64,000 bases of DNA from the NCBI GenBank assembly GCA_913057235.1, contig CAJXNI010000007.1, positions 1-64,000 of the forward strand. Direction: 5' to 3'. The notes beneath the pieces are model-generated. The model saw only the letters and a program-made list of their open reading frames with translations, was not told the DNA's origin and searched no databases. The position numbers and the translations under genes are program-made. This document shows positions 1 through 64,000 of the stretch, one piece after another; the first letter of the stretch is position 1; each line of letters opens with the position of its first letter. This stretch comes from an uncultured Bacteroidota bacterium. GTDB lineage: Bacteria; Bacteroidota; Bacteroidia; Flavobacteriales; Schleiferiaceae.

Positions 1-78
1 CTCAGGGTGACACCTTTGGCTCCGCTGCGTTTCAGTCTGCCCACTGTGGTCTGCGGTCTGTAAACTGTGGTCTCTGAA

Positions 79-114
79 CTTCCATCTTCCGTCTTCCATC
101 TTCCGTCTTCGGTC
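79..114. repeat. short tandem repeat, 14-bp unit
   Basis: A 14-base unit (cttccatcttccgt) occurs twice back to back at 79-92 and 93-106 and is followed by a decayed third start (cttcggtc). The flanking bases 36-75 also contain a repeated actgtggtct. The region lies just beyond the dinB stop codon. It could be a simple slipped-strand repeat or part of a dispersed intergenic repeat; one window cannot tell. Confidence 0.7.
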
Positions 115-138
115 TTTGTTCTGTCGTCTGATGTCTAT

Positions 139-1362
139 TTAAGCCCTACGATGAGCCAGAATCACCGGGGGCATCCCGTTAAACGGATTCATACGACCTA
201 AGCCCTTACTGTGCATAGTTTTAGCGCGTTTCACAGCATTTATACCGTAGCGATTTCTGATTTTATCCATGGCTTGGTACAGCCTGATGGTTTCTTCGCT
301 GTCTTCAAACAGGTTAATCTGATGGCCGCCTCCCACCAGGTGGCTGCAACGCATGCCCACCAGGCGTACCAGCAGGCGTTTTTGATACAGCTTTTGAAAA
401 AGCTCTTTGGCTACCTGAATGAGGGTGTGGTCATTACTGGTGTAGGGAATGCGCTTTTGCAGGGTGTAGGTGTTAAAATCTGAATAGCGAATTTTTACGG
501 TAAGGCAGGCGGTAAGTTTGTTGCCTTGCCGCAGCTGAAAAGCCAGGTTTTCAGCCATGGCAATAATTAAGGTGTTTAGCTTGTCTACGTCAATGGTGTC
601 TTTTTGAAAAGTGCGCTCCAGTGAAATGGATTTTTTTTCATGGTAAGCCACCACGGGGCTGCTGTCTATACCGTTGGCTTTGAGCCAAATACCCCGGCCA
701 TTTTTACCCATGGCTTTTTCCATGAGCTCTACCGGCATTTCTTGCAAAGTGCGTATGCGCTTTACGCCCATTTGGCTTAAAAGCAAGGTGGTTTTAGTGC
801 CCACCATGGGGATTTTTTTCACCGACAAAGGCGCCAAAAAAGGCTTTTCCGTGCCCTGCGCTACTTCTATTTTATTATTGGGCTTGGCTTCTCCGGTGGC
901 TACCTTGGCCACAGTTTTGTTGGTAGAAAGGCCAAAAGAAATGGGCAGCCCGGTTTCCCGGATGATGCGTTCGCGCATTTCAGAAGCCAGCTTAAAACAG
1001 CCAAAAAAGCGGTCCATCCCGGTCAAGTCGGTGTAAAACTCATCTATACTGGTTTTCTCAAACAGCGGCACTTCTTCTTTAATGATATCGGTAATCATAT
1101 TGGAGAACTTACTGTAGCGGCTGCTATCACCTTTAATGGTAATGGCTTCAGGGCAAAGTTGCAAGGCGGTACGCATGGGCATAGCTGAGTGAATCCCAAA
1201 CTTTCGCGCCTCATAACTGCAAGAAGCTACCACTCCACGGCTGCCCGTGCCGCCTACCAGCACGGGTTTTCCTACTAGTTTAGAATTCTGCAAACGCTCT
1301 ACCGACACAAAAAACGTATCCAAATCTAAATGGGCTATCGTTTTAACCTTTCCTTCTTGCAT
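139..1362 (-). CDS. dinB: DNA polymerase IV (Y-family translesion polymerase)
   Basis: The product is a Y-family polymerase of about 407 residues, the normal length for DinB, which copies past damaged bases. The N-terminal catalytic motif HLDLDTFFVSVE and the palm motif SIDEFY carry the metal-binding Asp/Glu residues. The helix-hairpin-helix region (IPMVGTKTTLLLSQMG) and a little-finger domain follow. I chose the ATG at 1362, which gives MQEGKVKTIAHLD. The 18 extra residues upstream are hydrophobic, do not fit the family and overlap the promoter. It is transcribed leftward and alone. No other SOS gene is next to it, although an orphan umuD lies 48 kb away in this window. Confidence 0.95.
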   Translation of the reverse strand: MQEGKVKTIAHLDLDTFFVSVERLQNSKLVGKPVLVGGTGSRGVVASCSYEARKFGIHSAMPMRTALQLCPEAITIKGDSSRYSKFSNMITDIIKEEVPLFEKTSIDEFYTDLTGMDRFFGCFKLASEMRERIIRETGLPISFGLSTNKTVAKVATGEAKPNNKIEVAQGTEKPFLAPLSVKKIPMVGTKTTLLLSQMGVKRIRTLQEMPVELMEKAMGKNGRGIWLKANGIDSSPVVAYHEKKSISLERTFQKDTIDVDKLNTLIIAMAENLAFQLRQGNKLTACLTVKIRYSDFNTYTLQKRIPYTSNDHTLIQVAKELFQKLYQKRLLVRLVGMRCSHLVGGGHQINLFEDSEETIRLYQAMDKIRNRYGINAVKRAKTMHSKGLGRMNPFNGMPPVILAHRRA

Positions 1363-1385
1363 TGCTATTAAAATTAGAATGACAA

Positions 1386-1416
1386 CAAAATTAGAAATTA
1401 TCAAAGCGGTGCGCAA
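1386..1416 (-). promoter_or_regulatory. Bacteroidota-type promoter of dinB
   Basis: On the minus strand the -7 box TAATTTTG (1393-1386) is preceded by TTG (1416-1414) with a 20-base spacer, matching the TTG-N17-20-TAnnTTTG pattern of Bacteroidota. It ends about 24 bases upstream of the dinB ATG. This position also supports the shorter dinB start. Confidence 0.6.
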
Positions 1417-1689
1417 CGCTTTTCAAAAGTTTCAAAGCTTAATCCTTAAGGCTGAGGGAGAAAAAAAATTGGATTTCCGCTAAGACTTTGAAAGTCTGCT
1501 CATTGAGAATAAACAATTGATAAAGAGTAGTTTATAATTCAGCACAAGCCCACTCTCAATACGAAAATGAGGAGCATTTCCAATGGCCCCCAGACCTTTA
1601 GATGGCCCTGGCCGATATTACCAAAGCCTGCGGCAAAAAAAAGCAGAAGACACCGCCTTTGTTTTTTTAAAGTTTTTTTTAGGGATGGA
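1417..1689. other. gene-poor spacer
   Basis: I see no convincing gene in this 273-base stretch. Short reading frames on both strands have no recognisable start context or motif. Two A-rich tracts (1460-1468 and 1636-1643) are present, and the right end abuts the stop of the truncated PNPOx-like gene. Confidence 0.5.
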
Positions 1690-2127
1690 TTATTCCACGC
1701 CAAATTTTTCATTTTCGCCCAAATCAGGCTTTTCGGCATCGGTTAAGTTAGCTTTGGCCACTTCAAAGAGTTGCACCAGTTTATGGTCTTTCACCTTCCA
1801 ATGCTCACCCTTGTTAATTTTCACTTTCAGCATAATTATATCGTCATCTTCTTCGCCTTCGCTAAACCAGGCCGCCACGTAAGAATTCCAATAGCGATCT
1901 ATCAGCTCTTGGTCTTCTGACAGGCGCGCCTTACCACTCATTGATACGTATACTCCTTTGCCCGGATCACTGAAACTAATGCAAACATCGCGGTCATTGT
2001 CAATCTCAAACACTTTAGATGCACTTTTAGAGGTGTAGAAAAAAAGGGTTCCATCATAGGCATCTTGCACCAACTGCATGGGCCGTGCTCTCATACTGCT
2101 TCCTTCTTGATTTTTAGTGGTTAGCAA
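1690..2127 (-). pseudogene. PNPOx-like general stress protein, N-terminally truncated
   Basis: The 145-residue product resembles the pyridoxamine-phosphate-oxidase-like flavin-binding general stress proteins (COG3871 type). Typical segments are MLTTKNQEGSSMRARPM, the GTLFFYTSKSASK strand, the CISFSDP strand and AAWFSEGEEDDDI. Family members usually have 20-30 residues before the MLTT strand. Here only a TTG codon stands at that point, and an in-frame TAA lies four codons upstream, so the first helix is missing. The next minus-strand reading frame (2129-2350) is in another frame and does not encode that helix. It may be a remnant, or a functional short form started at TTG. It is followed by no clear terminator. 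Confidence 0.55.
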
Positions 2128-2128
2128 C

Positions 2129-2350
2129 TTATTTTTTTAAAGTATCACGGTCTACCATCCAATTTACTATTTGAGCTCTCGTCATTGGGGCCTTACAATC
2201 TAAGAACTTCAGACCTTCCATCTTATAAGGCACCCCAGTTTTTTCTAGTGCAGTGACATACATTTCGAGTAAACTGTCCTTGCTGACCTGTAAAATAGTA
2301 TCACGCTGCTCCATGCCACCTCCGGTGCGGTAGGTGCTACAAATTATCAC
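2129..2350 (-). CDS. small hypothetical ORF upstream of the truncated PNPOx-like gene
   Basis: This is a 73-residue frame starting at GTG; an internal ATG at residue 13 is an alternative start. It ends at a TAA one base before the TTG of the PNPOx-like frame. The composition is protein-like (charged, with a central FLDCKAPMTRAQIVNW segment), but I recognise no family. It has no signal peptide or membrane segment. It could be a real small protein, or a scrap left by the event that removed the 5' end of its neighbour. Evidence for expression is weak. Confidence 0.3.
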   Translation of the reverse strand: MIICSTYRTGGGMEQRDTILQVSKDSLLEMYVTALEKTGVPYKMEGLKFLDCKAPMTRAQIVNWMVDRDTLKK

Positions 2351-2520
2351 TTCTGAAATGGATTAAGTATCATTCTCAGATAAATGCTTTGTTTCAGTTA
2401 CCAGCAAAAAGCGATTTAAGGACACAGGATATAAGATTTTTGGTTCAGAAACTAAAAGGTAAGATTTCCCTAAATACACTTTCTTTTCAATCATTCTTCA
2501 ATCCCTACCTTTGCTCACTT

Positions 2521-3540
2521 ATGCAAAAATTGGAGCTGTTTACCCAAGCCGTACGCGAGGCCTTACCGGAACCCAAGAACATTGTCATTACCAACCACAT
2601 TAACCCCGATGGGGATGCCGTGGGCAGCGCCCTGGCCCTAGCCGCCCTCTTGCAATCAGAAGGGCATCAGGTGCAGGTAATTATGCCGAATGACTATGCG
2701 GCCAACCTCAAGTGGTTAGAAGGCAGTGATCAAGTGTTCATTTTTGCCCGCCAGCAAGCGCAAAGTGAGCAAACCCTGGCTATGGCCGATGTGATTTTCC
2801 ACCTGGATTACAATTCCCTCAAGCGCTCGGGGCCCATGCAAGAGGCTTTGGAAAAGGCTAGTGCCACAAAATTTGTGATAGACCATCATCAGCAACCCGA
2901 GGATTTTGCCGATGCCCTGTATTCTGATACCACCATGAGCAGCACCTGTGAAATGATTTACCATTTTACCGTAGCCATGGGCTGGCAGTCTAAAGTAAGC
3001 CTGGCTGTTGCTGAAGCCATTTACCTGGGTTTGGTTACCGATACCGGAAACTTCCGTTTTGCCAGCACCACCTCCGCTACCCATCAGGCGGCCGCCTTTT
3101 TGCTTGAAAAGGGTGTGAACCCGGGTACTTTAACAAGCCGTATTTACGACAGCAACCCACCCGCGCGCCTACGTCTCTTGAGTCGCATGTTAAATCGCAT
3201 GGAAGTGCAAGAAGAGCTCAGTGCCGTCATTCTCAGCTTAGAAGCGAAAGACTTTGAAGAACTGGGCTATGAAAAAGGCATTTTAGAGGGCTTTGTAAAT
3301 TACGGCCTTTCCCTGCAAGGGATTGAAATTAGCGTTTTGGCCTACCCCGGAGCAGAAGGCGTAAAAATGAGTTTTAGGAGTAAGACCACTTTTGACGTTA
3401 ACACCTTTGCCCGCACCTATTTCAACGGTGGGGGCCACACCAACGCAGCCGGGGCGCTTTCGCCCTACAAAACATTGGAAGAAACCCTGAGTCACTTGCG
3501 CAAACACCTTAAAGACCATCAAGATGAAATACCTTCCTAG
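2521..3540 (+). CDS. nrnA: DHH-family phosphoesterase, NrnA-type oligoribonuclease / pAp phosphatase
   Basis: The 339-residue protein carries all DHH/DHHA1 signatures: NPDGDAVGS (metal site), HLDYN, the DHH triad in VIDHHQQ, GLVTDTGNFRF, and the C-terminal substrate motif GGGHTNAAG. NrnA proteins degrade nanoRNA and often dephosphorylate 3'-phosphoadenosine 5'-phosphate; they act in the cytoplasm. The ATG at 2521 (MQKLELF) begins where the family begins; the 44 residues readable upstream look like noncoding sequence. The 3' end overlaps gldI by 17 bases, so it heads a tightly coupled operon with gldI and two PPIase genes. Substrate preference cannot be read from sequence. Confidence 0.92.
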   Translation: MQKLELFTQAVREALPEPKNIVITNHINPDGDAVGSALALAALLQSEGHQVQVIMPNDYAANLKWLEGSDQVFIFARQQAQSEQTLAMADVIFHLDYNSLKRSGPMQEALEKASATKFVIDHHQQPEDFADALYSDTTMSSTCEMIYHFTVAMGWQSKVSLAVAEAIYLGLVTDTGNFRFASTTSATHQAAAFLLEKGVNPGTLTSRIYDSNPPARLRLLSRMLNRMEVQEELSAVILSLEAKDFEELGYEKGILEGFVNYGLSLQGIEISVLAYPGAEGVKMSFRSKTTFDVNTFARTYFNGGGHTNAAGALSPYKTLEETLSHLRKHLKDHQDEIPS

Positions 3541-4093
3541 CCTGCGCGCACTGTTAAGCCTTGTGGCTTGTATGCTGCTGAACCTGGCTTTGTGGCAATG
3601 CTCCGGACAAAATAATGAGGGTACGCCAGCGCCTACCGCTCAGGAAAAGCGCGAGCAACAAATACAGCGGCAACGCCAATTTATAGAGCGCGAGAACGAG
3701 AGTATTCAGGCCTACCTGAAAGACCGTGGCTTTGATTGGCAGCGAGACGGCAGCGGCATGTACTACAGCATTTCGCGCGACAGCAGCAATTTGGAGCCCA
3801 TAAAATCAGAAGACCAGGTGTTTTACAACTATAAAATTCACATGCTCAACGGCTCACTTTTGTATTCTTCAGATGAAAGTGGTACCCAAAGCTTGCTAGT
3901 AGATAAACAAGATGCCGTAATTGGCTTGCATCAGGCGCTTAAGCGGCTCACCCTTGGTGATACAGGCCTATTTATTTTACCTTCGCACCTGGCCTATGGC
4001 GTAAGCGGAGATCAGGACCGCGTGCCGCCTTTAACGGCTTTACAGTACGAAATTCAAGTAGTAAACATTCAAAAATCAAAAACAAGAAAATGA
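3524..4093 (+). CDS. gldI: GldI-like FKBP-type peptidyl-prolyl isomerase lipoprotein
   Basis: A 189-residue secreted protein with an N-terminal hydrophobic segment ending at a Cys near residue 26, then a charged Gln/Arg-rich linker and one FKBP domain (VFYNYKIHMLNG, then LPSHLAYG and PPLTALQYEIQVV). In Flavobacterium, GldI is a lipoprotein PPIase needed for gliding and stability of the T9SS/gliding machinery, and it sits beside the NrnA-like gene, as here. The segment before the Cys reads LALWQC, with Gln at -1 where Gly/Ala/Ser is usual, so lipidation is likely but not certain. The start overlaps nrnA, and the stop overlaps the next gene by four bases (ATGA), which suggests translational coupling. 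Confidence 0.8.
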   Translation: MKYLPSLRALLSLVACMLLNLALWQCSGQNNEGTPAPTAQEKREQQIQRQRQFIERENESIQAYLKDRGFDWQRDGSGMYYSISRDSSNLEPIKSEDQVFYNYKIHMLNGSLLYSSDESGTQSLLVDKQDAVIGLHQALKRLTLGDTGLFILPSHLAYGVSGDQDRVPPLTALQYEIQVVNIQKSKTRK

Positions 4094-5274
4094 GAAACGT
4101 TTTTGCCACAGCAGCCATTTTATTGGGCTTGCTAAGTAGTTGCAGCTCTCAGCCCGTTCAACAAACCGAAGCGAAGAGCAATGATAGTGAGAGTAGTCTT
4201 TTAAACAAGCAGAGTGTAAGAGATACCGTCAATGTGATTGTAAACGGAGACAGTATTTCAGATTTGCAGAATGGTCTTTATACTAAGTTTGAAACTAACA
4301 AAGGCGATATTCTGGTAAAACTCAATACAGAGAAAGCGCCTCTAACCAGCGCCAATTTTGTGGCCTTGGCCGAGGGAAACCACCCCGCTGTGAGTGAGCA
4401 GTACAAAGGAAAGCCCTTTTACGATGGCCTCACTTTTCACCGTGTAATTCCTAACTTTATGATTCAAGGCGGTGATCCTCAAGGCAATGGCATGGGCGGC
4501 CCGGGTTATAAGTTTGACAATGAAACATCCCCTGAGCTAAGCCATGAGAAAGGTGTGATTTCCATGGCCAACAGCGGCCCTAATACCAACGGTAGCCAAT
4601 TTTTTATTACCGTGGCTAATACCAAGCAGCTAGACGGCAGCTACAATGTTTTTGGTAAGGTGGTAGCTGGTCAGGCTGTAGCCGATTCCATTAGTGCTGT
4701 GCCGCGTAACAATCGCGATAAGCCTAATGAGCCGGTAATTATGGAGACGGTGAAAATCATTCGCATTGGCAAAGAGGCCAAAGATTTTGATGCCCCTGCC
4801 GTGTTTAATCAGGTGCAGGAAGAAAAGGCGGCCGCTGAAGCAGAGGCTAAAGCCGAAGAGCAAGCTAAAATTGAGGAACTTACCGCCAACGCCCAAAAAA
4901 CGGCCAGCGGTTTGTACTATGAAGTGCTGGAAAAAGGCGAAGGTCCCAAGCCTGAGCAAGGCCAAACCGTACTCACCAATTACGCAGGATATTTAGTAGA
5001 CGGCACCCTGTTTGACTCTTCTATTGAAGAGGTGGCCAAAGCGGGTGGCAAGTACAATCCGCAGCGTACCTATGAGCCTTTTCCAGTACAGGTTGGTCCG
5101 CAAGCGCGCGTGATTCAAGGCTGGAAAGAAGCCTTAAGTATGATGCAAGTAGGCGACAAGTGGAAACTAATTATTCCACCCAATTTAGGTTACGGTAGCC
5201 GCGGTGCCGGTGGAGTAATTCCTCCCGATGCCTGGTTGGTATTTGAAGTGGAAATGGTGAAAATTCAGGAATAA
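4090..5274 (+). CDS. cyclophilin-FKBP fusion lipoprotein (two-domain PPIase)
   Basis: This is a 394-residue exported PPIase. A signal peptide with a good lipobox (LLSSC, Cys about residue 18) is followed by a linker and a cyclophilin domain ([17 protein letters not shown] and GSQFFIT, about residues 65-225). Then come an Ala/Glu-rich helical linker ([14 protein letters not shown]) and an FKBP domain (about 285-394) ending [15 protein letters not shown]. Two unrelated folds that both isomerise prolyl bonds are thus joined in one periplasm-facing chaperone. It overlaps gldI by four bases and the following paralogue by one base (TAATG). The natural clients may be outer-membrane or T9SS substrates; this is inferred from gldI linkage only. 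Confidence 0.88.
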
Positions 5275-6206
5275 TGCAGGCAGGAATTTATGCCAGGTTT
5301 ACCACTACCCGTGGTGAAATTCTGGCGCGTTTAGAGCATGACAAAGCCCCTTTAACGGTGGCCAATTTTGTAGGCCTGGCTGAAGGGAAAATTGAAAATG
5401 ATGCCAAGCCATCGGGGCAACCCTTTTACGATGGGTTAAGCTTTCACCGGGTGATTGACAACTTTATGATTCAAGGGGGCGACCCTAAAGGCAATGGCAC
5501 CGGTGGCCCGGGATACAAGTTCACCGATGAGTTTCATCCAGATTTAACTCACGATGAGCCGGGTGTGCTCAGCATGGCCAACGCGGGCCCCAATACCAAC
5601 GGCAGTCAGTTTTTTATCACCCATGTAGAAACGCCTTGGTTAGACAACAAGCACACCGTTTTTGGAAAGGTGATTGAAGGCCAGGCCGTGGTAGACGAGG
5701 TGAAACAAGGTGATACCTTGGAAAAGCTGGAAATTGTTCGCGTAGGTGACGAAGCCCAAGCCTGGGATGCGCAAATGGTCTTTGAAGAATTTGTGGCTAC
5801 CGAAAAAGAAAAGGCGGCCGAACAGGCTAAGCTGGAGGATGAAAAACTAGCTAAGGTAAGCGAGGGTTTCGACCAAACAGATTCGGGTTTACGGTACAAA
5901 ATCACTCAAAAAACCGAAGGTAAGGCGGCTAAGGCCGGAGACTTTGTTTCCGTACACTACCGTGGCAGCCTTTTAGACGGGACCGTTTTTGACGAATCAT
6001 TTTCAAGAAACCGCCCCATCGACTTTCCGCTGGGCGGAGGCCGGGTAATTGCCGGCTGGGATGAAGGCATTGCCCTCTTAAAAGAAGGTGAGGAAGCGGA
6101 ATTGATTATTCCCCCCAACTTGGCCTACGGTGCGCAAGGTGCCGGTGGCGTTATTCCGCCTAATGCCTGGCTCAAATTTGAGGTAAAGCTGGTAGCAATT
6201 AACTAG
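5274..6206 (+). CDS. cyclophilin-FKBP fusion, probably cytoplasmic
   Basis: This 310-residue protein is a paralogue of the preceding gene with the same order: cyclophilin ([24 protein letters not shown]), an Ala/Glu/Lys-rich linker ([14 protein letters not shown]) and FKBP ([17 protein letters not shown] through [15 protein letters not shown]). It begins directly in the first strand of the cyclophilin fold and has no signal peptide, so it should stay in the cytoplasm. Its ATG shares one base with the upstream stop. The simplest reading is a tandem duplication followed by loss (or gain) of export, giving matched PPIases on both sides of the inner membrane. The operon ends just after it at a hairpin. 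Confidence 0.88.
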
Positions 6207-6233
6207 AAAACACCACCACGCTCTTATAGAAGG

Positions 6234-6290
6234 CCCTCAGCGGTTTTCCTGAAAGTTCATTCTAGGAAAACGGTTGAGGGACTTTTTATT
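6234..6290 (+). terminator. intrinsic terminator of the nrnA-gldI-PPIase operon
   Basis: A long hairpin has arms at 6234-6250 (ccctcagcggttttcct) and 6264-6280, pairing over 17 positions with a small internal mismatch. It is followed by a T-rich tract at 6283-6290. It lies 28 bases after the last stop codon. Confidence 0.8.
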
Positions 6291-6464
6291 TGCCCTCTAC
6301 TTGAGATGCTTTTTCAGTTAATCTTCAATTAACGGTGTAAAAACATCGCTGATTGCTTTTGTTAACTAATAGGACTGAGTCTAGAAAATTAACCAAGGGA
6401 TAGTAAGGGATGAGTGCTAAAAAATAAACCATATAAATTCAATACGTTATCAATATTTAATCGG

Positions 6465-8052
6465 TGGCTTTTTGCTCTTTTCTAGGGGTGCGGCCCTGGA
6501 CGCGCAGAATAAACTGCAATAAGACTCTACCCACACTATAAAGGTTGCCACTAAGGGAAACGCCAATTTTTTTTGTTGTTGAGCAGGCCTTAGCCGGTGA
6601 CCCTCGCGCTAATCAAGGGGGTAATCCTAGTATAGGTTACACGGTTGGCTGCAACAGTTTCTACAACCCGGCATAGGTAGTAATCGATTTAAAGGAAAAT
6701 CATCAAATCAGTGAGCTTTGGTATTTCGACCCCTTTGGCAGAGACACCATTAAAATTTATTCAGGTACACTTGGTAATTGGCAATTGGAAAAGGCTTTTT
6801 TAACCATTAACTTGATGCAGTGGCTTTCCATATCTATCAATGAAAATTTGAAGCTCCTGCGCTTAGAGTTTAAATCGGCCGAGGCTCAAGTGGCCGAAAT
6901 TGTCTTGTACGGAACAGCCCTTGCTACTAATATCTCCAACTTACCTGCGCCTTTACTGCATACCCCAACTACCATGGGTCAGTTGATAGGGACCAACGCT
7001 TTTATTGATGATCCCAAAAACATGATTGCCAACACCACCGGAACGCTTAGGGAGTACCACAGCTGGCAGTGGGATGAAGGCAACCAGGATGCCAGCTACC
7101 CGGGATACCCCAATAACCAATACGCCTGGAACCGCAGCACGGGTTTCCCAGCAGATGTGTTAAACTTTCACCACTACAGCAATGAGGGGGACGGCCAAGA
7201 CGGCAAAGCCACCCGTGGCATTAGCCCAGAGTCCGACCGCCTAAAGCAAAAGCTCCAATGAATTGTAGCTTAGCGCGATACCTATTTACCAGGAAAGGAA
7301 ATCTGGCTTACAGAGTTTGGCCAAGATACTAATATTAACTCCCCGCAAGGGGTACGGCCTAACCAGAGAAACAACGCCCAGGAAGTGCAGGCGTAATGGA
7401 TTGTGCGTAGTATTCTGGTGATTACGGCCAGCGGCATTGACCGGGCTCAGCTGTTTATGCTTAGAGATGTAAACGCACCCAAACCTACTAATTACAATAG
7501 TTCAGGCCTTACCAATGAAAAATGGAATGGGCAACAGTTTAAAATGAGCTATCTCTACCTGGCCGGATTTAAAAAGGCTGTGGAGCGTCACCAATTTGTG
7601 CAAGAGTTGCCTAGTGGCGATGCTCGCATGAATCTGTATGAGTTCAAGAACCAAAGAGGAGATTTAACCCTGTATGCGGTTTTGGTGAATCTGTCTTTAT
7701 CACAAAGCCGATTTAGCTGTGCCGATTTGAGCGAAGGCGCCAGCGTGGATACCCTTACCATGCAGCTGATAGGCCAGAAATACTATCGGCTCACAGCCAA
7801 TGGGAAGTATTTCCTAACCCTACCACGGCCAAGCTTACTTTGGGGTTTTAGCCCGATGTTAAACTACAGCAGGCTACAGTAAGAGTTGCAGATTTAAGTG
7901 GCAAGGTGATTCTTGAAAAGGCTATAGCAACCCCAATGGGGCAGTATCAAGAAGTGCAGCTGAACCTGAATGACCAGAGCAGCGGAGTGTATTTTGTCTC
8001 CGTGTCTTCAGAAGGTTTTCAAACAGAAGTAAAGAAAGTAGTTAAAATGTAG
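6465..8052 (+). pseudogene. decayed secreted glycosidase-like gene with T9SS sorting tail
   Basis: The pieces of one large secreted enzyme can be followed across about 1.6 kb. There is a relic of an N-terminal export region near 6465-6520, then a discoidin-like carbohydrate-binding stretch (EQALAGDPR through AQVAEIVLYG). An (alpha/beta)8-type catalytic core follows (YHSWQWDEGN, then IWLTEFGQD, whose Glu resembles the nucleophile of clan GH-A enzymes). A C-terminal T9SS type A tail closes it (PNPTTAKL ... SGVYFVSV ... VKM). The frame is broken by a shift before 6580, by in-frame stops at 7259 (TGA), 7271 (TAG) and 7394 (TAA, probably from CAA), by a shift near 7810 and by a further TAG after the PNPTT segment. 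It cannot make a full protein. Confidence 0.85.
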
Positions 8053-8065
8053 ATTTGGTGTTGGT

Positions 8066-8104
8066 AAAAAAGGGATGCGGCCTTTTTGAGCGTCCCTTTT
8101 TTTT
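8066..8104. terminator. bidirectional terminator hairpin
   Basis: The stem aaaagggatgc / gcgtccctttt (one wobble pair) has an A-run on its left and a T-run on its right, so it can end transcription from both sides. It sits between the remnant ending at 8052 and the stop codon of the outer-membrane receptor at 8103. Confidence 0.75.
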
Positions 8105-10478
8105 AAAATTCACCTCCCCCGCCACTGGGTGGGCCTCCCCCTTGCGGACCACGCGGTTTTGATTGATTTAAGCGGTAGGTAAAGGTTACCGTGGCCTGGC
8201 GCTCGCGCCATTGAAATTGGCTAAAGCTGCTGAAGTTTTCGCCTTGCGTGTAACTTCTGCGGTAGCGCGTGTTAAATAAATCTCTAACGGCCAGGGTGAG
8301 CGTAGCTTTATCGTTTAAGAAGTCTTTGCTCCAGCCCAAATCCATCACATACCTGCCCAAACTACGACCTTGGGTAGTGGTGGCAGCACCTCTAAAATTA
8401 AAGCTAAGTTGCAGGTCGCTTTCCCAAAATTTAAAGCGGCTCATCACCCGGCCACTGGAAGAGTAGTTATCGGCATCAAAGCTTTGACCTTCATAGTCGC
8501 CAACGGTGATAGCGCGGAATAGGTTAAGATTCCCATTCATGCTAAACCATTCGGTGAAATCATATTGCAGGTTAAACTCAAAGCCGTAGGCATCTTGCAC
8601 CGAAAGGTTCACCGGGAAAATTCGGGTAAAATTATTTTCATCAACCGTGCTAATGCGCTCTACCACGCCCGTACGGTGGCGGTAGTACATCCCACTGTAG
8701 AGTGAGCCACTTTCAAAATACCGCACGTAGCCCAGTTCGTAGCTGTCGGTAAATTCTGGATTTACATCGGGGTTACCCGAATAGAAGTTACGGTTGTCAC
8801 TAAAGCTGAAGAAGGGCGCTAAAGTCCAAAACCCGGGCCGGCTTATTCTGCGGCTGTAACTGGCCTGAATATCATTAAGCGGATTGAATTTGTAGGTTAA
8901 AAATGCGCTGGGGAACAGGTTGAGGTAATCGCGTTGGTTGGCACTACCGGTGTCCAGTTCGGTGGTAATGTCGGTATACTCTGCGCGCAGCCCAGTTTGG
9001 TAGGTGAATTTCTTGGAAAAACGTCCGTTGTAAATGGCGTAAGCGGCATACACGTTTTCCACAAAAGTAAAGGCATTGGTGAAACTGTCTACCGGCACCA
9101 AATTTCCGTTGTTGTCTACATTGCTTAAGGCGTAGTCGTTTTCAATGGTTCGGAGGGTTAGACGGGTGCCCGTTTCAAAGCTGTGGTCTTCGCCAAAAGG
9201 CTTTACGTAATCACTTTGCACTAGAATGCGGCTTTGGTTTTCCAGGTTGTCAACGTCTTGCAAAAAATCGTCATTGGCGCCCACGGTAAACTCTCTAATC
9301 ACTGATTGCTCTCGATCTCGTTCACTGGTGTAACGCAGGTCGGCTGTCCATTTGTGATCATCATTATCTTCATATTGTTTCACCCAGCTTAGAGTACCTT
9401 CCAGAGTAGTTTCAGTTTCTTCCTCATCGTCAAAGCGCCTTACGGTTTGCAGCAGTTCATCGCCTTGCGCAAAATCTCGGTATTCCAGATCTACTTTATT
9501 TTGATCCTGACTGGGGCTGTATAAAAATGAGCCGGTAAGCGTTTGATTGTCTGTTAAGCTGTAGTCAGCGCCAAAACGCAGGGTGGCATCTAGCCCGCCA
9601 CGCAATTGATCGCGCTGCCGCTCAAAATAGTAGCTGGTGTCAGCATTAAAAAAGCGTTGCCGCGAGAAGCCCCCACCCGGGGATTTGTTGTAGTTGAAAT
9701 TAAGGTTGGTAAAAAAGTTGAGCCGGTTTTTACGGTAATTCAAAGAAGCGCCTGCTCCGTACAATTCGGGGTAGCCCCCTTGCACGTTAAAGCTGCCATT
9801 GAGGCCTGCCTTGTCTTGTTTTTTAAGTACAATGTTTATGATGCCAGCCTCTCCTTCTGCGTCATAGCGGGCTGATGGGTTAGTGATCACCTCTATGCGC
9901 TCAATTATGTTTCCCTGTAATTGACGCAGCGCAGCGGCCGGGTCATTGCCTATTAGCCCAGAGGGTTTTCCATTGATTAAGATGCGCACATTGGAGCTGC
10001 CGCGCAGGTTTACTTCACCTTCTACGCCTACCGTAACGGAAGGGATATTGTCCAGAATGTCACTGGCGTTGGCACCCGCATTGGCCAAATCTTTACTTAC
10101 GTTAAAAACCCGCTTATCTTGTTTAAACTCCATCATTTTAGCCTCGGCTTCAACGGTTACCTCTTCCAGGCTTTCAGCCGATGGTTGCAGGGAAATGATT
10201 CCCAATTTTAAGGGCTGACCCTCCTGCACGGTAATCTCTTGCTGATAGGGTTGGAAAGAAATAAAAGAAACTTTCAGCAAATAAGTGCCCGCTGGTGCTT
10301 TAAGGGTAAAGGTGCCGTCCACTTCGGTGGAAACCCCGGTAACCAACTCCTTATTTTGGTACAGCGCTACCGAAGCTGCGGGTAAGCCTTCTTGATTTTC
10401 ATCGGTGATGGTGCCCGTAATTTGAGCGTGCACCCAATAATTAAGGATGAGGAAGAGTAGACTGTACAAGTATTTCAT
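8103..10478 (-). CDS. TonB-dependent-receptor-like outer-membrane beta-barrel protein
   Basis: This 791-residue outer-membrane protein starts with a signal peptide (MKYLYSLLFLILNYWVHAQ). A carboxypeptidase-regulatory-like (CarbopepD_reg_2) domain follows at about 20-100, then a plug domain at about 110-220 (ILDNIPSVTVGVEGEVNLRG, GKPSGLIG). The C-terminal barrel is of the Outer_membrane_beta-barrel_3 type, with many alternating aromatic strands ending near SFSQFQWRERQATVTFTYRL. A Gly/Pro-rich tail finishes the protein. Such proteins take up or sense ligands at the outer membrane; the ligand is unknown. No SusD partner or sigma/anti-sigma pair is adjacent, which argues against a polysaccharide utilisation locus. 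It is monocistronic, with its own terminator. Confidence 0.88.
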   Translation of the reverse strand: MKYLYSLLFLILNYWVHAQITGTITDENQEGLPAASVALYQNKELVTGVSTEVDGTFTLKAPAGTYLLKVSFISFQPYQQEITVQEGQPLKLGIISLQPSAESLEEVTVEAEAKMMEFKQDKRVFNVSKDLANAGANASDILDNIPSVTVGVEGEVNLRGSSNVRILINGKPSGLIGNDPAAALRQLQGNIIERIEVITNPSARYDAEGEAGIINIVLKKQDKAGLNGSFNVQGGYPELYGAGASLNYRKNRLNFFTNLNFNYNKSPGGGFSRQRFFNADTSYYFERQRDQLRGGLDATLRFGADYSLTDNQTLTGSFLYSPSQDQNKVDLEYRDFAQGDELLQTVRRFDDEEETETTLEGTLSWVKQYEDNDDHKWTADLRYTSERDREQSVIREFTVGANDDFLQDVDNLENQSRILVQSDYVKPFGEDHSFETGTRLTLRTIENDYALSNVDNNGNLVPVDSFTNAFTFVENVYAAYAIYNGRFSKKFTYQTGLRAEYTDITTELDTGSANQRDYLNLFPSAFLTYKFNPLNDIQASYSRRISRPGFWTLAPFFSFSDNRNFYSGNPDVNPEFTDSYELGYVRYFESGSLYSGMYYRHRTGVVERISTVDENNFTRIFPVNLSVQDAYGFEFNLQYDFTEWFSMNGNLNLFRAITVGDYEGQSFDADNYSSSGRVMSRFKFWESDLQLSFNFRGAATTTQGRSLGRYVMDLGWSKDFLNDKATLTLAVRDLFNTRYRRSYTQGENFSSFSQFQWRERQATVTFTYRLNQSKPRGPQGGGPPSGGGGEF

Positions 10479-10640
10479 GTTGGGTAAGACGTTTTAAAGC
10501 CTTAGATAGTTTGTTGTTTAAACATTATTTTTTAGTCTGCTGCGAAATTATGGGGATTTTGTGGATTTTACCGGATAGACTGATGCCCCTATTGAACACT
10601 TCTATTCAATGAAAAGCCCAAAAATTTCAAGGGACTTCTC

Positions 10641-12659
10641 CTAGTCAAACTCTTTTTCCAAGCGTTCTTCTAATTCAGCCAGTTCATCGCGCAAGCGGGC
10701 CGCCTCAATAAAGTCTAAAGCTTTGGCGGCATTTTCCATTTTTTTACGGGTTTTCTCCAGGTCTTTCCGTAACTGGCCCTTGGTTTCGTAAACCACGGGC
10801 TCTTCTGCCGCTAAACTCTTGTTACCCACTTGCTCATAGCCCCGGCTTTGGGTGGCCTTGGCTCCGGCTAAAATAGATTCTTTAGACTTTTTAAGGGCCG
10901 TGGGCGTAATACCGTGTTTTTCATTGTAGGCTTGCTGGGTAGCACGTCTGCGGTTGGTTTCATCAATGGTTTTTTGCATGCTGTCGGTAATTTTATCGGC
11001 ATACATGATGGCCAAACCTTCAACGTGGCGGGCGGCTCGGCCCACGGTCTGTACCAGGGAGCGTTCTGCTCGCAGAAATCCTTCCTTATCGGCATCCAAA
11101 ATGGCCACCAATGAAACTTCAGGCAAATCCAGGCCTTCTCGCAAGAGGTTGACCCCAATAAGCACGTCAAAAATACCCAAACGTAAATCACGCATTATTT
11201 CTACGCGCTCCAGCGTATCTACATCACTGTGAATGTAGCGGCAGCGCACTCCATAGCGAGTCAGGTATTTGGTAAGCTCTTCGGCCATACGCTTGGTGAG
11301 CGTGGTTACCAGCGTTCTTTCGTCTTTTTCAACCCGTTGGTTAATTTCTTCCATCAGGTCATCTACCTGATTTTCAATGGGTCGCACCTCAATACGCGGG
11401 TCCAATAGCCCGGTTGGCCTGATCAATTGCTCCACCAATACCCCTTCCGAGCGCTCAATTTCGTAATCGGCTGGGGTGGCACTTACGTGGATGACCTGAT
11501 TTTGAAGCATTTCAAACTCATCAAACTTCAGCGGGCGGTTATCCATAGCTGCGGGTAGTCTAAAACCATATTCCACCAAATTTTCCTTTCGGGAGCGATC
11601 ACCGCCATACATGGCCCGCACCTGTGGAATAGTTACGTGGCTTTCATCAATCACCATCAGGTAGTCATCTGGGAAATAGTCTAAGAGGCAGAAAGGCCTT
11701 GTGCCGGGTGCCCGGCCATCCAGGTAACGTGAGTAATTCTCAATTCCAGAGCAGTAGCCCAATTCGCGTATCATTTCCAGGTCAAACTCGGTGCGCTCTT
11801 CCAATCTTTTGGCTTCCAGCGGCTTTTGGTTGTTTTTGAAAAAATCAACCTGGCTCATCAGATCGTCTTGAATCTGATGAATGGCCGACTGTAGCGTACT
11901 CTTGCTGGTTACAAAAATATTGGCGGGAAAAATGCGCACCGTGTCAAAGGTTTCCAGCACACTGCCATCTGCTGGGTCAAAGCGTTCAATTTCTTCAATT
12001 TCATCACCAAAAAAAGAAATGCGAAAAGCGGTATCGCTGTAGGCTGGAAAAACGTCCACCGTATCGCCTTTGACTCTAAAATTGCCGCGCCCAAACTCAG
12101 CCGTGGTTCGGTTGTAGAGGGCGTTGACAAAACGGTGCAAGAGTTTGTTACGCGGTACCTCATCCCCCACGGCCAGTTCAATTACCTGTTGGTTAAATTC
12201 CTCGGGGTTACCAATACCGTACAAACAACTCACGGAGGCTACTACTAAAACATCTCTGCGGCCTGAGAGGAGTGAGGAGGTGGTGCTCAAACGTAACTTC
12301 TCAATTTCTTCGTTTATGCTCAGATCCTTTTCAATGTAGGTGCCACTGGTGGGGATGTAGGCTTCCGGCTGATAGTAATCGTAGTAAGAGACAAAATACT
12401 CCACCGCATTATCTGGGAAAAACTGCTTAAACTCGCTGTAAAGCTGAGCGGCCAGCGTTTTGTTGTGGCTTAAAACCAGGGTTGGGCGCTGAATTTTCTC
12501 AATGACATTGGCGGCCGTAAAGGTTTTGCCACTACCAGTAACGCCCAGTAGGGTTTGGTAGCGGTCCCCTCTTTGCAGGCCTTCGGTTAGTTCGTTAATC
12601 GCGCGGGGCTGATCGCCCGTGGGCTGGTACTCAGAGGAAATTTTAAAGGGTCTGGACAT
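10641..12659 (-). CDS. uvrB: excinuclease ABC subunit B
   Basis: The 672-residue protein matches full-length UvrB, the helicase-like damage-verifying subunit of nucleotide excision repair. Visible features are the Q-motif region ([11 protein letters not shown]), Walker A ([10 protein letters not shown]), the beta-hairpin segment ([12 protein letters not shown]), the DESH box ([11 protein letters not shown]), motif VI (QTVGRAARH), and the C-terminal UVR domain that contacts UvrA/UvrC (about 630-672, [16 protein letters not shown]). The start at 12659 gives the usual MS-PFKI N-terminus. It is a single gene with a divergent neighbour. The UvrA partner is encoded at 33905-36727 of this window. 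Confidence 0.97.
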
Positions 12660-12663
12660 TTTG

Positions 12664-12671
12664 CAAAAATA
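12664..12671 (-). promoter_or_regulatory. uvrB -7 promoter box abutting the start codon
   Basis: On the minus strand TATTTTTG (12671-12664) fits the Bacteroidota -7 consensus and ends only four bases before the uvrB ATG (12659). If it is used, the mRNA would begin at or within a few bases of the start codon. A TTG at the -33 distance is not evident, so this is a moderate call. Confidence 0.5.
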
Positions 12672-12743
12672 GCGTTCTTAAAGGGTAATGCACGAGACTT
12701 AAGTATTGTTGAAACTAATTGAGGCCTCTTGAGTTTTATAACC

Positions 12744-13271
12744 ATGCGTATTTATTATTTGCTAGTAGCATTTCTTTTTTTTGCCAGTACCAGTTGGGGA
12801 CAGGCTTCGGTTTTACCGCAATCAAAGGCCGAGTTTAGCATTTCAAATTTTGGTTTTAACACAGTAACCGGCACTTTTAAAGGTTTTAGTGGCACCGTAG
12901 AATTTGATCCTCAGGCTTTAGCCGATGCCAAAATAGACGTATGCCTATCGGTGGAAACCGTGCGAAGCGGCATTGCAAAGCGCGATGAGCACTTACAGAA
13001 AGCAGAGTGGTTTCAGGCGGCAGCCTACCCACAAATTTGTTTTGTTTCAGAAGAGGTGGTAGCTATGGGCAATGGGGCGTTTAGGGCTAAGGGCCAATTA
13101 CACCTTAAAGGAAAAACCACCCAGGTGAGTATTCCGCTCAGCTATAGCCCAGGGCAACTACGCGGTGAATTAAACCTGAATAGATTGGACTATGACCTGG
13201 GCACGGATACCAATACTTTTACTGTGGGCGCTGATGTTCACGTGAAAATCACTTGTTTTTTTAAAACTTAA
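12744..13271 (+). CDS. YceI-family secreted lipid-binding protein
   Basis: The protein of about 175 residues has a signal peptide (MRIYYLLVAFLFFASTSWG) and a single YceI lipocalin-like barrel. Typical strands are AEFSISNFGFNTVTGTFKGFSGTVEFDP, the RDEHLQ turn, and LHLKGKTTQVSIPL. YceI proteins bind isoprenoid-type lipids in the periplasm; their physiological role is not settled. I chose the ATG at 12744 over the upstream TTG because it starts the signal peptide directly. The next gene begins two bases after its stop, so the two are probably co-transcribed. Confidence 0.85.
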   Translation: MRIYYLLVAFLFFASTSWGQASVLPQSKAEFSISNFGFNTVTGTFKGFSGTVEFDPQALADAKIDVCLSVETVRSGIAKRDEHLQKAEWFQAAAYPQICFVSEEVVAMGNGAFRAKGQLHLKGKTTQVSIPLSYSPGQLRGELNLNRLDYDLGTDTNTFTVGADVHVKITCFFKT

Positions 13272-13273
13272 CT

Positions 13274-13801
13274 ATGCATTTATTGCTCTATTTTACCTTG
13301 ACGCTTATGCAGCCTCTCATACTCTTTACCAGTAGCCCCAACACCAGCAACACCACGTGGCGAGTGGTGGATGATGGCGTGATGGGCGGCAAGTCACAAG
13401 GCCATGCAAAAGTTACTGAGGCTGGCCATTTACATTTTTACGGAGAAGTTTCCTTAGAAAACAACGGAGGTTTTAGCTCGGTGCGGTATGACCTACCAAA
13501 AACGCAAAACATAAGCGGTTACACCAAGGTGGTAATGCGCCTCAAGGGCGATGGCATTCGCTTTCAGTTTAGGCTCAAAGCCCAGGCCAACCAGCGCTAT
13601 AGCCATATTCAATATTTTGAAACCAGTGGAGAGTGGGAAGAAGTGCAATTGCCACTGCGTGATTTTTACGCCAGCTTTAGAGGCCGTAAGTTGGACCTTC
13701 CCAATTTTGAAGCCGACCAGTTAGAAGAAATCACCTTTTTAATTGCGAATAAAAAAGCGCAGGACTTTAGCCTAAAGGTGGCTGAAATCCGTTTGGAGTA
13801 A
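13274..13801 (+). CDS. CIA30-family protein
   Basis: This 175-residue protein belongs to the CIA30 / NADH:ubiquinone oxidoreductase intermediate-associated 30 family. The signature runs from WRVVDDGVMGGKSQ through SLENNGGFSSVRY to the C-terminal beta-sandwich. In mitochondria the family helps complex I assembly; bacterial members have no proven role and look like a carbohydrate-binding-like sandwich. The N-terminus (MHLLLYFTLTLMQPLILFTSS) is hydrophobic and could be a signal peptide. It is coupled to the YceI gene (two-base gap). No complex I genes are nearby, so an assembly role is not supported by context. Confidence 0.82.
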   Translation: MHLLLYFTLTLMQPLILFTSSPNTSNTTWRVVDDGVMGGKSQGHAKVTEAGHLHFYGEVSLENNGGFSSVRYDLPKTQNISGYTKVVMRLKGDGIRFQFRLKAQANQRYSHIQYFETSGEWEEVQLPLRDFYASFRGRKLDLPNFEADQLEEITFLIANKKAQDFSLKVAEIRLE

Positions 13802-13844
13802 AAGACAGATTTGCAAGTTGAGCCCATTTTAGCTTGAAGATTTT

Positions 13845-14478
13845 TCAGGGCTTCATTTTGGCCTTTTTGACAAAATACATGCGCATTTTGCCTTTGTTTT
13901 TGGCTTCAATTTCGTCCCTGAATTCGAGTTCAAAGTTGTTTTTAACCAGCTGGCAAACATCTTCAGAAATATTGATAGCGCCCGGCTCACTGCTCTGCTC
14001 CATACGGGCGGCCACGTTAACGGCATCGCCCCAAAGGTCAAAAGCAAATTTTTTAGAGCCTACAACCCCCGCAACTAATGAACCAGTGTGTATGCCAATG
14101 CGCACTTCCAGGTAAGGTCTTTTTTGCAATTTTAATTCCTGTATTCTTTTCTGCACAAAATCACGCAGCTCAAAAGCGGCATAAATAATATTAAGGGCAT
14201 GCGAATTGTTTTGATCGGGTACACCCGATACGCACATGTACGCATCGCCAATGGTTTTTATTTTCTCGATGCCGTATTTCTGCATGATGGCCATTTGCAG
14301 AGAGCAGTCGCTTTTTTTCGGCTTTAGCCAGAGCCTCTTCCTAAGATTTTATAGCTTCTCTCATGCGCCCCTCACCGTCATATTCTTTTGCTTCTTTGTA
14401 AAGGGAGTTTGCTGATTGCGCCTGGGCTTTAGCGCTTGTAAAAATGATAAGCAGAATGAAGAGTAAGTTTCTAAGCAT
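13845..14478 (-). pseudogene. remnant of a TPR-adenylate/guanylate cyclase, internally deleted
   Basis: The 5' end is preserved: the ATG at 14478 begins a signal peptide (MLRNLLFILLIIFTSAKAQ) and the first tetratricopeptide-like helix (NSLYKEAKEYDGEGRMREAIKS), which meets a TAG. About 50 codons from the start the sequence jumps, after an A7 run, into the last 149 residues of a class III nucleotide cyclase (KIKTIGDAYMCVSG, IRIGIHTG region, DLWGDAVNVAARMEQ). The rest of the TPRs, the membrane segment and the first half of the cyclase, with its metal-binding Asp, are missing. The usual family architecture is signal-TPR-TM-cyclase. The fragment cannot be active. Confidence 0.85.
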
Positions 14479-14696
14479 GAGCAACATTAAGAGACCGAGA
14501 ATGTACTAAATTTCACGAGCGATTTTTTTAAGAATGGCCTTATTTGGCCTTAAACCAGCTGGTTACGTTCCTAAATTCTCAAATACCCAGCGCTTAAATG
14601 CTGGCTAAATCTCTGCTTAAAAGAGTGTGTATGCCAAGGGCGTTGTTCTTCTGCTCTCCAAAAATACCTGAAGCTTGCGATACAGATTAAGGCGTA

Positions 14697-14990
14697 CTAT
14701 TCTGAAGTTACTTTGAATTCTTGTTCGTAGAAGTCGTCCCATTTAAATGAATTTAAAATCCAGCCCTCGTCATTTTTGTAATACGTGAATATCAGTCTGA
14801 TGGCACTGAATTCATAGCGCACCAAATAAGTTTCCTTAAGAGCCACTTGGGCTATGGTTTCATTTTTTATGCGCAAACTGCCAATGGGGTTGCCAAAGCG
14901 ATCATTGAGGAGGTTAAGGTAGCGCACGGTTTGTTCGTGTACTTCCGTTATTTCATTTTCCGCTTGTGCACAACGGTTCTGAATAAACAC
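14697..14990 (-). CDS. hypothetical secreted protein, probably damaged at its N-terminus
   Basis: The readable frame encodes 97 residues from a GTG. The residues just upstream in the same frame (NLPP before VFIQNRCAQAENE) look like the end of a signal peptide, but a TAA interrupts that frame five codons before the GTG. The mature part (EVHEQTVRYLNLLNDRFGNPI ... YKNDEGWILNSFKWDDFYEQEF) looks like a small periplasmic domain of the SnoaL/NTF2-like or DUF type; I cannot name it. It lies in a stretch rich in broken genes, so a recently inactivated gene is the likely reading. Confidence 0.4.
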   Translation of the reverse strand: MFIQNRCAQAENEITEVHEQTVRYLNLLNDRFGNPIGSLRIKNETIAQVALKETYLVRYEFSAIRLIFTYYKNDEGWILNSFKWDDFYEQEFKVTSE

Positions 14991-15093
14991 AGGTGGGAGG
15001 TTTTAGCAGAAACCATTGGAATTAAGGTTAATCATCCAATTTAAGACTTCTCATCCCGCCACAGCGGGTTGGAAGCCTAAAGCCCACTTGAGT

Positions 15094-15813
15094 TTATTTT
15101 TTGTTGGCCGCCGTTATTTCTTTTATCTCCTCTATAAGTTCTTTAGCGGCCCATGAATTAGGAGATGCGGCTCTATCCTCCTTGGAAAAACCTCCAAATA
15201 CTCTGATGATTTCTGAATTTTGATCCAGAAGAAAAGATACCGGATATGCTTCAATGCCTAATTGGTCTGCCAGGCCTTGACCATTTGCAAAATGACTGAA
15301 CTTAAAGCTATTTGAAATAAGGAAGTTAGTTACTAAGTCTTTGGGCTCGAACGTTATAGCCACGAAATTCAGCTTAACTTTAAACTCTTCATGCAAAGAG
15401 TTTAAAAAGGGGATTTCTTCAAGGCAAGGGATAAACGCTGTAAACCAAAAGTTTACTAATGTAGGTTTACTAGGTTTGAGTTTGTTTGTAGAGGAAACTC
15501 TTTGCAACGAATCAAAACTGACTTTTAGACCAAGAAGATTAAGGTGTTCCCATTTTCTGATCTTTGACAGAGCTGTTTCAGGACGGTGTTTTTCCCAAAT
15601 AATTCTGTGAATAGTCGAGTCTTCTATTACCGAGGTTTTTACAATAATTGCGGAAAGAGTATAACCGGGCTGTTTTTTTTCGTAATCGTCAATCATGTTC
15701 AACACTGAATCCTTTGAAACCCTATTACCCTTGATATAATTATAAAACTCACTTTGAGCAGGTAAAATGAATGTCAATGTTGAGAACAATAGTATGTGTA
15801 GGATTCTACTCAT
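15094..15813 (-). CDS. TlpA-like thioredoxin-fold protein with an incomplete CXXC motif
   Basis: The protein of about 239 residues has a signal peptide (MSRILHILLFSTLTFILPAQ), an N-terminal extension and a C-terminal AhpC/TlpA-type thioredoxin domain (about 115-235, with FKFSHFANGQGLADQLGIEAYPVS carrying the cis-Pro loop). Where TlpA proteins have W-C-x-x-C, this one reads WFTAFIPC, so only the second Cys remains. It cannot do the usual dithiol exchange; it might bind a partner through one Cys, act structurally, or be on the way to loss. I started at the ATG at 15813 because it opens the signal peptide. It lies 23 bases downstream of the SLC12-like transporter gene and on the same strand. Confidence 0.72.
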   Translation of the reverse strand: MSRILHILLFSTLTFILPAQSEFYNYIKGNRVSKDSVLNMIDDYEKKQPGYTLSAIIVKTSVIEDSTIHRIIWEKHRPETALSKIRKWEHLNLLGLKVSFDSLQRVSSTNKLKPSKPTLVNFWFTAFIPCLEEIPFLNSLHEEFKVKLNFVAITFEPKDLVTNFLISNSFKFSHFANGQGLADQLGIEAYPVSFLLDQNSEIIRVFGGFSKEDRAASPNSWAAKELIEEIKEITAANKK

Positions 15814-15836
15814 TTTAATGGCGGCCAACTACAGGT

Positions 15837-18044
15837 TTAACTCAATACTTCTTTGAAGGCGGTTTCGGGGGCGGCTAAAACAAACAAGGTAGTAGGCAGC
15901 TTTTCGGTGTGGGCTTGTAAATTACGGTAATATTCCTGAAAGCTTTCTTGGTCTTTAGGGGCCGCCATGCCCAAAAGCACTAAATCAGCACCCGCTGAAC
16001 TTCTTTGTAAAATATTGTAGAACTGGGCTTTGGGTTCATAAATTACTTTTTCGTTGACTTTTAGCCGCATGTCTTTTACAATTTGATTCAAGTTTTCCCG
16101 GGCACCCTCTGCTGCTTTTTCACTGCGCATAAGCATTTTTATGTTGATCTCGGCATTTTTCCAGCGCAGGCTTTTTTGAAGCAAAAACGCCAGGATGATC
16201 ATGAGGCCGCCATTCTGCTTTAGACCACCCCACCAAATATCAATGCGCTGCCGTTGGCCGTATTGCCTTTCTTTGTTTTCACGCACCACCACTACGTTGC
16301 GTTGGGCACGAAAGAAGTGGGAGATCATATCGCAGTATTTGGCTTCATTTTGGGTGTTTTCAGAGGCGCCCATTAAAACCGTGTTGGGCACCATCTCTCC
16401 CAAGCCGTAGGTATCAACCAATTGCTTGGAGCCTTCAAAAGGATCATTGGTTCTAAAAACTCGCACCAGGCTGTTGATGCCCCGGTGGATTAAATACTCG
16501 CGAATATTTTGTTGCATTTCTTTTTGCCTTTGTACGGGTAAACTGGAGGACGTTAGAGCGGTACACACCGTCATTAGGGCTTTGTTTTGAGTGAAGTCAT
16601 TGGCCAGAGCAATCAAGTGCCAGCGGTGGGTAGGCGCACCCGATAGAACCAGAATATGCGGCCGCCAGTTTTTAGCATCGTCTTTGCGTTTGATGCGTAG
16701 CAGGCCGGCCCGCACCACACTCATCCAAATGCCTTGGCGTACATCGCCCCAGGCGGTACGCACTTCTCTTCGTTGCAACCAAAAGAATACCAAGAGTATA
16801 AAAATACCGGCTGCCACTGTGGCCAGAGCGTTTATTAAAAGCATGGACCAAATACAGCCTACGGCCCCCAGCAGGCTAAAAATCCAATGTACCTTAAAAA
16901 GCGGCCTAAACGAGGGGCTCCCTAAAAAACGCTCTAGGCCCGCTGAAATATTGAGTACCCCGTAGGTGGTGAGAAAGAACATAGTAAGCACTGGGGCCAC
17001 CAGGTTGAGATTGCCGAAGTATACCGCAACCATGGCCAGTCCCAGGGTTAAAAGGGTTCCCCAGCGCGGGCTGTCTTCTGAGCCTTTGCCTTGAGCTAAA
17101 AAGCGCAGGCCACGTGGTAAAACGCCATCGCGCGCCAGCGCTTGCAATACCCGGGGCGCGCCTAAAATACTGCCAATGGCACTGGAAAGGGTGGCGCCCC
17201 ACACGCCCAATAAAATGGCATCTCCCCAAAAGGAGATTTTACGCATAATTAATGGGTCTTCAATAAGCGTGAGGGCATCTACCCGGCTGGCCAAAATAAT
17301 GGGCAGCAGCATGTAAATCAGGTAGCCCACGCCCACGGCATAAAAGGTTCCTTTCGGGATGGATTGGGCGGGGTTTTTCAAATCTCCCGACATATTCACG
17401 CCCGACATGATTCCGGTAACGGCCGGAAAAAAGACGGCAAAAACCGTCCAAAACGGCTCTGAATTGCGATCTGAAGCTCCCCACATTTCTACCGTACTTT
17501 CCTCTAAAGGTTGGCCAAAAGCTAAGGACAAGAGTGAAATAGCTATAGCCGCCATGATAAAGAACTGACTACGGATGGCAATCTTGGCCGAAAATAAGGC
17601 AAGCAGGCCTACCAGGGCCGTAACCAAAAGTCCAACCATGGTGGGATTAAATTGCGGGAAAACCCCGGCAAAGCTTTCGGCAAAACCAATGGTGTATAGG
17701 GCTATGGAGAGCGCCTGAGCAATGTAAAGCGGTATGCCTACGGCACCCCCGGTTTCAATTCCTAAGGAACGGCTAATCATGTAATACGCGCCTCCTGTTT
17801 TTACTTTTTGGTCAGTGGCAATACTGGCTATGGAAAGAGCGGTAAGAAAAGTGATTGAGGTAGAAATGGTGACAATAAGTAAGGTTCCCAATAAGCCTAC
17901 GTTGCCTACTACCCAGCCAAAGCGCAGGTACATGATAACCCCTAAAATGGTGAGGATAGAAGGTGTGAAAACTCCGGCAAAAGTGCCAAAGCCTTTTTCC
18001 TTTACAGGATTAACAGTTTTAGGTGAGCCCAGAGATTCAGCCAT
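15837..18044 (-). CDS. SLC12-like cation-chloride cotransporter (APC superfamily)
   Basis: This 735-residue membrane protein has an N-terminal APC transporter core (about 20-450, starting GTFAGVFTPSILTILGVIMYLRFGWVVGNVG). It is followed by a cytoplasmic domain of about 280 residues (WRPHILVLSGAPTHRW ... LVLLGMAAPKD). This order is that of prokaryotic relatives of Na-K-Cl cotransporters. The opening segment and the LGAPRVLQALARDGVLP loop are typical of SLC12. Family members move Cl- or amino acids with cations; the substrate cannot be fixed from sequence. It is transcribed leftward, with the TlpA-like gene following. Confidence 0.85.
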   Translation of the reverse strand: MAESLGSPKTVNPVKEKGFGTFAGVFTPSILTILGVIMYLRFGWVVGNVGLLGTLLIVTISTSITFLTALSIASIATDQKVKTGGAYYMISRSLGIETGGAVGIPLYIAQALSIALYTIGFAESFAGVFPQFNPTMVGLLVTALVGLLALFSAKIAIRSQFFIMAAIAISLLSLAFGQPLEESTVEMWGASDRNSEPFWTVFAVFFPAVTGIMSGVNMSGDLKNPAQSIPKGTFYAVGVGYLIYMLLPIILASRVDALTLIEDPLIMRKISFWGDAILLGVWGATLSSAIGSILGAPRVLQALARDGVLPRGLRFLAQGKGSEDSPRWGTLLTLGLAMVAVYFGNLNLVAPVLTMFFLTTYGVLNISAGLERFLGSPSFRPLFKVHWIFSLLGAVGCIWSMLLINALATVAAGIFILLVFFWLQRREVRTAWGDVRQGIWMSVVRAGLLRIKRKDDAKNWRPHILVLSGAPTHRWHLIALANDFTQNKALMTVCTALTSSSLPVQRQKEMQQNIREYLIHRGINSLVRVFRTNDPFEGSKQLVDTYGLGEMVPNTVLMGASENTQNEAKYCDMISHFFRAQRNVVVVRENKERQYGQRQRIDIWWGGLKQNGGLMIILAFLLQKSLRWKNAEINIKMLMRSEKAAEGARENLNQIVKDMRLKVNEKVIYEPKAQFYNILQRSSAGADLVLLGMAAPKDQESFQEYYRNLQAHTEKLPTTLFVLAAPETAFKEVLS

Positions 18045-18207
18045 GACTCAAAGAAAAGAATTTTAGGTGAAAGCCTTACCCGTCTATAACTCCGCTTTAG
18101 CCTCCCTTCTGAGGATGGGGAAGAAGAGCACGGGGAATGCGTTTCCTATTAATTGCAAGCTCCTTAAGAAAAAGCGAGGCCTTCAGAATGAATCAAGAAA
18201 CAGATAT

Positions 18208-18240
18208 AAAAAAGCCCCTCGTGAAAGCGAAGGGCTTTTA
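18208..18240 (-). terminator. terminator downstream of tRNA-His
   Basis: On the minus strand a hairpin with AAAGCCC/GGGCTTT arms, extended by TCG/CGA, runs into a U-tract (complement of the A-run at 18208-18213). It lies six bases after the 3' end of tRNA-His. Confidence 0.75.
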
Positions 18241-18246
18241 AAGAAG

Positions 18247-18321
18247 GGTGGAAGATGGGATTCGAACCCACGGCCTCCTGAACCACAATCAGGCGCTCTA
18301 ACCAACTGAGCTACAACCACC
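18247..18321 (-). tRNA. tRNA-His (anticodon GTG)
   Basis: The minus strand folds as a full tRNA: D arm GCTC..GAGC, anticodon arm CCTGA-TTGTGGT-TCAGG with anticodon GTG, and T arm GTGGG-TTCGAAT-CCCAT. The extra G at -1 and the C discriminator are the hallmarks of tRNA-His. CCA is not encoded. The acceptor stem (GTGGTTG with CTTCCAC) contains two adjacent U-U oppositions, which is unusual; see findings. Confidence 0.95.
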
Positions 18322-18350
18322 GTGTGAATTCCTCTTTTTATTGAGGGCTG

Positions 18351-18358
18351 CAAATTTA
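18351..18358 (-). promoter_or_regulatory. tRNA-His promoter -7 box
   Basis: TAAATTTG on the minus strand lies about 30 bases upstream of the tRNA 5' end. It is followed by GCAGCCC, the same extension as at the tRNA-Ser promoter (55084-55097). Confidence 0.6.
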
Positions 18359-18397
18359 TAAAAAGCAGTGATGCACACCAGAAATATTTTTAAAAAA

Positions 18398-18852
18398 TTA
18401 AGGACGCCTTTTAAACTCCTGCAATTTGCGCATTAAACGCAGGTGAAACTGTACTTCGGCTTTATAATAGAGGGCCGCTTTACGGGTGCCCACCGCTTTT
18501 TCAAATTGCGGGAAATAGCGCTTTTTGAGCTGGGCAATGCGCTCCTGCCGGTCTAACTCTTCCAAGACCATTTTTTCAATTCTTCATCGCTTAACTGTTC
18601 ACCCTCATCTTTAAGCTTGCGTTTAAGAAACTCTGCCCTGCGGTGTTCCTGAGTTTGATCCAGTTCTTTTTTGTAGGCATTGTACACGGGCCAAAATTTT
18701 TGGCCTTCCTCCGGACTTAAATCCAGTTGTTCGGTCAGGAATTGAATTCTATACTGCTCCACTTTTTCATGCCGTTGATGCCTACCGGGCTGGCCCCAGC
18801 ATAAAGATGCACTCACAAAAAGTAAAAGTATCGAAAGGGTATAGCACTTCAT
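18398..18852 (-). pseudogene. Spy/LTXXQ-like periplasmic protein gene with a one-base frameshift
   Basis: The first frame (18852-18553) gives a signal peptide (MKCYTLSILLLFVSASLCWG) and a helical domain with LDLSPEEGQKFWPVYNAYKKEL, as in the LTXXQ/Spy-like small periplasmic proteins seen beside ECF-type sigma regulators in Bacteroidota. It stops early (WSWKS). The sequence goes on at once in the next frame: EELKKMVLEELDRQERIAQL ... VGTRKAALYYKAEVQFHLRLMRKLQEFKRRP, ending at 18398. The shift lies at an A6 run (T6 at 18571-18576 on the plus strand). One added base would restore a protein of about 150 residues. It is either a sequencing or assembly slip, a phase-variable tract, or a fresh mutation. 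Confidence 0.8.
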
Positions 18853-18873
18853 AAACTGTAATTTTCTAAGGGT

Positions 18874-19433
18874 TCAGTTTTGATTATTGAGAATAAATAC
18901 ATGTTCACCAATAACATTACCCAATTGAATGATGCGTAAATCTGGAATGTAGCCTAAGCCCAAGCTAAACCGAAAAAAGTTGCCCATTCCGGTCATGATA
19001 TGGCGGTAAATCATATTGTACCTGCTGCCTACCTCAAGGTCCTGATTTGTAAAGAATGGTCTGAACTGCTGGTCATAGCGTTCTACCGCAGAAAGCAAGC
19101 GGTAAGCCTCTTTTTGAGTACTGTCTTTTTTACAATATACTGTAAAATTACCCTTGAAGTATCGTAGTGCTTTTACCAGCTTTTCATGCGAGCGTAAAAA
19201 AGGCGGTAATCTATGCTTTCTGGGTAGCGTTCAATATTAAGGTTTAAGATTTTTTCAGCTACGTCATAATCGCCTTCAAAGGCAAATTCACGGGCTTGCA
19301 AAAAAGCAGAATCTGGAATGGCCGAAATGGTAATGATGTCACCTCCGTTTCTAATGGTGTCTTGCTGCGCCATGGCATGAAAGCTTATCCCGCAAAGGGT
19401 AAGGGCTGCTAAAGCTTTGAATACTTTCTTCAT
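18874..19433 (-). pseudogene. remnant of a YaiO-like outer-membrane protein, internally deleted
   Basis: The ATG at 19433 starts a signal peptide (MKKVFKALAALTLCGISFHAMAQ) and a TPR-like segment (AREFAFEGDYDVAEKILNLNIERYPESIDYRLFYARMKSW), which is how YaiO-type outer-membrane proteins begin. A stop follows immediately. From about 19190 another frame continues with barrel-like strands (VKALRYFKGNFTVYCKK ... MGNFFRFSLGLGYIPDLRI) and ends at 18874 with ILNNQN. Both ends of the gene are present, but some 200 residues of the barrel are missing. The YaiO assignment is by pattern only. A second internal-deletion remnant (13845-14478) lies 4.4 kb away. Confidence 0.65.
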
Positions 19434-19511
19434 TACAAGGCCCAAAAATAGCGCCTTAGCTCTTTAGAACTGTGCTATTTCGGCATCAGCCCCATCTTTA
19501 TCGGTGAAGAA

Positions 19512-20465
19512 TTATTTACGTTCTAGAGCCCGTTTAGCGGCTGCTACAATATTTTTAGCATCTAAACCGTATTTTACCAACAAGTCTGCTGGCTTACCAC
19601 TTTCTCCAAAGCTATCGTTTACGGCCACGTATTCTTGGGGCGTGGGCTGTTTTTGGCTGAGTACTCCCGCTAAGCTTTCGCCCAGGCCACCAAATTTTTG
19701 ATGCTCTTCGGCCGATACCAAGCAACCGGTTTTACCAATGGAATTCAGCAAGGCTTCTTCATCCAGCGGTTTAATGGTATGGAAGTTAATCACTTCAGCA
19801 GAAATTCCTTCTGAGGCCAAGGCCTGAGCTGCTTCTAAGGCCTGCCACACTAGGTGCCCGGTAGCCGCAATGGTAACATCGCTTCCCTCAGTGAGAATTA
19901 CTGCCTTGCCTATTTCAAACTTTTGATCTTCAGCGGTAAAGTTGGGTACTTTGGGCCGCCCAAAACGTAAGTACACTGGGCCTTCGTAATCGGCAATAGC
20001 CAGGGTGGCCGCCTTGGTTTGATTAAAGTCACAGGTGTTAATCACGGTCATACCCGGTAACATTTTCATCAACCCAAGGTCTTCTAAAATTTGGTGGGTA
20101 GCTCCATCTTCACCCAGGGTTAAACCCGAGTGGCTGGCGCAAATTTTCACGTTCTTACCGCTGTAGGCAATGCTCTGGCGGATTTGGTCATACACCCGGC
20201 CGGTAGAAAAGTTGGCAAAAGTGCCCGTGAAGGGAATTTTACCGCCAATGGTTAAGCCTGCGGCTATGCCCATCATATTAGCTTCTGCTATACCTACCTG
20301 GTAAAAACGGTCAGGAAATTCATCGCGAAAAGCGTTCATTTTTAGCGAACCGGTTAAATCTGCACAAAGGCCAATTACGTTGGGATTGGTGCGGCCTAAT
20401 TCCAGTAAGCCAGCGCCAAAGCCTGAGCGGGTGTCTTTTGAGCCTGAGTTGGTGTATGCGTTCAT
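19512..20465 (-). CDS. transketolase, C-terminal subunit
   Basis: The 317-residue protein covers the pyrimidine-binding and C-terminal domains of transketolase. The Glu that activates thiamine diphosphate lies in IAEANMMGIAAGL; later segments are HSGLTLGEDGATHQI and the phosphate-binding region. Together with the N-terminal subunit (21856-22704) it makes the split transketolase of the non-oxidative pentose phosphate pathway, as in many Bacteroidota. Here the two halves are not adjacent: a vWA protein gene lies between them and ends one base before this start. All three run leftward from one promoter. Confidence 0.92.
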   Translation of the reverse strand: MNAYTNSGSKDTRSGFGAGLLELGRTNPNVIGLCADLTGSLKMNAFRDEFPDRFYQVGIAEANMMGIAAGLTIGGKIPFTGTFANFSTGRVYDQIRQSIAYSGKNVKICASHSGLTLGEDGATHQILEDLGLMKMLPGMTVINTCDFNQTKAATLAIADYEGPVYLRFGRPKVPNFTAEDQKFEIGKAVILTEGSDVTIAATGHLVWQALEAAQALASEGISAEVINFHTIKPLDEEALLNSIGKTGCLVSAEEHQKFGGLGESLAGVLSQKQPTPQEYVAVNDSFGESGKPADLLVKYGLDAKNIVAAAKRALERK

Positions 20466-20466
20466 C

Positions 20467-21852
20467 TTAATTGAGTTTTACAATGGTGGTATTACCTGAG
20501 GTTACCGTAAATTTTTCTGCTACTGAATAAATGCTGTTACGCGAGGATTTCACCCTAAACACCACGCGGTAATTACCAGGTTGTAAGGTGAAACTTTGGC
20601 GGGCTAAATCTGGGTTTAGGTCAATGACCCATTTAAGTGTATTGTTTTCTTCTACCAAGATGCTGCCAAAACCAGGCGCAGAACTTTGCAAATTAACCAC
20701 ACCCGGGGGTGGAATACCCAGGGTTGTAGTTTTTCCAGCATCAATGCGAACGCCCTCCATTACAATGCGCGGCAGCGTGAGCATTTCAATGGTGTAAAGG
20801 CCTTCACGGTATTTCTCCGTGCTGTTAAAGTTTTGCAGGTGTAAAATGGACGCCTCCTCAGCGGTACGAATCACGGCCTGCAAATTTTGGTAGGTATTTC
20901 GGCCGGGAATGGTTAGCTTCAAATCGCCCCGTGGCAAGTCTAGGCCTATGTGGTTGTGGGTGCCCCCCGATATGGTAATGTCTTTAAGATGCGCTTCGGG
21001 CTTAGAATGCACGGTCATGTTGTAGCGCACTAGCGGGTCTAGCGAAATGGTGTCTGGAGAGCCTTTGTAGTTGAGCGTATGAATAAATTGCCGGGCCACC
21101 TGACCACTCACCGCGTTATAAAAAGTAATGGGGACGTTGGTTTCAGTAGGTAAACCATTGCCGTCTAATAAATTAACCTGGGCTGTGGTGTTGTTTAAGG
21201 CTTGGGAGATTACAATGCCCAAAACGTTTTGAAAAGTTTTTTCATCAGCGGCATCAAAATAGGTGCCTACACAATCAAAGGTTTGCCGGAAGTTTTTATC
21301 CAAGCCAATGCCAATCACAAAGGGTTTAAGGGTAATGCCTTTCTCCTGTAATTGGCGGGAGGCTGCGCAGGGGTCTTCGTCACAAGCTTCTACGCCATCA
21401 GTTATTAAAATGATGATGTTGCGGCAATTATCACAGGGCGGGAAGTCATAAGCTGCCCGTGAAAGTGAGCGTGCAATAGGCGTGGTGCCTTTTGGACTAA
21501 TACTGCGCAGCTTACTTTTAATGCGGTTAAAATTGCGCTTACCAAAGGCTACCTCTAGCTTGGTGTCATTGCAATCTTGGGGAGGTACCGGTTTTTGGTG
21601 GCCATAAACCCGCAGAGCCAGCTCAAAATTATTGCTTTCCAGGCTTTGCAGGCTGTCTAGCATTTTGGTCATGAGCCTTTGTGCCACGTCAATTTTTTGG
21701 CCGCTTTCCCAACGTGCGTACATACTTTGTGAACCATCAAACACAAAAAGAATGCGGGTGATTACCGGTTCAGGTTCACCTCTGCGTTGAGACCAAGCTT
21801 GAAGCGTTAGACCCAAAAAACAAAAGAATAGTATTGACTTGAGCGTCTGCAA
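20467..21852 (-). CDS. secreted von Willebrand factor A domain protein inside the transketolase operon
   Basis: This 461-residue protein has a signal peptide (MQTLKSILFFCFLGLTLQAWS) and a vWA domain at about 32-205. The metal-ion-dependent adhesion site is complete: DGSQS (Asp39), the Thr in PKGTTP and the Asp in LITDGVE. The C-terminal 250 residues are beta-rich and end with a PEGA-like or Ig-like segment (GNYRVVFRVKSSRNSIYSVAEKFTV). A Cys pair in PPCDNC and others suggest disulfides. It starts four bases after the stop of the N-terminal transketolase gene and stops one base before the C-terminal one, so it must be co-transcribed with both. No function can be assigned; an exported protein has no obvious link with a cytoplasmic enzyme. 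Confidence 0.85.
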   Translation of the reverse strand: MQTLKSILFFCFLGLTLQAWSQRRGEPEPVITRILFVFDGSQSMYARWESGQKIDVAQRLMTKMLDSLQSLESNNFELALRVYGHQKPVPPQDCNDTKLEVAFGKRNFNRIKSKLRSISPKGTTPIARSLSRAAYDFPPCDNCRNIIILITDGVEACDEDPCAASRQLQEKGITLKPFVIGIGLDKNFRQTFDCVGTYFDAADEKTFQNVLGIVISQALNNTTAQVNLLDGNGLPTETNVPITFYNAVSGQVARQFIHTLNYKGSPDTISLDPLVRYNMTVHSKPEAHLKDITISGGTHNHIGLDLPRGDLKLTIPGRNTYQNLQAVIRTAEEASILHLQNFNSTEKYREGLYTIEMLTLPRIVMEGVRIDAGKTTTLGIPPPGVVNLQSSAPGFGSILVEENNTLKWVIDLNPDLARQSFTLQPGNYRVVFRVKSSRNSIYSVAEKFTVTSGNTTIVKLN

Positions 21853-21855
21853 AAA

Positions 21856-22704
21856 TTAGTAGTCTCCTAAAGTTTCTTCCAGTTGATTGAGGGCTTCCGC
21901 TAGCTGTTCATCATTGGGGGCAATGCCGTGCCATTCATGCGTACCTTCCATAAAATCTACTCCGGCTCCCATTTCGGTGTGCATAATTACCATCACAGGC
22001 TTGCCATTTCCGGTAAGGCTTTTAGCTTTTTCCAGGCCTTCCACCACGGTGGCCATGTCATTGCCTTTTTCAATGGTCATCACCTCCCAGCCAAAGGCCA
22101 AAAACTTGGCACCAATATCGCCCAAAGGCATTACTGAATCTGTAGAACCATCAATTTGCTGACCGTTGGCATCTACCGTACAAATGAGGTTATCTACTTT
22201 GTGACCCGGGGCAAATAGAGCAGCTTCCCAAATTTGACCCTCTTGCAGTTCTCCATCTCCGTGGAGGGAGTAAACCAAACGGTCATCACCATTTTGCTTT
22301 TTAGCCAGTGCAGCACCAATGGCCACGCTCATCCCTTGACCTAAAGATCCGCTGGCAATGCGTACACCCGGCAAACCTTCATGCGTAGTGGGGTGACCTT
22401 GCAGGCGCGAATCAATTTTGCGGAAAGTACTTAACTCTTCCGTAGGAAAATAGCCGCTGCGGCTAAGGGTGCTGTAATACACCGGGCTGATGTGACCGTT
22501 GGAGAGAAAAAACAAATCTTGATTTTGGCCGTCCATGTCAAAAGGCTCGGGGCTTTGCCGCATCACGTGATTGAAAAGCGCTACAAAGTATTCTGTACAA
22601 CCTAAGCTACCACCGGGGTGACCAGAGTTCACCGCGTGCACCATGCGTACAATATCTCTTCGCACCTGAGATGCTATTTTCTCCAATTGGGGGATTTGTG
22701 CCAT
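21856..22704 (-). CDS. transketolase, N-terminal subunit
   Basis: The 282-residue protein is the thiamine-diphosphate-binding half of transketolase. Visible motifs are HPGGSLGCTEY, GQGMSVAIGAALAK, and the cofactor/Mg site GDGELQEGQIWEA followed by DANGQQIDG. It is the first gene of the leftward tkt operon, with a promoter box 15 bases upstream of its ATG. The partner subunit is 1.4 kb downstream, after the vWA gene. Length and start are normal for the split form. Confidence 0.93.
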   Translation of the reverse strand: MAQIPQLEKIASQVRRDIVRMVHAVNSGHPGGSLGCTEYFVALFNHVMRQSPEPFDMDGQNQDLFFLSNGHISPVYYSTLSRSGYFPTEELSTFRKIDSRLQGHPTTHEGLPGVRIASGSLGQGMSVAIGAALAKKQNGDDRLVYSLHGDGELQEGQIWEAALFAPGHKVDNLICTVDANGQQIDGSTDSVMPLGDIGAKFLAFGWEVMTIEKGNDMATVVEGLEKAKSLTGNGKPVMVIMHTEMGAGVDFMEGTHEWHGIAPNDEQLAEALNQLEETLGDY

Positions 22705-22718
22705 GCCAAAATTTTTTG

Positions 22719-22726
22719 CAAAACTA
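22719..22726 (-). promoter_or_regulatory. promoter -7 box of the transketolase operon
   Basis: TAGTTTTG on the minus strand fits TAnnTTTG and lies 14 bases upstream of the ATG at 22704, so the leader would be very short. Confidence 0.5.
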
Positions 22727-22817
22727 TTGATTCTTAAAAGGGTAAAAGGGGCTACTGTTGAAAAAAATTAATAAGATGCTGCGCCCGCCACCAATGGTCT
22801 TGCCCCATTAATAAAAT

Positions 22818-22825
22818 TATCTTTG
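22818..22825 (+). promoter_or_regulatory. ychF promoter -7 box
   Basis: TATCTTTG on the plus strand fits TAnnTTTG and lies 21 bases before the ychF ATG at 22847. A TTG at 22800-22802 could be the upstream element, although the 15-base spacing is short. Confidence 0.5.
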
Positions 22826-22846
22826 CCGCCTTTAAAATTGAATTTT

Positions 22847-23941
22847 ATGAAGTGTGGTATTGTTGGTTTACCCAATGTTGGTAAATCTACTTTGTTTAAT
22901 TGCTTGTCTAACGCCAAGGCGCAATCAGCTAACTTTCCTTTTTGCACCATAGAGCCTAACGTAGGCATGGTAACCGTGCCAGACCCTCGCTTAAAAAAGT
23001 TGGAAGAGCTGGTGAATCCGCAAAAAGTGCAGCCTGCCACGGTAGAAATCGTAGACATTGCAGGCTTGGTAAGAGGGGCTAGTAAAGGTGAGGGACTGGG
23101 CAACCAGTTTTTGGCAAATATTAGAGAATGCAATGCCATTATTCACGTTTTGCGGTGTTTTGAAAACGATAATATCACACACGTAGACGGCAGTATTGAC
23201 CCTTTGCGGGATAAGGACACCATAGACACAGAGTTGCAGCTTAAGGATTTGGAAACGCTTGAAAAGCGGATTGAGAAGCACCAAAAAGCAGCAAAATCAG
23301 GCAATAAACTTGAGCAGCAAAAAGTAGACTTTCTAAAGCAACTAAGGGTGCATTTGGAACAGGGCCAAAACATTAGGGCTTATACAGAGCGCAATGAGGA
23401 TCAAGAAGAGTTGCTGGCCGAAATTCAATTTTTAACCGATAAGCCGGTTTTGTATTTGTGCAATGTGGATGAGGCATCGGCTAAAGCTGGAAACGCTTGG
23501 GTGGAAAAAGTGCAAGCCATGGCTAAAACCGAAGCGGCCCAGGTTATTTATTTAGCCGCGGCTACAGAGGCCGATATTGCTCAGCTGGAAGATTATGAAG
23601 AACGCCAAATGTTTTTAGACGATTTAGGCTTAGAAGAACCAGGCGTTAACCGCGTGATTAGAGCGGCCTATGAATTGCTAAACCTGCAAACCTATTTTAC
23701 GGCCGGTGAAAAAGAGGTGCGCGCCTGGACCATAAAGAAAGGTTTTACTGCGCCTCAGGCGGCAGGTGTAATTCACACCGATTTTGAGAAAGGCTTTATT
23801 AGAGCAGAGGTTATAAAATATGCTGATTATGCAGAATTAGGCTCTGAAGCAGCGGTGCGAGAAGCTGGTAAACTTAGCGTAGAGGGGAAAGAATATGTGG
23901 TAGAAGATGGCGATGTGATGCACTTTAGATTTAACGTGTAA
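22847..23941 (+). CDS. ychF: redox-regulated ATPase YchF (Obg-family)
   Basis: The 364-residue protein has the YchF hallmarks. The P-loop GLPNVGKST is at residues 6-14, followed by the switch region ANFPFCTIEPN and the DIAGLVRGASKGEGLGN motif. A coiled-coil insertion and a C-terminal TGS domain (VRAWTIKKGFTAPQAAGVIHTDFEKGFIRAEVI) complete it. YchF binds ATP rather than GTP and associates with ribosomes. I chose the ATG at 22847 because the P-loop then has the family spacing; the eight residues upstream overlap the promoter. It faces the transketolase operon divergently. Confidence 0.97.
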   Translation: MKCGIVGLPNVGKSTLFNCLSNAKAQSANFPFCTIEPNVGMVTVPDPRLKKLEELVNPQKVQPATVEIVDIAGLVRGASKGEGLGNQFLANIRECNAIIHVLRCFENDNITHVDGSIDPLRDKDTIDTELQLKDLETLEKRIEKHQKAAKSGNKLEQQKVDFLKQLRVHLEQGQNIRAYTERNEDQEELLAEIQFLTDKPVLYLCNVDEASAKAGNAWVEKVQAMAKTEAAQVIYLAAATEADIAQLEDYEERQMFLDDLGLEEPGVNRVIRAAYELLNLQTYFTAGEKEVRAWTIKKGFTAPQAAGVIHTDFEKGFIRAEVIKYADYAELGSEAAVREAGKLSVEGKEYVVEDGDVMHFRFNV

Positions 23942-24039
23942 GCTCTGGTTTTAATAAGTTGTTAATACAAAATTGATGGGTTTCTCCGCTAAAAAGTCCC
24001 TTAGTGCTAACTTTAGCGTTTCTGAAAACTGGCTTACTC

Positions 24040-25914
24040 ATGGCAGAGAATAATTACACCGAAGACAACATACGCTCATTAGACTGGAAGGAGCACATCC
24101 GCCTGCGTCCCGGTATGTACATCGGTAAGTTGGGAGATGGGTCTTCGCCCGATGATGGAATATACATCCTGTTAAAGGAGGTTCTAGACAACTCGGTTGA
24201 CGAGTTTGTGATGGGGGCCGGCAAGACCATAGAAATAAGCGTAAAAGAAGGGAATGTTACCGTTAGAGATTACGGCCGGGGCATTCCGCTCGGTAAGGTG
24301 GTAGACGTAGTGTCCAAAATCAATACGGGCGCCAAATATGATTCAAAGGCTTTTAAAAAATCAGTGGGTCTAAATGGGGTGGGTACCAAAGCGGTAAATG
24401 CCCTTAGTGACCGTTTTATGGTGCAGTCTGTGCGCGATGGTAAAACCAAAATTGCCCACTTTGAAAAAGGAGCACTCCTTGAGGAAGAAGATATTAAGGA
24501 AAGCAGTTTGCGCAAAGGCACCAAGGTGGTTTTTACCCCAGACTCCGGTATATTCAAGAATTACCGTTACGCCCATGAGTACATTGAAAAAATGCTCTGG
24601 AACTATGCCTATCTTAATCCTGGATTAACGCTGCTTTTCAACGGAGAGAAAATACATTCAGAAAATGGTCTTAAAGACCTTTTGGCGCATAATTTAGACG
24701 TGCCTACCATGCACGATATAATTCACCTCAAGGGCGATGATATTGAGGTGGCCATAACCCACACCGAGCGCAGCCAGAGTGATAACTACTTTTCTTTTGT
24801 AAACGGGCAACACACCACGCAGGGTGGTACGCACCAATCCGCTTTTCGGGAAGCCCTGGTAAAAACCATGCGTGAGTTTTACAATAAAAACTTTGATGCG
24901 GCTGACATCCGCGAAAGCGTGGTAGCCGCTGTAAGTATAAAGGTGATTGAGCCTGTATTTGAAAGCCAGACTAAAACCAAGTTGGGCTCTTCAGATATGG
25001 GGCCAGATTTACCCACCGTACGCACCTTTGTGGTAGATTTTGTCAAGACCAAACTGGATAATTTCCTGCACCGAAATGAAGAAATTGCCCAAATTATTCA
25101 TAAAAAAATACTGCGGGCTGAAAAGGAACGCAAGGAGCTAAGCGGCATAAAAAAATTAGCCCGTGAGAGGGCCAAAAAAGCCAGCTTGCACAATCGCAAG
25201 CTGCGTGATTGCCGTATCCACTACAGTGATCAAAAAAATGAGCGTAGATTGGAAACTACTTTGTTTATTACCGAGGGAGATTCAGCCAGCGGCAGCATTA
25301 CCAAAAGCCGCGATGTGAATACCCAAGCGGTATTTAGCCTAAAGGGTAAGCCACTTAATTCATACGGATTAACCAAAAAGGTAGTGTATGAAAATGAGGA
25401 GTTTAACCTGTTGCAAGCAGCTTTAAACATAGAGGATGGTTTGGAAGATCTCCGTTACAAAAACGTGGTAATTGCCACTGATGCTGATGTGGACGGCATG
25501 CACATAAGGCTATTACTAATTACTTTCTTTTTGCAATTTTTTCCTGAGTTGGTGCGTGAGGGCCATCTTTTTATTTTACAGACCCCCCTTTTTAGAGTTC
25601 GCAATAAAAAAGAGACTATTTACTGTTACAGCGATGAGGAAAAAAGAGCCGCTCTGCTAAGGTTAGGCGCCAAAGCCGAAATTACGCGCTTCAAGGGTTT
25701 GGGCGAAATTTCTCCAGATGAGTTTAAACACTTCATTGGGGAAGATATAAGGTTGGATCCGGTAATGTTGGGTAAAGACTTAACAATTGACCAATTGTTG
25801 CAATTTTACATGGGTAAAAATACCCCACAGCGCCAGGAATTCATTATTGAGAATCTCCGCGTTGAAAAAGATGTGGTAGATGAAGAAGAAATAGAATTGA
25901 TCAATGAAAATTAA
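24040..25914 (+). CDS. parE: DNA topoisomerase IV subunit B
   Basis: The 624-residue type IIA topoisomerase B subunit shows the GHKL ATPase signatures ([11 protein letters not shown] with the catalytic Glu, [22 protein letters not shown]). It also has the QTK-type loop (ESQTKTKLG) and the TOPRIM motifs EGDSAS and DADVDGMH. The C-terminus lacks the insert of proteobacterial GyrB. Linkage to the parC-like gene downstream supports topoisomerase IV over gyrase. The ATG at 24040 (MAENNYTED) is preferred to the upstream start at 24004. Its stop overlaps the next gene by 11 bases. Confidence 0.92.
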
Positions 25915-26476
25915 TACCAAGTCAAGGCTAAAGGCCAATAGAATAGCCTATTTGGTTTGTACCTTTTTCATATTCTTGAATCTGGGATATAAAGTTTTGC
26001 AGGACCGGGAAACCGGGGATGTACGTTTTGAGCTAGGAGCTACTGAGGTGCATGTTGACGGAGCTTGGGTGGAGTGGTACTCGCCTGTTTATTGGCCATT
26101 TTTTGCAATCATTCTTTTTTTGATTTATCGAGGGCCGGTGGTCTTTAAATACGATACTGAAGGTGATGTAATGAATTTGAAGGTGGAAGATAAAGTTTTG
26201 TTTTTTCTAGGCCGCTTTGCTAATAAGCATTACGAATTCCCGAAGCGTAAGCTGGTAGATTGGAATATTATTTCGCTCCCCTTTTTTAGGCTACTAACTG
26301 TAGAAATAGAAAGTAAAACGGGAAGTATACGTACCAGACGGATGCCTATTAGTTATTTGAGAGATAGTGAGTTAAAAAAACTTAAAATGTCATTAAATAA
26401 GGCTAAAAGTTTAAATGCGCGCTTTAAAAAGGAAGGGGACTCTTTGCGTAATAAACCTAAGGATAAATTCTCTTAG
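25904..26476 (+). CDS. hypothetical two-helix membrane protein inside the parE-parC operon
   Basis: The 190-residue protein has two predicted membrane segments (about 14-30 and 62-80). A basic cytoplasmic-looking domain follows: [18 protein letters not shown], then [11 protein letters not shown], then [22 protein letters not shown]. The next gene repeats this plan with similar short motifs (FPKEKLISYKI; KIPATFLLKEERKAITDSL), so the two look like diverged tandem paralogues. It overlaps parE by 11 bases and should be co-translated with it. I recognise no family. The C-terminal domain vaguely recalls PH-like folds, but this is a guess. Confidence 0.75.
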
Positions 26477-26486
26477 TTTCTAAGTC

Positions 26487-26978
26487 ATGCTGGTAAATTC
26501 TAAATGGGCTAAGTGGCCAATAATTATAATCTACCTGATAATTTTTGCAGTGATCATTTATGATGTGTTCATGTACGTGCGCTTTAATAGTGGGGTTAGT
26601 ATTATCCCCATAAGCATGATTCCCATGCAGTTATCAATGGTTGCCTTGCTCTTTTTCTACCTGATAAAATCTTTAGGTGCCTCAGTAGTGCGCTACGCAG
26701 ATGATGGCGCTATTATGGAATTTTACATTGAACATCCCTTATTAAAGTATACCAGCGGTGACCTTATTAAACGTTATGATTTCCCTAAGGAAAAATTGAT
26801 CTCATACAAGATTAAAAGAAAACAATTTCGAAAAGAAATAGAATTAAAACTTACTAGAGGAGAAAGGGGATTTAAAAAGGCAAAAATCCCAGCTACCTTT
26901 CTCTTAAAAGAGGAACGCAAGGCCATAACCGATTCTTTGGATAAAATTTTGGAAAAAAATAAAGATGCTAGAAGGTAA
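26487..26978 (+). CDS. hypothetical membrane protein, paralogue of the preceding gene
   Basis: The 163-residue protein has two hydrophobic segments (about 10-30 and 40-62), then a basic domain matching the preceding gene in order: SVVRYADDGAIMEFYIEHP, FPKEKLISYKI, KIPATFLLKEERKAITDSLDKI. It begins ten bases after its paralogue and overlaps the start of parC by 14 bases, so the order parE-A-B-parC is one translationally coupled block. Function is unknown. Its retention between two essential genes suggests a conserved operon rather than random insertion. Confidence 0.75.
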   Translation: MLVNSKWAKWPIIIIYLIIFAVIIYDVFMYVRFNSGVSIIPISMIPMQLSMVALLFFYLIKSLGASVVRYADDGAIMEFYIEHPLLKYTSGDLIKRYDFPKEKLISYKIKRKQFRKEIELKLTRGERGFKKAKIPATFLLKEERKAITDSLDKILEKNKDARR

Positions 26979-29580
26979 CCAAGATGAACATTCTCAGGAA
27001 AACGTACCTGACAACGGCAGTGGTAATGTAACCATTACCCGGGTTTCTGGTATGTATGAAGATTACTTTTTAGATTATGCCAGTTACGTGATTCTTGAGC
27101 GGGCAGTGCCTAAGATTGGAGATGGACTAAAGCCTGTGCAACGTAGAATTTTGCACGCCATGCGCGAAATGGACGATGGACGCTTTCATAAGGTGGCCAA
27201 CATTATTGGGCAAACCATGAAATACCACCCGCACGGGGATGCCTCTATTGGGGACGCGCTGGTGCAATTGGGTCAAAAAAATATCCTTATTGAAACCCAG
27301 GGAAACTGGGGCAATTTACTTACAGGCGATAGTGCAGCCGCACCACGATACATTGAGGCGCGTTTGTCAAAATTTGCCCTTGAAGTTATTTTTAACCCAA
27401 AGGTTACAGACTGGCAAACCAGTTATGATGGCCGTGGCCGGGAGCCCATAGAACTGCCCGCAAAGTTTCCACTATTACTGGCCCAGGGCGTAGAGGGTAT
27501 TGCCGTAGGCTTATCTACCCGGATTTTGCCCCACAACTTTCTGGAATTAATAGACGCCTCTATAAAGGTACTACGGGGTAAGAGTTTTGAAATTTTACCG
27601 GATTTTCCTAGTGGCGGTATTGCAGATTTTACCCAATATCAAGATGGTAAACGGGGCGGCCGGGTACGCATTAGGGCTAAGATTAACATCTTAGATAAGA
27701 AAACACTCATCATAGATGAAATTCCCTTTGGCACCACCACCAGTAGTCTCATAGACAGTGTGCTTAAGGCAAACGATAAGGGTAAAATAAAAATTAAACG
27801 CATTGAGGATAACACGGCTGAGCATGTAGAAATTAAAGTAACCTTGCCAGCTGGGGTTTCACCCGATAAGACCATTGACGCTTTGTACGCCTTTACCGAT
27901 TGTGAAACCTCTATTTCTCCTTTGGCCTGCACCATTCAAGATGAGAAGCCCCTCTTCCTGGATGTAAAAGAGATTTTACGCAGAAATACCCAAAACACTT
28001 TGGACATTCTGAAGGCTGAGCAGGAATATGAACTCAACCACTTCCAGGGGCAGTGGCACTTCGCATCGTTAGAGAGAATTTTTATAGAGCACAAAATTTA
28101 CCGCAAAATTGAGGAGGCAGAGAGTTGGGAAGAAGTGATCTCCTTCATTAGAACGGGTTTAAAGCCCCACCTAAAAAAGCTAATTAGACCTGTAACGGAT
28201 GATGATATTGTGCGGCTTACCGAAATCCGCATTAAGCGTATTAGTAAATACGATAAGGCTAAGGCCGATGACCACATTGCCGCTTTAGAGGATAAAATTG
28301 CCCAGGTGAAACACAACTTGGAGCACTTAGTAGATTTTGCGGTAGACTGGTTTAAAAATCTCAAGAAAAAATACGGAGCCGGGAGAGAACGCAAAACCGA
28401 AATTAGAGTGTTTGAGGAGATAGAAGCCTCTAAGGTGGCACTTGCCAATGAAAAGCTATACGCCAATTTTGAGGAAGGTTTCATCGGCACCAGCCTTAAA
28501 AAAGACACTTTTATTACCGAGTGTTCGGATATTGCCGACTTGATTGTATTCCTTAAAAATGGCCAAATGATGGTAACCCGGGTAGGCTCTAAAACTTACG
28601 TAGGTAAAAACATAATTCACGTGGCTGTTTGGAAAAAAGGAGACAAACGCACCACCTACAACATGCTGTATCGCGATGGTAAAAAAGGTCCAACCTACAT
28701 GAAACGCTTTCAGGTAACCAGCATTACCCGTGATAAACTGTATGATCTTACCCGAGGTACAGCCGGTACCGAGGTGCTGCATTTTACAGCTAACCCCAAT
28801 GGGGAGGCAGAAAAACTTACCGTATACCTAAGGGCATTGCAAAAGCTACGTAAATTAAGGGTAGACCTTGATTTGGCTGATTTAGCGATTAAAGGCCGTG
28901 CTGCTAAAGGCAATTTAGTGACCAAACATCCTATTAAAAAAATAGAACTCAAAGAAGAAGGCGTTTCTACTTTAGGCGCACGCAGAATTTGGTTTGATGA
29001 AACCGTACAAAGGCTAAATGCCGATGGGCGGGGTACTTTACTAGGCAGTTTTAAAGGTGAGGATCAACTGTTGGAAATTTCTAAAACGGGCCATTACCGT
29101 TTAATTGGTTATGATTTAAGTACGCATTTTGATGAGGAAATGATTCACCTTCAAAAGTATGACCCTAACCGCCCTGTCTCGGCCATTTATTTTGATGGTG
29201 AAAAGCAACGCCATTACGTAAAGCGTTTTGTGCCAGAAGTAACCCATCGTAAAGAACCTTTTATTACTGAGCATGAGGATTCCAAACTAGAATGGATTAG
29301 CACGGCCAACCAACCGCAGGTAGAAATCGTATTTAGAAAAGTAAAGGGCAAACAACCTGAAAATGAAATTGTAAATATTGCTGAGTTTATTGCAGTGAAA
29401 GGAGAAAAGGCTCAAGGAAATCAGTTGAGCCGCTTTCCCATAAAACAGATTCAGGCGCTGGAACCCATCATTGAGGCTCCAGAAGAGGAAGAGGAGCTTA
29501 CAGATGAGGATGAGCAAAAAAACACCAACCCCGATTCCAATTCTGATGAAGACGCTTCACAAATCAGTATTGAATTTTAG
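26965..29580 (+). CDS. parC: DNA topoisomerase IV subunit A
   Basis: The 871-residue protein is the breakage-reunion subunit of a type IIA topoisomerase. It shows YASYVILERAVP, GLKPVQRRILHAM, IGQTMKYHPHGD and the active-site Tyr (about residue 129) in APRYIEARLS. A C-terminal beta-pinwheel follows, and an acidic tail (EEEEELTDEDE) ends the protein. The canonical GyrA box is not evident, which fits ParC. The ATG at 26965 overlaps the upstream membrane-protein gene by 14 bases. Its stop lies three bases before the next, secreted, protein. Confidence 0.92.
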   Translation: MLEGNQDEHSQENVPDNGSGNVTITRVSGMYEDYFLDYASYVILERAVPKIGDGLKPVQRRILHAMREMDDGRFHKVANIIGQTMKYHPHGDASIGDALVQLGQKNILIETQGNWGNLLTGDSAAAPRYIEARLSKFALEVIFNPKVTDWQTSYDGRGREPIELPAKFPLLLAQGVEGIAVGLSTRILPHNFLELIDASIKVLRGKSFEILPDFPSGGIADFTQYQDGKRGGRVRIRAKINILDKKTLIIDEIPFGTTTSSLIDSVLKANDKGKIKIKRIEDNTAEHVEIKVTLPAGVSPDKTIDALYAFTDCETSISPLACTIQDEKPLFLDVKEILRRNTQNTLDILKAEQEYELNHFQGQWHFASLERIFIEHKIYRKIEEAESWEEVISFIRTGLKPHLKKLIRPVTDDDIVRLTEIRIKRISKYDKAKADDHIAALEDKIAQVKHNLEHLVDFAVDWFKNLKKKYGAGRERKTEIRVFEEIEASKVALANEKLYANFEEGFIGTSLKKDTFITECSDIADLIVFLKNGQMMVTRVGSKTYVGKNIIHVAVWKKGDKRTTYNMLYRDGKKGPTYMKRFQVTSITRDKLYDLTRGTAGTEVLHFTANPNGEAEKLTVYLRALQKLRKLRVDLDLADLAIKGRAAKGNLVTKHPIKKIELKEEGVSTLGARRIWFDETVQRLNADGRGTLLGSFKGEDQLLEISKTGHYRLIGYDLSTHFDEEMIHLQKYDPNRPVSAIYFDGEKQRHYVKRFVPEVTHRKEPFITEHEDSKLEWISTANQPQVEIVFRKVKGKQPENEIVNIAEFIAVKGEKAQGNQLSRFPIKQIQALEPIIEAPEEEEELTDEDEQKNTNPDSNSDEDASQISIEF

Positions 29581-29583
29581 TAC

Positions 29584-31191
29584 ATGAAATATTATTGTAT
29601 TGCGCTTTTAAGCGTGCTTAGTCTTGCTAGCAGCCATGCTCAGAGTAGTTTAGCAGTAACCAAACTAGGGCAATTCACCTATTTAGAGAAAATTAATGAT
29701 GTATGGGGTTGGGAAGACCAAGGCCGGGAATATGCTTTAGTGGGTGTGGAGAATGGCCTTTCTATTGTGGAGATTTCTAATCCTACCAACCCGGTTGAAA
29801 AGCTGTTTGTACCGGGCGCCATTTCTACCTGGCGAGATATGAAAACCTATCAAAATTACGGTTATGCCGTGCACGACCTGTTTTCAGGCAGCAGTGATGG
29901 CATTTTGGTGGTAGACCTTTCTACTTTAGATAATCAGTTTCCATCTTACTGGAACCGCCTGCCTACTATTGATTACAACGGCCAGCAGATGCTCTTTCAG
30001 CGAGGACATAATATTTACGTGGATGAGAATGGGTATTTGTATGTGTTTGGCTCTAACATTGGAAATGGAGGTGCGCTCATTTTTGATCTTAAACCAGATC
30101 CTACCAATCCTACTTATGTGGGCATGTTTGATCAGTATTATTTGCATGATGGTGTGGCCCGTGGAGATACCCTTTGGGGAGCGGCTGTTACCAGTGGCTT
30201 TTTTTCGGCTATAAACGTAAATAGCAAAATAAATCCCACGGAGCTGGGTCGAAAAAATACACCCAGCGGAGTGTCTCACAACGTTTGGTTTAGTGATGAT
30301 AATCAAAGAGTATTTACTACCGATGAGGTAAGGGCGGCCTGGATAGCCGAGTATGACGTGTCTGACCTTAGTAACATTACCGAACTCGATAGAATTAAAA
30401 CCAGTTTTGGCCCCAACGTAGTGCCTCATAACGCACATTTTCACAATAATTTTTTAGTAAATAGTTATTACACCAGTGGCTTGCAAATTGTAGATGTTTC
30501 AGTACCGGGCATTATGGTAGAAACGGCTTACTATGATACTTCGCCTGCCAGCGGGTCTGGGTTTTCTGGTGCTTGGGGCGCTTATCCCTATTTGCCTAGT
30601 GGCCGTATTCTAGCGAGTGACCGGGAGCAGGGACTTTTTATTCTTTCCAGTACCTATCCCCGCGCAAGTTTTTTGGTGGCTACGGTTTTAAATTCTACAA
30701 ATAATAGCGCTTTATCAAATGCGCGGATTAAATTTTTAAATGGCGATATTGACGCGAATACCTCCATTTTTGGCATAGTTAGAGAGGGCCAGGCGCAGGC
30801 TGGCACCTTTGATGTTGAAGTGTCTAAAAGTGGTTTTATAACTGATACGTTTCAGGTGAATCTTACTGCAGGACAGGTTAATAATGTGCAGTTTCCCTTA
30901 AGACCGGTAAACGTAGGTATGGCTGAGTTGACCCCCGTTTTAGAAGCGGCCAAACTTTTTCCCACGGCAGTGGAAACAGGCGGTGGTGTTACTCTTCAGG
31001 TTGGTGAACTACTGAACCAAGACCTTTTGTACCGTATTTACAATGCCAAGGGAGCCCAGGTTAAAATGGGCACCCTAAATGCCGCCCAAAAAGAGCATTT
31101 CATAGGCATTGATTTTCAGTCAGGTTTATATTTTCTTAAACTTTCTACCGCAAAAGGCCACAGCCGCAATTTCAAGTTGTTAGTGCGTTAA
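29584..31191 (+). CDS. choice-of-anchor-B secreted protein with T9SS sorting tail
   Basis: The 535-residue protein has a signal peptide (MKYYCIALLSVLSLASSHAQ). A seven-bladed LVIVD-like region at about 30-365 is typical of the choice-of-anchor-B family (INDVWGWEDQGREYALVGVENGLSIVEISNP; GHNIYVDENGYLYVFG). A carboxypeptidase-regulatory-like domain follows at about 370-445. The T9SS type A tail (from about 455: LFPTAVETGGGV, GLYFLKLS, FKLLVR) would direct it to the cell surface through the type IX system. It begins three bases after parC, so some transcription may come from the topoisomerase operon. The role at the surface is unknown. Confidence 0.85.
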   Translation: MKYYCIALLSVLSLASSHAQSSLAVTKLGQFTYLEKINDVWGWEDQGREYALVGVENGLSIVEISNPTNPVEKLFVPGAISTWRDMKTYQNYGYAVHDLFSGSSDGILVVDLSTLDNQFPSYWNRLPTIDYNGQQMLFQRGHNIYVDENGYLYVFGSNIGNGGALIFDLKPDPTNPTYVGMFDQYYLHDGVARGDTLWGAAVTSGFFSAINVNSKINPTELGRKNTPSGVSHNVWFSDDNQRVFTTDEVRAAWIAEYDVSDLSNITELDRIKTSFGPNVVPHNAHFHNNFLVNSYYTSGLQIVDVSVPGIMVETAYYDTSPASGSGFSGAWGAYPYLPSGRILASDREQGLFILSSTYPRASFLVATVLNSTNNSALSNARIKFLNGDIDANTSIFGIVREGQAQAGTFDVEVSKSGFITDTFQVNLTAGQVNNVQFPLRPVNVGMAELTPVLEAAKLFPTAVETGGGVTLQVGELLNQDLLYRIYNAKGAQVKMGTLNAAQKEHFIGIDFQSGLYFLKLSTAKGHSRNFKLLVR

Positions 31192-31229
31192 ATCCAGATT
31201 TTTCCCATCTTTAACCCATAAATTACAGG

Positions 31230-32090
31230 GTGCTAAAAGGGAGAAATATCCTTTGCTACGCCAGAACTTCATGGTACGCCAACTACGCTAAAACCATTGT
31301 AGAGCTCATGAAAGTTTTTGCTGAGCATAATCAAGTTTTGTACGTAGATTATCAGTTTACCTTAAAAGACTTTTTAACCCGGTTTACCGGGAATAAAGAA
31401 AAACCAGGCTGGCAAAAAATGTTGGGTTTACAATCTAGGGTAGAACGTTTTAAAGGCGCTCAGGGCGGATGTCTTTACCGGCCGACTTTACCCCCGGTTT
31501 TACCGCTTAATTTCTTGCCGCATGGCCAGCTGTACCTTATGCTCCAAAAGTTCAACGCGTGGTGGGTTAATCAATTTATCAAACGGTAGATTAAAAAGCT
31601 AGGACTTCAAAAAGACCTCATACACGTCAATTCTTTTAATCCTGATTTTGGGCGTTTCTCTCTCAATATACTTGGTGAAAAAACCAACATTTACCATTGT
31701 TATGACCAAATAGCGGCAGCCGAATGGGCGGCTAAGCATGGTGCCCAAAAAGAAAAAGTATTATTGCCCAAAGTGCAAGCAACAGTGTTTACCTCTCAAG
31801 GTCTGCTGGATCAAAAGAAAAGCGCTACGCCTCAAGGCTTTCTCATTAAGAACGGGGTAAACTATGTGCTTTTTCACCAAGGGTTCCGAGAAAGGAGCCC
31901 TTCAAAAATTGTGGGCTACGTGGGCTCTGTAGATTTCCGCACCAGTTTTCAATTACTCACGGAGGTTATTGGGCGGTGCCCAAATTTTAAATTCCACTTT
32001 GTAGGGCCGGTAGAAAGCCCAGAGCAATGTAAATTTTTGGAAGCAATCCCAAATGTGAAATTGTTAGGCAGCAGAGCGGCTGAAAAATGA
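31230..32090 (+). pseudogene. glycosyltransferase remnant, 3' end deleted
   Basis: The frame starts like a teichuronic-type glycosyltransferase (LKGRNILCYARTSWYANYAKTIVELMKVFAEHNQVLYVDY). It meets a TAG at 31587 but continues in the same frame through the family core (LIHVNSFNPDFGRFSLN, IYHCYDQIAAAEW, VFTSQGLLDQK, GYVGSVDFRTSF). It ends at a TGA at 32088 just after PNVKLLGSRAAEK, where the nucleotide-sugar-binding half should carry on. Roughly the last 100 residues are absent, and an unrelated LruC-type remnant follows within 20 bases. One nonsense mutation and a 3' deletion make this a clear pseudogene. Confidence 0.8.
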
Positions 32091-32104
32091 TACACCAGAG
32101 AAAA

Positions 32105-33099
32105 GTAGTCAACCTCACTGTTCAATGGTTTTGAAGACCAAAACCGCAGCAGAAAGAGCGATGACGATTTTAATGACTTAGTATTCTATGTAACCGGCAA
32201 CCCATGGGAAGGCATTGATATTCGCGGTATTCCTCCGGTTAAACCGAAAGATGACTGTGACAATGATGGTATTTCAGATGAAAGTGATGACTTTCCGTGT
32301 GACCCTTCCCGTGCGGTGCGCAATGATTATACCGGTACCCTTGCTTATGAGGATTTGTGGCCAAGCCAAGGCCACTATGACTTCAATAACCTAGTGGTTG
32401 AGTATGAAGTGGGTCATATTTTAAACAGTGCCAACAAGGTAGTAGAAATTGATGCTGACTGGACGGTTAGAGCGTTAGGCGCGGCTTTTGCCAACGGGTT
32501 TGGCTACCAGTTTAAGAAATATTACCGGTTCGGTAATCTCTTCCGTAACCGGACAGGATTTACAAGAAAATATAATTAGCAATAACGGCAATGGCACCGA
32601 GCAAGGCCAAAGTCTGGCCACTGTAATTGCCTTTGATAATGTCTTTAATGTGATTCAAGGCTCTGGAGGTTCTTTCATAAACACGGTACCAGCTTCACCT
32701 AGTGTACCCGCCCAAACCATTACCAACTTCATCACATTTTCCAGTCCGCAGGTGCAAGGTCAGGTGGGACTGCCTCCGCACAATCCGTTCATTTTTGTAA
32801 ATGGCAACCGCGGTCATGAAGTGCACTTAACAGATTACGCTCCAACCGATTTAATGGACCTTAGTCTTTTTGGAACGCAAAATGATGCCAGTAATCCTGA
32901 AAATAATGATACCTACACCACTGAAAACGGTTTGCCTTGGGCCTTGCATATTGGATCTAGTTTTGACTATCCTGTAGAGTACGCCCCTATTGATGATGCT
33001 TACCTTTTCTTTTCAAATTGGGCCGCATCAGGCGGAAGCCAAAATGAAGATTGAATCTTAGATGTGGCGGGTTACCGTGACAACAGCGTTGTTTATTAA
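32105..33099 (+). pseudogene. C-terminal remnant of a LruC-domain surface protein
   Basis: The reading begins mid-protein at SLFNGFEDQNR and shows the LruC-domain pattern: DDDFNDLVFYV, CDNDGISDESDDFPCDP, TLAYEDLWPSQGHYDFNNLVV. At about 32510 the frame shifts. It then continues as NITGSVISSVTGQDLQENI through WALHIGSSFDYPVEYAPIDDAYLFFSNWAASGG and closes with DVAGYRDNSVVY at 33099, after a TGA at 33051 that probably replaced a Trp codon. LruC proteins are large secreted proteins of Bacteroidota. The 5' part is gone, and the junction with the glycosyltransferase remnant lies between 32090 and 32117. Confidence 0.82.
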
Positions 33100-33118
33100 A
33101 ATTTTTAGTGTGTAAAGT

Positions 33119-33156
33119 AAAAGGCCGACATTCAATTGAGGATGTCGGCCTTTTTT
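33119..33156. terminator. bidirectional terminator
   Basis: The perfect stem aaggccgacat / atgtcggcctt (33121-33131 and 33142-33152) has A residues on its left and T6 on its right. It can close both the remnants on the left and the uvrA operon coming from the right. Confidence 0.8.
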
Positions 33157-33185
33157 ATGCGGAACTCTTCTGGAAATATATTTGG

Positions 33186-33902
33186 TTAGAAGTTGGGCTT
33201 GAGCATATACCGTTTGTAAAAGTCTTCAATTATTTGCACGGCTTCAGCGGCTGTATCTACCAACTGAAATAATTCCAAATCTGCGGCTGAGATGTTATTT
33301 TCGGCTTCTAGTAGGGTGGTTTTAATCCACTCTAAAAGTCCTCCCCAAAACTTTTTACCCACCAAAACAACCGGAAAGCGTCCTATCTTGTAAGTCTGTA
33401 TTAAGGTTAGAGACTCAAAAAACTCGTCAAGGGTGCCAAAGCCGCCTGGCATGACAATAAAGCCTTGTGAGTATTTTACAAACATTACTTTACGTACAAA
33501 GAAATAATCAAAGTCCAGGTTTTTGTCATTATCAATGTAAGGGTTGGGTTCTTGTTCCATAGGTAGGTCTATGTTTAAACCCACAGAAGTACCACCGCCA
33601 CGGTTGGCTCCCTTGTTGGCAGCTTCCATCATACCGGGCCCGCCTCCGGTAATAACGCCATAACCTTTTTGGGTAAGCTCATAAGCAACATCTTCAGTAA
33701 GCTTGTAATACGGGTGATCAGGCTTGGTGCGAGCCGAGCCAAAAATGGAAACACAGGGTCCTATTTTGGCTAGGGCTTCATAACCATTCACAAATTCGCT
33801 CATGATTTTAAAAATGGCCCAGCTATCATTGCTGCGTATATCATTCCAGTTTTTGGGTTCAAAAACTTTCTTTATTGAATCGTCTTCTTTGTTCTCAGTC
33901 AT
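33186..33902 (-). CDS. LOG-family (TIGR00730) nucleoside-monophosphate phosphoribohydrolase
   Basis: The 238-residue Rossmann-fold protein carries the LOG-family signatures SIFGSARTKPDHPYY, GVITGGGPGMMEAANKGA and the catalytic PGGFGTLDEFFE. LOG proteins cleave the N-glycosidic bond of nucleoside 5'-monophosphates, including cytokinin-type nucleotides, and were once called lysine decarboxylases. It lies two bases after uvrA on the same strand, a pairing I recall in flavobacterial genomes. The C-terminal FYKRYMLKPNF tail is ordinary. Confidence 0.9.
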   Translation of the reverse strand: MTENKEDDSIKKVFEPKNWNDIRSNDSWAIFKIMSEFVNGYEALAKIGPCVSIFGSARTKPDHPYYKLTEDVAYELTQKGYGVITGGGPGMMEAANKGANRGGGTSVGLNIDLPMEQEPNPYIDNDKNLDFDYFFVRKVMFVKYSQGFIVMPGGFGTLDEFFESLTLIQTYKIGRFPVVLVGKKFWGGLLEWIKTTLLEAENNISAADLELFQLVDTAAEAVQIIEDFYKRYMLKPNF

Positions 33903-33904
33903 TT

Positions 33905-36727
33905 TTATCTTCTTAATTCAGCAGCTAGAAATTTTGAAGTGTAGCCTTTTTTACTTTTTACCAGATTATGCGGGGTACCTTCAAAAACTATTTTGCCGCC
34001 CTCTTCGCCACCTTCTGGGCCAATATCAATAATGTGATCGGCCAATTTAATAACATCTAAATTATGCTCAATAATAAGCACGGTGTTTCCCCGGTCTACC
34101 AGTTTTTGCAATACCTCCATGAGTACCCGTACGTCTTCAAAATGCAAACCGGTAGTAGGCTCGTCTAAAATGTAGAGGGTTTGGCCGGTATCTCTCTTGC
34201 TGAGTTCAGTGGCCAGTTTAACGCGCTGGGCTTCTCCGCCAGAGAGCGTGGTACTTTGCTGCCCCAGGGTAATGTATCCCAGCCCTACCTCTTTGATGGT
34301 TTTAAGCTTTTGGTAAATCTTGGGGATGCTTTCAAAAAATTCAGTGGCGTGGTTGATACTCATTTCCAGCACATCCGAAATGCTCTTGCCTTTGTAGCGA
34401 ATTTCCAGGGTTTCACGGTTAAAGCGTTTGCCCTGGCAGGTTTCACACGGCACGTATACATCGGGTAAAAAATTCATTTCAATTACCCTTATGCCTGCAC
34501 CCTCGCAAGTTTCGCAGCGGCCCCCCTTCACATTAAAGCTAAAACGCCCCGGTTTGTAGCCGCGTACTTTTGATTCGGGTAAATTGGCGAATAAATCTCT
34601 AATGCTGGAAAGCACACCCGTGTAGGTAGCCGGATTGCTGCGGGGCGTGCGCCCAATGGGGCTTTGGTCAATGTCTATTACCTTGTCAATATGCTTGAGC
34701 CCCTCCACACTTTTAAAGGGCAAAGGGTCTTTCACTGAGCTGTAGAGCTTTTGGCTGAGGGCGGGGTAGAGGGTCTCATTCACCAAGGTAGACTTACCGC
34801 TGCCCGAAACTCCGGTGACCAGAACTAGCTTGCCCAAAGGAAGTTTCAAGTTTACCTTTTTGAGATTATTGCCAGTGGCTCCTTTCAGGTGAATAAATTT
34901 TCCATTTCCTTCTCGGAGTTGCTGGGGCACTTCAATTTTCTTGCGGTCACTCAGGTAATCGGCCGTAAGGCTTTTGGACTGCAAAATGTCTTTTACGGTG
35001 CCTTGGCCCACCACTTGTCCGCCATGCCTCCCGGCTCGGGGGCCGATATCCAATACGTAATCAGATTGCTCAATCATATCGCGGTCATGCTCAACCACAA
35101 TTACGGAGTTCCCCAGGTCTCGTAATTCTTTGAGCGATTCAATGAGCTTGTGGTTATCACGCTGATGCAGGCCAATACTGGGTTCGTCTAAAATATATAG
35201 CACGTTTACTAGTTGCGAACCAATTTGCGTAGCAAGTCTAATGCGCTGCGCTTCGCCTCCGGAAAGGGTTTTAGAAGGGCGGTTTAGGTTGAGGTAATCT
35301 AAGCCTACATTTAATAAAAAAGAGGAGCGGGTGCGCAATTCTTTTAAGATTTCAGTAGCAATGGCTTTTTGATCTTTTTCCAATTGGTCTTCAACCTCAG
35401 TCAGCCACTTGTTGAGTTTACCAATATTCATGGTGGCCAGCTCGGCAATGTTAAAATCCCCAATTTTAAAGTGCCGCGAGGCTTTCTTCAATCGCTGCCC
35501 GCTGCAACTGGGGCAGGTAACTTTATTCATGTAGCTTTCCGCCCAGCGTTTTATAGACTTGCTTTTGCTGTCTTCGCTTTGGTTTTTAATAAAGGCTACA
35601 ATGCCCTCAAACTTGATGCTGTATTTACGAGTTATGCCCAGATTTTTGTTTTCTACTTCAAAGGCTTCATTGGCACCGTGCAGAATTACGTCCATTCCTT
35701 TTTTTGAAATATCTTTTATAGGCGTGTCTTTATCAAAGCCGTATTTGTCGCCAATAATATCAATCTGGTTAAAAATCCAGGTTTGCTTGTATTCACCTAA
35801 AGGAGCAATACCGCCTTTTTTAATGCTTTTTTCAGGATTAGGAATTACCTTCTGGGGGTCTATTTCATTTACTTCTCCCAGGCCATTGCACTTAGGGCAG
35901 GCGCCTTTAGGCGAGTTAAAACTAAAGGTGTTGGGTTCAGGTTTAGGGTAGGCCATGCCGGTACTGGGGCACATTAGGTTTTCACTGAAGTATTGGGGAG
36001 TTTCATCACCCTGCGGTAAAACCATGAGCACTCCATTGCCTTGCTGCAGAGCCACCTCAATAGACTCTTTAAGCCTTTTTTCATTTTGCTCATTAATACT
36101 TAAACGGTCAATAATAGCCTCAATGTCATGCGTTTTGTAGCGGTCTAAGCGCATACCGGCCGTAATGTCTTTTACTTCTCCATCTACCCGCACTTTTAAA
36201 AAGCCTTGCTTGGCTATTTGCTGAAAGAGCTCCCGATAGTGACCTTTCCGGGACCGAATCAAAGGGGCCAGGATATTCACGCGCTGGCCTTCAAATCGCT
36301 CGGCAATAAGGTTCTTGATTTGGTCATGGGTATAGCTCACCATGCGTTCGCCCGTTTTGTAACTGTAGGCAATTCCTGCGCGGGCAAAGAGTAAGCGTAA
36401 AAAGTCGTAGATCTCAGTAATGGTACCCACTGTAGAGCGCGGGTTTTTACTGGTGGTTTTCTGTTCAATAGAAATTACCGGGCTAAGGCCGTTAATCTTG
36501 TCTACATCAGGTCTTTCTAAATTCCCAAGGAATTGCCGGGCGTAGGCCGAAAAGGTTTCAATGTATCTACGTTGGCCCTCGGCATAGATGGTGTCAAAAG
36601 CTAAAGAAGATTTGCCACTGCCACTTAAACCGGTAATAACCACTAATTTATGCCGTGGTATTTCTACGTCTATGTTTTTGAGATTATGAACCCGGGCTCC
36701 TAATACTTCAATCTTTTCTGCTTCCAA
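33905..36727 (-). CDS. uvrA: excinuclease ABC subunit A
   Basis: The 940-residue protein is full-length UvrA, the damage-sensing ATPase of nucleotide excision repair. Two ABC modules are visible, with Walker A motifs GLSGSGKSS and GVSGSGKST and signatures LSGGEAQR in both halves. The C-terminal zinc module is complete (CETCEGAG and CETCQGKR). The first zinc module reads MCPSTG ... CPKCNG, with three of four usual Cys, a variant I recall from other Bacteroidota. A LOG gene follows in the operon. UvrB is encoded 21 kb away. Confidence 0.97.
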
Positions 36728-36754
36728 AAAACCAGTTTTCTTAAATTAAGCGTG

Positions 36755-36762
36755 CAAAATTA
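36755..36762 (-). promoter_or_regulatory. uvrA promoter -7 box
   Basis: TAATTTTG on the minus strand fits TAnnTTTG and lies 27 bases upstream of the uvrA ATG. Confidence 0.5.
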
Positions 36763-36894
36763 CTGGGAATTAACCAGAGTAAATGCCTCTTAGTTCTATA
36801 CTTCTTTCATGCACCATAGGCTGTGGAATAATTCTTGATTTCAATAATTTTAAGTGTCAGTATTCCCTTAATTTAGCCGGTTACAACTCAGCAT

Positions 36895-39837
36895 ATGCAT
36901 TTAAAACTCATTACCCTACTCAGCGGGCTTTTATTCGTTTTTTCCGTTCCCATAAATGCGCAAAATTCAGCTATTTACCAGGGCGATACGGCTTGGGTAA
37001 ATGCTAAAATGCAAAGTCTAAGCCTGGATGAAAAGTTGGGGCAGCTCTTTATGGTGGCGGCCTACAGTAACAAGGGTGAAAGCCATAAAAATGAGATTTT
37101 GAAATTGGTCAAGGATGAGGCCATTGGCGGCCTGATCTTTTTTCAAGGCACCCCGGAAAAACAGGCCTTTCTCACCAATTATTACCAGCAGGCGGCCCAA
37201 ACACCCCTTTGGATTGCCATGGATGCTGAGTGGGGGCTAAACATGCGACTAGATCAAACTTTTAAATTCCCTTGGCCCCTTACTGTAGGTGCAATCCAAG
37301 ATTCAAGCTGGGCCTATGCGTATGGTAAAGCTATTGCCAACCACGCCAAGCGCTTAGGGGTACACGTTAATTTTGCTCCGGTGGTAGACATCAATACCAA
37401 CCCCAATAACCCAATAATTAACGCACGGTCCTTTGGCGAAAACCCCCAGCGCGTTACCGAAATGAGCACTGCCTACATGCGCGGGTTACAGGAAAATGGG
37501 GTAATGGCCTGTGCCAAACACTTCCCCGGACACGGTGATACCGACAGCGACAGTCATAAAACCTTACCAACCGTAGGGCATAACCTTGAGCGCTTAGAGG
37601 CGGTAGAGCTGTATCCGTATCGTCAATTGGCGCAATCGGGTTTGGGTTCTGTAATGATTGCGCACTTGAATGTACCAGCTTTAGATGCCAGCGGCAGCTC
37701 TAGCTCGCTCAGTAAGCCGGTGTTGAACTTTTTACGCAATGATGTGGGCTTTGACGGTTTGGTTTTCACCGATGCCTTAAACATGAAGGCGGTTGCCAAC
37801 CGCTTTGCCCCGGGTGAGGTAGACCTTCAGGCCCTGTTGGCTGGCAATGACGTGCTTCTTTTTGCCGAAGATGTTCCGCTGGCCAAAGCGAAAATTAAGG
37901 AGGCCCTAAAAAACAATCAGATAACGGAGGCCCAGATTGATGCGCGGGTTCGTAAAATTTTAAGGGCTAAGCATTGGTTGGGAGCGCATGAGAAGAAGTT
38001 TATTAATCCTGTTAATCTTGAAGCAGACTTGAATGATGAGCGCTCGGCTATTTTAAACCGAAAGCTTTTTGAGAAGGCCACCACAGTGTTGGCAAACCAT
38101 GACAAAACAATACCCATACGCGAGCTGGGAGGCAAGAAAATTGCCTGTATCACAGCTGGCACTGAGGTAGGTGAAACCTTTGTAAAAACCTTAAAAAATT
38201 ATGCGCAGGTTGACCATTTCAGCTATTCGCGTTCATCTGAAAATGAAATTCTAACTGCTCTGGCTGATTATGATTTGGTGATCTTTGGCCTTTACACCAG
38301 CAATAAAAACCCCTGGAAGTCTTATAAAATTGACCCAGCGGTGCGTGCTTTTGTAAAGAAAACTACTTTGCAAAACGATGTGGTGGTAGACATTTTTGCG
38401 AATCCTTACAGCCTCAAAGACTTTCCAGAAGCAGAGCGCGCCCAGGCGCTGATTATGAGCTACCAAAACCACCCCGATGCCGAGGCTGTGGCTGCGCAAA
38501 TTATTTTTGGAGCCTTAGGCGCGCAAGGTCGTTTGCCAGTAACGGCCAGCCCAACCTTTGAAGAGGGCTATGGCTTTGCCACCCCGGTTACGGGCCGCAT
38601 GGGCTATGGTTTGCCCGGTGAAGTGGGTTTGGAAGCCCGTGAATTGGCTAAAATTGACTTATTAGTAGAGGAGGCCATTCTCAAAGGAGCTACCCCTGGT
38701 GCTCAGGTGCTGGTGGCCCGCAAGGGTAAAGTAGTGTACAACAAAAGCTTTGGGCACCACACCTACGCTAAAAATCGGCCGGTAGAGCCTACCGATATTT
38801 ACGACCTGGCCTCCATTACCAAAATTGCCGCTACCGTACCTGTTTTTATGAAACTGGTTGAACAGGGCCAAATAGACTTGGATAAAACGGTGGGCGATTA
38901 CCTGCCAAAAGCCAAAGGAACCAACAAGGAAGATTTGGTATTGCGCGACATCCTAACCCACCAGGCCCGTTTGCAGGCCTGGATTCCTTTTTATTTGGAG
39001 ACAATGGAGAACAAAAATTACCTGCCTCGTTTTTACAGCGAGACGCGCAGCTTTGATTTTCCCTACACGGTTTCTGAAAACCTCTACTCCAATCGCTTTA
39101 TGCGCGATACCATTTTAACCAAAGTATTGAACTCAGACCTACGCAGTGTTAAAGAATATAAGTACAGCGATTTGGGCTATTACCTTTTTTTGGAAATTGT
39201 AGAACAACAGCTGGGCCGACCCTTGAATCAAATAGTGCACGAGCAAATTTACCGCAGTTTGGGCGCCTATACCATGGGTTTTAGGCCGTTGGAGAGTTTT
39301 CCGCAGAACCGCATAGTACCTACCGAAGACGATAAGGTTTTCAGAAAGTCTTTGCTGCAAGGTTATGTGCATGACCAGGGAGCCGCGCTCCTTGGCGGAG
39401 TAGGAGGCCATGCCGGCCTGTTCTCCAACGCCAATGACTTGGCCAAACTCATGCAGATGTACATCCAAAAAGGCGAGTATGCCGGCATACAGTACTTTGA
39501 TTCTGTAACGGTTAATGAATTTACACGCTGCCAATTTTGCGATGAAGACAATCGCAGGGGCATAGGTTTTGACAAACCCCAGCTAGAAGGCCCCGGACCT
39601 ACCTGCGGTTGCGTAAGTAGCAACAGTTTTGGTCACAGCGGCTTTACCGGCACGCTGGCCTGGGGTGACCCCGATGAGGAAATTGTCTACGTATTCCTTT
39701 CCAACCGGGTGTACCCCGATGCTTCTAACCGAAAATTAATAACCTTGTCTACCCGAACTCGAATTCAAAAAGTGATCTATGATGCCATACAAACACCTAT
39801 TTCCGATACTACTTTGTTCAGTAACGTTCAGCCTTAG
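36895..39837 (+). CDS. glycoside hydrolase family 3 - beta-lactamase-fold fusion, secreted
   Basis: The 980-residue exported protein has a signal peptide (MHLKLITLLSGLLFVFSVPINAQ). A GH3 N-acetylglucosaminidase-like domain follows at about 25-360 (CAKHFPGHGDTDSDSH; nucleophile Asp in VFTDALNMKAV), then a GH3 C-terminal-like domain at about 370-575. A serine beta-lactamase-like domain at about 590-970 has the SxxK motif in LASITK, a YSD in place of the usual YxN, and HSGFTG. The fusion suggests coupled trimming of sugar and peptide parts of murein in the periplasm. The 3' end overlaps a MORN-repeat gene by 56 bases, and bshA follows, so the three form one operon. Confidence 0.9.
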   Translation: MHLKLITLLSGLLFVFSVPINAQNSAIYQGDTAWVNAKMQSLSLDEKLGQLFMVAAYSNKGESHKNEILKLVKDEAIGGLIFFQGTPEKQAFLTNYYQQAAQTPLWIAMDAEWGLNMRLDQTFKFPWPLTVGAIQDSSWAYAYGKAIANHAKRLGVHVNFAPVVDINTNPNNPIINARSFGENPQRVTEMSTAYMRGLQENGVMACAKHFPGHGDTDSDSHKTLPTVGHNLERLEAVELYPYRQLAQSGLGSVMIAHLNVPALDASGSSSSLSKPVLNFLRNDVGFDGLVFTDALNMKAVANRFAPGEVDLQALLAGNDVLLFAEDVPLAKAKIKEALKNNQITEAQIDARVRKILRAKHWLGAHEKKFINPVNLEADLNDERSAILNRKLFEKATTVLANHDKTIPIRELGGKKIACITAGTEVGETFVKTLKNYAQVDHFSYSRSSENEILTALADYDLVIFGLYTSNKNPWKSYKIDPAVRAFVKKTTLQNDVVVDIFANPYSLKDFPEAERAQALIMSYQNHPDAEAVAAQIIFGALGAQGRLPVTASPTFEEGYGFATPVTGRMGYGLPGEVGLEARELAKIDLLVEEAILKGATPGAQVLVARKGKVVYNKSFGHHTYAKNRPVEPTDIYDLASITKIAATVPVFMKLVEQGQIDLDKTVGDYLPKAKGTNKEDLVLRDILTHQARLQAWIPFYLETMENKNYLPRFYSETRSFDFPYTVSENLYSNRFMRDTILTKVLNSDLRSVKEYKYSDLGYYLFLEIVEQQLGRPLNQIVHEQIYRSLGAYTMGFRPLESFPQNRIVPTEDDKVFRKSLLQGYVHDQGAALLGGVGGHAGLFSNANDLAKLMQMYIQKGEYAGIQYFDSVTVNEFTRCQFCDEDNRRGIGFDKPQLEGPGPTCGCVSSNSFGHSGFTGTLAWGDPDEEIVYVFLSNRVYPDASNRKLITLSTRTRIQKVIYDAIQTPISDTTLFSNVQP

Positions 39838-40456
39838 TGCCATCGGCCAAGAGGCCCAACCACTTAAAGATACTGTGGTGGTTGCCTATTACAATAACGG
39901 TATGCCCAAAGAATTGCGGGCCTACAATGAGGCCGGTAAACTACATGGTGTGCAATTAGATTTTAATGCTAAAGGCACGGTTAGCCGTTTGCAAACCTAC
40001 CGCAATGGCCAGGTTACCGGAGTAAGCAAAAAAATTAATGGCCGGGGAAATATTGTAGGGGAAACGGAGTACCTCAATGGAATACGCCATGGTTATGAAA
40101 AAGCCTACTACCAAAATGGAGACCAACAATCGTATACAGAATTCAAAATGGGTATTAAGCACGGTGATGCCATCTGGTATTACCGCAATGGGAACATGAG
40201 TACCAAGTATACCTACCAAGATGGGGTTTTGCAGGGTGAAGCTAAGACCTACCACAAAGAGGGCGCGGTAAAGGCCATTTATACCTATGAAGATAATAAG
40301 CGCGAAGGAAGCTACCGAGAGTTTTACGATACGGGAAAAATCAAAGTAGAAGGCGAGTACGATAAAGACCAGAAAGATGGCACCTGGATTTATTACAATG
40401 AGGAGGGAGAAGTAACTCAAAAAGAGAAGTATAAAAACGGTAAACTCAAGAGCTAG
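39782..40456 (+). CDS. MORN-repeat (YwqK-like) secreted protein
   Basis: The protein of about 224 residues has a signal peptide (MPYKHLFPILLCSVTFSLSAIG). It then has about seven MORN-type repeats of 22-24 residues with the pattern YxNGxxxxxxxY, such as VAYYNNGMPKELRAYNEAGKL, YYQNGDQQSYTEF, YYRNGNMSTKYTYQDG and YYNEEGEVTQKEKYKNGKL. Bacteroidota have many such proteins, often labelled YwqK-family antitoxin without evidence of toxin neutralisation. It overlaps the GH3 fusion upstream and shares one base with the bshA start (TAGTG), so translation is coupled. Confidence 0.85.
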   Translation: MPYKHLFPILLCSVTFSLSAIGQEAQPLKDTVVVAYYNNGMPKELRAYNEAGKLHGVQLDFNAKGTVSRLQTYRNGQVTGVSKKINGRGNIVGETEYLNGIRHGYEKAYYQNGDQQSYTEFKMGIKHGDAIWYYRNGNMSTKYTYQDGVLQGEAKTYHKEGAVKAIYTYEDNKREGSYREFYDTGKIKVEGEYDKDQKDGTWIYYNEEGEVTQKEKYKNGKLKS

Positions 40457-41583
40457 TGCAGATAGGAATAGTTTGCTACCCCACCTTTGGCGGTAGTGGC
40501 GTAATTGCAACAGAGTTAGGGATGTACTTGGCTCGCAAAGGACATAAGGTGCATTTTATCACCTACAGTCAGCCCGTACGACTGGATATTCTGGAACCCA
40601 ATATTTACTACCATGAGGTAAACGTACAAGACTATCCACTCTTTCAGTATCAGCCGTATGAGCTGGCCCTTTCCAGTAAAATGGTGAATGTGGCCATGAA
40701 ATACCAACTAGACCTTTTGCACGTGCATTATGCCATTCCGCACGCCTATGCGGCCTACACCGCAAAAAACATCCTCAAGGAAAAAGGCATCAACATTCCG
40801 GTGGTAACTACCCTGCATGGCACCGATATCACTTTGGTGGGTAAAAACCCAAGCTACCGCCCAGTGGTAAATTTCAGCATCAATCATTCTGATTTGGTAA
40901 CCAGCGTTTCTGAGAGTTTGCGGGCAGATACCTATGATTTTTTCGAAATCAACCGGGCCATTGAAGTGATCCCCAACTTTGTAGATTTAAACCTCTACAC
41001 CCCAGATGATCCTTGCCGGGCCAGCTTTACCTCAAAGGGAGAATTAATTATTACCCATGTTTCTAACTTCAGAAAGGTTAAGCGCATTAATGATGTGATT
41101 AGCATCTTTGAGCGCATTCAAAAAGAAGTACCAGCCGTTATGCTCATGCTGGGTGAAGGCCCCGAAAAAGAGAAAGCACGTATGCAGGCCCAAGACTTGG
41201 GCATTTTAGAAAAGGTGAAATTTTTAGGTAAAACCAGTGAAGTAGAGCGCGTGCTCTGCATTTCAGACCTTTTTCTGCTACCCTCTGAGAAAGAAAGTTT
41301 TGGTTTAGCCGCTTTAGAAGCTATGGCTGCAGGCGTACCGGTTATTTCCAGCAATACCGGGGGCTTACCAGAGGTAAATGAACATGGTCTTACTGGCTTT
41401 ACAGCCGATGTTGGCGATGTGGAAAGCATGGCCGCCCAGGCTTTGGAAATTTTAAAAGATCCGGAGCAGCACCAAAGGTTCAAAAAAGCGGCCCGCCAAC
41501 AGGCCGCTAAGTTTTCCATTGACCGTGTTGGTCCGCTGTACGTAGACCTTTACCAAAGGGCCTTAAAGGTAGGGCATGCCTAA
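40456..41583 (+). CDS. bshA: N-acetyl-alpha-D-glucosaminyl L-malate synthase
   Basis: The 375-residue GT4 glycosyltransferase joins GlcNAc to L-malate, the first step of bacillithiol biosynthesis. The N-terminus IGIVCYPTFGGSGVIATELG is diagnostic for BshA. Other motifs are HVHYAIPHAYAAY, TTLHGTDITLVG and the C-terminal EX7E-type region LPSEKESFGLAALEAMAAGVPVI. Translation begins at GTG (40456), which overlaps the upstream stop by one base. It overlaps the next gene by eight bases. No bshB or bshC lies in this window, so the rest of the pathway must be elsewhere. Confidence 0.93.
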   Translation: MQIGIVCYPTFGGSGVIATELGMYLARKGHKVHFITYSQPVRLDILEPNIYYHEVNVQDYPLFQYQPYELALSSKMVNVAMKYQLDLLHVHYAIPHAYAAYTAKNILKEKGINIPVVTTLHGTDITLVGKNPSYRPVVNFSINHSDLVTSVSESLRADTYDFFEINRAIEVIPNFVDLNLYTPDDPCRASFTSKGELIITHVSNFRKVKRINDVISIFERIQKEVPAVMLMLGEGPEKEKARMQAQDLGILEKVKFLGKTSEVERVLCISDLFLLPSEKESFGLAALEAMAAGVPVISSNTGGLPEVNEHGLTGFTADVGDVESMAAQALEILKDPEQHQRFKKAARQQAAKFSIDRVGPLYVDLYQRALKVGHA

Positions 41584-42100
41584 ACTGCTTCTTCAAAGAA
41601 GAGACCGGGTTAATTTTTGGAGCGCCTACAAGGTGTACCTTAACAGGACGTATGCAGGCTCAATAGGATTTGCCAGTGAATTAAGTCTTGAGCTGCCTCC
41701 GGGCCGGTATCAAATGCACGTAGGCAGCAGAAATACCCGTGAGGCTAGTTTGTGGATTAATGTAGCAGAGCACACCAAGGCACTGGAAATTCAGGTAGAG
41801 CCCTTGGCCTTTTGGCGAAATTGGCCCAAAAGTTGGAAAATCAAATTTATTGAAAAAGGGCCTATTCAGTTGGCCTCAGAAAAAGACCAACAAGCGCTTA
41901 AGCAAGATTACCGTGGTGTTCTAGTGCGGCAGCTATTTTTCAATTGCTTATTTCTGGCTTTTTTAGCCTGGCCTTTTTACCTTTTTTGGGTACGGGAAGA
42001 TGGCCTCTTTCTGGCCTTAGTGGCCTTGGGCTTACTAGTGTTACTTCAGATCAACGTAGGCATCAAAAAGTTTTTACTGCGTAAGGAGCCTAAACCTTAA
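41576..42100 (+). CDS. hypothetical membrane protein after bshA
   Basis: The 174-residue protein has an N-terminal beta-rich domain of about 75 residues (VYLNRTYAGSIGFASELSLELPPGRYQMHVG), similar in style to PEGA- or DUF2846-like surface-sensing domains. Near residues 125-165 there are two membrane helices (LFFNCLFLAFLAWPFYLFWV and LFLALVALGLLVLLQINVGI). A basic C-terminus follows. It overlaps bshA by eight bases and its stop shares a TTAA with the convergent SUI1 gene. No function is assignable. Confidence 0.75.
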   Translation: MPKLLLQRRDRVNFWSAYKVYLNRTYAGSIGFASELSLELPPGRYQMHVGSRNTREASLWINVAEHTKALEIQVEPLAFWRNWPKSWKIKFIEKGPIQLASEKDQQALKQDYRGVLVRQLFFNCLFLAFLAWPFYLFWVREDGLFLALVALGLLVLLQINVGIKKFLLRKEPKP

Positions 42101-42453
42101 CCGCCCACCCGCTTTACTGGGTATCCCTGTTTTTTCAGAAACTGCATAGCCTTATCCCGCATTTGCCCTTGAATAATGATCTCCCCGTCTTTCACTGAAC
42201 CTCCGGTAGCGCAATGGCTTTTAAGCGATTTTCCCAAAGCCTTTAATTCTTCTTCGGGGCCTTCAAAGCCTTTGATGACTACCGCTACCTTGCCGCCCCT
42301 GCCTTTTTTCTCCAGGTGGGCTTCCAATTGCTGCTCGGTAGGGGCTATAGATTCTTCCGCTGAGCGGTCCTCATTCAAATTTTCGTTGGGGTTGGTAGAA
42401 TACACCAATCCGCCCAAATCTTTCAGACTGGTTAGTTTCTTTTTCTTGCTCAT
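42097..42453 (-). CDS. SUI1/eIF1-like translation initiation factor (YciH-type)
   Basis: This 118-residue protein has a Lys-rich N-terminus and a C-terminal SUI1 domain at about 48-118 (GGKVAVVIKGFEG, KSHCATGGSVKDGEIIIQG, QGYPVKRVGG). YciH-type proteins resemble eIF1 and can influence start-codon selection on the ribosome. The start at 42453 overlaps the stop of the dioxygenase gene upstream by four bases, so they form an operon. Its stop codon overlaps the convergent membrane-protein gene by four bases (TTAA). Confidence 0.9.
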   Translation of the reverse strand: MSKKKKLTSLKDLGGLVYSTNPNENLNEDRSAEESIAPTEQQLEAHLEKKGRGGKVAVVIKGFEGPEEELKALGKSLKSHCATGGSVKDGEIIIQGQMRDKAMQFLKKQGYPVKRVGG

Positions 42454-43406
42454 TTTTTTAAGCCAATTTCTTTCAAGCGTTCGTTCAAGTACTCTCCAGC
42501 AGTGATATCCTCATATAGCTTGGGATTCTCATCATCAATGCATTCAGGAAGGCAATTTAAAGGCATGTCTGAGCGGGGGTGTAGGAAAAAGGGAATGCTA
42601 AACCGGCTTTTGCCCCAGTCTTCGCGAGGCGGGTTCACCACACGATGGGTGGTACTGCGTAGCTTGTTATTGGTAAGCCGCTGCAGCATATCGCCCACAT
42701 TCACAATTATTTGGCCGGGTAGGGCGGTTACCGCTACCCATTTTTTTTGCTTGTTTAAAATTTGCAAACCATCGGCAGAAGCCCCCATCAAAAGAGTGAT
42801 GAGGTTGATGTCTTCATGTTCAGCAGCGCGCACGGCATCATCGGGTTCACCGGTAATAGGCGGGTAGTGGATAGGCCTTAAAATGCTGTTGCCATTTTTT
42901 ATGTGCGGATCAAAATAGTTTTCATCAAGACCTAAATACAAAGCCAAGGCTCTCAGCATATCCTGTCCGGTGCGTTCCAATGTTTGGTAGGCTTCCTTGC
43001 CTACGCTGTTGAATTTTTCCAATTCGGCCACCGCTACATTTTGAGGGTATTCCTTTTGGATGGGGTCCTTATCTTCTACGTACTGACCAAAGTGCCAAAA
43101 CTCCTTTAGATCTCCGGTATTGCGGCCTTTGGCGTGCTCTTGCCCAAAAGGGGTGTAGCCCCGTTGGCCCGCTAAACCTTCAATGGCGTACTTCATTTTA
43201 ACGGCTTCCGGCAAATTAAAAAAAGCCTCCACTTCGCTGTAAAGCTGGTTAACCAAAGTATCACTAAGACGATGATTTTTAAGCGCCACAAAGCCAATTT
43301 CTTCATAGGCCTTGCCTAAGGTTTCCACAAATTGGGCTTTGCGCCCGGCATTGCCGCTTAAAAAGTCTTCTAAATCTACAGAGGGTATAGTTTGGGTAGA
43401 GTTCAT
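42450..43406 (-). CDS. 2-oxoglutarate/Fe(II)-dependent dioxygenase of the isopenicillin N synthase family
   Basis: The 318-residue protein has the N-terminal DIOX_N segment (IPSVDLEDFLSG ... GFVALKNHRL) and the 2OG-FeII oxygenase core. The iron ligands are visible as HED (about residue 198) and the His of TTHRVVNP; the 2OG-binding Arg lies in SRFSIPFF. Family members in Bacteroidota are common, and their substrates are not known, so the name IPNS should not be read as beta-lactam synthesis. It leads a two-gene operon with the SUI1-like gene; a promoter box lies 18 bases upstream. Confidence 0.88.
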   Translation of the reverse strand: MNSTQTIPSVDLEDFLSGNAGRKAQFVETLGKAYEEIGFVALKNHRLSDTLVNQLYSEVEAFFNLPEAVKMKYAIEGLAGQRGYTPFGQEHAKGRNTGDLKEFWHFGQYVEDKDPIQKEYPQNVAVAELEKFNSVGKEAYQTLERTGQDMLRALALYLGLDENYFDPHIKNGNSILRPIHYPPITGEPDDAVRAAEHEDINLITLLMGASADGLQILNKQKKWVAVTALPGQIIVNVGDMLQRLTNNKLRSTTHRVVNPPREDWGKSRFSIPFFLHPRSDMPLNCLPECIDDENPKLYEDITAGEYLNERLKEIGLKK

Positions 43407-43423
43407 GCGATGTATTTGTAGGC

Positions 43424-43431
43424 CAAATATA
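43424..43431 (-). promoter_or_regulatory. dioxygenase-SUI1 operon promoter -7 box
   Basis: TATATTTG on the minus strand fits TAnnTTTG and lies 17 bases upstream of the ATG at 43406. Confidence 0.5.
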
Positions 43432-43486
43432 CAAAAGCCCCAAGGCCTGTTTAGTATTAAAGCTAGGTGAAAGTCGGGTAAAAAAT

Positions 43487-43494
43487 TATTTTTG
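43487..43494 (+). promoter_or_regulatory. E1 fusion promoter -7 box
   Basis: TATTTTTG on the plus strand fits TAnnTTTG and lies 19 bases upstream of the ATG at 43514. Together with the box at 43424-43431 it makes a compact divergent promoter region of 107 bases. Confidence 0.5.
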
Positions 43495-43513
43495 GCCTGC
43501 TATTTAAGACCCC

Positions 43514-45487
43514 ATGAAATTTAACCGCAAAGGATTAAGCGATTCTCAGTTAAAAGAATTTTACAAAGCCCTGTTAAAGCCTCGGCTCATTGAAGACAAA
43601 ATGCTCATTGCCCTTCGGCAGGGGCGTATTTCAAAATGGTTTTCTGGTTACGGGCAGGAGGCTATATCTGTGGGGGCGGCTTTGGCTATGGCCGGAGACG
43701 AGTATATGCTGCCCATGCATCGAAACCTGGGCATGTTCACGACCCGCAAAGTACCGCTCAATCGCTTGTTCAGTCAGTTTTTAGGAAAGGCCAATGGCTT
43801 TACCAAGGGGCGCGACCGTTCTTTTCACTTTGGCAGTAAAGAGCATTTTTTGGTGGGTATGATTTCACACCTGGGGTCACAAATGGGCATTGCCGATGGA
43901 CTGGCTTTGGCACAAAAACTGAAAAAAACACAAAAAGTAACCCTGGTAGTAACCGGAGATGGAGGGGCCAGCCAAGGCGATTTTCACGAGGCTTTAAACG
44001 TAGCGGCCGTTTGGAAGTTACCCGTCATCTTCTTGGTAGAAAATAACCAATGGGGCCTTTCCACCCCCAGTGAAGAGCAGTTTGCCTTTAAGAGTTTTGT
44101 GTACAAAGCCATAGGCTACGGTATTAAAGGCAAAAGTGTAGATGGCAACAATCTGCTGGACGTGTACAATACGGTATTGGAGATTCGGGAAGAAATGAAA
44201 AAAGAGCCCATTCCCTTTATTTTGGAATGCAATACCTTTAGAATGCGCGGTCATGAAGAGGCCTCCGGAACTAAGTATTACCCAGAAGGTCTGCAGGACG
44301 AATGGGCTGAGAAAGACCCCATTCAAAATTTCCGGGCCTATTTACTGGATGAGGGAATTATGACTCCTCAGGAAAATGAAACCTTTACCAATGAGCTTAA
44401 AGCCGAAATTAACGTAGCCTTTGAAGAGGCCTACGGTGAAGAACCGGTAAGCTTTTCAGCCGAAAAGGAACTGGCCGACCGCTTTGCACCGGCCACCTTC
44501 AAACTGCAAGAGCCCTCGGGCGAAAGCCGTGAATTACGCTTGGTAGACGCCTTGCAGAACGCTCTGAATTTAGCCATGGAGCGGCACGCAAACCTGATTC
44601 TCATGGGGCAGGACATCGCCAAATACGGAGGCGTTTTTAAAGTAACCGAAGGCTTAATGGACAAATACGGGGCGGAGCGTGTACGCAATACGCCTCTCTG
44701 CGAGGCGGCCATTGTAGGCACTAGCCTGGGTTTAAGCATTGATGGGTTTAAGGCGGTGATGGAAATGCAGTTTGCCGATTTTGTAACCGAGGGCTTTAAC
44801 CAAATCATTAACAATTTGGCCAAAATTCACTGGCGCTGGGGGCAAAATGCCGATGTGGTAGTGCGCATGCCCACCGGGGCCGGGGTGGCAGCCGGGCCTT
44901 TTCATAGCCAAAGTAACGAGGCTTGGTTCACCCATACACCTGGCTTAAAAGTGGTCTATCCGGCTTTTCCAGCCGATGCCAAAGGACTGCTTTTAAGCGC
45001 CATAGACGATCCCAATCCGGTAATGATTTTTGAGCACAAGGCCTTATACCGCAGCGTGAAGGCCCCTGTTCCCAGTGGCTACTACCACACGCCCATTGGC
45101 AAAGCAGCCATTTTGCAAGAGGGGCAAAAGCTTACGGTCATTAGTTATGGGGCCGCTTTGCACTGGGTGTTAGAGTACTTGGAGGAGAACCCGGTAGATG
45201 CCGAAGTGATTGACCTGCGCACCTTAATGCCTTTAGACGAAGAAACCATTTTTGCCAGCGTTAAGAAAACCGGTCGGGTGCTGGTGGTGCAAGAAGATGT
45301 GAATTTTGGCGGCATCAGTTCAGACCTTTCGGCTAAAATAACCGAGCGTTGTTTTGAGCATTTAGATGCCCCAGTGAAAAGGGTGACCAGCATGGATACC
45401 GCTGTGCCTTTTGCGGCCCAATTGGAGCAGGGCTTTTTAGGGAAAAAAGATTTAGCCCAGGCTTTTGCCGAAATACTGGCTTATTAA
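43514..45487 (+). CDS. fused alpha/beta E1 component of a branched-chain 2-oxoacid dehydrogenase
   Basis: The 657-residue protein joins the E1 alpha domain (about 1-330) and the E1 beta domain (about 335-657). The alpha part holds the thiamine-diphosphate site GDGGASQGDFHEALN with ENNQWGLS. The beta part holds the TPP-activating region NTPLCEAAIVG, then GAGVAAGPFHSQS and the C-terminal transketolase domain. The enzyme oxidatively decarboxylates 2-oxoacids; the fused form in Bacteroidota is usually annotated as 2-oxoisovalerate dehydrogenase, giving precursors of iso-branched fatty acids. No E2 or E3 gene is adjacent. It ends 21 bases before the convergent symporter. Confidence 0.9.
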   Translation: MKFNRKGLSDSQLKEFYKALLKPRLIEDKMLIALRQGRISKWFSGYGQEAISVGAALAMAGDEYMLPMHRNLGMFTTRKVPLNRLFSQFLGKANGFTKGRDRSFHFGSKEHFLVGMISHLGSQMGIADGLALAQKLKKTQKVTLVVTGDGGASQGDFHEALNVAAVWKLPVIFLVENNQWGLSTPSEEQFAFKSFVYKAIGYGIKGKSVDGNNLLDVYNTVLEIREEMKKEPIPFILECNTFRMRGHEEASGTKYYPEGLQDEWAEKDPIQNFRAYLLDEGIMTPQENETFTNELKAEINVAFEEAYGEEPVSFSAEKELADRFAPATFKLQEPSGESRELRLVDALQNALNLAMERHANLILMGQDIAKYGGVFKVTEGLMDKYGAERVRNTPLCEAAIVGTSLGLSIDGFKAVMEMQFADFVTEGFNQIINNLAKIHWRWGQNADVVVRMPTGAGVAAGPFHSQSNEAWFTHTPGLKVVYPAFPADAKGLLLSAIDDPNPVMIFEHKALYRSVKAPVPSGYYHTPIGKAAILQEGQKLTVISYGAALHWVLEYLEENPVDAEVIDLRTLMPLDEETIFASVKKTGRVLVVQEDVNFGGISSDLSAKITERCFEHLDAPVKRVTSMDTAVPFAAQLEQGFLGKKDLAQAFAEILAY

Positions 45488-45508
45488 TAGAGTCCGCCTA
45501 AGGGGCAG

Positions 45509-47038
45509 CTATTCCTTTTTAGCCTCTGGGCGATAGCTTAAAGGGTTTTCTTTAGGGGCCTTTTCACGCGGATAAATTTTGGTTACTACAAAACCTACCA
45601 GCATGGCCACCGCAAAGGAGGGCCCCATAACATCCAGCTTTTCAAAGTAAGGACCAATGCCCTCCATAGGCTGTACTACAAACTTGAAAAAGGGAACGCT
45701 TAAAAAACCGGTAATCATGGTGGCAATGGCGCCCTTTTCTGAGTAGGCTTTCCAAAACAAAGACAAAATTATTACCGGGCAGAAAGTGGAGGCTATCCCT
45801 GACCAGCCAAAAATGGTAAACCAAAAGACCGTTCGGCCGGGGGTGGTTACGGCTACGGTCATGGCCAAACCCAAGGCCAGCAAGGCCATAATCAGAGTGA
45901 TGTAACTGGAAAGCTTCCCCAGTTTATTATCCGCTAAATGCGGTTTAAACACCTGCTGATAAAGATCGCGCGTAATGGCACTGGAGGCCACCACCAACAA
46001 CGAATCAATGGTACTCATGATGGCGGAGAGAATAATGGCCACGTAAATAGCAATGATGGTGAGCGGAAAGGCATTTTCCAAAACCATGGTTAAAACGTCT
46101 TCGCCACTGTTTCCCAAAATAGCTTCCGGGTCCTGACCGGCTTCCGTAAAGAGATATCGGCCTAAGAGCCCAATGGTTACGGCAGCCGCATCGGTTAGCA
46201 GGGTAAACACAATGGCCACCCAGCGGCCCATGGTAATTTCACGCTCGTTTTTCACCGAAATGAAACGCACGTAAACCTGCGGTGAGCCTAAAAAACCTAA
46301 ACCAATAAAGGCAAAACCCAGCATGCTGAAAACGCTCATCCAAGGGTCACTATGGCCGCCCCAGATGTCCAGTAAGGCCGGATCAATTTCACCCAAAGTG
46401 GGGAAGATATTAGCTTGATTGGCCAAGGTATACCAGGCAACAATGGGCAAAAGCACCAGGCCCAAAAACATGAGAATGCCTTGAAAAAAGTCAGACCACA
46501 CTACCGCCAAAAAGCCCCCGATAAAAATGTAGGCCACTACTATGCAAAAACCTACAATGGCACCGGTAAAATAATTGACATCCAAAAAGGCATTGAAAGC
46601 TTTTCCGGTAATATCAATTTGCGCACTAACGTATATGACTACAAAAATAGCCAGGGCAGCTGCAGAAATTATCCGCAGGGTATGGGTTTTTACACCAAAG
46701 TGGCTTTCTAAATAGTCGGGAACGGTGATGGAATTATACTGATCAGTAAGGCGCTTAAAAGGTTTGGCCATCACAAACCAGCTGATGGCCACGCCCAGTA
46801 CTTCACCTACAACTACCCAGTAAGCCGAAACTCCGGCAATAGCCCCCATACCGGTAAGGCCTAAAAGCAGCCAGCCACTTTCGCCCGTTGCGCGGGCTGA
46901 AAAAGCCACCGCCCAGTAGCCCAGGGTTTTACCACCCACGTAGTAATCGCTCATGCCTTTGATGCGCCTGGAGGCTACAATGCCAATGAGAAATAAGATG
47001 GCAAAGTAAATGCCCAGTACTACTAGTTTGGTAATCAT
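45509..47038 (-). CDS. sodium:solute symporter (PutP-like, SSS family)
   Basis: The 509-residue protein has about 13 membrane helices and aligns in style with PutP: FSARATGESGWLLLGLTG (sodium/substrate segment of TM2), YNSITVPDYLESHFG, and FIGGFLAVVWSDFFQG. PutP imports proline with Na+, but SSS members also carry other small zwitterions. It starts 25 bases after the PLP decarboxylase on the same strand, in the neighbourhood of a cysteine dioxygenase, so a sulfinate/sulfonate amino acid such as hypotaurine or taurine is a possible substrate (inference). The C-terminal tail is cytoplasmic and charged. Confidence 0.85.
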   Translation of the reverse strand: MITKLVVLGIYFAILFLIGIVASRRIKGMSDYYVGGKTLGYWAVAFSARATGESGWLLLGLTGMGAIAGVSAYWVVVGEVLGVAISWFVMAKPFKRLTDQYNSITVPDYLESHFGVKTHTLRIISAAALAIFVVIYVSAQIDITGKAFNAFLDVNYFTGAIVGFCIVVAYIFIGGFLAVVWSDFFQGILMFLGLVLLPIVAWYTLANQANIFPTLGEIDPALLDIWGGHSDPWMSVFSMLGFAFIGLGFLGSPQVYVRFISVKNEREITMGRWVAIVFTLLTDAAAVTIGLLGRYLFTEAGQDPEAILGNSGEDVLTMVLENAFPLTIIAIYVAIILSAIMSTIDSLLVVASSAITRDLYQQVFKPHLADNKLGKLSSYITLIMALLALGLAMTVAVTTPGRTVFWFTIFGWSGIASTFCPVIILSLFWKAYSEKGAIATMITGFLSVPFFKFVVQPMEGIGPYFEKLDVMGPSFAVAMLVGFVVTKIYPREKAPKENPLSYRPEAKKE

Positions 47039-47063
47039 AAATGTTTGGTTTGTTTAAATGAAT

Positions 47064-48437
47064 TTAGGAGGAGGTTTCCAGAATTTCCTCTTCAGCAAAA
47101 GCCTCCATTTTTTCAAAAAAGGCCTTGATGTCTTCTTCTTCATTGCCGGCATTTACGGTGACCAGTCGCACAAACTGCTCGTCTTTAAACTGGCCAAAGC
47201 CTACCATCAGTTCGCCCTTTTCATAAAGGCGGTTGCAAAGCTCATCAGCTGGAATGTCTTTGTAATTAAAGCAAATGCCCACTGACTCAGGGTAACTGTA
47301 CACCGTGTAGTCGGGGTGGTTTTCCACGTATTGGCGCGCCACTTCAGCCAAATGAAATTGGTGATCTACCATTTCACCCAAGCCTTTGGTGCCCACTGCT
47401 TTCCAAAGGGTCCAAAACTTGAGCGCATCATTTCTACGGCCGCACTGTAAGGAGGTTTTCCCCAGATTATAGTCGTCTCCATCGGTTTGGTAGAGGTAAT
47501 CGGCATCATTGGAAAAGCTATCGTACAGGTATTTTTTATTTTTAGCAATAATTATTGAGCAGGTGAGGGGCGTAGCCAGCATTTTATGAGCATTCATGCT
47601 AAAACTGTCGGCCAGCTCAGCTCCTTTAATCAGGTGTTTGTGTTTTTTGCTAAAGAGTACCGCACCGCAGTAGGCACCATCAATGTGCAACCATAAATTG
47701 TATTTTTTGGCTATGGCCGATATTTCCTGAATAGGATCAAAAGCTCCCATCACCGTAGTACCGGCCGTAGCATTTACGAAAAAGGGTTGCTTGCCTTTTT
47801 CCAAATCCGCTTTGATTTGGGCCTCTAGGTCAGCCACGTCCATGCGCCCGAATTTATCAGACTTCACATACCGTAACTGCTTGCGACCAACCCCCATGAA
47901 GGCCGCATTTTTAGGAATGGAGTAGTGGGATTCGTTGGAAGTGTACAAGGTCATTTTTTGGGAGACCCCGTCTGACTTTATTTTTTCGTTGTGGGCATCG
48001 CGGCCCATGATCATGGCCATGAGGTTGGTCATAGAGCCACCGGGGGCAATGGTGCCATCGGCTGTAGCCGGATAACCCAGCAAGTTTTTCATGTGGCGAA
48101 TGATTTCTTTTTCTACGCCTACCATAGGGCCGGCCACCTTGTAGGTGTACATGCTGTTGTTAAGCAGCACGGCAAGAAGATCTCCTAAAACGGCTTTGCC
48201 ATTACGACCACCAAACAATTGGTTAAAAAACTGGTGGGTAGCCGTGCGCGGGGTGTTTAAAACCAAGGCTTCCAAAGCGCGGCTGAAATCCTCCTCATTC
48301 TCTCCTTCTTCGCCCAAGCGCAGATCCAGGGTATTAAAGAGTTGGTCTGCTTCTATGGGTTCTAAAACCGGTTCTTGTTTTTCGGCTTGCATAAGCTTTT
48401 TAGAAAGCTGCTGAAAAAGCGCTAATTCTTGCTCCAT
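47064..48437 (-). CDS. PLP-dependent group II decarboxylase, cysteine-sulfinate/glutamate decarboxylase-like
   Basis: The 457-residue protein is a fold-type I, group II decarboxylase. The PLP lysine lies in NAHKML; other motifs are the PLP-ring segment APGGSMTNLMAM, ATAGTTVMGAFDPI and WLHIDGAY. The later segment DADYLYQTDGDDYNLG...LQCGRRNDALKFWTLWKAVG follows the order of animal CSAD/GAD enzymes much more than that of bacterial GadB. Such enzymes make GABA, hypotaurine or beta-alanine. It is divergent from a cysteine dioxygenase gene (155 bases between), which makes 3-sulfino-L-alanine, the CSAD substrate. Substrate choice is inferred, not shown. Confidence 0.85.
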   Translation of the reverse strand: MEQELALFQQLSKKLMQAEKQEPVLEPIEADQLFNTLDLRLGEEGENEEDFSRALEALVLNTPRTATHQFFNQLFGGRNGKAVLGDLLAVLLNNSMYTYKVAGPMVGVEKEIIRHMKNLLGYPATADGTIAPGGSMTNLMAMIMGRDAHNEKIKSDGVSQKMTLYTSNESHYSIPKNAAFMGVGRKQLRYVKSDKFGRMDVADLEAQIKADLEKGKQPFFVNATAGTTVMGAFDPIQEISAIAKKYNLWLHIDGAYCGAVLFSKKHKHLIKGAELADSFSMNAHKMLATPLTCSIIIAKNKKYLYDSFSNDADYLYQTDGDDYNLGKTSLQCGRRNDALKFWTLWKAVGTKGLGEMVDHQFHLAEVARQYVENHPDYTVYSYPESVGICFNYKDIPADELCNRLYEKGELMVGFGQFKDEQFVRLVTVNAGNEEEDIKAFFEKMEAFAEEEILETSS

Positions 48438-48462
48438 AATCTGATTTCTCCTTTAGATAGGG

Positions 48463-48470
48463 CAAATATA
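48463..48470 (-). promoter_or_regulatory. decarboxylase-symporter operon promoter -7 box
   Basis: TATATTTG on the minus strand fits TAnnTTTG, 25 bases upstream of the ATG at 48437. A purine-rich ribosome-binding tract (aaaggaga) lies between them. Confidence 0.55.
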
Positions 48471-48592
48471 GGTTTAATGAAAACAACCGTTTTTCGCTGA
48501 AAAATTGTTATTTTGCTTCAAAATTGAGTGATTTTAAATCGTAATCATTCCATTTTTAATCAAAAATCGAGTAAATCGAAAATCCAAAAACT

Positions 48593-49156
48593 TTGAATTT
48601 GAAAGCCATAAACTCACTAAAAGAATTAGTTGAGACGCTACCGCATTGTTCTGGTAAAGAGTATGTTGAAATAGCACACCGCATGCAAATACCTCTGGAG
48701 GACTTTGAGCCTTACGCGCATTGGAGCAAGGAAACCTACACCCGAAATTGCATCAGCAGATCAAAGGATTACGAACTGCTATTGCTTTGTTGGGAAGAGG
48801 GTATGGATACGCCTATTCACTGCCACGGTGGTGAAGAATGCTGGGTGTATGCATTGCAGGGCACCATTAAAGAAGAGCGCTTTGATTTTAGTAACGATAA
48901 AGAAGAGGAAATAGAGCTGGTGCAAAAAACCACCATGCAAGAAGATAGCATCAGTTACATGAATGACAACATGGGCTTTCATAAATTAATCAATGTAGGA
49001 GAAGGCCGCGCCATGACGCTGCACCTTTACATGAATCCCATTGACCGCTGCCGCATTTTTGATGAAGAGCAGGCCAAGTTTGAGGTCAAAGAGCTGGAAT
49101 ACCACACCTACAAGGGGGAGCCGGTAAATGACGAAATCGCCCTGGAAACTATGTAG
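48593..49156 (+). CDS. cysteine dioxygenase, type I (Arg-type)
   Basis: The 187-residue cupin protein converts L-cysteine to cysteine sulfinate. The iron-binding His residues are H76, H78 (IHCHGG) and H130 (GFHKL), spaced exactly as rat CDO H86, H88 and H140. R51 in YTRN matches the substrate-binding Arg60, which separates Arg-type cysteine dioxygenases from thiol dioxygenases with Gln. C83 and Y146 sit where the Cys93-Tyr157 crosslink forms, a feature often missing in bacteria. No ATG is available; TTG at 48593 (or TTG at 48599) begins the protein. It faces the decarboxylase divergently and ends 23 bases before umuD, which converges. Confidence 0.93.
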   Translation: MNLKAINSLKELVETLPHCSGKEYVEIAHRMQIPLEDFEPYAHWSKETYTRNCISRSKDYELLLLCWEEGMDTPIHCHGGEECWVYALQGTIKEERFDFSNDKEEEIELVQKTTMQEDSISYMNDNMGFHKLINVGEGRAMTLHLYMNPIDRCRIFDEEQAKFEVKELEYHTYKGEPVNDEIALETM

Positions 49157-49179
49157 GATCAGGCATGGAGCAGACGGGC

Positions 49180-49605
49180 TCACCCCACTTTTTTAATAAC
49201 CCCGGTTACCACGCCCCAAATTCTAAAATCCATAAAGGGTGTAATTTTCAATGGCTCAAAATCGGGGTTTTCAGGTTTTAAGTACACGTGTTGGTCTTTT
49301 AGAAGCAGGCGCTTCACGGTGTAATCGCCATTTATCACCGCCAAAATGATTTGGTTGTTTTCGGGTTCTTTTTCCTTGTCTACAATTAAAAGATCGCCTG
49401 AATCAATACCGGCCCCTACCATAGATTGCCCGTTTACCCGCACACAAAAGGTGGTTTTAGGGTTACGCACCAGTTCTTCGTTAAGATCAATAGAGCTTTC
49501 GAAAAACTCCGAAACATAGCTGGGTTCCCCTGCCTGCACGGTGGCTTCAAAAAGGGGGATAGAAACAGAACTTTCTTGAGAAATGGCGTAAACCGGTAAA
49601 TTCAT
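49180..49605 (-). CDS. umuD: UmuD-like SOS peptidase S24 protein without umuC
   Basis: The 141-residue protein is a LexA/UmuD-type serine-lysine autopeptidase. The cleavage site is A25-G26 (QAGEP), the nucleophile S61 (NGQSM) and the general base K98 (YTVKR). These positions match E. coli UmuD C24-G25, S60 and K97. No DNA-binding domain is present, so it is not LexA. UmuD normally pairs with UmuC, but no umuC follows: 23 bases downstream the convergent CDO gene ends. It is the last gene of a leftward run after thiolase and an NlpC/P60 gene, 24 bases away. It may act with a polymerase encoded elsewhere. Confidence 0.88.
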   Translation of the reverse strand: MNLPVYAISQESSVSIPLFEATVQAGEPSYVSEFFESSIDLNEELVRNPKTTFCVRVNGQSMVGAGIDSGDLLIVDKEKEPENNQIILAVINGDYTVKRLLLKDQHVYLKPENPDFEPLKITPFMDFRIWGVVTGVIKKVG

Positions 49606-49629
49606 AACACGCTTTTGAGTACGTTGAAT

Positions 49630-50412
49630 TTAAATTATTTTTTTAATAACGCGCAACTTATGGGTGTGCTTCTTTTCTTCGGCATTAAAAATACCGGTTT
49701 GGTCCAATCGGTCTAAACGCACTTTACCACTAGCGTGGATGATGTAATTATTTTCTAAAATGATGCCTACGTGGGTAATCACGCCCTCGGCATTGTCAAA
49801 AAAGGCCAGGTCACCCGGTTCAGATTCTTCAATAAAGCTTAAGGTTTGCCCCAATTGAGCCTGCTGGCCCGAATCTCGCGGCAGGGGATATCCGCTTAAG
49901 CGATACACCATTTGGGTAAAACCGCTACAGTCTATGCCAAAAGGACTGCGTCCGCCCCAGAGGTAAGGTGTGTGCATGTATTGCCGGGCAAATTTCTTAA
50001 GGGCCTGGCGGTTAAGTTTTTTATGGGTACTGGGGCCGGTGTACAAGTAAGCCTGTTCACCAATGCGCACGGGCTTCTCTTCTTTGGGACTAAAGCCTGG
50101 CAAAAAAGAACCCAAAAAGATGGGGAAAAAATCACCCCCGTCTTTTTGGGATACAATTTCAATTAAATCAGAAGCTACCGGAGGGCGCTTCTTAAAGTAG
50201 GTACCCAGGTATTTTTCGCCCACTGGAGTGTGTTGCTTACGGTCTAGCCAACCTTCATACTGGTCGTGCATTAGGCGCACTTTCAACCAATTTTTCCGCT
50301 CTTCCAAAACATGGTAAGTTTCACCAAATAAAATTTGGTTTACCATTTCGCTGGCATCGGCAGGCTCACTGCGCATGGGCACCACACTAAGGGCGCAAAT
50401 ACCTTTAGGCAT
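49630..50412 (-). CDS. NlpC/P60 (C40) cell-wall peptidase with SH3-like domains
   Basis: The 260-residue protein has an N-terminal bacterial SH3-like region (about 5-65, VPMRSEPADASEMVNQILFGE), a second poorly defined region, and a C-terminal NlpC/P60 domain at about 135-260. The catalytic Cys is in FGIDCSGFTQ and the His in ITHVGII. Such enzymes cut peptide stems of murein. No signal peptide is seen, which is unusual for a wall enzyme; either export is non-classical or the start is further upstream inside the thiolase gene. Its start overlaps the thiolase stop by one base. Confidence 0.85.
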   Translation of the reverse strand: MPKGICALSVVPMRSEPADASEMVNQILFGETYHVLEERKNWLKVRLMHDQYEGWLDRKQHTPVGEKYLGTYFKKRPPVASDLIEIVSQKDGGDFFPIFLGSFLPGFSPKEEKPVRIGEQAYLYTGPSTHKKLNRQALKKFARQYMHTPYLWGGRSPFGIDCSGFTQMVYRLSGYPLPRDSGQQAQLGQTLSFIEESEPGDLAFFDNAEGVITHVGIILENNYIIHASGKVRLDRLDQTGIFNAEEKKHTHKLRVIKKII

Positions 50413-51590
50413 TAGGCAAGCGATTCAATAACCAAGGCCGAGGCACCGCCACCGCCATTGCAAATACCGGCTGCTCCGTATTTACCCTTGTTTTGCTGTA
50501 AAACGGTCATGAGGCTCATTACAATGCGTGCTCCTGAGCAGCCCAGTGGGTGGCCAATGGAAACGGCACCGCCATTGACGTTGGTTTTGGCCGCGTCTAT
50601 TTCTAAGATTTTCATGTTGGCTAACCCTACTACTGAAAATGCCTCATTTAATTCATAGGCGTCTACCTGATCTTTGGTAATTCCGGCTTTAGCCAGGGCC
50701 TTAGGCACTGCTTTGGCAGGAGCCGTGGTAAACCATTCGGGCTCGTGTGCGGCATCTGCGTAGCTGGAAATTTTAGCTAAGGGTTTCAGGCCTAAGGACT
50801 CTGCTTTTTCAGCGCTCATCACTACCAGAGCGGCAGCCCCGTCATTAATGGTAGAGGCATTGGCCGCAGTTACCGAACCGTTCTTGTCAAATACCGGTCT
50901 TAGTTGAGGGATTTTCTCAAACTTCACATTGTAAATTTCCTCGTCTTTGTCCATTACAATGGGGTCCCCTTTGCGTTGCGGAATTTCAACGGGAATGATT
51001 TCATCTTTAAACTTACCGGCCTCGGTGGCAGCAGCCGAGCGTTTGTAGCTTTCAATGGCAAAGTTGTCCTGCTCTTCACGGCTAAATTCCATATCCGTGG
51101 CGCAAAGCTCAGCGCAAGTACCCATGTGGTTACCATCATACACGTTCAAAAGGCCGTCTCGCAACATGCCATCCGTAAGCTTAATGTCGCCAAGCTTTTG
51201 GCCTTTGCGGCCTTGCAGATAGTGGGGTACGTTGCTCATACTTTCCATACCTCCGGCCACAATCACATCGGCATCACCGCACTTAATGGCTTGGGCGGCT
51301 TGCATAATAGCTTTCATACCTGAAGAGCACACCTTGTTTACCGTGGTGCAGGGAATTTCATTGCTTAGGCCGGCACCTAGGGCGGCTTGTCTTGCTGGAG
51401 CCTGACCCACATTAGCCTGTAGCACATTGCCCATAAGCACTTCTTGTACTTCTTTTGGGTCTAAATTTATTTTTTCTAAAGCCCCTTTAATGGCCTTAGC
51501 GCCCAGCTCGCTGGCTGAAAAACCAGACAGACTGCCACCAAAGCTCCCAATAGGGGTGCGGGCGGCTGAAACAATAACTACATCTCTCAT
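50412..51590 (-). CDS. acetyl-CoA C-acetyltransferase (thiolase)
   Basis: The 392-residue thiolase has the acyl-accepting Cys in [10 protein letters not shown] (about residue 88), the His in [11 protein letters not shown] (about 350) and the second Cys in that same segment. The glycine-rich GGGGAS element lies near the C-terminus. Biosynthetic thiolases of this length condense two acetyl-CoA, and degradative ones cleave 3-ketoacyl-CoA; the gene context does not decide. It heads the leftward group thiolase-NlpC/P60-umuD. Transcription probably starts in the 185-base gap upstream, where no clean promoter box is seen. Confidence 0.93.
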
Positions 51591-51775
51591 AAAAGTATTT
51601 TTAAAATTTTACGCTACTATTGAAAACTAAAATGCAGGCTAAGCTTTTAACTGGTAGCCTGCACATTTTAAAGATTTCCAGGGCGTATTAGCAAGATTTT
51701 ATCTTTAATTAGCAATACAGCAAAACTAAAAAAATTAGAAGATTGCCGCTCTGCTTTTAGAGGTAATAACTAGTC

Positions 51776-53878
51776 ATGAAGAAGTTCTTCTTATACATAC
51801 AAAATCATCAGACTCAGGTTTCAGCGGCCTTACTTTTTTTGTTGTCCAGCGCCATTGTGGTATACTTAAACCCCAGAGAAGCCAAATTCAAGTATGAGTT
51901 TCAAAAGGGTAAGCCCTGGTTGCATGAGAATTTAGTGGCGCCCTTTGACTACAGCATTTATAAGTCTGAAGAGGAATTAGCGCAGGAAGAAACCGACTTG
52001 CGTTTAAACAAAACCATCTTTTTAACCAGGCAAAGTACGGTTGCGGATGAGGCGCTCCAAAACTTTGAAGACAATTGGCCCAGGCAATGGCGTAAGGCTT
52101 TGAGCAGCAATAGGTTTGATACCCTTCAGTTTAAAGAAGAAACCAATCGTTTGGCTTGGCGCGATAGTTTGGCAGGCATGGGTAAGCAGGCGCTCCAGGC
52201 AGTTTTTGACAAGGGAATTTTGAAACCATCTGATGAGGCACTTTTTAAAAACTACGGAGAAGCGCTCTTGCGCAAAGAAAAATTGAGCCTACCGGTGGAG
52301 CCTGAAAATTTCTATACCATTAAAGAGGCCGCCCAAGAACTTAGAACCCGTTTAACTGATTCGCTCCCTAGGGCTTTTGCCGATTTTTTAGCGGCACGGC
52401 TCACTACACAGTTGGAGCACAACGTGTTTTACGATGCCCAAACCACCAAAAAATACCTGGAAAGTCAGATTGAATCGATCTTACCCATCCGCGGAAGCGT
52501 ACAGGAAGGAGAGCTGATTATTTTTAAAGGCAACCTGGTAGACGAAGAGAAATACCGCAAACTGGTTTCACTGAAGCGCGTGTATGAGGGCTCGTTGAGT
52601 GGTAACCGCTCGTATTATTATCTGCTGGGTGGGCAAATCCTCATCATGAGTATTTTGTTTCTGGTGCTTTTTCTGTTTTTGTACCAGTTTCAAAATCTGG
52701 TGATGGAAGACATTAGCCGCCTCACCTTTATTTTGGGGAATGTGCTGCTGATGGTGATTATTGCCCGCATCATTTTAGAAGTGAATGCCAAGTACATTTA
52801 TCTGGTGCCCTTTGCCATTTTGCCCATGGTGATGCGCTCTTTCTTTAATGAACGGATGGCCCTGTTTGTGCACATTGTGGCCATTTTGATCATAGGTTTT
52901 TTGGTGCCCAACAGCTTTGAATTTGTGTTTTTACAGTTTGTAGCCGGGGTATTTTCGGTGCTGATGGTAGCGCAACAGTATAAGCGCGGACAGCTGTTTT
53001 TAACCGCAGGGAAAATTACCCTGGTGTACTGCGTGGCCTACTTTAGTCTGGCCATTATTCAGGAGGGCCGTTTAGACACCATTGACTATGTGCCCTTTGC
53101 CTATTTTGTGGGCAATGGCTTGCTTACGCTGGTTTCTTTTCCCTTAATATATTTTCAGGAAAAAATATTTGGCTTTGTTTCAGAGGTCTCCCTGCTGGAG
53201 CTTAGTGATACCAATAACACCCTGCTGCGCGAACTGGCTCAAAAAGCACCCGGTACTTTTCAACACAGTTTACAGGTAGCTAACCTGGCCGAAGCGGCCG
53301 TAAATGCGGTAGATGGCAATGCCCTTCTGGTGCGCACCGGTGCTTTATACCACGATATTGGTAAAATGCAGGCACCCATGTATTTTATTGAAAACCAGAG
53401 CACGGGGATCAATCCGCATGATGAGCTTTCTTTTTCGGAGAGCGCGGAAATCATTATTGGCCACGTGCTCAATGGCATTAAGATGGCCAAAAAGCACAAC
53501 CTGCCAGATGTGCTGATTGACTTTATCCGCACCCACCACGGCACCACCACGGTGATGTATTTTTACCGGCAGTACATTAAAAACTTTCCGGAGGATAAAC
53601 AGGCCCTGGAGAAATTTACCTACCCGGGGCCCAAGCCTTTTTCAAAAGAAACGGCCATATTAATGATGGCCGATACGGTGGAGGCGGCTAGTCGCAGCCT
53701 TAATAATCCGAATCATGAAAGTATTGATGAGCTGGTAGAACGTTTAATTGACGCCCAAATAGAAAATGCGCAATTTGAAAACGCCCCCATCACCTTACGG
53801 GAAATCAGGCAGGTGAAGAAAATATTCAAGAAAATGCTCATGAATATTTATCACGTGCGCATCCAATACCCCGATTAA
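51776..53878 (+). CDS. 7TM-HD phosphohydrolase, PgpH-like
   Basis: The 700-residue protein has an N-terminal helix, a long extracytoplasmic region (about 35-285, the 7TMR-HDED extracellular domain), seven membrane helices (about 285-475) and a cytoplasmic HD domain (about 490-690). The metal-binding motifs are FQHSLQVANLAE, GALYHDIGKMQ and the His pair in IRTHHGT. In Firmicutes PgpH of this architecture hydrolyses cyclic di-AMP; the same role is likely but untested here. It ends in a TTAA shared with the convergent gene. Confidence 0.9.
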   Translation: MKKFFLYIQNHQTQVSAALLFLLSSAIVVYLNPREAKFKYEFQKGKPWLHENLVAPFDYSIYKSEEELAQEETDLRLNKTIFLTRQSTVADEALQNFEDNWPRQWRKALSSNRFDTLQFKEETNRLAWRDSLAGMGKQALQAVFDKGILKPSDEALFKNYGEALLRKEKLSLPVEPENFYTIKEAAQELRTRLTDSLPRAFADFLAARLTTQLEHNVFYDAQTTKKYLESQIESILPIRGSVQEGELIIFKGNLVDEEKYRKLVSLKRVYEGSLSGNRSYYYLLGGQILIMSILFLVLFLFLYQFQNLVMEDISRLTFILGNVLLMVIIARIILEVNAKYIYLVPFAILPMVMRSFFNERMALFVHIVAILIIGFLVPNSFEFVFLQFVAGVFSVLMVAQQYKRGQLFLTAGKITLVYCVAYFSLAIIQEGRLDTIDYVPFAYFVGNGLLTLVSFPLIYFQEKIFGFVSEVSLLELSDTNNTLLRELAQKAPGTFQHSLQVANLAEAAVNAVDGNALLVRTGALYHDIGKMQAPMYFIENQSTGINPHDELSFSESAEIIIGHVLNGIKMAKKHNLPDVLIDFIRTHHGTTTVMYFYRQYIKNFPEDKQALEKFTYPGPKPFSKETAILMMADTVEAASRSLNNPNHESIDELVERLIDAQIENAQFENAPITLREIRQVKKIFKKMLMNIYHVRIQYPD

Positions 53879-54246
53879 TCTTCAACGTATTCTTCTTCCT
53901 CTTCCTGGCTTTCAGCCGGAAGTGTGGCTTCCGTTTCTTCTTCAGCCTCCTCTTCATTGTCAAACTTCACTTGACCGTACACCACTTCGTAGCCATAAGG
54001 AACCACAAAGTCTTCGGGCATTTCTTCCATTTCAAAACGCTCTTGGTAGTACTTTTCATAGCGCTCCATAAAGGCATCGCTATCGGTTATGAGTAGTAAG
54101 TTGGGGTCTTCCTCTTTTTTAAGGAGGCCAAGGTTCTGCCCTTGGAGGTGCACCAAATGCATGCTGGGCATAATGGGTACTTGCGCTAAAAATACAGGAT
54201 CTGTGTGCCGGTTGCGGCTCTTACACTTAAGCAGAAAGCATTTCAT
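53875..54246 (-). CDS. small acidic hypothetical protein
   Basis: The 123-residue protein has a Cys-containing basic N-terminus (MKCFLLKCKSRNRHTD), a middle with LVHLQGQNLGLLKKEEDPNLLLITD, and a strongly acidic C-terminal tail (FDNEEEAEEETEA ... EEEEEYVED). It has no signal peptide and no membrane segment. I recognise no family; the acidic tail may bind a basic partner or nucleic-acid-binding protein. Its stop overlaps the stop of the 7TM-HD gene by four bases (TTAA). Confidence 0.65.
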   Translation of the reverse strand: MKCFLLKCKSRNRHTDPVFLAQVPIMPSMHLVHLQGQNLGLLKKEEDPNLLLITDSDAFMERYEKYYQERFEMEEMPEDFVVPYGYEVVYGQVKFDNEEEAEEETEATLPAESQEEEEEYVED

Positions 54247-54581
54247 AGTAGTATCTACAATTAAAATTCAGTGATCTAAATTAAGAGAATAATTGACCCC
54301 TTAAAAAAGCGGGTGAAGTTGCTTTATGAACATGGCTGGCAGATCAGAAGATTTGGATCTGGAAATATTTTCAGGGAGTTAGCTTTACATAAAAACTACC
54401 AATATTATTGAATTACCACCCTTTAAGTAAAGCCTTGACCCGTTTGTTCCAATCCCGCTGCCGCGAGATTCTATAGTTGCAGTAAGGCGTATTTTTTCTC
54501 CAATAAGCAAGTAGCTAAAGAGTAAACCCCAAGCCCCGGTGTAAGCTGCGCCTTCAAGCAAGCTTGCGCCCACCTGGAAAC
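54247..54581. other. gene-free region between the acidic protein gene and the tRNA cluster
   Basis: I see no credible gene in these 335 bases. A minus-strand frame of up to 93 residues runs through it but starts inside the terminator and tRNA scrap at 54582-54634, so it is unlikely to be expressed. A short inverted repeat (caagcaagcttgcg, 54555-54568) is present. The AT-rich part near 54247-54290 may hold the promoter of the acidic protein gene. Confidence 0.5.
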
Positions 54582-54615
54582 AAAAAAGCCGCAAACTCCA
54601 AGAGTCTGCGGCTTT
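54582..54615 (-). terminator. terminator next to the tRNA-Pro scrap
   Basis: A strong hairpin (aaagccgca / tgcggcttt, extended by actc/gagt) with a U-tract on the minus strand lies four bases after the 3' end of a partial tRNA-Pro copy (54620-54634). It looks like the terminator of a tRNA gene that has been lost. Confidence 0.75.
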
Positions 54616-54619
54616 GTTT

Positions 54620-54634
54620 GTCGGGGCGGCAGGA
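54620..54634 (-). pseudogene. 3'-terminal fragment of a tRNA-Pro gene
   Basis: The 15 bases gtcggggcggcagga are identical to 54792-54806, which are the last 14 bases of tRNA-Pro plus one flanking base. Beyond them the sequence is unrelated and does not fold as a tRNA. With its own terminator beside it, this may be the relic of a second tRNA gene, or an attachment-site remnant of an element that used the tRNA 3' end. Confidence 0.6.
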
Positions 54635-54756
54635 GTACCCATAGTGATCCTGTTTATGCCCCTCAAGTGGTGTGACTTAAAAGCTCCCGCGCTGCGCGCG
54701 TCTCGTCTTTTTTTTGTTTTTCCCTTCGCTCAAGCGCGCTTGGCTCACGTCCAAAC

Positions 54757-54790
54757 AAAAAAAGCCCATGGTTTTCACCATGAGCTTTTA
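54757..54790 (-). terminator. terminator downstream of tRNA-Pro
   Basis: On the minus strand a hairpin with CATGGT/ACCATG and AAAGC/GCTTT parts runs into a U7 tract (A-run at 54757-54763). It starts two bases after the tRNA-Pro 3' end. Confidence 0.75.
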
Positions 54791-54792
54791 AG

Positions 54793-54867
54793 TCGGGGCG
54801 GCAGGATTCGAACCTGCGACCTCCTCGTCCCAAACGAGGCGCGATGACCGGGCTACGCTACGCCCCG
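54793..54867 (-). tRNA. tRNA-Pro (anticodon TGG)
   Basis: The minus strand gives a complete cloverleaf: acceptor CGGGGCG/CGCCCCG, D arm with GTAGCCCGGT, anticodon arm CCTCG-TTTGGGA-CGAGG with anticodon TGG, and T arm GCAGG-TTCGAAT-CCTGC. The discriminator is A and CCA is not encoded. It lies 34 bases downstream of tRNA-Ser. Confidence 0.96.
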
Positions 54868-54900
54868 AAAAAAGGCGTTCTCCCTGAGAAGAACGCCTTA
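54868..54900 (-). terminator. hairpin between tRNA-Ser and tRNA-Pro
   Basis: The stem aaggcgttct / agaacgcctt (54872-54881 and 54890-54899) has a U6 tract on the minus strand (A-run at 54868-54873), as in a terminator of tRNA-Ser. It fills the whole gap between the two tRNA genes, leaving no space for a separate tRNA-Pro promoter. Confidence 0.7.
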
Positions 54901-54901
54901 G

Positions 54902-54988
54902 CGGTGAGAGCGGGATTCGAACCCGCGGTACGGTTGCCCGTACGGCAGTTTAGCAAACTACTGGTTTAAGCCACTCACCCATCTCACC
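54902..54988 (-). tRNA. tRNA-Ser (anticodon GCT)
   Basis: The minus strand folds as a class II tRNA: acceptor GGTGAGA/TCTCACC with G discriminator, anticodon arm GTAGT-TTGCTAA-ACTGC (anticodon GCT), a long variable arm CGTACGG..CCGTACC, and T arm GCGGG-TTCGAAT-CCCGC. No CCA is encoded. Confidence 0.95.
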
Positions 54989-55089
54989 GAATGCTTAATT
55001 TTTTATCTAAGGATCGCTTTCAAAGAAGCAAGACTCCCTAATGGCTTAATTTAATTTTATAGAACAATCCCCTTTTTTCAAAGGGGCTG

Positions 55090-55119
55090 CAAAGGTAATA
55101 CATCCCATAAAACTTGCAA
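55090..55119 (-). promoter_or_regulatory. tRNA-Ser promoter
   Basis: On the minus strand TTG (55119-55117), a 19-base spacer and TACCTTTG (55097-55090) make a full Bacteroidota promoter. The following bases GCAGCCC match those after the tRNA-His box. The leader to tRNA-Ser is about 95 bases. Confidence 0.7.
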
Positions 55120-55251
55120 GTATAAAATTAAGCCTTTCTACTTTTTCTTGAAGTCCGTCTTTCACCAAGCACCCGGGCCGTCTTAAAAATTCAAATCATG
55201 GCCCGCCTACATGCCAAATTCCTTTCTACCTTAGTATTCTAATTACTAACC

Positions 55252-56103
55252 ATGGTGCAACCTTTTCCCGTTATAGCTACAGCCGTAGCCCTTTCGCCCA
55301 ATTTAGAGGCCAATCTGTGCGAGTCTGTTCGCATTAAAAATGCATTAGGGGCTAAGCTATACCTCATTCACGTAGAGAAAAATGAGACCGATGAACGTGC
55401 CGAAATTCTCAAGGCGCTAGAGAAAGCGGGTTGCAGCCTTAAGGATGTGGAAGTGGTTTGGGAAAGAGGAGATGAGATTGAAGCCATCTTGCGCGTGTGT
55501 GAACAGCATCAGGTAAACCTATTAATTGCCGGGGCGCTGCCGCGCGAAGGTTTAATCCGCTACTACAAAGGCTCCATTGCCCGGCAGTTGGTGCGAAAGA
55601 GCAATTGCAGCATCTTACTGCTTACGCAGCCCAAGGTAGCGGCTAAAAAATGTGAGAGTGTGGTGGTGAATGGTCTCAACCACCCAAAAACAGCTTACAC
55701 CATTGAAACGGCCGTACGTGTTTGTGAAGCCTTCGGGGCCAACCTCTTACGCATTGTAGAAGAAGTGCCCCCCAGCCGCGAAGTGAAGCGAGCCGATGAC
55801 GATAAAATGTTGGCTGAGCTTAATCAAAAGCGCCTGGAAGTTGAGGAGGCCGAAGATGAGCGCATTGACGCTATTCTGGCCGCTATTCAGCGGGGTGAGC
55901 AGCTTACCATTCGGCATAAAGCCATAATAGGCAAGCCCGGCTACACCATTGGTCATTTTACCCAATCGGTACAGGCAGATCTACTGGTGTTAAACTCACC
56001 CGATACCAAACTGGGTTTTATGGACCGGGTTTTTACGCACGGTTTGGAATACATCCTCTCAGAGTTACCCAGTGATATTCTCATCGTTCACAGTCACGCC
56101 TAA
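55252..56103 (+). CDS. universal stress protein with two USP domains
   Basis: The 283-residue protein consists of two UspA-like halves. The first (about 5-125) has VNLLIAGALPREGLIRYYKGSIARQLVRKSNCSILLL, close to the ATP-binding G-x2-G-x9-G(S/T) pattern. The second (about 135-283) has ADLLVLNSPDTKLGFMDRVFTHGLEYILSELPSDILIV, where that pattern is less clear. USPs bind nucleotides or sense stress and often regulate transporters. It ends one base before the SulP transporter gene, so the pair is co-translated, suggesting that the USP modulates the transporter (inference). Confidence 0.9.
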   Translation: MVQPFPVIATAVALSPNLEANLCESVRIKNALGAKLYLIHVEKNETDERAEILKALEKAGCSLKDVEVVWERGDEIEAILRVCEQHQVNLLIAGALPREGLIRYYKGSIARQLVRKSNCSILLLTQPKVAAKKCESVVVNGLNHPKTAYTIETAVRVCEAFGANLLRIVEEVPPSREVKRADDDKMLAELNQKRLEVEEAEDERIDAILAAIQRGEQLTIRHKAIIGKPGYTIGHFTQSVQADLLVLNSPDTKLGFMDRVFTHGLEYILSELPSDILIVHSHA

Positions 56104-56104
56104 C

Positions 56105-58312
56105 ATGCCTCTACCCAGCCTTTTTCAAAATATTTTACGCAATATTTTCCCGGGTTTTGTAGTAAGCTTGGTAGCCTTACCACTAGCACTGGGATTGGCC
56201 TTGGCCAGTGGAGCACCCCCCATAGCCGGTCTCATTTCGGCCATAGTAGGCGGGGTGTTAGTCTCGCTCATAGGCGGATCAAATGTGGCCATTGTTGGTC
56301 CGGGTAATGGCCTGGTGGTGGTAACCTTAACCGCCATTACCACTTTAGGCCAAGGCGATATGTATGGCGGTTATTTGTATACCCTGGCTGCGGTAGTGCT
56401 CTCGGGGTTGGTCATTTTTGCTCTGGGCTTATTTCGTTTTGGGGCCTTAAGTGAGTATTTCCCCACAGCGGCTGTGCAGGGCATGTTGGCCGCCATTGGG
56501 GTCATTATTATGGCCAAGCAATTGCACGTAATGTTGGGCGTAAATGATCCGGGGGCTAACGCGCCTCTGGAGTTGCTGCTGGCCATCCCCCAAAGTCTGG
56601 CGCGGGTGTTTTCAGGTCAGATCCCCACCCTGGCCTACGTATTTGGCCTCTCGGCTTTACTTTTCCTTTTTGCCTACCCCAAATTGCAATGGAGTGGCAC
56701 TAAAATTATTCCCGCCCCTATTTTGGTGGTTCTGGCAAGTATCGGCTTGGGCTACTTGGCCGAGTGGAACCCAGAGTGGATAGAGCCTTTGCAGCCCGCC
56801 TATCTGGTTGCCATTCCTACAGATTTAGCCCAAAGTCTAGCCTTTCCAGACTTTGGTCAAGTGAGCGAGCCCGCTTTCTTTTCGGCAGTGCTATCGCTCA
56901 CCTTCATTGCCACGGTAGAGTCTTTATTAAGCATGAAAGCGGTAGATCGCCTGGATCCGCTTAAGCGCAGAACCAATGTGAATCAAGGCTTAAAGGCCAT
57001 AGGTATAGCCACCGTGGTGTCAGGTCTTTTGGGCGGATTAAACGTGGTGAAGGTAATTGCCAGAAGCAGCGTAAATGTGAATCAGGGCGCCAGCCACCGC
57101 GCTTCTAACTTTTTTCACAGCATTTTTCTACTGGCTTTTGTTTTGTTTTTTGCCGGGCAATTAAGGCACATTCCGCTGTCGGTTTTGGCCGCTATTTTGG
57201 TGTACACCGGCTATAAATTATGCGCTCCAAGGGTGTTTAAAAATATGGCCCTAGTAGGATGGGAGCAGCTCATCATTTTTGTGGTCACCCTTCTAATCAC
57301 CTTGCTCACCAACTTAATTACCGGTATAATCATTGGCGTAATGGTTACCCTCATTTCTCAGCTCAGAGCCATGGGTAGGGTAGAGGTATTTCTTGAAAAC
57401 TTATTTAAACCAAACACCCTATTGTATGAAGAAGATCAGGAGCAGTACCACCTAAGCGTAAAGGCCTACAGCAACTTTTTAAACTTTATAGGCATCAAGC
57501 AAAAGCTAGACACCTTGCCCCGCAATGCCAAAGTGATTGTTGATTTCAGCCTGGTTCAGTTTATTGATTATACCGTGTTAGATCAACTACAGAATTACCA
57601 CTTTAATTTTAAAGCTACTGGGGGCGATTTGGAGATCATCGGCATGGATCATCTTTCTTCCACGTCTAGTCATCCACTGTCTACTAAAGTGCCTACGGCT
57701 CGCCAGCTTAAGGCCCCTAAATATCCCGGGCAGCCCTCACGGAGGCAGCGCACCATGCGGCTTTTTGCCAAGAAAATGGATTGGCAGTTTAATGAAGCCT
57801 CTGACTTTAAAAGCGAGCATTTTGGGCGTTTTCAGTATTTCGGCATTCGTAAAATTGAGTACATCCGCAATAAAATGCAGGGCTGGAACGGCCAGGTAAG
57901 CGTGGCTTTAGCCGATGTATATTTTGCAGAAGGTGCCTACACCGCTGAACAGCATTTGCAGAGTACTATGGTAGAATTATTCCTGCCGCAAGGCCTACCC
58001 ACTTTTGTGCTCAACAAAGAGAATCTACTAGACCGGGTGGCTAATCTTACCGGCTTTCAAGACATTAGGTTTGAAATGCATCCAGACTTTTCCCATCGGT
58101 TTAACCTAAGAGGGGATGAACCCGAGGCGATACGGCAATTTTTTAGTGCTGAGCTGATTGCCTTTTTTGAAGCCAACAAAGAGTACCACTTAGAGAGCAA
58201 CGGAAAAGGCCTTCTCATTTTTGAAAAGGAAAGGCTCAGTACCATTAGTGAAATAAAGCAATTGGTTAGTTTTGCCAACCGCTTAGCACAAATTTTAAAC
58301 TCCAAACTGTAA
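56105..58312 (+). CDS. SulP-family anion transporter with STAS and an extra C-terminal domain
   Basis: The 735-residue protein has a membrane core of about 12 helices (residues about 10-430; GFVVSLVALPLALGLALASG, IVGPGNGLVVVT) and a STAS domain at about 445-560 (VIVDFSLVQFIDYTVLDQL). A further region of some 170 residues (HFGRFQYFGIRKIEYIRNKMQGW ... YHLESNGKGLLIFEKERLSTISEI) lies beyond the usual SulP end. SulP proteins move sulfate, bicarbonate or other anions. I chose ATG 56105; an earlier in-frame start lies inside the USP gene. The C-terminal region also appears in other Bacteroidota SulP proteins by memory, but I cannot name it. Confidence 0.88.
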   Translation: MPLPSLFQNILRNIFPGFVVSLVALPLALGLALASGAPPIAGLISAIVGGVLVSLIGGSNVAIVGPGNGLVVVTLTAITTLGQGDMYGGYLYTLAAVVLSGLVIFALGLFRFGALSEYFPTAAVQGMLAAIGVIIMAKQLHVMLGVNDPGANAPLELLLAIPQSLARVFSGQIPTLAYVFGLSALLFLFAYPKLQWSGTKIIPAPILVVLASIGLGYLAEWNPEWIEPLQPAYLVAIPTDLAQSLAFPDFGQVSEPAFFSAVLSLTFIATVESLLSMKAVDRLDPLKRRTNVNQGLKAIGIATVVSGLLGGLNVVKVIARSSVNVNQGASHRASNFFHSIFLLAFVLFFAGQLRHIPLSVLAAILVYTGYKLCAPRVFKNMALVGWEQLIIFVVTLLITLLTNLITGIIIGVMVTLISQLRAMGRVEVFLENLFKPNTLLYEEDQEQYHLSVKAYSNFLNFIGIKQKLDTLPRNAKVIVDFSLVQFIDYTVLDQLQNYHFNFKATGGDLEIIGMDHLSSTSSHPLSTKVPTARQLKAPKYPGQPSRRQRTMRLFAKKMDWQFNEASDFKSEHFGRFQYFGIRKIEYIRNKMQGWNGQVSVALADVYFAEGAYTAEQHLQSTMVELFLPQGLPTFVLNKENLLDRVANLTGFQDIRFEMHPDFSHRFNLRGDEPEAIRQFFSAELIAFFEANKEYHLESNGKGLLIFEKERLSTISEIKQLVSFANRLAQILNSKL

Positions 58313-58315
58313 AAG

Positions 58316-58897
58316 ATGCTTCGTTTAAAATTACCAACAGACCCCCGCTGGGTAAACATTGCCGAAAAAAATATTGAGGAAATCTTGATTGATCATGCTT
58401 TTTGCGAGCAAAAGGCAGCCAGCACGGCCATCTCATTTTTGGTAACCTACCCAGAGCACAGCGATTTGGTGACCGCTATGGCCGCATTGGCTCGGGAAGA
58501 AATGAGCCATTTTGAAATGGTGCACAAACGTCTTTTGGAGCGAGGCTATACTTTAGGTCGGGAGCGTAAAGATGAATACGTGGCGCGCATTAATCAGTTT
58601 TTTCCTAAAACCGGTGATCGCAATGAGCGTTTGGTAAACCGCTTGCTCATTGCCGCTTTAATTGAAGCACGAAGCTGCGAGCGCTTTAAAGTGTTATCAG
58701 AAAACATTGCCGATAAAGAGTTGGCCTCTTTTTATGAAAAACTGATGGTTAGCGAGGCCAACCACTACACCATGTTTCTCAAGTTTGCCCGCCAGTATGG
58801 CAACCGGGAAGAGGTTGACCAAAAATGGGACGAGCTGCTCAGCTTTGAGGCGGAAGTGATGAAAGACTTCAATAAAAAAGAACATATACACGGCTAA
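58316..58897 (+). CDS. miaE: tRNA-(ms2io6A37) hydroxylase, MiaE
   Basis: The 193-residue ferritin-like diiron protein hydroxylates the isopentenyl group of ms2i6A at tRNA position 37. Iron-ligand segments are EILIDHAFCEQKAAST, LAREEMSHFEMVHKRL, IEARSCERFKVLS and SEANHYTMFLKFA. The length is typical. It starts four bases after the SulP stop and is followed ten bases later by gcvT, so it is part of a rightward run from the USP gene. Confidence 0.92.
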   Translation: MLRLKLPTDPRWVNIAEKNIEEILIDHAFCEQKAASTAISFLVTYPEHSDLVTAMAALAREEMSHFEMVHKRLLERGYTLGRERKDEYVARINQFFPKTGDRNERLVNRLLIAALIEARSCERFKVLSENIADKELASFYEKLMVSEANHYTMFLKFARQYGNREEVDQKWDELLSFEAEVMKDFNKKEHIHG

Positions 58898-58906
58898 AAT
58901 TTAGTT

Positions 58907-59989
58907 ATGAAAAGCATTCAACTGGAAAGTATCCACCAAGATTTAGGCGCTAAAATGACCCCTTTTGCCGGGTTTAACATGCCTTTGCAATATGAAGGTT
59001 TAAATGTAGAGCACAAGCACGTGCGGGCTAAAGTGGGCGTTTTTGACGTGAGCCACATGGGGCAGATTTTCGTGCAAGGCCCAAAGGCAGTTGAATTCTT
59101 GCAAAAAGTTACCAGTAATGACGTGAGCAAGCTCTATCCCGGTAAGGTGCAATACAGCTGCCTGCCTAATGAGCAGGGCGGCATTGTAGATGACCTGCTG
59201 GTGTATTGCCTGGCCGAGGAGCAATTTCTTTTGGTAGTGAACGCTTCAAATATTGAGAAGGACTTTAACTGGTTGCGCGGTTATGAAATGGAGGGAGCGT
59301 TGTTGCTCAATGAAAGTGACGACTGGAGCTTACTGGCTGTGCAGGGGCCCATGGCCTCAGAGGCTATGCAAGAGCTTACAGAGGTGCCATTGGGCGAAAT
59401 GAAATACTACACTTTTGAACAGGCCCGTTTTGCGGGAGTTGACAATGTAATTATTTCGGCTACGGGTTACACGGGTGCAGGCGGTTTTGAGCTGTATGTG
59501 CGCAACAAAGATGCGGCCCACGTTTGGCATGAAGTTATGCGCGCGGGGGCTAAAGCCGATATAAAACCCATTGGTTTGGCCGCACGCGATACCCTGCGTC
59601 TAGAAATGGGCTTCTGCCTGTACGGAAACGATATTGACGATAAGACTTCGCCTATTGAGGCAGGCCTGGGTTGGATTACCAAGTTTTCCAAAGACTTTAT
59701 AAACAGCGAGGCTTTAAAGGCCCAGAAAGAAAACGGTCCCAGCCAGCGTTTAATAGGTTTTGTGATGGAAGACCGCGGTATTCCTCGTAAAGACTATCGG
59801 ATTAAAGACGCAGGAGGTGAAGAAATTGGCCGGGTTACTTCGGGTACGCAAAGCCCCTCTTTGGGCAAGGCTATTGGCTTGGGCTATGTGCAAAGTGACT
59901 ATAAAGCCCCGGATACGGAGATCTTTATTGAAATCAGAAATAAGGCGCTTAAGGCCAAGGTAAGCAAGCCTCCATTTTACAAGGGCTAA
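58907..59989 (+). CDS. gcvT: aminomethyltransferase, glycine cleavage T protein
   Basis: The 360-residue protein transfers the methylene group of the aminomethyl-H protein to tetrahydrofolate in glycine cleavage. Family features are FDVSHMGQIFVQG, the catalytic Asp region TSNDVSKLYPGKVQYSC, SATGYTGAGGFELYV and the C-terminal barrel ending KVSKPPFYKG. H and P protein genes are not in this window. The stop shares a four-base CTAA with the convergent outer-membrane gene. Confidence 0.95.
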   Translation: MKSIQLESIHQDLGAKMTPFAGFNMPLQYEGLNVEHKHVRAKVGVFDVSHMGQIFVQGPKAVEFLQKVTSNDVSKLYPGKVQYSCLPNEQGGIVDDLLVYCLAEEQFLLVVNASNIEKDFNWLRGYEMEGALLLNESDDWSLLAVQGPMASEAMQELTEVPLGEMKYYTFEQARFAGVDNVIISATGYTGAGGFELYVRNKDAAHVWHEVMRAGAKADIKPIGLAARDTLRLEMGFCLYGNDIDDKTSPIEAGLGWITKFSKDFINSEALKAQKENGPSQRLIGFVMEDRGIPRKDYRIKDAGGEEIGRVTSGTQSPSLGKAIGLGYVQSDYKAPDTEIFIEIRNKALKAKVSKPPFYKG

Positions 59990-60780
59990 AAATAATAGGC
60001 TGCGGTGAGCAATAAGGTACGGTTGTACCGATTGGTTTGGGTATCATCAATAATATTCAGGAGAATAGCGGGGTCTGTATCTACCAGGCCCATTTTAAAG
60101 GCCGCGCTTAGTTCGGCTTTGCGGTAGCGGTACTTGAGGCCAAAGTGAAAACCCAGGTCAATAAGGTTGAGGTAGTAACTATTGGAGAAAATATACTCTG
60201 GGGCATTATCCTCGTCAATGCCGGTGCTGTAGGTAACTGCGCCTTGCACTTGGCGGTCTTCAATGCCGCTGGCTTCACCGGTGTAACTTTCTACGTTCAC
60301 TTCAGCGGTGTAGTCACCACCCAGGCCAATAGCCAGGTAGGCGCCCAGGTTAGGACTCAGGCTCTGGTGCTCCCCTAATTCAAATCGGTAACCCAAACTT
60401 AGGGGTATGCGAAGTAGGTAGGTACTCATATCAAGCTCAATACTTTCTTCAAGTTCTGGGCTGTTTCGGTTGATGCTGGAACGTATATTTTTTTGACTTA
60501 GAAAAAGGCCGCTGTGCAAGGCTACGGGCTCCAGAATTGCAATTTTTACCGGAAAACCTAAGTCCAGGCCCCAATTGTATTGGTAGGTGGCTGTTTCATT
60601 GGCAGCCACCCCGCTGATCCCTATGGAGTTTCGGTTTATTTCTGGGTAGGCAAAGGTGTTGCTTACATACCAGCTATTGGCGGTAGCCCCTAAACTTACG
60701 CCAATCTCAAAATTCTGCGCTTCCGCGGAAAGCGCACCTACTGCGAGGCTCAAGATTAAAAGGAGCCGGTTTTTGTTCAT
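59986..60780 (-). CDS. outer-membrane beta-barrel protein
   Basis: The protein of about 264 residues has a signal peptide (MNKNRLLLILSLAVGALSAEAQ) followed by a PorT/OmpW-like eight-stranded barrel (IGVSLGATANSWYVSN, LGYRFELGEHQSLSPNLGAYLAIGLG, YYLNLIDLGFHFGLKYRYRKAELSAAFKMGL), ending with an aromatic residue (AAYYF) as outer-membrane proteins do. I chose the ATG at 60780 because it starts the signal peptide. Its function is unknown. Its stop overlaps gcvT by four bases. Confidence 0.85.
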   Translation of the reverse strand: MNKNRLLLILSLAVGALSAEAQNFEIGVSLGATANSWYVSNTFAYPEINRNSIGISGVAANETATYQYNWGLDLGFPVKIAILEPVALHSGLFLSQKNIRSSINRNSPELEESIELDMSTYLLRIPLSLGYRFELGEHQSLSPNLGAYLAIGLGGDYTAEVNVESYTGEASGIEDRQVQGAVTYSTGIDEDNAPEYIFSNSYYLNLIDLGFHFGLKYRYRKAELSAAFKMGLVDTDPAILLNIIDDTQTNRYNRTLLLTAAYYF

Positions 60781-60848
60781 AGGGGTGAAAGTAAAAAAAA
60801 CCAAAAGAATAAATTGTTAAGCCCATTTCTAGCCCTCCACAAAGAGCC

Positions 60849-60885
60849 AAAAAAGCCCGATGTCACTTAGGAAGCATCGGGCTTT
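60849..60885 (-). terminator. GAPDH gene terminator
   Basis: The perfect stem aaagcccgatg / catcgggcttt has a U-tract on the minus strand (A-run at 60849-60854). It lies 24 bases after the GAPDH stop. Confidence 0.8.
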
Positions 60886-60908
60886 ATTATCTATCAAAAA
60901 TGCCGTGA

Positions 60909-62363
60909 TTAGTAGTAGCGCTTTCTGCGCACTTCGGCTATGTATTTACTTAAACGAATCACTTGGCGGGTGTAGCCATATTCGTTGTCGTACCAAACGT
61001 ACAACACCATGTTCTTACCATTCTCATCTACAATGGTGGCTGGCGCGTCAAATACAGAGGGGCAAGAGTTTCCTACAATGTCGCTGGAAACCAACTCATT
61101 ACTCATAGAGAATTTGATTTGCTCTACTAAATCACCTTTTAGGGCTGCCTTCCGTAAGGTTTCAATTACTTCTTCACGAGAAGTCTGTTTTTTCACCTCT
61201 AAATTCAAAATGGCCAAAGACCCATTAGGCACTGGCACCCGAATGGCGTTAGAAGTAAGTTTTCCTTCCAACTGAGGCAAGGCCTTGGCCACGGCTTTTC
61301 CGGCACCGGTTTCCGTAATTACCATGTTTAAGCCCGCGGCCCGTCCTCTACGGTATTTCTTGTGCATATTATCTACCAGGTTTTGGTCATTGGTGTAGGC
61401 GTGCACCGTTTCAATGTGGCCGCGTTCTACGCCAAAGGCATCTTCAATAACCTTTAACACGGGGGTAATGGCGTTGGTGGTGCATGAGGCGGCCGAAAAA
61501 ACATCCACTTCTTTGGGGCTGTATTCGGTTTGGTTTACGCCATGCACAATATTGGGGACCCCTTTACCGGGAGCGGTTAGCAGCACTTTGGCGGCTCCTT
61601 TAGCCTTCAGGTGACGGCTCAGAGATTCATGGTCTCTAAAGGCTCCGGTATTGTCAATAATTAAGGCATCGTTAATGCCGTAAGCCGTGTAGTCAATATC
61701 TTCTGGATTGTTGGCGGTAATGATTTTGATGGACCGGCCATTCACAATTAAAGACCTATTATCAGTATCGGCTTCTACGTTACCCGGAAATGGTCCGTGT
61801 ACCGAGTCAACACGCAGGAGTGAGGCTCTCTTCTCCAGGCTTTCAGCTGTTTCTCCACGGGTAACAATGGCTCGCAGGCGCAATTGCTCGCCCTTGCCTT
61901 CCTGGGCAATAAGCTCGCGTGCCACCAATCGGCCAATTCGGCCAAAGCCATAAAGCACCACGTCTTTGGGCGTGGTTTTTTGCATGTTAGAAGCGCCCAT
62001 AAAATTGGCAAGCTTGGCCTCTAAAAAGGCTCTTACAGAGTGGTAGTTCTCGCCTTCTGTTAGCCACTCGCTGTTTAATAGTCCAATGTCCATGCGAGCT
62101 GGGGCCAGCTCCATTTGCACCAGTTCTTCGCTTAGGGCGCGGGTGGTTTCAACGGTAATGTTTTGCCCAACAAATTGACGGGCATAATCATGAAGGCTTA
62201 AAACTTCGCTAGGGCGTTGGTCAATCAGCTGGTTTCTAAAAAGCACGGCTTCAATGCCTTTATCTAAATAAAGGTCATTAATGTTTTTGATGAGCTGTAC
62301 GGCATCTTTTTCCATGCCAATACGCTCAGACACCAACTCTTGGTAATTGTTTGCTTCGGCCAT
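60909..62363 (-). CDS. glyceraldehyde-3-phosphate dehydrogenase, long form
   Basis: The 484-residue protein has the usual GAPDH core from about residue 125: GFGRIGRLVAREL for NAD binding, the catalytic Cys in SAASCTTNAITP (about 293), the YTNDQNLVDN loop and the C-terminal WYDNEYGYTRQV. The first 125 residues are a helical extension seen in the long GAPDHs of Bacteroidota. The role of the extension is not established. It is monocistronic, with a promoter box 44 bases upstream and a terminator downstream. Confidence 0.93.
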   Translation of the reverse strand: MAEANNYQELVSERIGMEKDAVQLIKNINDLYLDKGIEAVLFRNQLIDQRPSEVLSLHDYARQFVGQNITVETTRALSEELVQMELAPARMDIGLLNSEWLTEGENYHSVRAFLEAKLANFMGASNMQKTTPKDVVLYGFGRIGRLVARELIAQEGKGEQLRLRAIVTRGETAESLEKRASLLRVDSVHGPFPGNVEADTDNRSLIVNGRSIKIITANNPEDIDYTAYGINDALIIDNTGAFRDHESLSRHLKAKGAAKVLLTAPGKGVPNIVHGVNQTEYSPKEVDVFSAASCTTNAITPVLKVIEDAFGVERGHIETVHAYTNDQNLVDNMHKKYRRGRAAGLNMVITETGAGKAVAKALPQLEGKLTSNAIRVPVPNGSLAILNLEVKKQTSREEVIETLRKAALKGDLVEQIKFSMSNELVSSDIVGNSCPSVFDAPATIVDENGKNMVLYVWYDNEYGYTRQVIRLSKYIAEVRRKRYY

Positions 62364-62406
62364 AATTGTTGTAAAAAAGTATTGAGAGGATTTAATAAAT
62401 TTCGGG

Positions 62407-62414
62407 CAAAGTTA
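62407..62414 (-). promoter_or_regulatory. GAPDH promoter -7 box
   Basis: TAACTTTG on the minus strand, followed by CCCG, fits TAnnTTTG and lies 43 bases upstream of the ATG at 62363. Confidence 0.55.
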
Positions 62415-62486
62415 TACTTTTTACTGGGTTGGCAGCCCGATCTTTAGCCAATAAAAAGCAGGCTAAATCCCTCGGTATATCCGCAG

Positions 62487-62525
62487 AAAAAAGCCTCTTT
62501 GTGCCCATTCACAAAGAGGCTTTTT
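62487..62525 (-). terminator. terminator of the HtrA-like protease gene
   Basis: A long perfect stem (aaaagcctctttgtg / cacaaagaggctttt) with a U-tract on the minus strand lies 19 bases after the protease stop codon. Confidence 0.82.
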
Positions 62526-62544
62526 AAAGCTGATTTTTTGGCCT

Positions 62545-63990
62545 TTATTTGAGCGAAAAGGCGAAGTATTTTTCACGGCCGTTGGGCAAAACTCCAAGAA
62601 TGATTATTGGGTTTCCAGCGGGTTTACGCTCCATAGCCAAATTAATATCGTCTATTTCTTTAATGGGCATTTGATTAATCTGGGTGATGATATAACCCTT
62701 GGGTATGCCTTGGTCAGCCAAAATCCCATTTTTCACATCGGTTATACGCACCCCATTTCGCAAACCAAACACCCCTTTTTCCTTCTCGGTAATGGCGCGG
62801 AAAGATCCGCCCAGGAGCGTTACAAACTCCAAGTCTTCTTTTTTGAAGCGTTTGGTGGTGCCATTGGCGTTGCGCAGGGTCAACTCATAATCAAAAGCGG
62901 CCTCATCTCTAAGTACCCGTATCTTTACTTTTTCACCCGGGCGCTTAGAACCAATGATTTCCTGTAATTCACTGCTCTTGCTAACCTCCCTGTTATTCAC
63001 GGCAATGATGATATCGCCTTTTTCAATTCCGGCTTCTTGGGCTGCCCCGTTTTCCGTTACGCCCGCTACATACACCCCATTGGTACGATCAATTTCCAGT
63101 TCATTGGCCACGCGGGGGGTAAGATCGGCAATGTTTACACCTATAAATGCTCTTTGCACGGTACCGTATTCTCTAATGTCTTCTACCACTTTCTTAGCAA
63201 GGTTGCTAGGTACGGCAAAAGAGTAGCCTTCAAAGGAGCCAGTATGCGTACTAATGGCAGAGTTGATGCCTACCAATTCACCTCGCGTATTTACCAAGGC
63301 ACCGCCACTGTTGCCCGGGTTTACAGCCGCATCCGTTTGTATAAAGGATTCAATGGCGGCACGCTCATTTATCACCCCAATGGCGCGGCCTTTGGCACTA
63401 ACAATGCCTGCTGTAACAGTAGAAGTTAAATTAAAGGGATTCCCCACGGCCAACACCCATTCACCTACTTGTAATACGTCTGAGTCTGAAAATTCCAGAT
63501 ATGGCAGTGCCTCGGCTTCAATTTTGAGCAGGGCAATATCGGTGGTGGGGTCAGCGCCTACTACTTCTGCGGTAAATTCTTCGCCATCATTGAGGGCAAC
63601 CAAAATTTCTTCGGCCGATTCGATCACATGGTTATTGGTTACAATGTAACCGTCTTCTGAGATAATTACTCCGCTACCGGTACCCATGCGCAAGGGTTCT
63701 CTGCGGTTTTGGGGCGAGGGACTGCCAAAGAAAAAGTCCAGCGGACTTTGCGGACTGTAGCGTGCCCTTACGGCCGTCTTCACGTGTACTACGCTGTTTA
63801 AGGTTTTGTCAGCCGCCTCTACAAAGCTATTTTCAGCGTTGGGAGTGTACGTGGTAGGTACCGTCCTTTGCGCAGGAGCTGATTCAATGTAGGTACGAAC
63901 TTCGGGCTTTTCAAAAAAGGCCTTGTAGCCGCCCAGGGTAATGATCCCACCCAGGGCTGAAACCAAAACAATCTTGACTATATTTTTCAT
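62545..63990 (-). CDS. HtrA/DegP-type periplasmic serine protease
   Basis: The 481-residue protease has an N-terminal signal-anchor (MKNIVKIVLVSALGGIITLGGY), a trypsin-like domain at about 85-280 and two PDZ domains (about 290-375 and 395-478). The catalytic triad is visible: His in VTNNHVIES, Asp in TTDIALLK and Ser in NPGNSGGALVN. It degrades or refolds misfolded envelope proteins. The start at 63990 is the natural one. The last ten bases of the window contain no further gene. Confidence 0.93.
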   Translation of the reverse strand: MKNIVKIVLVSALGGIITLGGYKAFFEKPEVRTYIESAPAQRTVPTTYTPNAENSFVEAADKTLNSVVHVKTAVRARYSPQSPLDFFFGSPSPQNRREPLRMGTGSGVIISEDGYIVTNNHVIESAEEILVALNDGEEFTAEVVGADPTTDIALLKIEAEALPYLEFSDSDVLQVGEWVLAVGNPFNLTSTVTAGIVSAKGRAIGVINERAAIESFIQTDAAVNPGNSGGALVNTRGELVGINSAISTHTGSFEGYSFAVPSNLAKKVVEDIREYGTVQRAFIGVNIADLTPRVANELEIDRTNGVYVAGVTENGAAQEAGIEKGDIIIAVNNREVSKSSELQEIIGSKRPGEKVKIRVLRDEAAFDYELTLRNANGTTKRFKKEDLEFVTLLGGSFRAITEKEKGVFGLRNGVRITDVKNGILADQGIPKGYIITQINQMPIKEIDDINLAMERKPAGNPIIILGVLPNGREKYFAFSLK

Positions 63991-64000
63991 GTGCTTCTTA

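Follow-up and report, generated by a model that had tools for sequence, protein, structure and literature searches.

Organization of the locus

We analyzed a stretch of 64,000 nucleotides (the window) from contig CAJXNI010000007.1 of an uncultured, marine-type Schleiferiaceae bacterium (Bacteroidota; assembly GCA_913057235.1), whose genome of 2.83 Mb in 49 contigs is 99.97% complete. Positions 45509–49156 of the window hold three open reading frames. A symporter and a PLP decarboxylase are encoded on the minus strand, and a cysteine dioxygenase (CDO) runs divergently from them on the plus strand:

45509..47038, minus strand: PutP-like sodium:solute symporter (SSS), 509 aa (PF00474)
47064..48437, minus strand: CSAD-type PLP decarboxylase, 457 aa (PF00282, PDB matches, tree)
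48147..48215, minus strand: codons of the decarboxylase selectivity motif F75-(19 aa)-S95-x-Y97
48438..48592, no strand: intergenic region between the divergent CDO and decarboxylase genes, 155 bp
48593..49156, plus strand: CDO, 187 aa, TTG start (PF05995)

The initial annotation had described a CDO facing a decarboxylase that is followed by an SSS symporter, and the reading frames lie at exactly this span. The symporter gene starts 25 bp downstream of the decarboxylase gene, and the two are probably co-transcribed. Both promoters presumably reside within the divergent gap.

Cysteine dioxygenase

The dioxygenase scored 92.5 bits against Pfam CDO_I (PF05995; cut-off 23), with mammalian CDO type 1 as best PDB matches (91 bits). 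Alignment to rat CDO places the predicted iron ligands at H76, H78 and H130 (rat H86, H88 and H140), the substrate-site residues at Y49, R51 and H144 (Y58, R60 and H155) and the crosslink pair at C83 and Y146 (C93 and Y157); C153, the equivalent of rat C164, is also kept. For R51, H76, H78, C83, H130 and Y146, this reproduces the placement proposed in the initial annotation. The substrate residue R51 is an arginine and not a glutamine as in mercaptopropionate dioxygenase, and the Tyr157 equivalent Y146 is present. The exact start of the protein is uncertain, as a TTG was called and the start region contains no ATG near the N-terminus.

The crosslink cysteine had earlier been singled out as unusual for a bacterial CDO. 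It is indeed present, but it is ordinary in this group: all 57 CDOs adjoining such decarboxylases, the window CDO counted, carry it, and the cysteine is thus the rule here. The same genome contains a second CDO-like gene (contig C1), in which HxF replaces HxH and glycine replaces the cysteine, and which adjoins a persulfide-dioxygenase-like gene. HxY or HxF was found in 11 of 17 unlinked CDO-like proteins of the class, and such proteins group together in the tree.

Decarboxylase family and selectivity motif

The decarboxylase matched Pfam Pyridoxal_deC (PF00282) with 270.6 bits, far over the cut-off; in the alignment, K285 coincides with the PLP lysine and R424 with the carboxylate-site residue. 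As a single sequence, it retrieved human and mouse CSAD as top PDB matches (277 bits each), followed by GADL1 (270 bits) and then GAD1/2, and a profile of 12 relatives scored 376 bits with GADL1, 367 with CSAD and 342 with GAD1. Sequence identity is 36% to human CSAD, 36% to human GAD1 and 35% to GADL1. The motifs AGTTVMGAFDP and LQCGRRNDALKFW, from which a CSAD/GAD-like order had been read, are present and collinear with these enzymes. The nearest homologue from a named species is that of Salibacter halophilus (68% identical), a cultured species that carries the complete cassette, and named relatives are almost all Bacteroidota.

In a maximum-likelihood tree, the decarboxylase falls within a clade of 23 rows, all but one from Bacteroidota. 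Together with animal CSAD, GAD and GADL1 and two smaller bacterial groups, these rows form a clade of 33 with support 100/99, outside of which lie the diaminobutyrate and desferrioxamine decarboxylases. The phylogeny hence sustains the kinship with the animal enzymes claimed in the initial annotation, although the window enzyme is not nested inside animal CSAD and the tree does not settle the branching order between the animal enzymes and the sub-groups.

Substrate selectivity in this family reportedly follows a motif X1-19aa-X2-aa-X3, which is said to go back to Agnello et al. in 2013. At these positions the decarboxylase carries F75, S95 and Y97 (FSY), as do the CSAD structures 2jis and 6zek. 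The human and mouse CSAD sequences aligned with it read FSY, that of GADL1 (6enz) YSY and that of GAD1 (3vp6) SNF; diaminobutyrate-type enzymes have HSD or NSD. FSY occurs in 77 of the 80 homologues from other species and YSY in three. According to PMC8153620, selectivity is decided by three positions in the active site, and human CSAD has a strong preference for cysteine sulfinate, being only slow on aspartate and glutamate; CSAD enzymes accept cysteate too, and a bacterial CSAD, that of Synechococcus sp. PCC 7335, was expressed. GADL1 with its YSY motif prefers aspartate (PMC5947694), so that a prediction from the motif leaves aspartate use possible.

Other identities tried for the decarboxylase were rejected. 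They comprise L-2,4-diaminobutyrate decarboxylase (200 bits versus an NCBIfam cut-off of 900, position outside the clade, different motif), PanP-type aspartate decarboxylase (141 bits with the PanP model versus a cut-off of 606) and glutamate decarboxylase (SNF versus FSY).

In a streamlined family of the same order, with genomes of 1–2 Mb, the orthologous decarboxylase has the motif F/Y/W-S-A/S, i.e., Y97 is lost, and neither a CDO nor a symporter adjoins it in the ten loci read. Most of these loci instead encode a TseH-like protein, a DUF6695 protein and a glutamine-amidotransferase protein. Loss of Y97, together with the lack of an adjacent CDO or symporter, suggests that substrate use has changed in this family and that its orthologues stand outside the cassette.

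Conservation of the neighborhood

Among 80 decarboxylase homologue loci from other species, the CDO gene is divergent from the decarboxylase gene in 48. In 21 of these 48, the symporter gene comes next after the decarboxylase gene, on its strand, and in one further locus of the 80 it lies on the other side of the CDO. The other 40% of the loci have no adjacent CDO, some of them ending at a contig edge, and many of the 80 lack the symporter. Spacing is similar throughout: the 48 divergent gaps mostly measure 56–174 bp, with one of 485 bp (window, 155 bp), and the decarboxylase–symporter gaps range from −4 to 39 bp (window, 25 bp). The other window genes that were tested are not conserved beside the CDO or decarboxylase in the 80 loci. 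A HAD hydrolase, SHMT, a CLC channel and a TseH-like/DUF6695 protein were recurrent neighbors; they were checked and are not counted in the cassette.

A class-wide sample comprised 295 genomes, 12 of which contain the decarboxylase clade of the window. With the window included, CDO adjoins the decarboxylase in nine of the 12 and the symporter in seven; with the window excluded, CDO is adjacent in 8 of 11 relatives. Anywhere in the genome, CDO is found in 11 of the 12 versus 31 of the 283 others (Fisher p = 1.5e-9) and the symporter in 9 of 12 versus 13 of 283 (p = 2.3e-9); these tests ignore shared ancestry, and the arrangement recurs in several families. In one genome (G192) the CDO gene is separated from the decarboxylase gene yet still faces the symporter gene. 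The full three-gene cassette is present in six of the seven same-family genomes with the decarboxylase; in the seventh, no CDO adjoins the decarboxylase, and the contig stops shortly after that gene. Within the order, the decarboxylase is patchy (58 of 296 genomes). The pairing of CDO and decarboxylase on which the initial annotation had built is thus kept in other species, in the class and in the family.

Symporter

The symporter matched Pfam SSF (PF00474) with 241 bits, far over the cut-off. Its best curated match was the PutP model TIGR02121, at 331 bits and below the equivalog cut-off of 515.5, and all four cassette symporters tested against PutP stayed under this value (323–345 bits). Homologues with ~60–63% identity adjoin genes of the pyrimidine-degradation type in seven other genomes of the class. 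The neighboring genes, with families assigned from representatives, encode a dihydropyrimidinase together with, depending on the genome, an NCS1 nucleobase permease, a carbon–nitrogen hydrolase or a class III aminotransferase.

Reductive pyrimidine degradation ends in β-alanine. Like hypotaurine and taurine, β-alanine is a small ω-amino acid, and animal taurine carriers accept it. From the position of the homologues in β-alanine-yielding clusters and the kinship of these compounds, we infer that the symporter is a carrier for small ω-amino acids (hypotaurine, taurine or β-alanine).

Discussion

Our analyses make it very likely that the locus is a bacterial cassette for hypotaurine, the taurine precursor, in which a CDO and a CSAD-type decarboxylase are combined with a linked Na+ symporter. 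The enzyme identities, the catalytic and selectivity residues and the conserved linkage were read from the sequence, and from them we infer which reactions take place, what is transported and what the cassette does for the cell. As a mononuclear iron enzyme, CDO would convert L-cysteine and O2 to L-cysteine sulfinate, from which the PLP decarboxylase would strip the α-carboxyl group to give hypotaurine. The symporter probably brings hypotaurine, or a close analogue such as taurine or β-alanine, into the cell or back into it. Hypotaurine may be kept as such or oxidized to taurine by a further route, and its role would most plausibly be that of a compatible solute or antioxidant. In the genome itself, searches found no match above cut-off for an FMO-like hypotaurine oxidase or a BCCT carrier and none over cut-off for the taurine dissimilation gene xsc, for which a weak sub-cut-off match occurred in every control genome as well. 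The grouping with animal CSAD, GAD and GADL1, the F-S-Y residues and the conserved CDO–decarboxylase pair all speak for the hypotaurine-making function suggested at first.

How far the decarboxylase could serve another substrate deserves consideration. As mainly an L-aspartate 1-decarboxylase, it would supply β-alanine for pantothenate or as a solute, the symporter would carry β-alanine, and CDO would be linked for another reason. In agreement with this, PanD is absent in 9 of 18 class genomes with FSY/YSY enzymes versus 28 of 277 others (295 genomes, p = 6e-5) and in all six genomes with a divergent group of 35–38% identity, and eight of the nine PanD-less FSY/YSY genomes have PanC. The β-alanine-yielding context of the symporter homologues and the action of animal GADL1 and CSAD on aspartate point the same way. 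However, the window genome has its own PanD (2.9e-48), and the decarboxylase is thus not needed for β-alanine. Moreover, its motif is FSY as in CSAD and not YSY as in GADL1, the CDO linkage is kept across many families, and PanD loss is not significant in the window's clade (3 of 12 versus 34 of 283, p = 0.18), which leaves an aspartate enzyme improbable here. The three genomes of this clade with PanC and no PanD, all from one family, hint at β-alanine production in these bacteria. A glutamate or diaminobutyrate decarboxylase is hardly credible: L-2,4-diaminobutyrate decarboxylase was the best NCBIfam model by E-value, and identity to human GAD1 equals that to CSAD, but the model score is far from its cut-off, neither HSD/NSD nor SNF matches FSY, and the tree puts diaminobutyrate-type enzymes outside the clade.

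Two further explanations concern the purpose of the locus and its third gene. CDO might merely dispose of excess cysteine, with decarboxylase and symporter handling cysteate or other acidic amino acids and (hypo)taurine being waste. Acceptance of cysteate by CSAD enzymes (PMC8153620) and the empty search for a hypotaurine oxidase would fit such detoxification. It appears quite improbable nonetheless, given that SSS carriers normally import and an export gene is not linked, that no decarboxylase is needed to get rid of sulfinate, and that the genome's other CDO-like gene, with its persulfide-dioxygenase-like neighbor, is a more typical setting for sulfur disposal. For the symporter alone, the best curated matches are PutP models and proline is a common osmoprotectant, so it could be an ordinary proline importer and a mere neighbor of the pathway. 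We consider this somewhat unlikely in view of the scores well below the PutP cut-off, its linkage to the decarboxylase and joint occurrence with it (in G192, with CDO alone) and the seven homologues beside pyrimidine-degradation genes.

We may also tentatively speculate, with some doubt, on a broader picture. The SSS symporters could form an undescribed bacterial family of small ω-amino-acid carriers, for hypotaurine or taurine in the cassette and for β-alanine in pyrimidine-degradation clusters. At the same time, the FSY/YSY decarboxylases of Bacteroidota could have alternated repeatedly between cysteine sulfinate and aspartate as substrates. They would have taken over from PanD in some lineages, and in streamlined ones, where no CDO or symporter adjoins the gene, the loss of Y97 would have come with a substrate shift. 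Enzymes with FSY, YSY and FSA offer natural pairs for probing what determines substrate choice among CSAD, GAD, GADL1 and their relatives.

Among the sulfur and nitrogen compounds of the sea, taurine and hypotaurine are important ones, and they are commonly attributed to animals and algae. With a cassette that is conserved in many members of the Bacteroidota, such bacteria would be likely producers or recyclers of (hypo)taurine, and a CDO gene facing an FSY decarboxylase gene, followed by the symporter, is a simple sequence signature for finding them.

Comparison with known systems

The CDO–CSAD route to hypotaurine is already known in animals and some marine bacteria. A bacterial CDO–CSAD taurine pathway, with the Synechococcus sp. 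PCC 7335 CSAD as an example, was reportedly described by Agnello et al. in 2013, and PMC12585060 refers to taurine formation from cysteine in both marine cyanobacteria and marine flavobacteria. As in Synechococcus, which we compare by description, the locus combines CDO with a CSAD-type decarboxylase that has the selectivity residues for cysteine sulfinate; in contrast, the two genes are divergent here, and the decarboxylase is followed by an SSS symporter that is likewise conserved. With the mammalian CDO1–CSAD pathway, the locus shares the CDO catalytic residues including the Cys–Tyr pair and the F-S-Y motif, whereas the decarboxylase is only 36% identical, its bacterial clade is separate, and no FMO-type hypotaurine oxidase was found here. 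GADL1, an acidic amino acid decarboxylase that takes aspartate and cysteine sulfinate, belongs to the same superfamily clade (35% identity) but differs in having YSY in place of FSY. With the PutP-type members of the SSS family, the symporter has the fold family in common, and a PutP model is its best match among curated HMMs; unlike PutP, it stays under the equivalog cut-off, and its genomic context points to ω-amino acids. What is added here to the known route is the conserved symporter partner and the wide spread in the phylum.

The window's own genome holds a second gene resembling cysteine dioxygenase (CDO):

L002:1432-1959, at about 65635-66000 on contig C1

Here the iron-ligand HxH is replaced by HxF and the crosslink Cys position is Gly; a persulfide-dioxygenase/rhodanese-like gene lies on one side and a rhodanese-like gene on the other. 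HxY/HxF proteins of this kind occur commonly across the class, and their function may differ from that of CDO.

A gene for a TseH-like (PF25218)/DUF6695 protein is found no more than a few kb from the decarboxylase gene at 26 of the 80 loci from other species (L059-L138), and likewise at L047-L049 and L201-L213; this proximity recurs across several separate clades. In the small genomes of family f81 (L201-L209, L213), the selectivity motif of the decarboxylase orthologue reads F/Y/W-S-A/S, the third residue being lost, neither CDO nor symporter adjoins this gene, and TseH-like, DUF6695 and glutamine-amidotransferase proteins accompany it at most loci. The decarboxylase of a contig titled Kordiimonas (Pseudomonadota; L126) nests among Bacteroidota, reflecting either gene transfer or a mislabelled contig.

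Because pyrimidine-degradation-type genes adjoin the symporter relatives at L183-L187, L189 and L190, our analysis suggests that these are beta-alanine carriers. PanD was absent from all six genomes with divergent decarboxylases, five of which have PanC:

L015-L020 (G034, G103, G136, G167, G228, G253), decarboxylases 35-38% identical

Their FSY/YSY enzymes may be aspartate decarboxylases standing in for PanD.
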